From contig JARGFV010000042.1 in NCBI GenBank assembly GCA_029210545.1, positions 1-19,661 on the forward strand: a stretch of 19,661 bases of DNA, in the 5' to 3' direction. The notes under the pieces were generated by a model. That model was given only the letters and a program-made list of their open reading frames with translations. It did no database searches and was not told the origin of the DNA. Position 1 is the stretch's first letter. The number at the start of each line of letters is the position of its first letter. This DNA is from a bacterium. Lineage in GTDB: Bacteria > BMS3Abin14. A program made the position numbers and the translations under genes. Of this stretch, positions 1 through 19,661 are shown one piece after another.

Positions 1-288
1 CGCCTGTGGCCAGGAGAACGCTCCCTCTATGTCCGAAATGCCCTGGAGGTTCTCGGAGGACACCTGAGCCATGGCAGCCCTCACCTGCTCCCTGGCCGCT
101 TCCGCCTCCATCTGGAGCTTGACCATCTCCGGGTCGCCCTTGATGGCCGTCAGGATATTCTCCACGATCTGCGGGGTCGTCCCGGCCGCAGTGGCAATGG
201 ACGAGGACCTCGGCCGCAGGGCGTCCACCAGGCCTGTGGGATCCAATTTCCCGAGGACCGGGAGGATCACATCCTTGAAAATCTTCAT
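1..288 (-). CDS. Phage protein, possibly 3TM-type holin (3' end off window)
   Basis: The reading frame opens with ATG at 288 behind an AGGTGA Shine-Dalgarno and stays open to the window edge, giving 96 visible residues. It begins MKIFKDVILPVLGKLDPTGL and continues with an Ala/Glu/Gln-rich helical stretch (about residues 55-80). No membrane segment is visible yet. The amphipathic start followed by a charged helix resembles the N-terminus of the GTA/3TM holin family, whose membrane segments come later. It starts 5 bases after the endolysin stop, and its Shine-Dalgarno overlaps that stop, so a lysis role fits. The holin assignment is inference. It could also be an unrelated structural protein. 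Confidence 0.55.
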   Translation of the reverse strand, partial: MKIFKDVILPVLGKLDPTGLVDALRPRSSSIATAAGTTPQIVENILTAIKGDPEMVKLQMEAEAAREQVRAAMAQVSSENLQGISDIEGAFSWPQA

Positions 289-292
289 CTCG

Positions 293-778
293 TCACCTCA
301 CTGCGTTCTCGATCGCGCGGCGGAACCAGGCCTTGATGAATTTATCCAACTGCACCCGATTCATACCAATACCGTGGTAATAGAGCAGGCAGTTCTCCAG
401 GAACCTGCGGCGGATATAGAGCTGTCTCCCTATGTCGTTCACTGCGGTCAGCGTTATTGGACCGATGATGCTGTCCTCTGCGACACCGACAGTCCGCTGG
501 AGGAAGATGGCCGCCTTTGGCAACCCCGCGTTGACAGCGAAGTCGAAAACCTGGAGACAAAGGATGGGGTCATTGATCTTGTCCATCCAGACGCGCCAAT
601 AATCTGTCCGATAGATCTCCATGGCCCGGTCTCTGGTCAGGTTGACGATGTCCACATCGGGGTGAGCCCGGGCCGATATCCCGAAGTTGGTCTCCCCGCC
701 TGGATCAGCGGGATCGAAGACATACCCGCCCTCATGGCGGAGTATCTCTTCGATCAGACTGTTGAATCTCTCACTCAT
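293..778 (-). CDS. Endolysin, glycoside hydrolase family 108 N-acetylmuramidase
   Basis: A 161-residue peptidoglycan hydrolase that would cut the MurNAc-GlcNAc backbone at lysis. The GH108 signature is clear. HEGGY at residues 15-19 carries the predicted catalytic Glu16, followed by DPADPGGETNFGIS at 22-35. The second half (about 90-160, with FLQRTVG, GPIT and LYYHGIG) matches the C-terminal peptidoglycan-binding part usual in this family. Full length for the family. There is no signal peptide, so release should depend on a holin. The ATG overlaps the upstream stop as ATGA, so translation is probably coupled. Confidence 0.93.
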   Translation of the reverse strand: MSERFNSLIEEILRHEGGYVFDPADPGGETNFGISARAHPDVDIVNLTRDRAMEIYRTDYWRVWMDKINDPILCLQVFDFAVNAGLPKAAIFLQRTVGVAEDSIIGPITLTAVNDIGRQLYIRRRFLENCLLYYHGIGMNRVQLDKFIKAWFRRAIENAVR

Positions 779-978
779 TTGAAGAGAGCCCTTTCATGGC
801 CTGCCGGCAAATATAGGACCACCAGATCCATGGACTTCTCCAACTCCTCGAGGCGCCTCAGAACAGGGCAGGCCTCTTTGCAGACCCCAGAGTGATACAG
901 GTCGTGCCTCAGACTCACCATGACGTTCCTCGGGTGAGGTAGCCGGATGTCTGGACGTGCCTGATCCGTGTCACTCAT
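775..978 (-). CDS. Small phage protein in lysis cassette, unknown function
   Basis: A 67-residue protein, MSDTDQARPD to ERALFK. The ATG at 978 overlaps the upstream stop (ATGA), and its own stop overlaps the endolysin start in the same way. I chose this start over a longer in-frame extension because of that coupling and because the extension has shadow-frame composition. It has two cysteines (33, 37; CKEAC) and a charged helix (RRLEELEKSMD). No membrane segment or signal peptide is convincing. Its place directly upstream of the endolysin suggests an accessory lysis role, but no family is recognised. Confidence 0.7.
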   Translation of the reverse strand: MSDTDQARPDIRLPHPRNVMVSLRHDLYHSGVCKEACPVLRRLEELEKSMDLVVLYLPAGHERALFK

Positions 979-1238
979 TGCCCAATCATCTCCCTCACCC
1001 TCGCCCATATCCCTGTGAGGACCAGTCCGATCGTTCCGGTCACCACCACCGCAACCGTCACAGCGAGGATGGTGCGTTTGGTTGCCTTGGTGCCGTCGTA
1101 GATTGAATCGATAAAGTTGATCAGATTTTCCATTTTCTCTGGCGGGATGGAGTAGCGGCACTGATGGACCAGCGCACGCTCCTGCATCGCGTCCAGAATC
1201 GCGGAGACATCGGCGGGCGTCAGGTTGCGATCTGTCAT
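975..1238 (-). CDS. Single-TM membrane protein, candidate holin or lysis accessory
   Basis: An 87-residue protein with a soluble N-terminal half and one strong hydrophobic segment near residues 57-79 (ILAVTVAVVVTGTIGLVLTG), ending in a short charged tail. It overlaps both neighbours by 4 bases. Tail-anchored topology two genes before a GH108 endolysin fits a holin, pinholin or lysis regulator, but one TM segment alone does not identify a class. No homologous family is named with confidence. Confidence 0.75.
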   Translation of the reverse strand: MTDRNLTPADVSAILDAMQERALVHQCRYSIPPEKMENLINFIDSIYDGTKATKRTILAVTVAVVVTGTIGLVLTGIWARVREMIGQ

Positions 1239-1543
1239 GTCGTCTCCATGAGCACCAGGGTGGTCAGGCCGAGACCGTCAGGCTCGATGCCGACGACCTT
1301 ATAGCGGGTCCGGGTGCCGTCAACGGGGATGGTGAACACATCGTCGTGCGCGATACCCTCCACGTCCGCCGATCTGCAGATGGCCGTTGGCCCCAGAGCT
1401 TCGACCACTCCGAGGTTCGTTTCGATCGGCTCGTTCACCAGGTCGAAAATGATGGGGATCTGGCCGCCGTCATAGGTAGCCAGGACGGCGAAATCGTCCG
1501 TGCTGACGAGCTGAGCCAGGTCCCCGGCGAAATCAATGGTCAT
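1235..1543 (-). CDS. Head-tail joining protein, lambda gpFII-like
   Basis: A 102-residue protein starting MTIDFAGDLAQL. The ATG at 1543 overlaps the previous stop as ATGA, so I reject the longer upstream extension of the frame. The sequence is mostly beta: an open strand pair (VLATYDGGQIPIIFDL), a middle section (EALGPTAICRSADVEGIAHDDVFTI) and a C-terminal hairpin (YKVVGIEPDGLGLTTLVLM). This layout matches the phage head-tail attachment proteins of the lambda gpFII type, which close the portal side of the head and receive the tail. Its position after the capsid genes agrees. The call rests on pattern and synteny. Confidence 0.75.
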   Translation of the reverse strand: MTIDFAGDLAQLVSTDDFAVLATYDGGQIPIIFDLVNEPIETNLGVVEALGPTAICRSADVEGIAHDDVFTIPVDGTRTRYKVVGIEPDGLGLTTLVLMETT

Positions 1544-1920
1544 GGCGTGAGCTGCTGCCTCGTCACCAGCACAACGCCGAATGTGAAACTCGGTGTCGTG
1601 CCGGCAATGGTGGCCACCGCCCGGATGTATTTGTCCGTGTCGATGTCCACGCCGATGGCCTGGAGAGAACCCCCCGCCGTATTGTCCACCTGTGTGAATG
1701 TGGCCCCGCTGATATCCGACCAAGCCGAGTTGTCAGGGCTGGACTGGAGTTTCACGTCCAGTGTCGGTGTGGTGCCGGTACCGGCTGCGGCGTGGAGGAT
1801 GACCTTCCCTTCTCCGATGTCACTGCTGACATCCACACCGGTCCCGTTCGCGCTTGCACCTCTTGCCGCGACAGGAAACAGCTCGATATTCTCGTTAAAT
1901 TTTTGAGCGCTCAATGACAT
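1540..1920 (-). CDS. Phage structural protein downstream of capsid, unknown role
   Basis: A 126-residue protein with an AAGGAG Shine-Dalgarno 6 bases before the ATG. It is rich in Gly, Ala, Thr and Ser and looks all-beta, with the recurrent phage pattern LDVKLQSSPDNSAWSDI followed by FTQVD and DKYIRAVATIAG. Proteins of this kind are common just after major capsid genes in temperate phages and are usually left hypothetical. A capsid decoration or stopper role is possible, but nothing in the sequence decides it. It is coupled to the gpFII-like gene by a 4-base overlap. Confidence 0.75.
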   Translation of the reverse strand: MSLSAQKFNENIELFPVAARGASANGTGVDVSSDIGEGKVILHAAAGTGTTPTLDVKLQSSPDNSAWSDISGATFTQVDNTAGGSLQAIGVDIDTDKYIRAVATIAGTTPSFTFGVVLVTRQQLTP

Positions 1921-1952
1921 AATTATCTCCTTACCAGGTAGAGACCCAGGAC

Positions 1953-2165
1953 CTATTTTTTCGCTGCCGACTTCTTTGGTCCATCACGCTCTCCCTCGCC
2001 GGCGGCCGTTTTGGGTTCCGCTTTGGCGGGCCCTCCGTCCTTGATCTCCTCCGCCTTCCCGAGCTGGATGAGCTTTCGCGCGGCAGAAAGCGAAATTTCA
2101 ACGACGTCGCCAGCCTTGACAAGCTTCATGTCGGCCATAGTGGTTTTGAGGATCTTGACTTTCAT
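1953..2165 (-). CDS. Small Lys-rich protein next to capsid gene
   Basis: A 70-residue protein. The frame runs further upstream, but the ATG at 2165 has GGAGGG 5 bases before it, whereas the upstream ATG at 2228 has only a weak site, so I start here. Residues 1-45 (MKVKILKTTMADMKLVKAGD, then ARKLIQLGKAEEI) form a small fold typical of short proteins encoded beside phage capsid genes. The rest is a low-complexity tail rich in Lys, Ala and Glu ending KKSAAKK. It lies 67 bases after the capsid stop. Function unknown, possibly head completion. Confidence 0.7.
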   Translation of the reverse strand: MKVKILKTTMADMKLVKAGDVVEISLSAARKLIQLGKAEEIKDGGPAKAEPKTAAGEGERDGPKKSAAKK

Positions 2166-2231
2166 GTTCCCTCCAATGGCCCGGGAGCCTGGAACCAGCC
2201 CCCGGGCCGTATCCGTGGTTAATGTCATGCC

Positions 2232-4097
2232 TTAGGCGTTTTTGCTGAAGGACGCTCCATGTCCCACGCCGACGTCGTAGTCCAGGAACAACCTCAGGAC
2301 GAGTCCTCCGGCCGCGGCCTTTGTTGCCTCGTCGGGTTTGAGATCCAACCCGCCCCACATGCCGATGATGGTCTCCCGGAAGTTCCCGAAGAGGATCCCG
2401 TTGGCCGGCATATTTGTGGTGGCAAGAGCTTTGTACCCGTTGATCTCTCCGCCCTCCATTAGGAAGACCGGATAGCCAGTCACCTTCGCGGTGGTCTTAC
2501 AGTGTCCCTGCACGGCCGGGGTGATGAGGTAGGCGAGATTGCCCTTGAGCGCCTTGGCGGTGAGTACGTCAGTCTCAAAGTCGACCAGGTTGCTCCAGGT
2601 GGGTTGACCAGGCGTGGTGATCGTAACGGTGCCGATCCCGGTGGCACCCAAAATGCCCAGAGGCTGGCCGGCTGCTCCGGACCCGTTGATCACCTTGGCC
2701 TCCATCTCCACGGCGGCTCCGCGTACCAGAAGGTTCCGGACCACGGCCTCCGCCGCCGGCTGGGACTGCTTCAGGAACCTGCGGGACATCGGGACAGCCC
2801 CGCCCAGAGTTTTCGGGCTGAGGGTCACTTCGCTGGTCGCGGGGGTGCTGTCGGTGACATTCACATCCTCAGTGACGTGATAGAACGTAGCGTCGCCCAT
2901 GGAGGGGATCTCGACGTTACCCACCAGACCGGGAAGGATCATCGCGCCGAGACCCACCACATACAGTTCTTGCCGCAGGGCGTCGATGAAGTTGGCCGCC
3001 AGATGGTCGGTACCCACCATCTCGGCGCCGGTGGTGGCCGTGCCGGCAACCAGGACGCGCTTTTCACCGCCGAATGGGATGTCGAGGGGGACCAGGAAGC
3101 CGTTGGGCTTTTTATCCATCTTCTCGGCCAAGGCTCTGGACACCTCGAGTTCGAACGGGGCCTTGCTCCAGTCCTTCTCGAGGGACGCCTGGATAGCGCG
3201 GAAGAGGCTATACTGGTTGACCTCACGGTCGGACATGCCGAGATGGCCCGGCATTTTCTCGACGGGTTTGGTGGAGATCACCTTGAGCACGTGGGCCCTG
3301 AACTCCTCGACGCCCTTTCCGCTCTCAATGAACTCGTCGGCGGCCGCCTCAATGCCATCAGCGTGACGCCCGAGCATTTTGGCGATGGCCATGATGTCCT
3401 GCACGCGGCCGTGTTCTGCCTTTCTGGCTTCCTCACGGATGCTGCTGACATCCACGGAAGGCTGAGGTGTGGACTTGGGCTGCTCCTGTTCTCGGGTTTC
3501 TATTTCTTTTTCTTTGTCCATCTTCTTCTCCTTTTCCTGTGGTCCAGGCTCGGGCGCCGGAGGCCCGCCATTCCCGACTTGCTCGCCGGCCGCCGTCCGC
3601 CCGACGCCTACCGACATATCGGCAGGGATCGCAACGAACGACGCCTCCAGCGGCTCCCAGTCGGTCACCCTGTAGGTCGACGGTCTGTCCTTAACCTCTT
3701 TTTCCAGGACCATCTCGTGAATCTGATATGAGACACTCATGTTCTGCCGGATGCCATCCTTGACATCCTGCATTTCCTGCTCTGCTCTCGCGGACCTGCT
3801 GAACCGGACGATGCCGCGGATCCGCCTGTCCTTGTCCAGCCTAGCGCCTTCCAGTATCCCGATCTGGGCGGACCGGTTGTGATCCACCAGAATGGGAAGT
3901 CCCCGGTCGAGCCGCTTCATCCGGATACTTCCTGGACCATGGTCCAGAACCTCGAGGCCCCACCACCGGTCCACCGGCTCCTCGGAACTGATGGATACCG
4001 AGACGGTGCGCGCCTCTTCGTCAAGGGATGCCCGGTCCAGTTCGAGTGTCCTGAGAACCGGTCCTCCGCTCTTAACTCGTGTGATAAGGTCTTTCAT
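2232..4097 (-). CDS. Fused prohead protease and HK97-fold major capsid protein
   Basis: A 621-residue protein that joins two genes usually separate. Residues 1 to about 170 form an HK97-type (U35) prohead protease. The likely catalytic His is H73 in LVDHN and the likely Ser is S121 or S123 in NMSVSY, with EASFVAIPADMSVGVGR closing the domain. Residues about 170-275 are a charged, coiled-coil-prone linker rich in Glu, Lys and Gln, acting like a scaffold or delta domain. Residues about 280-621 are the capsid domain, with the typical late motif NGSGAAGQPLGIL. The ATG overlaps the portal stop (ATGA). The protease would be expected to free the capsid part during maturation. Confidence 0.95.
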   Translation of the reverse strand: MKDLITRVKSGGPVLRTLELDRASLDEEARTVSVSISSEEPVDRWWGLEVLDHGPGSIRMKRLDRGLPILVDHNRSAQIGILEGARLDKDRRIRGIVRFSRSARAEQEMQDVKDGIRQNMSVSYQIHEMVLEKEVKDRPSTYRVTDWEPLEASFVAIPADMSVGVGRTAAGEQVGNGGPPAPEPGPQEKEKKMDKEKEIETREQEQPKSTPQPSVDVSSIREEARKAEHGRVQDIMAIAKMLGRHADGIEAAADEFIESGKGVEEFRAHVLKVISTKPVEKMPGHLGMSDREVNQYSLFRAIQASLEKDWSKAPFELEVSRALAEKMDKKPNGFLVPLDIPFGGEKRVLVAGTATTGAEMVGTDHLAANFIDALRQELYVVGLGAMILPGLVGNVEIPSMGDATFYHVTEDVNVTDSTPATSEVTLSPKTLGGAVPMSRRFLKQSQPAAEAVVRNLLVRGAAVEMEAKVINGSGAAGQPLGILGATGIGTVTITTPGQPTWSNLVDFETDVLTAKALKGNLAYLITPAVQGHCKTTAKVTGYPVFLMEGGEINGYKALATTNMPANGILFGNFRETIIGMWGGLDLKPDEATKAAAGGLVLRLFLDYDVGVGHGASFSKNA

Positions 4098-5554
4098 ATC
4101 GCCTCCTCTTTGGCGCCGGACATACCTGACAGGGTCAGTCCGAGTTCCTTGGCTCTGGCCTCTTCTTCAGCCAGCTGGGTGAGGATGTCCTCGAAATCCA
4201 TTCCGCGTTCAGCTGTTGTCTCGGTGCGTGTCCTTGTACCAGCCCGGATCGCCGCGATGTTTGCATTAGCGTCCTTTAGGGGATCCACCCAGTCCCAGCC
4301 GCGTGGCTGCCAGGTCGGGGAGTTCAACCTCCGGTAATCCCTGGGAAGGAAGCTTTCTCCGAGAGCGCTGTTGGATAGAGTCCAGAAGAGCCACCCCTCG
4401 AAAATCGGGGCACACAGGGACTCGATGAACCAGTTATGGAGCGTCCTCCAGTTCTGCCGCTCCTCAAGGACACCGCTGCGGATGCTCGAGAAATTGACGG
4501 CCTCCAGGTCTGAGGAGAGGGTACTGTATGCCACGCCCAGGCCGCTGGCGGTTTTCTGGAGCATCGCTTTTACGAAAGGGTTGAACTTGCCGGACGGGCT
4601 GTCCGGGTCAAAGGGCTTGAAGTCTTGCCCTACCGGGAGCTGCTCGATGACACCGGGCTCAAACTCGGTGATGGTATTCCCGTCGCTATCTTTATCGTCG
4701 CCGTTGTAGTCGTCGCCGGTAGGCGTGACGATGAACCCCATTTTTGAGGCGGCTGCGCGGGCGGCCACCAGTTCCGCCTCCGCGTAGGCGTCCACCATTC
4801 TCAGGGTCCCCATGGCCGTGTGCATCCACGGCACCCCGCGGGACTGACCGGCGCGGTCCGGTTTGAAGACATGGACGATTCTGTCGGCGGAGACCTTGAC
4901 GTATTGCTGCCCCTTATATGTGTGCCAGGTATAATCTCCCGGGTGATAGGCCAGCATGTGGTAGGCTATGGGCCTTCCAAAGCGATCTTCTTCCACCCCC
5001 ATCAGGATCCTATTGCCGTTCTGGAGGTCGGTCGTGAGGTCCTCATCCAAATGGTCCGCCTCCACAATATTCAGAGCGTACCCGAACCTGTTGTCCGCCT
5101 CTTCTCCCAAGACTTTTTCGATCAGGATCTCTCCATCCCTCGGAGTGGACTCGGCGACAAGCCGTTGCACGCCGAGCCACGAGTATTTACCGCAGATCGT
5201 ACAGGTCCCTCGCTGTCCCCATTCCTTCCAAGCCGCCTCGATGATCCGGTTGGCCATTTTATCTAGTGTCCGACCGTTCGGGTATGTCACCCTCATCTGC
5301 AGGCCAACACCGCGTGGACCGACCACGTTGGAAACGCAGGTCTGGAGGTATCTGCGGGCGTAGTCATTGTTCATTGCCAGGTCCCGGCTCCTCCCCCTGA
5401 GCGCCTTGAGGGTGTAGCGGAGTTCCCCGTTGGCGGAGAGTGAGGTCGTTTTCCAGTCATTGCTGAGCCTGTCGCTGCCCCCGGCGGAATAACCTCTCTG
5501 CCCGGATTTGCGCTTGAGCGGCCTCGGGAAGATCCGCTTAAGGAATTTCTTCAT
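4094..5554 (-). CDS. Portal protein, lambda gpB family
   Basis: A 486-residue protein of the lambda-type portal family, the dodecameric ring through which DNA enters the head and to which the tail attaches. Family features seen in order are: the basic N-terminus MKKFLKRIFP; the block LRGRSRDLAMNNDYARRYLQ; VVGPRGVGLQ; DGEILIEKVLG; the clip-region match IVHVFKPDRAGQSRGVPW; and ASGLGVAYSTLSSDLEAVNFSSIRSG near residue 350. I start at the ATG at 5554, which overlaps the upstream stop (TGATG) and has GAGG 8 bases upstream. A TTG one codon earlier is possible. Length is typical. Confidence 0.95.
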   Translation of the reverse strand: MKKFLKRIFPRPLKRKSGQRGYSAGGSDRLSNDWKTTSLSANGELRYTLKALRGRSRDLAMNNDYARRYLQTCVSNVVGPRGVGLQMRVTYPNGRTLDKMANRIIEAAWKEWGQRGTCTICGKYSWLGVQRLVAESTPRDGEILIEKVLGEEADNRFGYALNIVEADHLDEDLTTDLQNGNRILMGVEEDRFGRPIAYHMLAYHPGDYTWHTYKGQQYVKVSADRIVHVFKPDRAGQSRGVPWMHTAMGTLRMVDAYAEAELVAARAAASKMGFIVTPTGDDYNGDDKDSDGNTITEFEPGVIEQLPVGQDFKPFDPDSPSGKFNPFVKAMLQKTASGLGVAYSTLSSDLEAVNFSSIRSGVLEERQNWRTLHNWFIESLCAPIFEGWLFWTLSNSALGESFLPRDYRRLNSPTWQPRGWDWVDPLKDANANIAAIRAGTRTRTETTAERGMDFEDILTQLAEEEARAKELGLTLSGMSGAKEEAI

Positions 5555-6111
5555 CAAACAAACCTCGCCTTGATCCTGCCGCTGTGGCCCTCACCGTTGG
5601 CGATGCGCTCAGCCTTCTCCTCCATGACCACCTGCTGTCGCCAGAAAGACCATTCGTCCCGTATTTCTTTGTGGGACATGTGCTGGAGTGACCGCCCGGC
5701 GATGGTGTAGTTCAGATCACTGCGGGAGGCCCGCCCCTGAATGACGGCCTCGAGGGCGTCGAGGGTTTTCCTGGCATGGGTGCGGCCGTCGTAGGCCCCT
5801 GAGACGGAGGACAGATCCTCGAGTACGATGATGGACCCGAGATCCACAGTGTAGACATCGGACCCGTCGGTGACTTTCGCGGACCAGTTATAGACCCCTG
5901 GCTCCCACACCGCGGTCGTCGCCGGCGCAACGGAAACCAGGTGGGTGCCGTCACCATTATCAGATGCCGTGATGTCGATTTCACCGGGGAGCCCGCGGAG
6001 GGCGTAGGAGAGCGTCCAGGTTGCTGGAGGATAATCGGACAGCGCACGAGTCCACTTGACGGTATCGCCAGCGCGGACCTGTGAAGGCTCTGTGGTAGGA
6101 ATGGTCGTCAC
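5554..6111 (-). CDS. Ig-like domain plus gpW-like head-tail joining protein
   Basis: A 185-residue protein between terminase and portal, where lambda encodes gpW. The N-terminal part (to about residue 105) is all-beta and Ig-like (IPTTEPSQVRAGDTVKW, GDGTHLVSVAPATT, GVYNWSAKVTDGSD). The C-terminal part is helical and resembles gpW: a helix ARKTLDALEAVIQGRA, a hairpin DLNYTIAGRSLQHMS, then a helix to the end. I favour the GTG at 6111, which sits 4 bases after GGGAGAGG. The frame extends to a TTG at 6159 with no ribosome site. The gpW assignment is by pattern and synteny; the Ig-like part is inferred from composition. Confidence 0.75.
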   Translation of the reverse strand: MTTIPTTEPSQVRAGDTVKWTRALSDYPPATWTLSYALRGLPGEIDITASDNGDGTHLVSVAPATTAVWEPGVYNWSAKVTDGSDVYTVDLGSIIVLEDLSSVSGAYDGRTHARKTLDALEAVIQGRASRSDLNYTIAGRSLQHMSHKEIRDEWSFWRQQVVMEEKAERIANGEGHSGRIKARFV

Positions 6112-6173
6112 ATAACCTCTCCCGGCTGTTGCTTGAGGAACGGTGTGATTATGTGACAAGTGTAGAGTGGTGT

Positions 6174-6386
6174 TTAACGGTGGGATACGTCGTTATGTCC
6201 GCTTATGTCCGCTTGTGGCACGTCATTTTTCGTCTCGATTTCCCGAATGGCGCTGTCTGGGATGAGATATCCCCTCCCGCCAGGCGAGATAGTCGCGCAG
6301 ATTTTGCCATCGTGGATCCAGCGGCGGACAGTCCGCTGGGACCGGTGGAACCGGTGGGCCACATCTTTCACGGTCCAGTATCTCAT
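6174..6386 (-). CDS. MerR/excisionase-type helix-turn-helix protein
   Basis: A 70-residue DNA-binding protein. RYWTVKDVAHRFHRSQRTVRRWIHDGKI is a helix-turn-helix of the Xis/MerR N-terminal type, followed by a beta wing (ATISPGGRGYLIPDSAI). I chose the ATG at 6386, 9 bases after AAGGAG; an ATG three codons earlier abuts that site. It lies between the large terminase and the gpW-like gene, where lambda has nothing. It may be a late regulator, an accessory packaging protein or a displaced excisionase. No other Xis candidate is evident in this window. Confidence 0.8.
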   Translation of the reverse strand: MRYWTVKDVAHRFHRSQRTVRRWIHDGKICATISPGGRGYLIPDSAIREIETKNDVPQADISGHNDVSHR

Positions 6387-6402
6387 CCAGCCCATCTCCT
6401 TA

Positions 6403-8361
6403 CTACCAGTTTTTCACGAACCCGCCCTTACGGCGTCTCTTCGCTTTCGCAGGTTTAGGCGGTGGCGTCTCGGCGGGTGATTCATCTTTCTTCATCTCCT
6501 CCGCTTTCCGCTCGAGTTGCTTCGCGCGAGCCTCCACCAGGCGGTAAGGATCCGAGGCCATGGAGTAGATCGCGGCGATGTTGTAGACGCGCAGATCCAG
6601 CGCCTCGTTGCGCAGCCCTGGCCGCCGCTTCTCCCAGACGCGGCGACGGCCCTTTACCACCTGGTGCTCTGCGGTGAGCTGTTTAAAATATTCCCCTTCG
6701 TAGCCGTCACCCTCCGGAAAGTGGCAGTAGCCTGGCCCATGGGCCTCCGTCGTCAACCAGGCATAGAGAACATCTTTCGTGGTGTTCGTCCGAACGCTAT
6801 AGAGCGGGACGCCGCCCACGACCTTCCCCCTCACCTTCCGGGTCCTCGCCAGGGAACGAATGACAATATCAGACTTCTTGTCGTCACGGTCCTCCCCCTT
6901 GATAGCGAAATATCCGAGCGCCGTCCTGCGGCGGGTGAACTTGTAAACGTCGTCCGTCAGGTAGCCTGAGTCCACGAACACCCGGCTAATCTGGAGGTCA
7001 ACCCCAAGGGCGTGGCGACGCGGGCGCCGCAGGAATGTCTCGAGGTCCTGCCAGACGTGAGGCTGCCGGGGATCCCCGGAGATGGCGCCGTGCTCGATCC
7101 CCCAGGACTCGAGTCCGAGTCCCCACCCAAGGATTTCGTATTCCAGCCGGTCAGCCTGTACGTCAACCGAGGCAGTGAGAAGGCAGACGGCCGGAGGAAG
7201 AAGGGGACCATATCTTGACACGTTCGCCTGCAGTTGCTCGATGTCGATCTTCTCGCTGGGCGGTTCCCAGACCTCGGCAAGAGATGTGTTCAGCCACACC
7301 TTGAATTTCTGTGGGTTGTTGTCCTTTTTGGCGGAGAGGAACTGTTGGACGATATCAGCCCAGCGCTTCCATGGGCTGTAAAGCCCGTTGATATGGAAGC
7401 CGGCAACGGGTCGGCCCTTGTGTCTCGGGATCCACTTCCCCCCCACAAGCATGTCCTGCTTGTGGTCCTCGGTTATCAGTACACCACAGTGCCGGCAGGC
7501 GTAGAGGACCTCACCTGTCAGCTGGTGGTCCTTGTGATCAAACCGCAGGTTCGCCCATTCCAGCACCTGGCGCTGGCCGCAGTCAGGACATGGGACATGA
7601 TACTGCCTCTGGTCGGAGGCCTCATACTCAGACTCGATAGCGGAAAGGCCGGCTTCGGTCGGGGTCGAGAGATCAAACTCCTTCCGCCAGGCGTAGGTCT
7701 GGGTGCGCTCGCGGGCCAGCAGCTTGGGGTCCCCCTGGCCGCCAACGTCAGCCGGGTACTCGTCGATCTCATCGAGGACGAGGTATTTGATGGGCATGCT
7801 GCGGAGGCCAGCCGGTGAGTTGGCCCCGGTGAGGATCATCGACCCCCCTGGGAACTCTTTCATCATGAGCGTATTGCCCGAGTCCTTCACCGTCCTGTCG
7901 GTGATCCTGGATCTGAGCTCAGGCGTGGCCGCGACAGTGGGGGCGATCCGGAGCTTGCTGAACTTGTCCCGGGCCACCTCGATGGTCGGCTGCACGATGA
8001 GCATGTTGCTGGGATCCAGGTGTACCACGAAGCCCGCCAGGTTGATGGCCGCCTCCGTACCTCCCACCTGGGCAGGCTTCATAAACACGACTCGGGAGAC
8101 CCCGCTATATGGGGAGAGGCAGTCCATGATCTCCCGCAAGTATGGGGTGCGGTCGGTGGACCAGGGCCCGGGCTCGGCGGCCGACTCCCTGGGCAAATAA
8201 CGATATTTGTCAGCCCACTGGCTGACGGTGAGATTGGGGACGGGCCGCAGGTGCTCACAGATGGTCAAATACTGGTTGAGGTCTCCGTCACCTTTGAGTT
8301 TTGGCCAAGGTCTCGGCGGCTTTTTTCGCCGACGAACTGACTGTCTCAATGGCCTTGTCAA
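6403..8361 (-). CDS. Terminase large subunit, GpA family
   Basis: A 652-residue packaging motor of the lambda gpA type. Residues 38-67 carry the family start LRPVPNLTVSQWADKYRYLP. The ATPase has a Walker A-like loop KPAQVGGTE (95-103) and Walker B LVLDEIDEYP (194-203). A zinc-binding insert has CPDC (258/261) and CRHC (289/292). The nuclease half begins near SVDVQAD (D400, D404), and the tail is Lys-rich. The frame opens at a TTG (8361) with GGAGGG just upstream and overlaps TerS by 74 bases. A start inside the first 33 codons (TTG at L32) would remove most of that overlap, so the N-terminus is uncertain. Confidence 0.95.
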   Translation of the reverse strand: MTRPLRQSVRRRKKPPRPWPKLKGDGDLNQYLTICEHLRPVPNLTVSQWADKYRYLPRESAAEPGPWSTDRTPYLREIMDCLSPYSGVSRVVFMKPAQVGGTEAAINLAGFVVHLDPSNMLIVQPTIEVARDKFSKLRIAPTVAATPELRSRITDRTVKDSGNTLMMKEFPGGSMILTGANSPAGLRSMPIKYLVLDEIDEYPADVGGQGDPKLLARERTQTYAWRKEFDLSTPTEAGLSAIESEYEASDQRQYHVPCPDCGQRQVLEWANLRFDHKDHQLTGEVLYACRHCGVLITEDHKQDMLVGGKWIPRHKGRPVAGFHINGLYSPWKRWADIVQQFLSAKKDNNPQKFKVWLNTSLAEVWEPPSEKIDIEQLQANVSRYGPLLPPAVCLLTASVDVQADRLEYEILGWGLGLESWGIEHGAISGDPRQPHVWQDLETFLRRPRRHALGVDLQISRVFVDSGYLTDDVYKFTRRRTALGYFAIKGEDRDDKKSDIVIRSLARTRKVRGKVVGGVPLYSVRTNTTKDVLYAWLTTEAHGPGYCHFPEGDGYEGEYFKQLTAEHQVVKGRRRVWEKRRPGLRNEALDLRVYNIAAIYSMASDPYRLVEARAKQLERKAEEMKKDESPAETPPPKPAKAKRRRKGGFVKNW

Positions 8362-8797
8362 ACTCCCTCCTCACCCTGGCAGCCAGTTTGTGATCCATGT
8401 GGGTAGCCAGCCTGTCCTGGGCGGCATAGATGGCATCCGTTATCGTCCGGCATAGGTCGGCCACCGTCTTGGTGGCTCGTGCGGTATCTGTAAGTTCCCC
8501 ACGTTGGATCGCCAGCTCGAGTTCCATCTTCTGTGCCTTAAGCTCCTCAGTGACTGCTTTCCACTTCCAATAGTCCCCACCGTCACCTTTGTTATTGTCG
8601 TCCTTCCTGGATTTTGAGACATCTCTTTCTCGATATACTCCCTCAACCTCAGAGAGAGAATAAACTGGATGGCGGTATCCTTTAATTCGTCGTCCCTTGA
8701 TCCCGCGAGACACAATATATTTGTCGAGCTGAGGACGGCTGATTCCGAGGTGCTCGGCAATCGCGGATTTTGTAGTGAGGTCATTTGCTCTCGCCAT
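8288..8797 (-). CDS. Terminase small subunit, Nu1-like
   Basis: A 169-residue protein that would recognise the packaging site and deliver DNA to the large subunit. Residues about 8-50 form a helix-turn-helix with a wing (KSAIAEHLGISRPQLDKYI, then GYRHPVYSLSEVE). A long charged helix follows (YWKWKAVTEELKAQKMELEL), and a helical C-terminus contains DRLATHMDHKLAARVR. This is the DNA-binding head plus coiled-coil pattern of Nu1-type subunits, and the next gene is TerL. I start at the ATG at 8797; a GTG at 8815 is in frame. Neither has a clear ribosome site. Confidence 0.85.
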   Translation of the reverse strand: MARANDLTTKSAIAEHLGISRPQLDKYIVSRGIKGRRIKGYRHPVYSLSEVEGVYRERDVSKSRKDDNNKGDGGDYWKWKAVTEELKAQKMELELAIQRGELTDTARATKTVADLCRTITDAIYAAQDRLATHMDHKLAARVRREFDKAIETVSSSAKKAAETLAKTQR

Positions 8798-8897
8798 ATC
8801 ATGTGTAACTGTCACCCAAATTCAGGAGCCTGTGCCTGGCCAGGTTATGCGCTCGGCCGATCCGCATGGCGTGAGCGCTGGGAAGGACCCGCGATCA

Positions 8898-9065
8898 TCA
8901 CGGAAGAATATCCCCAAAGATAGAGATCCGCACCGATTGAAAGGCATCGATATAGTATATAGCCATCGGGTCTTCTTCCTTGTCTCGCTTGTTGCGCCAG
9001 AAATTTATGCACTCATCGAGATAGGACAACACTGCCTCCTCTGTGAAATCTACAGTCTTGCCCAT
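8898..9065 (-). CDS. Small conserved-looking phage protein, 55 aa
   Basis: This short gene reads MGKTVDFTEEAVLSYLDECI and ends YYIDAFQSVRISIFGDILP. The ATG at 9065 follows AGGAGG by about 10 bases and overlaps the end of the upstream 53-residue gene region. Composition is ordinary protein: an amphipathic helix with a Trp (NFWRNKRDKEED) and a hydrophobic C-terminal helix. Small proteins with a YYIDAFQS-like ending are often seen before terminase genes in temperate phages of Gram-negative hosts. Function unknown. It is about 100 bases upstream of the small terminase. Confidence 0.65.
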   Translation of the reverse strand: MGKTVDFTEEAVLSYLDECINFWRNKRDKEEDPMAIYYIDAFQSVRISIFGDILP

Positions 9066-9066
9066 G

Positions 9067-9228
9067 TCAACCAAACCTCCTCACCACCACGATCCGCCAG
9101 GCGAACCATAGTCTCTGCCTGAGAGGTAGGGCGGCGATCTCCCTGAGGGCATCGAGAGTAACCTTCAGTTTCTTCTTCTCGAACTTCTTCAGCTGTCTGC
9201 GGATCCGCTTGATCTTTCGCCCACTCAC
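9067..9228 (-). CDS. Small basic phage protein, 53 aa
   Basis: A gene starting at GTG 9228, overlapping the upstream stop as GTGA. It reads SGRKIKRIRRQLKKFEKKKL after the start and ends LRQRLWFAWRIVVVRRFG. The N-terminal half is strongly basic and helical, which fits nucleic-acid binding. The C-terminal helix is hydrophobic with two Trp residues and could touch membrane. The coupling on both sides makes it a likely real gene despite its size. No function can be assigned. Confidence 0.65.
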   Translation of the reverse strand: MSGRKIKRIRRQLKKFEKKKLKVTLDALREIAALPLRQRLWFAWRIVVVRRFG

Positions 9229-9446
9229 CTCACCAATCCCTCCAGGTCCTTGATTGCCTCACGGTGTCCACGGACCTTTGCCCTTAGTCTCTTCTGGGTG
9301 TTCCTGCAGTCGTGTGTCCTGACCTTAGAACATGAGCACCGTCCATATGCATGGTTACTGAGCGTTTCGTTCACATCCTTCTTGCGCTGGGTGAGGATCT
9401 CGATGGCAGTCACCAGCTTGTCCTGGTCGTACTCCCCCCTACTCAT
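9225..9446 (-). CDS. Small charged protein with Cys/His cluster
   Basis: A 73-residue protein. Residues 1-30 form a charged helix (MSRGEYDQDKLVTAIEILTQ). A Cys/His patch follows (CSCSKVRTHDC, about residues 37-47), then a basic helix (RLRAKVRGHREAIKDLEGLV). The patch could bind one metal ion. ATG 9446 overlaps the upstream stop (ATGA), and AGGA lies 8 bases before it. It sits in a run of four small coupled genes between the gpZ-like gene and TerS. Function unknown. Confidence 0.7.
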   Translation of the reverse strand: MSRGEYDQDKLVTAIEILTQRKKDVNETLSNHAYGRCSCSKVRTHDCRNTQKRLRAKVRGHREAIKDLEGLVR

Positions 9447-9622
9447 GGCTGCATCCTCTTCCTCAACGGACAGATATCAGGGTTGTCCTCGCGGAACGCA
9501 CGCTTCACCATCCAGTGGTCCTGATCGGCATCCGCTAATCCTCTGTGCTCCATGATACAGATCTCCTCACCGCGCCAGTTGTCGTAATGATCGCACTGGT
9601 CGCAGGATGTCATGAGGCACAT
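9443..9622 (-). CDS. Small Cys-rich protein, 59 aa
   Basis: The frame reads MCLMTSCDQCDHYDNWRGEE, later ICIMEHRG, and ends DNPDICPLRKRMQP. Cysteines at 2, 7, 10, 22 and 51 suggest a small zinc- or iron-binding knuckle. Start ATG 9622 lies a few bases after the gpZ-like stop; an alternative ATG is three codons later. Its stop overlaps the next start as ATGA, which supports the reading frame. No family recognised. Confidence 0.65.
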   Translation of the reverse strand: MCLMTSCDQCDHYDNWRGEEICIMEHRGLADADQDHWMVKRAFREDNPDICPLRKRMQP

Positions 9623-9625
9623 GCA

Positions 9626-10201
9626 TCACCGCCTCTTCATTAACCTGTCCAGGTTGCGGGTAAACTCACGGTCGAACTGATCGGTGGCGCGCTTCTCCAT
9701 CCGCCGGCGCACTTTGTCGTTATCCGCCATCTTGAACACTGACGGCCCCGTGAGGCGCTTGATCGGAAGTCTGGTGCGGCCCACGCGTTTGAAGATGGCC
9801 ATGTTGCCGGCGGCTCCAACACCTGCGCCTGCCTTCATTCTCCCGGGGAACGCACCGACCACAGGCTTGAGGCCTCCAGCCTTCTTCACGCGGACACGCA
9901 CGCCGGCCACACCTTTTTTCCTGGTCCTCGATGCCCTGTGCTGGAATTTCACCAAGGAGATCTTCCGTGTGGTTCCTGAGACCTGAAACCTCAGGTTTGA
10001 TTCCGATGCCGTATAGCTCTTGACTCCATCCCTCACGTCCGCGCGCTTGATGGTGTACTCCTCACGGATCCCCCGGTCCATTTCCGTGACCACACCCTTG
10101 CCGGTACGGTTCAGCGCCATACTCGCGGCCCTTCTCACCTTCCGGATATCCGGGAGTCGCAGCATGGCCTGCTTCACGCCCTTGACATCGATGGAGATCA
10201 T
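9626..10201 (-). CDS. Minor tail protein, lambda gpZ-like
   Basis: A 191-residue, very basic protein starting MISIDVKGVKQAMLRLPDIR, with AGGAGG 6 bases before the ATG at 10201. An extension to 10216 is possible but has no better site. The N-terminal helical part with SMALNRTGKGVVTEMDRGI and EYTIKRADVRDGVK matches the gpZ minor tail family. The middle is rich in Gly, Arg and Lys, and the C-terminus is helical (RRRMEKRATDQFDREFTRNL). gpZ acts in tail completion and joining to the head. Its place upstream of the small terminase, far from other tail genes, is unusual. Confidence 0.85.
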   Translation of the reverse strand: MISIDVKGVKQAMLRLPDIRKVRRAASMALNRTGKGVVTEMDRGIREEYTIKRADVRDGVKSYTASESNLRFQVSGTTRKISLVKFQHRASRTRKKGVAGVRVRVKKAGGLKPVVGAFPGRMKAGAGVGAAGNMAIFKRVGRTRLPIKRLTGPSVFKMADNDKVRRRMEKRATDQFDREFTRNLDRLMKRR

Positions 10202-10270
10202 GACGCCTCCTCCCACTCGTAACCCTTCGTGTCGCTCAAAAACGTGCTAGGAATTTTAGCTTTCTTCACG

Positions 10271-11182
10271 TCATCCACCAGCCTTTCCAAGCAGGTCGCT
10301 GATGTCCACCAGATCACCGCTCTTTTGCTTCTCGTGCTCGCCCATGTGCCGCTCCTCCCGGACGTTCTGTCGGTGCAACTTCAGCCGGTCGGTTGAGAAC
10401 GCCCATAGGTCATCGACGGGATTCTTGGCCTCAAGGAGGTCATCGAAGACACGGATGTAGGCCTCTGCAGGGTATTCGGTGGAATTGTTCTTGGAGGTCT
10501 TCTGGATGAAAAGGTACGCCCACTTGTCGCTCTGCAGGTCGAATTTATCCTTGATGGCGTAGGCCTGCTCCTTAATCCGCAGCAGAGCCTCGTTGTTCTC
10601 CTGGTCCTCGATTCTGAGGGAGGGGCCCGCCGCAGGCGGAGTGCTTTTAATATCTTTAGGTTTAGGAGATGGTTGGTAAGGAGATGGAGATGGAGACGGG
10701 GCATTGCTACTTTCCGAATCGGGCATTGCTAAATTATGCTCGGGGCATTGCTCAAGCATGCCCGTAGCATTACTACTAGCATCCGGTGAGCATTCTCCAT
10801 TTATGCTACTAATATGTTTTTCCTGTGCTCCCCACCGTGCCCTGGCAGCCATCTTGGCCTTATCAGAGCGTTGTTTTGCTCCGGCGGCCCATGGGTTGTG
10901 CTCCTCCCAATCATGGACAGCGTAGTGCTCGCACTTGTCGAGGAATTTTGTGGAAACCAGGGTTGTGACAAGGTCGGCCGCGTCGCCGTCCCACCCGGCG
11001 GCGATGGCGATGTCCTCCTCATCCATGCCGGTGAGGATCCCCTCGGGCTTGTTCTCGGCTGTGTATACCCACAGCTGGATCAATGCCAGAGCAGCCTCCG
11101 GCCCCAGCTTGCGTTTCAACTTGATCGTCTTGTTATGGCTGAAAAAGCCTATCGAGATCCTGATGTCAGTGTTTTTTGCCAC
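10271..11182 (-). CDS. Replication protein, replisome-organiser/helicase-loader type
   Basis: A 303-residue protein starting at GTG 11182, with GGGGTG 5 bases upstream. Residues 1 to about 118 form a winged-helix domain typical of phage replication initiators (DIRISIGFFSHNKTIKLKRK, LALIQLWVYTAENKPEGILT, YAVHDWEEHNPWAAGA, ending in a basic AKMAARARWG). Residues about 120-190 are a disordered Ser/Pro-rich linker. The C-terminal helical part (YAIKDKFDLQSDKWAYLFIQ) resembles DnaD-like or loader tails. It would bind the origin and recruit host helicase. No separate helicase gene is seen, so host DnaB recruitment is inferred. Confidence 0.8.
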   Translation of the reverse strand: MAKNTDIRISIGFFSHNKTIKLKRKLGPEAALALIQLWVYTAENKPEGILTGMDEEDIAIAAGWDGDAADLVTTLVSTKFLDKCEHYAVHDWEEHNPWAAGAKQRSDKAKMAARARWGAQEKHISSINGECSPDASSNATGMLEQCPEHNLAMPDSESSNAPSPSPSPYQPSPKPKDIKSTPPAAGPSLRIEDQENNEALLRIKEQAYAIKDKFDLQSDKWAYLFIQKTSKNNSTEYPAEAYIRVFDDLLEAKNPVDDLWAFSTDRLKLHRQNVREERHMGEHEKQKSGDLVDISDLLGKAGG

Positions 11183-11185
11183 CCG

Positions 11186-11365
11186 TCACCCCCCGAGGTT
11201 TTCCTTGCGGATCTTGCACCGGTTAATCTTCGCTTGGCTGCATGTGTTCGCGCAGAAGCCAGGCTGGATCCAGTTGCCCCTCCGCTTCTCAGTACAACGA
11301 AACCAGGCGCCCTCATCGGCCCTGGCCTGGAAATGTTTTTCTACTGTCAGCGCTGTTTGTCCCAT
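11186..11365 (-). CDS. Small protein with four cysteines, possible zinc binding
   Basis: A 59-residue protein starting at ATG 11365, 4 bases after GGAGGT. An upstream GTG is in frame but less well placed. It reads MGQTALTVEKHFQARADEGA and has Cys at 24, 38, 42 and 50 (FCANTCSQAKINRC). The spacing could hold one zinc ion. It overlaps the 3' end of the membrane-protein gene by 53 bases, and its stop lies 3 bases before the replication gene start. Probably an early regulatory or replication accessory protein; no family recognised. Confidence 0.65.
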   Translation of the reverse strand: MGQTALTVEKHFQARADEGAWFRCTEKRRGNWIQPGFCANTCSQAKINRCKIRKENLGG

Positions 11366-11591
11366 ACACACCTCCACTGAGTCCGAAAGCGTTGATCATC
11401 TCAGCCTGGTGGAGCATCGTCGCCCTGTAGGCGCGCCCCATCATGGTGAGTGAGTCGTTCTGCTCCTGGTTAACGGCGGACTGGCCGCGAATGGTGATGC
11501 TCATTTCAACGACCACCGCGTGCAGCACCATTATCCAAAAAACCAATACCAACACCAAGCAGGCGATCAGTGCGTCAGCCCTGCTAATCAT
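11313..11591 (-). CDS. Small membrane protein, single N-terminal TM
   Basis: A 92-residue protein. Residues about 7-29 are strongly hydrophobic (LIACLVLVLVFWIMVLHAVV), followed by a Gln/Asn/Met-rich polar helix (NQEQNDSLTMMGRAYRATML). One membrane-anchored helix with a cytoplasmic or periplasmic tail is likely. ATG 11591 follows AAAGGAGGAG by about 10 bases. It lies between the CII-like regulator and the replication gene. Function unknown; exclusion, replication anchoring and lysis timing are all possible. Confidence 0.7.
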   Translation of the reverse strand: MISRADALIACLVLVLVFWIMVLHAVVVEMSITIRGQSAVNQEQNDSLTMMGRAYRATMLHQAEMINAFGLSGGVYGTNSADSRKTFPGQGR

Positions 11592-11616
11592 GTGACAAGC
11601 TCTCCTCCTTTAAGTC

Positions 11617-11648
11617 GGGGAGGGGTCGTTGGGGGCCGACCCCTCCCC
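11617..11648. promoter_or_regulatory. Perfect 12-bp GC hairpin in the leftward operon
   Basis: GGGGAGGGGTCG at 11617-11628 pairs exactly with CGACCCCTCCCC at 11637-11648 around an 8-base loop. A second hairpin (CCCGGT / ACCGGG, 11660-11665 with 11673-11678) lies beside it. Both are between the CII-like stop and the next gene on the minus strand. No T-tract follows on either strand, so an ordinary intrinsic terminator is not supported. They may pause polymerase, protect mRNA or limit read-through. Confidence 0.6.
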
Positions 11649-11686
11649 TGGGGGTGCATCCCGGTTGGTTAGACCGGGCTTGGGGG

Positions 11687-12091
11687 TCACATGATATCTG
11701 TGAACAGCGGTTCCAGGCCGCGCTCCCGGATCTTTTTCATGAGGCGAGCGAGCTCTTCTTCGGGGGTGAGGGTGCGCTTCTTCTCAGGTGGGTTGTAGCC
11801 GGCGGCCTCACACAAAAAACCGACCACTTCGCTCATAAAGAGGTCGGGGTTCTCCAGGACCAGGGCGGGGATGTGGTGGGTCTTGAAGCGCTTCTGTTCG
11901 CCGTTGGTGTTTAGGATCTCGGACAGGTAACTGTAGGAGACATCGAGGATGGAGGCCAGGTCCTGGCGGTCGATGGAGTGGGCCACACCTTTGAAGCGAC
12001 GGTCCAATTCGGCGGCGAGAACCTTGTTTCGTGTGGCCCGCTCCTGTATCTCCAGATCCCTAAAAGCCATTTGGGTACCGTTTTTCACCAT
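11687..12091 (-). CDS. CII-like phage regulator
   Basis: A 134-residue protein. ATG 12091 follows AAGGAGG by 5 bases, a strong site. The central part RQDLASILDVSYSYLSEILN (about residues 42-62) is a helix-turn-helix, followed by HIPALVLENPDLFMSEVVGF, which resembles the CII/CP76-type regulators of P2-like and other prophages. The C-terminus is charged (RTLTPEEELARLMKKIRERG). It is the second gene on the leftward transcript, after the Cro-like gene, where CII-type activators usually sit. Regulatory role likely; exact target unknown. Confidence 0.7.
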   Translation of the reverse strand: MVKNGTQMAFRDLEIQERATRNKVLAAELDRRFKGVAHSIDRQDLASILDVSYSYLSEILNTNGEQKRFKTHHIPALVLENPDLFMSEVVGFLCEAAGYNPPEKKRTLTPEEELARLMKKIRERGLEPLFTDIM

Positions 12092-12105
12092 GCCGGCCTC
12101 CTTGA

Positions 12106-12165
12106 TTACGCCGAGTTACGCCTAATAACTTATTAAAACTCCTGTTTATGTTATTAGCGTTACGG
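12106..12165. promoter_or_regulatory. TTACGCC direct repeats and inverted repeat upstream of CII-like gene
   Basis: TTACGCC occurs at 12106-12112 and 12116-12122, exactly 10 bases apart, so both face the same side of the helix. TTACGG follows at 12160-12165. CTAATAAC (12122-12129) also pairs with GTTATTAG (12150-12157). On the minus strand a weak promoter, GTGAAA then 17 bases then TAATAA, overlaps this area. Direct repeats one turn apart resemble CII-type or other activator sites. Function is inferred. Confidence 0.4.
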
Positions 12166-12210
12166 TAATTTTTTTTCACCCTGACTACGACAAAACTACG
12201 CTTCCATCCG

Positions 12211-12432
12211 CTATTCATTGGTGAAAATATCAGGGCGAAGATCAATGGCGCGCACCCGGCCTCCGGTGTGCCGCTCGATCTCCTTAGCGCGTTTTGGTGA
12301 GGTGAGAATGTGTCCGGATGCAACTTGGTCGATGGTATTCCTGGAACTGCCAATGGCGAGAGCCAAAGCACTGCGATCAATGCCAGAAAATCTCTCACGG
12401 AGCTTCACCTTATCAAGAAATGATGTGTTCAT
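12211..12432 (-). CDS. Cro/YdaS-like helix-turn-helix repressor
   Basis: A 73-residue protein, MNTSFLDKVKLRERFSGIDR onwards. DRSALALAIGSSRNTIDQVASG (about residues 19-40) is a compact helix-turn-helix of the Cro/YdaS type, followed by SPKRAKEIERHTGG, the usual fourth and fifth helices. It is first on the leftward lytic transcript and divergent from the CI-like repressor, as Cro is. The ATG lies 6 bases after the -10 box of a strong promoter and has no Shine-Dalgarno, so the message may be leaderless. Confidence 0.85.
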   Translation of the reverse strand: MNTSFLDKVKLRERFSGIDRSALALAIGSSRNTIDQVASGHILTSPKRAKEIERHTGGRVRAIDLRPDIFTNE

Positions 12433-12438
12433 ACCCGT

Positions 12439-12467
12439 TTATTAGTGTAGCTCTAAGGAAAAGTCAA
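12439..12467 (-). promoter_or_regulatory. Leftward lytic promoter (PR-like)
   Basis: On the minus strand TTGACT (12467-12462), a 17-base spacer and TAATAA (12444-12439) give a near-consensus sigma-70 promoter. The start codon of the Cro-like gene is 6 bases downstream of the -10 box, so transcription should begin at or next to the A of the ATG. This would be the main promoter for the whole leftward operon. Confidence 0.75.
12442..12456. promoter_or_regulatory. Candidate repressor operator 1
   Basis: TTAGTGTAGCTCTAA is an imperfect dyad with half-sites TTAGTG and, on the other strand, TTAGAG. It covers the -10 box and spacer of the leftward promoter, so a bound repressor would block it. Confidence 0.45.
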
Positions 12468-12472
12468 GGAGT

Positions 12473-12487
12473 TTAGAGTGACACTCC
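12473..12487. promoter_or_regulatory. Candidate repressor operator 2
   Basis: TTAGAGTGACACTCC contains the perfect dyad GAGTG-A-CACTC (12476-12486) and shares the TTAG(A/T)G half-site with operator 1. Their centres are 31 bases apart, about three helical turns, which suits cooperative binding. It lies just upstream of the leftward -35 box and near the start of the rightward repressor gene. Confidence 0.45.
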
Positions 12488-12523
12488 ATTTTAATTTGCG
12501 TAGCTAGGGTTCATTATTTAGAC

Positions 12524-12913
12524 ATGGAAGAGCGGGATCTCCGAAAAAGGGTTGCATTAAACTTTAAAAGGTTGAGGAAGGAAAGGGCGTGGACACAGGC
12601 CAAGGCGGCCGAAATTGGCGCGGTTGATTCCAGTTATATCGGACAAATAGAAACAGCCCAAATAACCTTTGGAACCAAGGCACAGATGAAGTGGGCATCC
12701 ATTTTTCGTGTGGACGTTTCTGAGTTTTTGGCTCCCGAAAAGTCCATGTCCATGGTTGGCTCCGTAGCGGCAGACGGTATTACCTTTTATCACGCCGACA
12801 AGGCACTAAATGGCCTGACTAATGACGAGGTAGAGCTGCTCGAGTGCTACCGGCAGATGCCTGAGGATAAAAGGAAGCATCTGCTGGCGACAGCAAGGCT
12901 TATTAAAGAGTAG
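12524..12913 (+). CDS. CI-like repressor, XRE family, no autocleavage domain
   Basis: A 129-residue protein. Residues about 7-67 form an XRE helix-turn-helix (VALNFKRLRKERAWTQAKAA, IGAVDSSYIGQIETAQITFG, ending in VDVSEFL). The C-terminal half is short and helical (ALNGLTNDEVELLECYRQMP) and lacks the Ser/Lys peptidase fold of LexA-type repressors. It faces the Cro-like gene across a 91-base control region. No Shine-Dalgarno lies upstream, so its message may also be leaderless. It would hold the lysogenic state. Induction cannot be by RecA-stimulated self-cleavage, so another route is expected. Confidence 0.85.
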   Translation: MEERDLRKRVALNFKRLRKERAWTQAKAAEIGAVDSSYIGQIETAQITFGTKAQMKWASIFRVDVSEFLAPEKSMSMVGSVAADGITFYHADKALNGLTNDEVELLECYRQMPEDKRKHLLATARLIKE

Positions 12914-12922
12914 GGGGTAAAA

Positions 12923-13462
12923 ATGATATATGTTGGTTTGTGGATGGTTGCCGCTTTTATATCTGCAATTGTGGCTAACAACAAAAACAGGAGTGGGGTG
13001 CTCTGGTTCTTCTTTACTATCCTTTTTGCCCCACTGGTCCTTGTGGCCTTGGTAATGCCAAAGGTAGAGAAAAAAGTGGCTCAAACAACCCAAACGGGTG
13101 AGGCCTCCCGGGAGGTTGTTGTGGAAACCGTGGAAGGCGGTAAGGTCGTGACTGTTCGCATGCCGGCTGAAATTAAATGTCCCATGTGTGCGGAAATCAT
13201 AAAAGGTGAAGCTTTAAAGTGCCGATTCTGTGGTCACGACCTGAGTGAGTGGAGAGAAGAGTATATTGAAAAAAACAAAGACTCATTAATTCTGATTGAC
13301 CATGGTCACGAGAATCTGGATCCGGACAACATGCTCAGGACTGCTGACTACCACAATTCGAATGGCAACTCACAAAAAGCCGCCGCTTATTACAGGCTGA
13401 TACTTCAGAAGTATCCAGAAACTGAGCACGCAGAGATAGCACAAAAGTCACTGTCGGGATGA
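12923..13462 (+). CDS. Lysogeny-operon membrane protein with zinc ribbon and TPR-like tail
   Basis: A 179-residue protein in three parts. Residues 3-19 and 26-45 are two membrane segments resembling superinfection-immunity proteins (SGVLWFFFTILFAPLVLVAL). Residues 86-103 are a four-Cys zinc ribbon (CPMC and CRFC). Residues about 135-176 are a TPR-like helical hairpin (ADYHNSNGNSQKAAAYYRLI). AGGGGG lies 5 bases before the ATG, and the gene starts 9 bases after the repressor stop. It should be expressed in lysogens, so a role in exclusion or host modification is plausible but not shown. It looks AT-richer than nearby late genes. Confidence 0.8.
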   Translation: MIYVGLWMVAAFISAIVANNKNRSGVLWFFFTILFAPLVLVALVMPKVEKKVAQTTQTGEASREVVVETVEGGKVVTVRMPAEIKCPMCAEIIKGEALKCRFCGHDLSEWREEYIEKNKDSLILIDHGHENLDPDNMLRTADYHNSNGNSQKAAAYYRLILQKYPETEHAEIAQKSLSG

Positions 13463-13914
13463 AGATACCTGCCTGGCCGCTGGTCACAGTGTTGTTTTTT
13501 CTTTTCCCTGCCTGCCACCTTGCCACTACAGGTGATCTTACCAGAATCCGCAGTGAGATCCGGGACGATGTCCGGGAGGAGATCCGTGATCGGGAGGACC
13601 GCCAGGCGGAGCTCGTAGCCGGCAAAGTGGCCGCGCGGATCCCCGCGGAGCCAGGACTCGCTGGCATGATCGCCGCGGTCCCCACATGGGGATGGTATGG
13701 GCTGGAGTTCTTCCTGGTCACCGGGTTCTTCATGGTCAACATGGTAGTCGCTTCCTGGAGGGATGTCCGTCTGGCCAGGATCACCAGGGACGAGATAGGT
13801 GCCCTCACCCTGGTGGAGATGATAGTGCAGAATATCCTGAGCAGGAGGGCGAACCCAATGGAGGACCCGGAACCACCAGAAGATAATGGACCACAGTTGA
13901 GGGTGATAAAATAG
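13459..13914 (+). CDS. Membrane-anchored coiled-coil protein of lysogeny operon
   Basis: A 151-residue protein whose ATG overlaps the previous stop (ATGA). The N-terminus is a signal-like hydrophobic stretch ending LFPACHL. Cys19 could be lipidated, but the lipobox is imperfect. Residues about 25-55 are a highly charged coiled coil (RIRSEIRDDVREEIRDREDR). A membrane segment follows near 79-98 (WYGLEFFLVTGFFMVNMVVA). The C-terminus is polar and Pro-rich. It shares a transcript with the repressor, so lysogenic expression is expected. It may work with the preceding membrane protein. Function unknown. Confidence 0.75.
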   Translation: MKIPAWPLVTVLFFLFPACHLATTGDLTRIRSEIRDDVREEIRDREDRQAELVAGKVAARIPAEPGLAGMIAAVPTWGWYGLEFFLVTGFFMVNMVVASWRDVRLARITRDEIGALTLVEMIVQNILSRRANPMEDPEPPEDNGPQLRVIK

Positions 13915-13955
13915 AGTTCAAAATATTCCCAGATTATTCCTGAAAATATTCCTGT

Positions 13956-13978
13956 GGCCCCACTCGAGGCCTTTTGTT
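13956..13978 (+). terminator. Possible terminator of lysogeny operon
   Basis: GGCC at 13956-13959 and 13968-13971 can pair around 8 bases and is followed by TTTTGTTT. The stem is short, so this is a weak candidate. Its position, 42 bases after the last lysogeny gene and before the next promoter, is right. Confidence 0.35.
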
Positions 13979-14013
13979 TGGGGTGATACTTTAGCGCCCC
14001 TCTAATTTTATCC

Positions 14014-14042
14014 TTGACAGTTCCTTAGTATTGCCCTAATAT
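14014..14042 (+). promoter_or_regulatory. Rightward early promoter (PL-like)
   Basis: TTGACA, a 17-base spacer and TAATAT form a near-perfect sigma-70 promoter, with a predicted start near 14049. It should drive the operon from 14280 to the integrase. No clear copy of the operator dyads found at 12442-12487 overlaps it. Confidence 0.85.
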
Positions 14043-14048
14043 TCAGCC

Positions 14049-14175
14049 CATGAAGGTCGGAGCTCAACACCCCATTTCTTCTGTTTTCCAATATCGTGGG
14101 TTCTGCGGTTCCCGAGTTCCGACCTCCTTCCGCAGACCCACACCCCCGGGGGAGCCATGCTCTCCTGGGGTTTTT
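14049..14175 (+). ncRNA. Structured leader or small RNA ending in a terminator
   Basis: From the predicted start of the early promoter to the T-tract is about 125 bases with no convincing gene. GGTCGGAGCTC (14055-14065) pairs with GAGTTCCGACC (14114-14124), 11 pairs with one G-T. TCTGCGG (14102-14108) pairs with CCGCAGA (14130-14136). These two stems cross, so they are either alternatives or a pseudoknot. The terminator stem follows. The arrangement suits an attenuator, an antitermination leader or a free small RNA. Two more hairpins lie after it (14197-14225 and 14231-14246), then the first gene. Together with the promoter this fills the gene-free stretch 13915-14279. Confidence 0.55.
14144..14175 (+). 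terminator. Intrinsic terminator in early leader
   Basis: CCCCGGGGGAG (14144-14154) pairs with CTCTCCTGGGG (14160-14170) along all 11 positions, two of them G-T, around the loop CCATG. TTTTT follows at 14171-14175. It lies about 100 bases after the early promoter start and before any early gene, so expression of the operon should need read-through. Confidence 0.75.
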
Positions 14176-14279
14176 CGTTCCAACCCCCCCAAGGAACCCG
14201 GCAGAGGGGCGCGCATTCTGCCGGGGTCATCGTTCCCCGACGAACGGCGGCATATTCACGCGCCCTAAAGGAGGTCGGC

Positions 14280-14438
14280 ATGCCTGAAATCAATGGACGT
14301 TTGGTTTGCTGTACGTGCGGCGCGGACCTGGGTGACGCCTCCGATCCGTACCGGGATCCGGATTGCGGCGACTGCCTGGACCGGGAGCTTAGGCAGGAGA
14401 TGGAGCGGGAGGCCGAGGAAGGCGACCGGTACCCCTGA
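14280..14438 (+). CDS. Small zinc-ribbon protein, 52 aa
   Basis: First gene of the early operon. The ATG at 14280 follows AAAGGAGGT by 4 bases, a very strong ribosome site. It reads MPEINGRLVCCTCGADLGDA and has Cys at 10, 11, 13, 29 and 32, giving a CxC...CxxC-type metal knuckle, then an acidic helix (RELRQEMEREAEEGDR). Small zinc proteins at this place often act as early regulators or anti-host factors, but no family is recognised. It is followed by a structured intergenic stretch. Confidence 0.75.
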   Translation: MPEINGRLVCCTCGADLGDASDPYRDPDCGDCLDRELRQEMEREAEEGDRYP

Positions 14439-14446
14439 AAGATTAA

Positions 14447-14511
14447 AGGCCGGGTTGGCCACCGGCCTCGGAGCTCCCATCCCCGTGGAGGGGCACAGCC
14501 CGCATGGGAGC
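14447..14511 (+). promoter_or_regulatory. Two-hairpin RNA element upstream of the Acb2-like gene
   Basis: AGGCCGG (14447-14453) pairs perfectly with CCGGCCT (14462-14468). GCTCCCAT (14473-14480) pairs perfectly with ATGGGAGC (14504-14511). Inside the second stem CCCC (14481-14484) can pair with GGGG (14490-14493), or GGGC (14491-14494) can pair with GCCC (14498-14501), and these exclude each other. There is no T-tract. The next gene starts 34 bases later. It could be an RNA-processing or protein-binding element; no known riboswitch is recognised. Confidence 0.5.
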
Positions 14512-14545
14512 AAAACACGGCCATTACTTCTAGCTGGAGGTAACC

Positions 14546-14752
14546 ATGAAAAATGAAATCAAAAACCGGTTCACTTATCACCCGCCGAAAGAAGGGCAGC
14601 CGGAACGGTACGTTGAGCTCAGGCGAAATGCTCATGCCTTTGCGGAACTGATTGTCGATCTTACCCCGGAAAGCCGTGAACAGAACCTGGCGCTGACGCA
14701 CATTGAGCAGGTCGTAATGTGGGCTAACGCGGCTATCGCCAGGAGGGAGTGA
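14546..14752 (+). CDS. acb2: Acb2/Tad1-family cyclic-nucleotide sponge (anti-CBASS)
   Basis: A 68-residue protein, full length for the hairpin-domain family. It carries the signature FTYHPPKEGQPERYVELR at residues 9-26, then ELIVDLTPESREQNLALTHI and the closing EQVVMWANAAIARRE. Acb2 proteins form hexamers that bind the signalling nucleotides made by CBASS cyclases. Related hairpin proteins (Tad1) bind the Thoeris signal. By binding the messenger they stop the host effector from being activated. Tyr11 in the TYHPPK motif is the aromatic expected at the ligand pocket. GGAGGT lies 4 bases upstream. Family membership is clear from the motif; which nucleotides it binds is inference. Confidence 0.85.
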   Translation: MKNEIKNRFTYHPPKEGQPERYVELRRNAHAFAELIVDLTPESREQNLALTHIEQVVMWANAAIARRE

Positions 14753-14753
14753 A

Positions 14754-14960
14754 GTGCCACCCACCAAGAAGGAAGTCTGGTACAGGCCGGGTGCCACATG
14801 CGGCTGGAACAACTGCAGCCGATGCGTCAATTTCCGGGACCACAGTCCCGACAATGGTATCCGGAGCCGCTGCGCGTTTCTCGAAGCACCCGTGAAGCGG
14901 GAGCATACCTGTGAACTCTTCGTCGAGGATCCCGAGTGGAGAAATCCTTATGAGCTCTGA
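14754..14960 (+). CDS. Small Cys-rich protein, 68 aa
   Basis: A gene starting at GTG 14754, one base after the Acb2-like stop. The run GGAGGG lies just upstream, inside the end of that gene. It reads MPPTKKEVWYRPGATCGWNN and has Cys at 16, 21, 24, 40 and 53 (CGWNNCSRC, RCAFLE, HTCELF), a likely zinc or Fe-S site. It overlaps the next gene by 11 bases. Being coupled to an anti-CBASS gene makes it a candidate anti-defence partner, but no homology supports a function. Confidence 0.7.
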   Translation: MPPTKKEVWYRPGATCGWNNCSRCVNFRDHSPDNGIRSRCAFLEAPVKREHTCELFVEDPEWRNPYEL

Positions 14961-15693
14961 GATCGCCATCCCGGAATCCCATGTTCCCATGTCCCTGGCC
15001 CGGCCCCCCGAGGTCGTGCTGCGAGAGGCTCAGCAGGTGGCCACAGCTCTCAAGGACGTAGTTGAGAAAGCCGGTCTCGCCATCAGTATGGGGAAAGACC
15101 GTGGCGGCAAGGAACGCAAGCACCTGCAGCTGGAGGCCTGGCAGACCGCGGGCATGATGTTCGGCTGCACGGCGTCCATCGTGTGGTCCCGTCAGGTGGA
15201 CGTGAATGGAGCTGCCGGCTATGAGGCCCGCGCGGAGGTCCTCGCCCAGGACGGCTCGGTGATCTCCGCCGCGGAGGCCATGTGTCTCAACGACGAGGAG
15301 AAATGGTCGACCAAACCTAAGTACGAGTGGGTGGATGGCCGGCGCAGGAAAGTCGGTGACGAGCCTGTGCCCATGTTCCAGCTGCGGAGCATGGCCCAGA
15401 CACGGGCCATGGCGAAAGCCCTCAAAAATGTCCTCTCCTGGATCGTGGTCCTCGCCGGGTACCAACCCACACCGGCCGAGGAGATGGATGATCGGGACGG
15501 TGGTGACTCACCAGGTGAGCCCGGCGGTCTGGAACATCTCGACGCGCGGATCCGCGAGCTGGGCGAAGCGCTCGGAAAGGGGAAGGGGACCATCGACTCC
15601 GCCATCTCGGGATCCAGGACGAAGAAACAGAAAGATGATCTCGTCTCATCCTGGGAGAGGGCGCTCAAGGAAAAGGAGCCAGGCCATGCCTGA
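14950..15693 (+). CDS. Phage early protein, possible ssDNA-annealing recombinase
   Basis: A 247-residue protein starting at ATG 14950, 8 bases after GGAG. It belongs to a widespread phage family left hypothetical in most genomes. The core has HLQLEAWQTAGMMFGCTASI, a beta sheet (YEARAEVLAQDGSVISAAEA), then MFQLRSMAQTRAMAKALKNV and VVLAGYQPTPAEEM. A disordered linker and a short helical C-terminus follow. The helix after a beta sheet with the RAMAKALKN pattern recalls Rad52/ERF-type annealing proteins, and its place in the early operon fits. That link is inference. I am sure it is a gene, not of its activity. Confidence 0.85.
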   Translation: MSSEIAIPESHVPMSLARPPEVVLREAQQVATALKDVVEKAGLAISMGKDRGGKERKHLQLEAWQTAGMMFGCTASIVWSRQVDVNGAAGYEARAEVLAQDGSVISAAEAMCLNDEEKWSTKPKYEWVDGRRRKVGDEPVPMFQLRSMAQTRAMAKALKNVLSWIVVLAGYQPTPAEEMDDRDGGDSPGEPGGLEHLDARIRELGEALGKGKGTIDSAISGSRTKKQKDDLVSSWERALKEKEPGHA

Positions 15694-15949
15694 GGGTAAG
15701 TGCACATGTTGCGGGGTCAGATACTACGGATGGGCACTCGAAACGATGGTCACGCCCTGCGAGGTGTGCCTTGGTCCCATCCTGTTGACCAAAGGGGAAT
15801 ATCGGCTGGATGGCCTGGTCCGACCAGTCCCAGCGCCTCAGGAGACTATCTATAGTGACGAAGCCATTGCTGCTGTCCAGCAACGTCTCAGTCAGGAGTG
15901 CGGCCACGCCGCGACCCGACAGCGGCAGCGGACCTCCGTGGTGCGGTGA
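15686..15949 (+). CDS. Zinc-ribbon protein, 87 aa
   Basis: ATG 15686 follows AGGAG by about 10 bases and lies inside the end of the previous gene. The N-terminus is a four-Cys ribbon, KCTCCGVRYYGWALETMVTP then CEVCLG. A linker and an acidic/polar helix follow (SDEAIAAVQQRLSQECGHAA), ending in a basic tail. It overlaps the next start as TGATG. Probably binds nucleic acid or protein; family not recognised. Confidence 0.7.
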   Translation: MPEGKCTCCGVRYYGWALETMVTPCEVCLGPILLTKGEYRLDGLVRPVPAPQETIYSDEAIAAVQQRLSQECGHAATRQRQRTSVVR

Positions 15950-16437
15950 TGGATGTCCGATGTGAGCCCATGCACGCGAGGATCCCGCGGTCGGTGTGTG
16001 ACCGTCGTCGGTCCATCATGGGCAAGGACGGGAGTCAATACCATACGGAATGCAAGGGGTGTCATATGAATGACGGTGAGAAAAAGACCATGTGCGTCGA
16101 ATGCGGTGAGCGGCCATTCAACCCGAAATACTCGAAGATCATGAAGTGCTCGAAGTGTGTGGCCAAGACACGAAAACCTAGGGGAAGCAGAAAACCCCTC
16201 CATCCCGGGCACGGGGACGACGTCCTGCCACCGGTCGTCATACCTCAGGTGAAGCCGTCCAGGACCAACGGGCGTCCTGTAACGCTCACCACCATCAACT
16301 CAGTGGATCTTGAAGGCGACACCATCGCGACTATGCGCATTGCCCAAGAGTGGGTGGACAAACTGAACGCCGCGGGGATCCCCACCATGCTCGAGATCGC
16401 CATCAGGATCATCCCGGAGGAAGGGAGGGTCCAGTGA
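15949..16437 (+). CDS. Multi-zinc-ribbon protein, 162 aa
   Basis: The ATG at 15949 overlaps the previous stop (TGATG). It begins MDVRCEPMHARIPRSVCDRR. A Cys-dense region follows with CKGCHMN, CVECGERPF and CSKCVAK, enough for two or three zinc sites. The second half changes character: a basic Pro-rich linker, then a folded stretch (VTLTTINSVDLEGDTIATMR) ending in helices. The layout suggests a DNA- or RNA-binding regulator, but no family is identified. It was probably assembled from a zinc module and a separate domain. Confidence 0.7.
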   Translation: MDVRCEPMHARIPRSVCDRRRSIMGKDGSQYHTECKGCHMNDGEKKTMCVECGERPFNPKYSKIMKCSKCVAKTRKPRGSRKPLHPGHGDDVLPPVVIPQVKPSRTNGRPVTLTTINSVDLEGDTIATMRIAQEWVDKLNAAGIPTMLEIAIRIIPEEGRVQ

Positions 16438-16538
16438 ACCGCCTCGGTGAGCGCGTCTGCTTCGCCGTGGCCGTCTCCGGATGGGTTTTCTTGGTGGTCC
16501 ACCTGGTGGTGGCGTTCGCCAGGGGGACGCTGCCGTAA
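16434..16538 (+). CDS. Tiny membrane protein, 34 aa
   Basis: The frame starts at GTG 16434, overlapping the previous stop (GTGA), with GGGAGG 5 bases upstream. After five polar residues comes one long hydrophobic helix (VCFAVAVSGWVFLVVHLVVA) and a short tail. It is the first of four very small coupled genes. Function unknown. Single-helix phage proteins often act on host membrane complexes. Confidence 0.6.
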   Translation: MNRLGERVCFAVAVSGWVFLVVHLVVAFARGTLP

Positions 16539-16681
16539 TGGGTCAGGTAGATCCTTATGGATGGGAGACCTTCGGGTTTTTCTATCGGCTGTATCAAGTG
16601 GGCATGGATTCGATCGCCATGATGTCATCCGGGATGAACCAGATGGTCGATCCAGACTGCTGTGAATGGGTGAGGACATGA
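16538..16681 (+). CDS. Tiny protein rich in Met and aromatics, 47 aa
   Basis: ATG 16538 overlaps the previous stop (TAATG), and AGGGGG lies about 12 bases upstream. It reads MGQVDPYGWETFGFFYRLYQ and continues with a Met-rich helix (VGMDSIAMMSSGMNQM), ending DPDCCEWVRT. It may be a short amphipathic helix or a membrane-surface protein. Start and stop couplings on both sides support translation. No family recognised. Confidence 0.6.
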   Translation: MGQVDPYGWETFGFFYRLYQVGMDSIAMMSSGMNQMVDPDCCEWVRT

Positions 16682-16788
16682 AAATTGGACGGAGCAGAAA
16701 AATCTATTTCGAGATCGCTGACGTGATCATTCTCATGGCTATCTGGACCATGTTCATGTGGTTCGTTTTTCCGTGGATGGTGGGATGA
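16678..16788 (+). CDS. Tiny membrane protein, 36 aa
   Basis: ATG 16678 overlaps the previous stop (ATGA), with GTGAGG just upstream. A basic start (MKIGRSRKIYFE) is followed by one membrane helix (DVIILMAIWTMFMWFVFPWM). The positive-inside rule would leave the N-terminus in the cytoplasm. Function unknown. It is the third in the tiny-gene run and overlaps the following 23-residue frame. Confidence 0.6.
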   Translation: MKIGRSRKIYFEIADVIILMAIWTMFMWFVFPWMVG

Positions 16789-16856
16789 GCAGAGGGGTCG
16801 AAGGTCCCCCGCGGTCATCCAGCAGGAAAACACTGAAAGTCGGGAGGCTGGGTTGA
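16785..16856 (+). CDS. Very short basic peptide, 23 aa
   Basis: The frame MSRGVEGPPRSSSRKTLKVG ends RLG. Its ATG overlaps the previous stop (ATGA), and its stop overlaps the TTG start of the next gene. It may be a real basic peptide or only a translational bridge that carries ribosomes to the next start. Coupling is the only evidence. Confidence 0.35.
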   Translation: MSRGVEGPPRSSSRKTLKVGRLG

Positions 16857-17176
16857 CCACCCACTTCCACAACACAACTCACCAGGTGGGTGAGGCTCTC
16901 CGGATAGCGGTGGAGAACGCCCGCACCCAGGAGGAGAAAGTGGAAGTGTACTTCCGTTCATTCCCGGCCGGCCACGCGGCCAGCGCCTCGAGGATCCACC
17001 AGGCCATCTTCGGGTGGAGCTCGCCGATCCCTCTCACGAGCACCAGGAGGGCGCTGACGAACCTGACTACCACGGGAGTCCTGGAGAAAACCTGTGAGAA
17101 AACAGACGGGGCCTTCGGGCGCCCGGAGCACAAGTACCGACTGCTGCCAACGGAAGGACAGATGAGGCTGCTATGA
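16853..17176 (+). CDS. Winged-helix DNA-binding protein
   Basis: A 107-residue protein starting at TTG 16853, 5 bases after GGGAGG. Residues about 25-100 look like a winged helix: QEEKVEVYFRSFPAGHAAS, SRIHQAIFGWSSPIPLTSTR, RALTNLTTTGVLEKTCEK as recognition helix and turn, then a basic wing (GAFGRPEHKYRLL). This pattern is common in small phage regulators. Its targets cannot be told from sequence. The stop overlaps the HNH gene start (ATGA). Confidence 0.75.
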   Translation: MTTHFHNTTHQVGEALRIAVENARTQEEKVEVYFRSFPAGHAASASRIHQAIFGWSSPIPLTSTRRALTNLTTTGVLEKTCEKTDGAFGRPEHKYRLLPTEGQMRLL

Positions 17177-17481
17177 GCAAGACAAACGTGAGCTGCACCA
17201 TCGAACTCTGCAGCTTGCGACACGCGTGCGCTCCGACTGGGATAGTCCTCCAAACCCACCACATATGGCCAGGTAGCGGCAACAGGGTGGACTGTGTCTT
17301 TCAGGCCTCGAGGAAGTCGGGCACACCAGGTGGCCACATCCACCCGGAAGGGTGCCAGTGCAACCTGATGCTGCTCTGCTCGCCCCACCACCGCCAGGCT
17401 CACGACCGTGGGGATGTCTGGCTATATCTGAAAACAAACGACTGGAGGGTGGGACAAAAGCTATGGCTGGTGGGGAGATGA
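17173..17481 (+). CDS. HNH-type nuclease-like protein
   Basis: A 102-residue protein. Cys 8, 13, 61, 63 and 69 give likely zinc ligands. The HNH-like core has THHIWPGSG (H29, H30), then CNLMLLCSPHHRQAHD with Asn64, His72, His73 and His77. This matches the His-Asn-His metal finger of small HNH endonucleases, which cut DNA in repair, packaging or recombination. In an early operon near a possible annealing protein, a recombination role is plausible. Catalytic activity is not proven. Confidence 0.75.
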   Translation: MSKTNVSCTIELCSLRHACAPTGIVLQTHHIWPGSGNRVDCVFQASRKSGTPGGHIHPEGCQCNLMLLCSPHHRQAHDRGDVWLYLKTNDWRVGQKLWLVGR

Positions 17482-17645
17482 TTTGGGAACACGATAATCT
17501 CGCGTCGGACCTGGCCACACTGAGGCGCATGGACACGGACGGGCGGGCCAAGGAATTGGCCCGCAATCTCCGACGTTCGGTCGATCCAATCAAGATCGCC
17601 GCCAGGGTGGTCGATGAAATGATCGCGGAGCTTGAGGGACCTTGA
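17478..17645 (+). CDS. Small helical protein upstream of integrase, 55 aa
   Basis: The ATG at 17478 overlaps the HNH stop (ATGA), and its stop overlaps the integrase TTG start (TTGA). It reads MIWEHDNLASDLATLRRMDT and ends VDEMIAELEGP: two or three charged helices. An in-frame ATG at 17463 would add five residues. Its place directly before the integrase is where excisionases often lie, but no helix-turn-helix is visible, so I do not call it Xis. Confidence 0.65.
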   Translation: MIWEHDNLASDLATLRRMDTDGRAKELARNLRRSVDPIKIAARVVDEMIAELEGP

Positions 17646-18868
17646 CCACCCCCATCCCTCCTGATATCCTCCTCGGTCTCGGGGAGGTCTACGTGCGGGG
17701 GACAATTCGCTGCGGTTACTTCAGGTGCGGTCGACGTCGGGCCGAGCAGGTGTGTCCAACCTGCGGCCGCGTGCCGTGCAGCATCGTCCTCTACTGGAAG
17801 GGGCGCACCTTCACCTACCGCCGGGATCCACAGGGCCTCCAGTTCGGATACCCCTCCGCCCAGCTGTTCCTGAACCGTATCGTTTCCGACATCAACGACG
17901 AGAGAAAGGGCCTGAAGACCTTCAACCCCGAGGAGTATTCCACCGGGAGGATGGCTGCGCGCACACTCGAGGTGAAGGCGTGGGAGTGGCATGAGGTCAA
18001 GGGGTCGGAGGTTGAGTCAGGAGAACTCTCACCTGGGACGCTGAGAGAATACCGGAACTACATCCGGAACCACTGGATCCCCCACCTGGGACGTCTGGAC
18101 GTCAGGGACATCCAGCACCCTGAGTTGGAGAAATTCAAGCGTGACCTGAAAGGGATCAAGGCCAAGACGCGGCGCAACATCGTCTACGGGCTCAGGACGT
18201 TTTTCGGATGGCTGAGAAGGGAAGGGGTCCTGAAAGAGGTCCCTATATTCCCGGCCATGGAAGTGTCGGACGCCAAGGTCATGGTGGCATTGGACATGGA
18301 CGACCAGGCTGTCGCCCTCGCGCGGATCCCGGAGGACCACAGGGACGTGATCGAGTTCGGCATGGAGACGGGGTTGCGCCCAGGGGAGACATGCGCGCTG
18401 AAGATCCACGATCTTGACCTCAGAGAAGGCGCGGCCCTCATCCAGCGCACCTGGTCCGGATCGCAAATGAGGGAGACCACGAAGGGAAAGAACAAGCGCT
18501 GGATCCCACTGTCGGACCGCGCCCTGGCGGTGGCGAAGGACCACGCCAGGGGGAGGGTGGGGGACCAGTTCCTATTCATCCATCCGGGCACGAACAGAGG
18601 CTACATGCCGGCGTATCTCAGAAAGACCTGGCGCCGTCACTCCGGGACCCCGGTTACCTACTACGAGGCCAGCCGGCATTCCTTCTGCACACAGATCGTG
18701 GAGACGGGAGCGTCAGCCCTCGAGGCCCAGGCGCTCATGCGGCACGCCGACCAGAGGTCTACAGGACATTACTACCACGCTCGGCCGCGGAAGCTGAAGG
18801 AGCTGGTAAACCGTCGGACTGCGAAGGTGGTGAGGTTATATGACATTGACACTGGAACAGAAAATTGA
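17642..18868 (+). CDS. int: Tyrosine-recombinase integrase with N-terminal zinc ribbon
   Basis: A 408-residue integrase starting at TTG 17642, coupled to the previous stop. Residues 24-46 hold six-base-pattern zinc ligands (CGYFRC, then CPTCGRVPC), followed by an arm-binding domain. The core-binding helices span about 130-205 (SPGTLREYRNYIRNHWIPHL). Catalytic residues visible are Arg246 (ETGLRPGE), the Lys hairpin (TKGKNKRWIPL, near 281-289), Arg345 and His346 (YEASRHSF), His368 (LMRHAD) and the nucleophile Tyr377 or Tyr378 (STGHYYH). The first box II His is replaced by Glu, a known variation. It should act on the attP at 18977-19120. Confidence 0.95.
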   Translation: MTTPIPPDILLGLGEVYVRGTIRCGYFRCGRRRAEQVCPTCGRVPCSIVLYWKGRTFTYRRDPQGLQFGYPSAQLFLNRIVSDINDERKGLKTFNPEEYSTGRMAARTLEVKAWEWHEVKGSEVESGELSPGTLREYRNYIRNHWIPHLGRLDVRDIQHPELEKFKRDLKGIKAKTRRNIVYGLRTFFGWLRREGVLKEVPIFPAMEVSDAKVMVALDMDDQAVALARIPEDHRDVIEFGMETGLRPGETCALKIHDLDLREGAALIQRTWSGSQMRETTKGKNKRWIPLSDRALAVAKDHARGRVGDQFLFIHPGTNRGYMPAYLRKTWRRHSGTPVTYYEASRHSFCTQIVETGASALEAQALMRHADQRSTGHYYHARPRKLKELVNRRTAKVVRLYDIDTGTEN

Positions 18869-19025
18869 GGAGATCACGGCGGCCATTGAGGCACAGCAGG
18901 AGGGCGGTATGATCTCCGCCTGGCTGACGACTGCCATGCTGAGGGACGCTGTCCGTCAATATGGCACAAATGGAGACTCTTTTCAGACCCATGTCAGGCG
19001 CCACTCTAAGCCCCTTAAAACATAG
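18840..19025 (+). CDS. Small protein between integrase and attP, 61 aa
   Basis: The ATG at 18840 lies 29 bases inside the end of the integrase gene, with GAGG 4 bases upstream. It reads MTLTLEQKIEEITAAIEAQQ and ends HVRRHSKPLKT. The N-terminus is a clear helix, and the C-terminus is basic. One 21-bp arm repeat falls within its 3' end, and its stop is 8 bases before the attachment core. An accessory recombination factor is possible. Without homology the frame could be chance. Confidence 0.5.
   Translation: MTLTLEQKIEEITAAIEAQQEGGMISAWLTTAMLRDAVRQYGTNGDSFQTHVRRHSKPLKT
18977..18997 (+). repeat. attP arm-type direct repeat, copy 1
   Basis: CTCTTTTCAGACCC then ATGTCAG. The same 21 bases with one change (T for A at position 15) recur at 19100-19120. 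The copies flank the tRNA-derived core at similar distances (35 and 39 bases), as expected for integrase arm sites. Confidence 0.7.
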
Positions 19026-19032
19026 CCCTCAC

Positions 19033-19060
19033 GCAGGTTCGAATCCTGCATCGCGCGCCA
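19033..19060 (+). other. attP core: 3' end of a tRNA gene
   Basis: GCAGG-TTCGAAT-CCTGC is a perfect T-arm with the TTCGAAT loop. It is followed by a seven-base acceptor strand ATCGCGC, the discriminator G and CCA. No matching 5' acceptor (GCGCGAT) or other tRNA arms lie upstream, so this is only a tRNA 3' half. Integration here would rebuild the host tRNA gene. The identity of the tRNA cannot be read from this fragment. Confidence 0.85.
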
Positions 19061-19072
19061 CTTAAACGCACG

Positions 19073-19108
19073 AAAACACAGGGATTACACCTGTGTTTTC
19101 TCTTTTCA
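19073..19108. terminator. Bidirectional terminator between integrase operon and tail operon
   Basis: AAAACACAGG (19073-19082) pairs perfectly with CCTGTGTTTT (19090-19099) around GATTACA. T-rich sequence follows on the plus strand, and the A-tract gives a U-tract on the minus strand. It separates the rightward integrase operon from the leftward tail genes. Confidence 0.75.
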
Positions 19109-19120
19109 GACCCTTGTCAG
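19100..19120 (+). repeat. attP arm-type direct repeat, copy 2
   Basis: CTCTTTTCAGACCC then TTGTCAG, the partner of the repeat at 18977-18997. It overlaps the right side of the terminator and ends at the stop codon of the next leftward gene. Confidence 0.7.
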
Positions 19121-19444
19121 TTAGGTTGAGAAGTCCTCTACAACCGCGAACTCGAGCAGGTCCGGAGCGGTCTCGTATACCCCAGCGGTCCACTCTATTT
19201 CCAGCTCCACCTGATAGATTGCCGCCACGGTGTTCAGATCCCCGCTTTGCCAGTCCAGTCGGAAAATACCATTGGCCGCGTCCACCGGCGTGAGCGATCG
19301 GGTGACCTTGATGGTCGACTGTCCCTTGATTTTGACGTGGCCACGGACCGCCGTAGCGCCGGAGAGGTCGATGGCCGTACCGCCCCTGGTAAACGTCACC
19401 TGGGGGCTCGGTAGCTGATCATTCTTCCGGTATATCAACGACAT
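19121..19444 (-). CDS. Phage tail/baseplate-type protein, 107 aa
   Basis: The ATG at 19444 follows GGAGGT by 6 bases. It reads MSLIYRKNDQLPSPQVTFTR and has a single beta-rich domain (AIDLSGATAVRGHVKIKG, later IYQVELEIEWTAGVYETAPD). The pattern of two sheets with DLSGAT resembles the N-terminal domain of BppU-type baseplate proteins and related tail-tip proteins. It is the last gene of the leftward tail operon and ends at the attP arm. A structural role is likely; the exact part is unknown. Confidence 0.75.
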   Translation of the reverse strand: MSLIYRKNDQLPSPQVTFTRGGTAIDLSGATAVRGHVKIKGQSTIKVTRSLTPVDAANGIFRLDWQSGDLNTVAAIYQVELEIEWTAGVYETAPDLLEFAVVEDFST

Positions 19445-19571
19445 AATCGACCTCCGATAGTTTGACGGTGATCCCGTTCTCGGTCAGCAGGGTGGCGAGC
19501 GGCTCGAGGGACCTGAAGATCGCTTCCCCCCACTTCGCCTCTCCCCATTTGACCTGTCCCCATTTAGCCAT
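19419..19571 (-). CDS. Small WG-repeat phage protein, 50 aa
   Basis: The ATG at 19571 opens MAKWGQVKWGEAKWGEAIFR: three KWG repeats at four- or five-residue spacing. A helix (SLEPLATLLTENGI) and a beta strand follow, ending DIPEE. It overlaps the next gene start by 26 bases. Short KWG-type repeats occur in small tail-associated phage proteins. No clear ribosome site is seen. Probably a tail accessory protein. Confidence 0.65.
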   Translation of the reverse strand: MAKWGQVKWGEAKWGEAIFRSLEPLATLLTENGITVKLSEVDYVVDIPEE

Positions 19572-19585
19572 CACTACCAGACCAG

Positions 19586-19661
19586 TCAGACGTCATACGT
19601 CACCGTCCATCCCTTACCCTGGAGATTGGTGATTGCCGCCAGCCCGGTCGCTGAGGGAACC
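19586..19661 (-). CDS. C-terminus of a tail fibre or repeat protein (partial)
   Basis: Only the last 24 residues are in the window: VPSATGLAAITNLQGKGWTV then TYDV and a TGA stop at 19586. The ending is typical of leucine-rich-repeat-like or tail fibre proteins in phages (a short repeat tail closing in GWTVTY). The 5' part lies beyond the right edge. The exact family cannot be fixed. Confidence 0.6.
   Translation of the reverse strand, partial: VPSATGLAAITNLQGKGWTVTYDV

Follow-up and report, generated by a model that had tools for sequence, protein, structure and literature searches.

In phages P4, P1 and N15, an antisense loop controls kil or antirepressor-type genes. The CI RNA of P4 arises by cleavage of the leader; its pairing partners are seqA on the upstream side and seqC on the downstream side, and it brings about termination (PMC4825925). 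In c4, the antisense loop is aimed at a ribosome-binding region further along its own transcript (reviewed in PMC12197685). In Gifsy-1, the leader RNA IsrK ends at a terminator and pairs with its own read-through mRNA (PMC4825925). HK022 has similar put copies on its pL and pR transcripts, putL consisting of two tandem stem-loops within ~74 nt (PMC9378689). Here we describe a terminated leader at a lambda-like locus that we tentatively read, with a probability of about 0.4, as an attenuated pL leader RNA that also serves as a C4-like antisense regulator, by a mechanism that we infer.

Gene order and the early promoter

The window analysed, 19,661 nt in length, is one entire contig of a 241-contig genome. 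Since head genes and an integrase are present and a complete tail module was not recognised, the contig probably represents part of a temperate phage or prophage. Protein-family searches of the window revealed a lambda-like gene order around the leader. Two genes occupy the rex position, between the helix–turn–helix (HTH) repressor gene and the pL-type promoter. The minus-strand side carries the cro-like gene, a regulator, replication initiation and head genes, and the pL-type operon runs from a 52-aa gene through an Acb2/Tad1-type gene, a PHROG-19042 protein and further genes to the integrase.

12211-12432, minus strand: cro-like gene, divergent from the pL-type promoter
12524-12913: repressor-type HTH gene, preceding the pL-type promoter
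14280-14438, plus strand: first operon gene, its 52-aa product having paired cysteines and homologues encoded on two viral contigs (80-83% over 35 aa)
14546-14752, plus strand: next gene, encoding an Acb2/Tad1-type hairpin-domain protein (Pfam PF24729, E 2e-20; PHROG 1454, E 3e-27)
17642-18868: integrase, at the far end of the pL-type operon

The leader follows the top sigma-70-type match within 12000-19661, in which TTGACA begins at 14014 and TAATAT lies at 14037-14042. The preliminary description had called this promoter near-perfect, which holds for the -35 hexamer but not for the -10 hexamer (4/6).

12440-12470, minus strand: partner pR-type promoter, serving the cro-like gene and sharing the dyad (12442-12456)
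13991-14005, strandless: operator-like dyad TTAG-N7-CTAA, perfect match, second and upstream site of the pL-type promoter
14014-14042, plus strand: pL-type early promoter, TTGACA-17-TAATAT (10/12 consensus)
14025-14039, strandless: operator-like dyad TTAG-N7-CTAA between -35 and -10, perfect match

When 14011-14041 is set against the reverse complement of 12440-12470, 24 of 31 positions are identical, and outside the hexamers the pL-type and cro-side promoters agree at 14 of 20. The dyad falls within the spacer and -10 of both. Exactly three perfect copies of TTAG-N7-CTAA occur in the window, all at the two promoters (0.04 expected), and a longer form, CCTTAGN7CTAATA, is found in the 2.7-Mb genome only at the pL-type promoter and at 12440-12458. 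The dyads, putative operators, are thus common to the cro-side promoter, and the promoter itself is positioned after the repressor gene and towards the integrase, as expected of a lambda-type pL. From the shared dyads and the lambda-like gene order, we conclude that the sequence at 14014-14042 is a pL-type early promoter. The assignment as an early promoter in the preliminary description is therefore borne out, also by the 31-nt similarity to the cro-side promoter. The promoter is apparently controlled by the phage's own repressor, and the protein encoded at 12524 would be the one that binds the dyads.

The arrangement recalls pL-nutL-N in the lambda record in the order of cI, two rex-position genes, a pL that shares operators with pR, and integrase at the far end. 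It departs from lambda in that a terminator lies ahead of the first gene and that this gene is not recognisably N. At the cro-like gene (12432-12445), an ATG is found at the expected transcription start of the minus-strand promoter, and this gene is probably leaderless; the pL-type promoter likewise has an ATG (14050) near +1, in a non-coding frame.

Leader RNA, crossing helices and terminator

Promoter spacing places the expected transcript start at ~14048-14050, and an intrinsic terminator lies ~125 nt from the likely start. The predicted features between the promoter and the first gene are as follows.

14050-14176, plus strand: predicted leader RNA, ~125 nt, starting 7 nt past the -10 and ending in a T run
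14054-14065, plus strand: element A, 5' arm of stem 1, complementary to B (-21.1 kcal/mol)
14096-14141, plus strand: stem-loop P2, 12 bp plus one bulge, with a 21-nt loop (14109-14129) displaying B (-21.6 kcal/mol)
14114-14129, plus strand: element B, GAGTTCCGACCTCCTT, which pairs with A and whose last 11 nt are a perfect complement of C
14144-14175, plus strand: intrinsic terminator, 12-bp stem with 9 G-C pairs, T run
14194-14251, plus strand: two further hairpins between terminator and first gene (~14194-14228 and 14226-14251)
14268-14278, plus strand: element C, AAGGAGGTCGG, the Shine-Dalgarno (SD) region of the first gene, perfectly complementary to 14119-14129 over 11 nt

Codon-usage scores were negative in every forward frame between promoter and terminator, compared with a coding score of +0.18 for the 52-aa gene at 14280. 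One candidate, a leaderless 72-aa open reading frame (ORF) that would run across the terminator (14050-14268), was rejected at a score of -0.27, whereas 18 other ORFs in the window scored +0.13 to +0.46. As this is the sole ORF from 14050, the terminator is indeed preceded by no gene, as had been proposed.

Stem 1, in which A (14054-14065) pairs with 14114-14125, comprises 12 bp including one G-U, and a stem of at least 12 was reached in 9 of 1,000 leader shuffles. It crosses P2, the arms of which are 14096-14108 and 14130-14141 with a single bulged T; crossing helices of similar length appeared in 8 of 1,000 leader shuffles. The two crossing stems of the preliminary description are therefore present, the second of them longer than the 7 bp noted there. 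The fold of the 131-nt leader had a z score of -3.6 relative to shuffles, with 1 of 200 equally good. A:B and P2 together could form an H-type pseudoknot in the modelled structure, with connecting segments of 30, 5 and 4 nt. Nested folding favoured P2 (p 0.86) over A:B, and the probability of P2 was 0.86-0.96 across ensembles. During transcription, A:B is able to form first, since the initial 75 nt already fold into a single long A:B helix; P2 corresponds to nt 47-92 of the leader. We are highly confident that this anatomy of the leader is real. The literature that we searched contained no account of a pseudoknot in the leader of a lambdoid pL promoter.

The terminator stem (14144-14170, loop of 3) is followed by TTTTTCGTT and was the strongest in a scan of 12000-19661. 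It formed with p = 0.98 in every ensemble, with or without A, B or P2 available, which agrees with the strong terminator soon after the promoter that had been noted, as do the two hairpins said to lie past it. We found no competing antiterminator structure upstream in free or constrained ensembles, so that the leader does not resemble a riboswitch or classical attenuator. Because no leader structure was found that would undo the terminator, read-through would depend on leakiness or processive antitermination; an attenuator, one of the roles first suggested, is conceivable in that sense and not through alternative folding. The simplest reading of a promoter followed by an unconditional terminator would be a ~125-nt small RNA.

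Complementarity to the Shine-Dalgarno region of the first gene

Within the P2 loop, 14119-14129 reads CCGACCTCCTT and is perfectly complementary to the Shine-Dalgarno region that precedes the 52-aa gene at 14280. This complement, searched for after the sequence had been seen, is absent from the preliminary description and points to antisense control. A complement of at least 11 nt to the SD was found in 1 of 5,000 leader shuffles. An empirical background was drawn from 1.09 Mb of viral and genomic DNA and control phages (including lambda, HK022, P1, N15, D3 and part of P4): of its 1,558 SD-bearing starts, one was preceded within 200 nt by at least 11 perfectly antisense bases. This leader also had the longest complement among 34 terminator-then-gene sites of an earlier, smaller set of loci. 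We compared the P2 loop with the 36 gene starts of the window, and the gene at 14280 paired best (-21.9 kcal/mol), followed at -19.4 kcal/mol by the second gene of the cro-side operon. The start context of that second gene (12091-12107), AAGGAGGCCGGCATG, is almost identical to that of gene 14280, AAGGAGGTCGGCATG. Seven of the 11 B-C pairs are made with the general SD consensus, so any anti-SD-like loop brings part of the match. A pattern search for the host 16S tail returned one-mismatch sites only.

The element order A-B-C is that of the P4 CI RNA leader, and the hairpin loop is complementary to a downstream ribosome-binding region of the same transcript, as is characteristic of C4-type RNAs. 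Nested folding of the read-through mRNA as far as 14340 left B in the P2 loop (B-C p = 0), and the SD was just as open when B was available as when it was not; in a shorter fold ending at 14280, B-C pairing is present. Since B does not reach C in the nested cis fold, B-C pairing would have to act in trans or as a loop interaction.

Comparison with known leader RNAs

The Rfam covariance model of C4 (RF01695) had no match in the window at the gathering score, nor in 13900-14600 at E up to 5, and that of isrK (RF01394) had no match in the window or in 13900-14600. As a positive control, both models detected P4 and N15. We applied the same A-B-C search to the P4 leader and recovered a B with complements upstream and downstream, located between the arms of a 17-bp stem and inside the Rfam C4 stretch. 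The upstream element of P4 is isrK by Rfam, and N15 also carries C4 and isrK elements.

The leader resembles the P4 CI RNA in having A upstream, B displayed by a hairpin and C downstream, with RNA and target on one transcript. It differs in that P4 has an isrK-family (seqA) element preceding its C4 hairpin, whereas here a terminator follows B. The P4 CI RNA acts by transcription termination, whereas in the present leader the SD itself serves as C, and repressor-type dyads accompany the promoter. With the c4 RNA of P1/P7 and the CA RNA of N15 (RF01695), the locus shares a loop that is antisense to a downstream ribosome-binding region; in P1/P7, c4 controls an antirepressor, whereas the putative target here is a 52-aa gene that heads an early operon, and the leader does not match the family. 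The plan of promoter, short terminated RNA and read-through mRNA complementary to the leader is also that of Gifsy-1 IsrK, but IsrK activates orf45 and its helix lies within orf45 and not at the SD. As in HK022 putL, a structured RNA begins directly past pL, but in HK022 the terminator is not part of the put element.

We detected no sequence relationship between the leader and the P4 or P1 RNAs, and no sequence relative of it emerged from the viral contigs, phages, plasmids and genomes that we searched. No relative was found by blastn in phages and plasmids, and 193 genomes yielded chance-length matches only. DNA patterns matched viral contigs at three palindromic sites, which is approximately the number expected by our estimate, and none of these aligned to the leader in a homology search; a further match lay inside a coding gene and was discarded. 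A covariance model of P2 plus terminator found no relative over 95 loci and gave one weak match (E 0.29) in the 12 genomes of the phylum. With the 52-aa gene as bait, we recovered two viral contigs of near-identical context without such a leader. Acb2 homologues (80 loci) and the protein encoded at 14953 (11 loci) led to no leader relative, and the latter had no homologue in relative genomes. Strong promoters were present upstream of several homologues of the 14953 protein, without a terminator-bearing leader. The repressor and the 13459 protein likewise gave no relatives as bait.

Proposed mechanism and alternative explanations

The antisense reading draws on one sequence, on its rarity against the background and on analogy. 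In a lysogen, the repressor would keep the pL-type promoter off. Upon infection or induction, most transcripts would stop near 14175 and give the ~125-nt RNA, in which B, held in the P2 loop, would pair in trans with C on the read-through mRNA and block translation of the first gene. Polarity arising from this block would damp the operon, that is, the 52-aa protein, the Acb2-like sponge and the later genes up to integrase. Element A would be a decoy of C that pairs with B once both are made, such that a new transcript may stay protected for as long as A has been neither processed away nor displaced. The folds do not predict a simple cis lock; the likely mode would be trans pairing or loop-to-SD pairing. 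The logic would be that of the P4 CI RNA and the P1/N15 C4 RNAs, but set in a repressor-controlled pL leader and ahead of a terminator.

A possible, if doubtful, account is plain attenuation, in which the terminator holds back the pL-type operon until antitermination sets in through an N- or Q-like protein or through host factors, with the pseudoknot as the RNA site of the factor or as a stabiliser and the SD match incidental. The strong unconditional terminator directly past an early promoter is what this account expects, and the N15 record annotates a putative terminator close to a repressor operator. Against it, the best lambda nut-type boxA in the leader scored 8/12, a level reached by ~300 of 1,000 shuffles and thus not above chance, with the caveat that the boxA consensus may not be that of the host; no antiterminator gene was recognised among the scanned proteins, and the 11-nt SD complement is left unexplained. 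We think it very improbable, at about the same low level as an IsrK-like switch, that the terminator is a mere insulator against upstream transcription or a leaky relic, with crossing stems and SD match arising by chance in G+C-rich intergenic DNA: no conservation is demonstrable and the individual features have chance levels of ~1 in 100 to 1 in 5,000, but several such rare features share one 230-nt stretch that is placed exactly between the repressor-type promoter and the first gene.

The remaining accounts assign the RNA another partner or mode of action. It is unlikely that the leader is a trans-acting small RNA with its main targets among other phage or host mRNAs, such as that of the second cro-side gene (11687-12091), the SD context of which is one base off that of gene 14280. 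That gene ranked second of 36 in pairing with the loop, and there are prophage small RNAs that serve several roles (PMC12197685), but the adjacent gene is the best target and CCTCCTT pairs with any SD. The switch modelled on Gifsy-1 IsrK, in which the read-through leader would fold on the start of the first gene and the short RNA would turn translation on in trans, has the same plan of promoter, short terminated RNA, read-through mRNA and a leader complementary to the downstream gene (PMC4825925); the nested fold to 14340 lacks B-C pairing in cis, albeit seen with the shorter 3' end, and isrK was not matched. We give least credence to a put-like RNA that binds RNA polymerase and suppresses downstream termination, as in HK022. 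This idea, raised in the preliminary description, is poorly supported, for although the leader sits directly past a pL-type promoter and has a structured 5' end, the fold is one pseudoknot as opposed to two tandem stem-loops in the first ~74 nt, and we found no second copy on the pR transcript, where the best local similarity to the leader was reached by 174 of 500 shuffles.

A bolder form of the antisense reading, which we consider rather unlikely, is that a lambda-organised phage of a poorly sampled bacterial lineage uses a C4-like antisense RNA, unrelated in sequence to C4 and set within a repressor-controlled pL leader, with a pseudoknot decoy (A) that times the silencing of an Acb2-type counter-defence operon. 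If this is true, P4-style RNA control would have originated independently here, and early counter-defence genes would be under a dose-sensing brake. Were the leader to work as proposed, the same RNA logic would have arisen without sequence relationship, under a protein repressor and in a lambda-type pL operon, with a counter-defence gene near the head of the controlled operon, and antisense leader control might be a more general design among temperate phages. The idea could be tested elsewhere by looking for terminated leaders between an early promoter and the first gene with a loop that complements the first SD.

Sequence repeats and hairpins near the leader

The sequence TCGGAGCTC has two copies only in the window, one at 14057-14065 within element A and one at 14468-14476, in the structured gap before the Acb2-type gene; pairing of the second copy with element B amounts to only -16.5 kcal/mol. 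The Shine-Dalgarno sequence of the Acb2-type gene is enclosed in a predicted hairpin of its own, TTACTTCT-AGCT-GGAGGTAA at 14524-14548. Two more G+C-rich hairpins occur within 14446-14545, the 100 nt ahead of that gene. Between the upstream gene and the pL-type promoter, AAAATATTCC is repeated 23 nt apart (13920-13952), and TGAAAATAT is also present at 12222.
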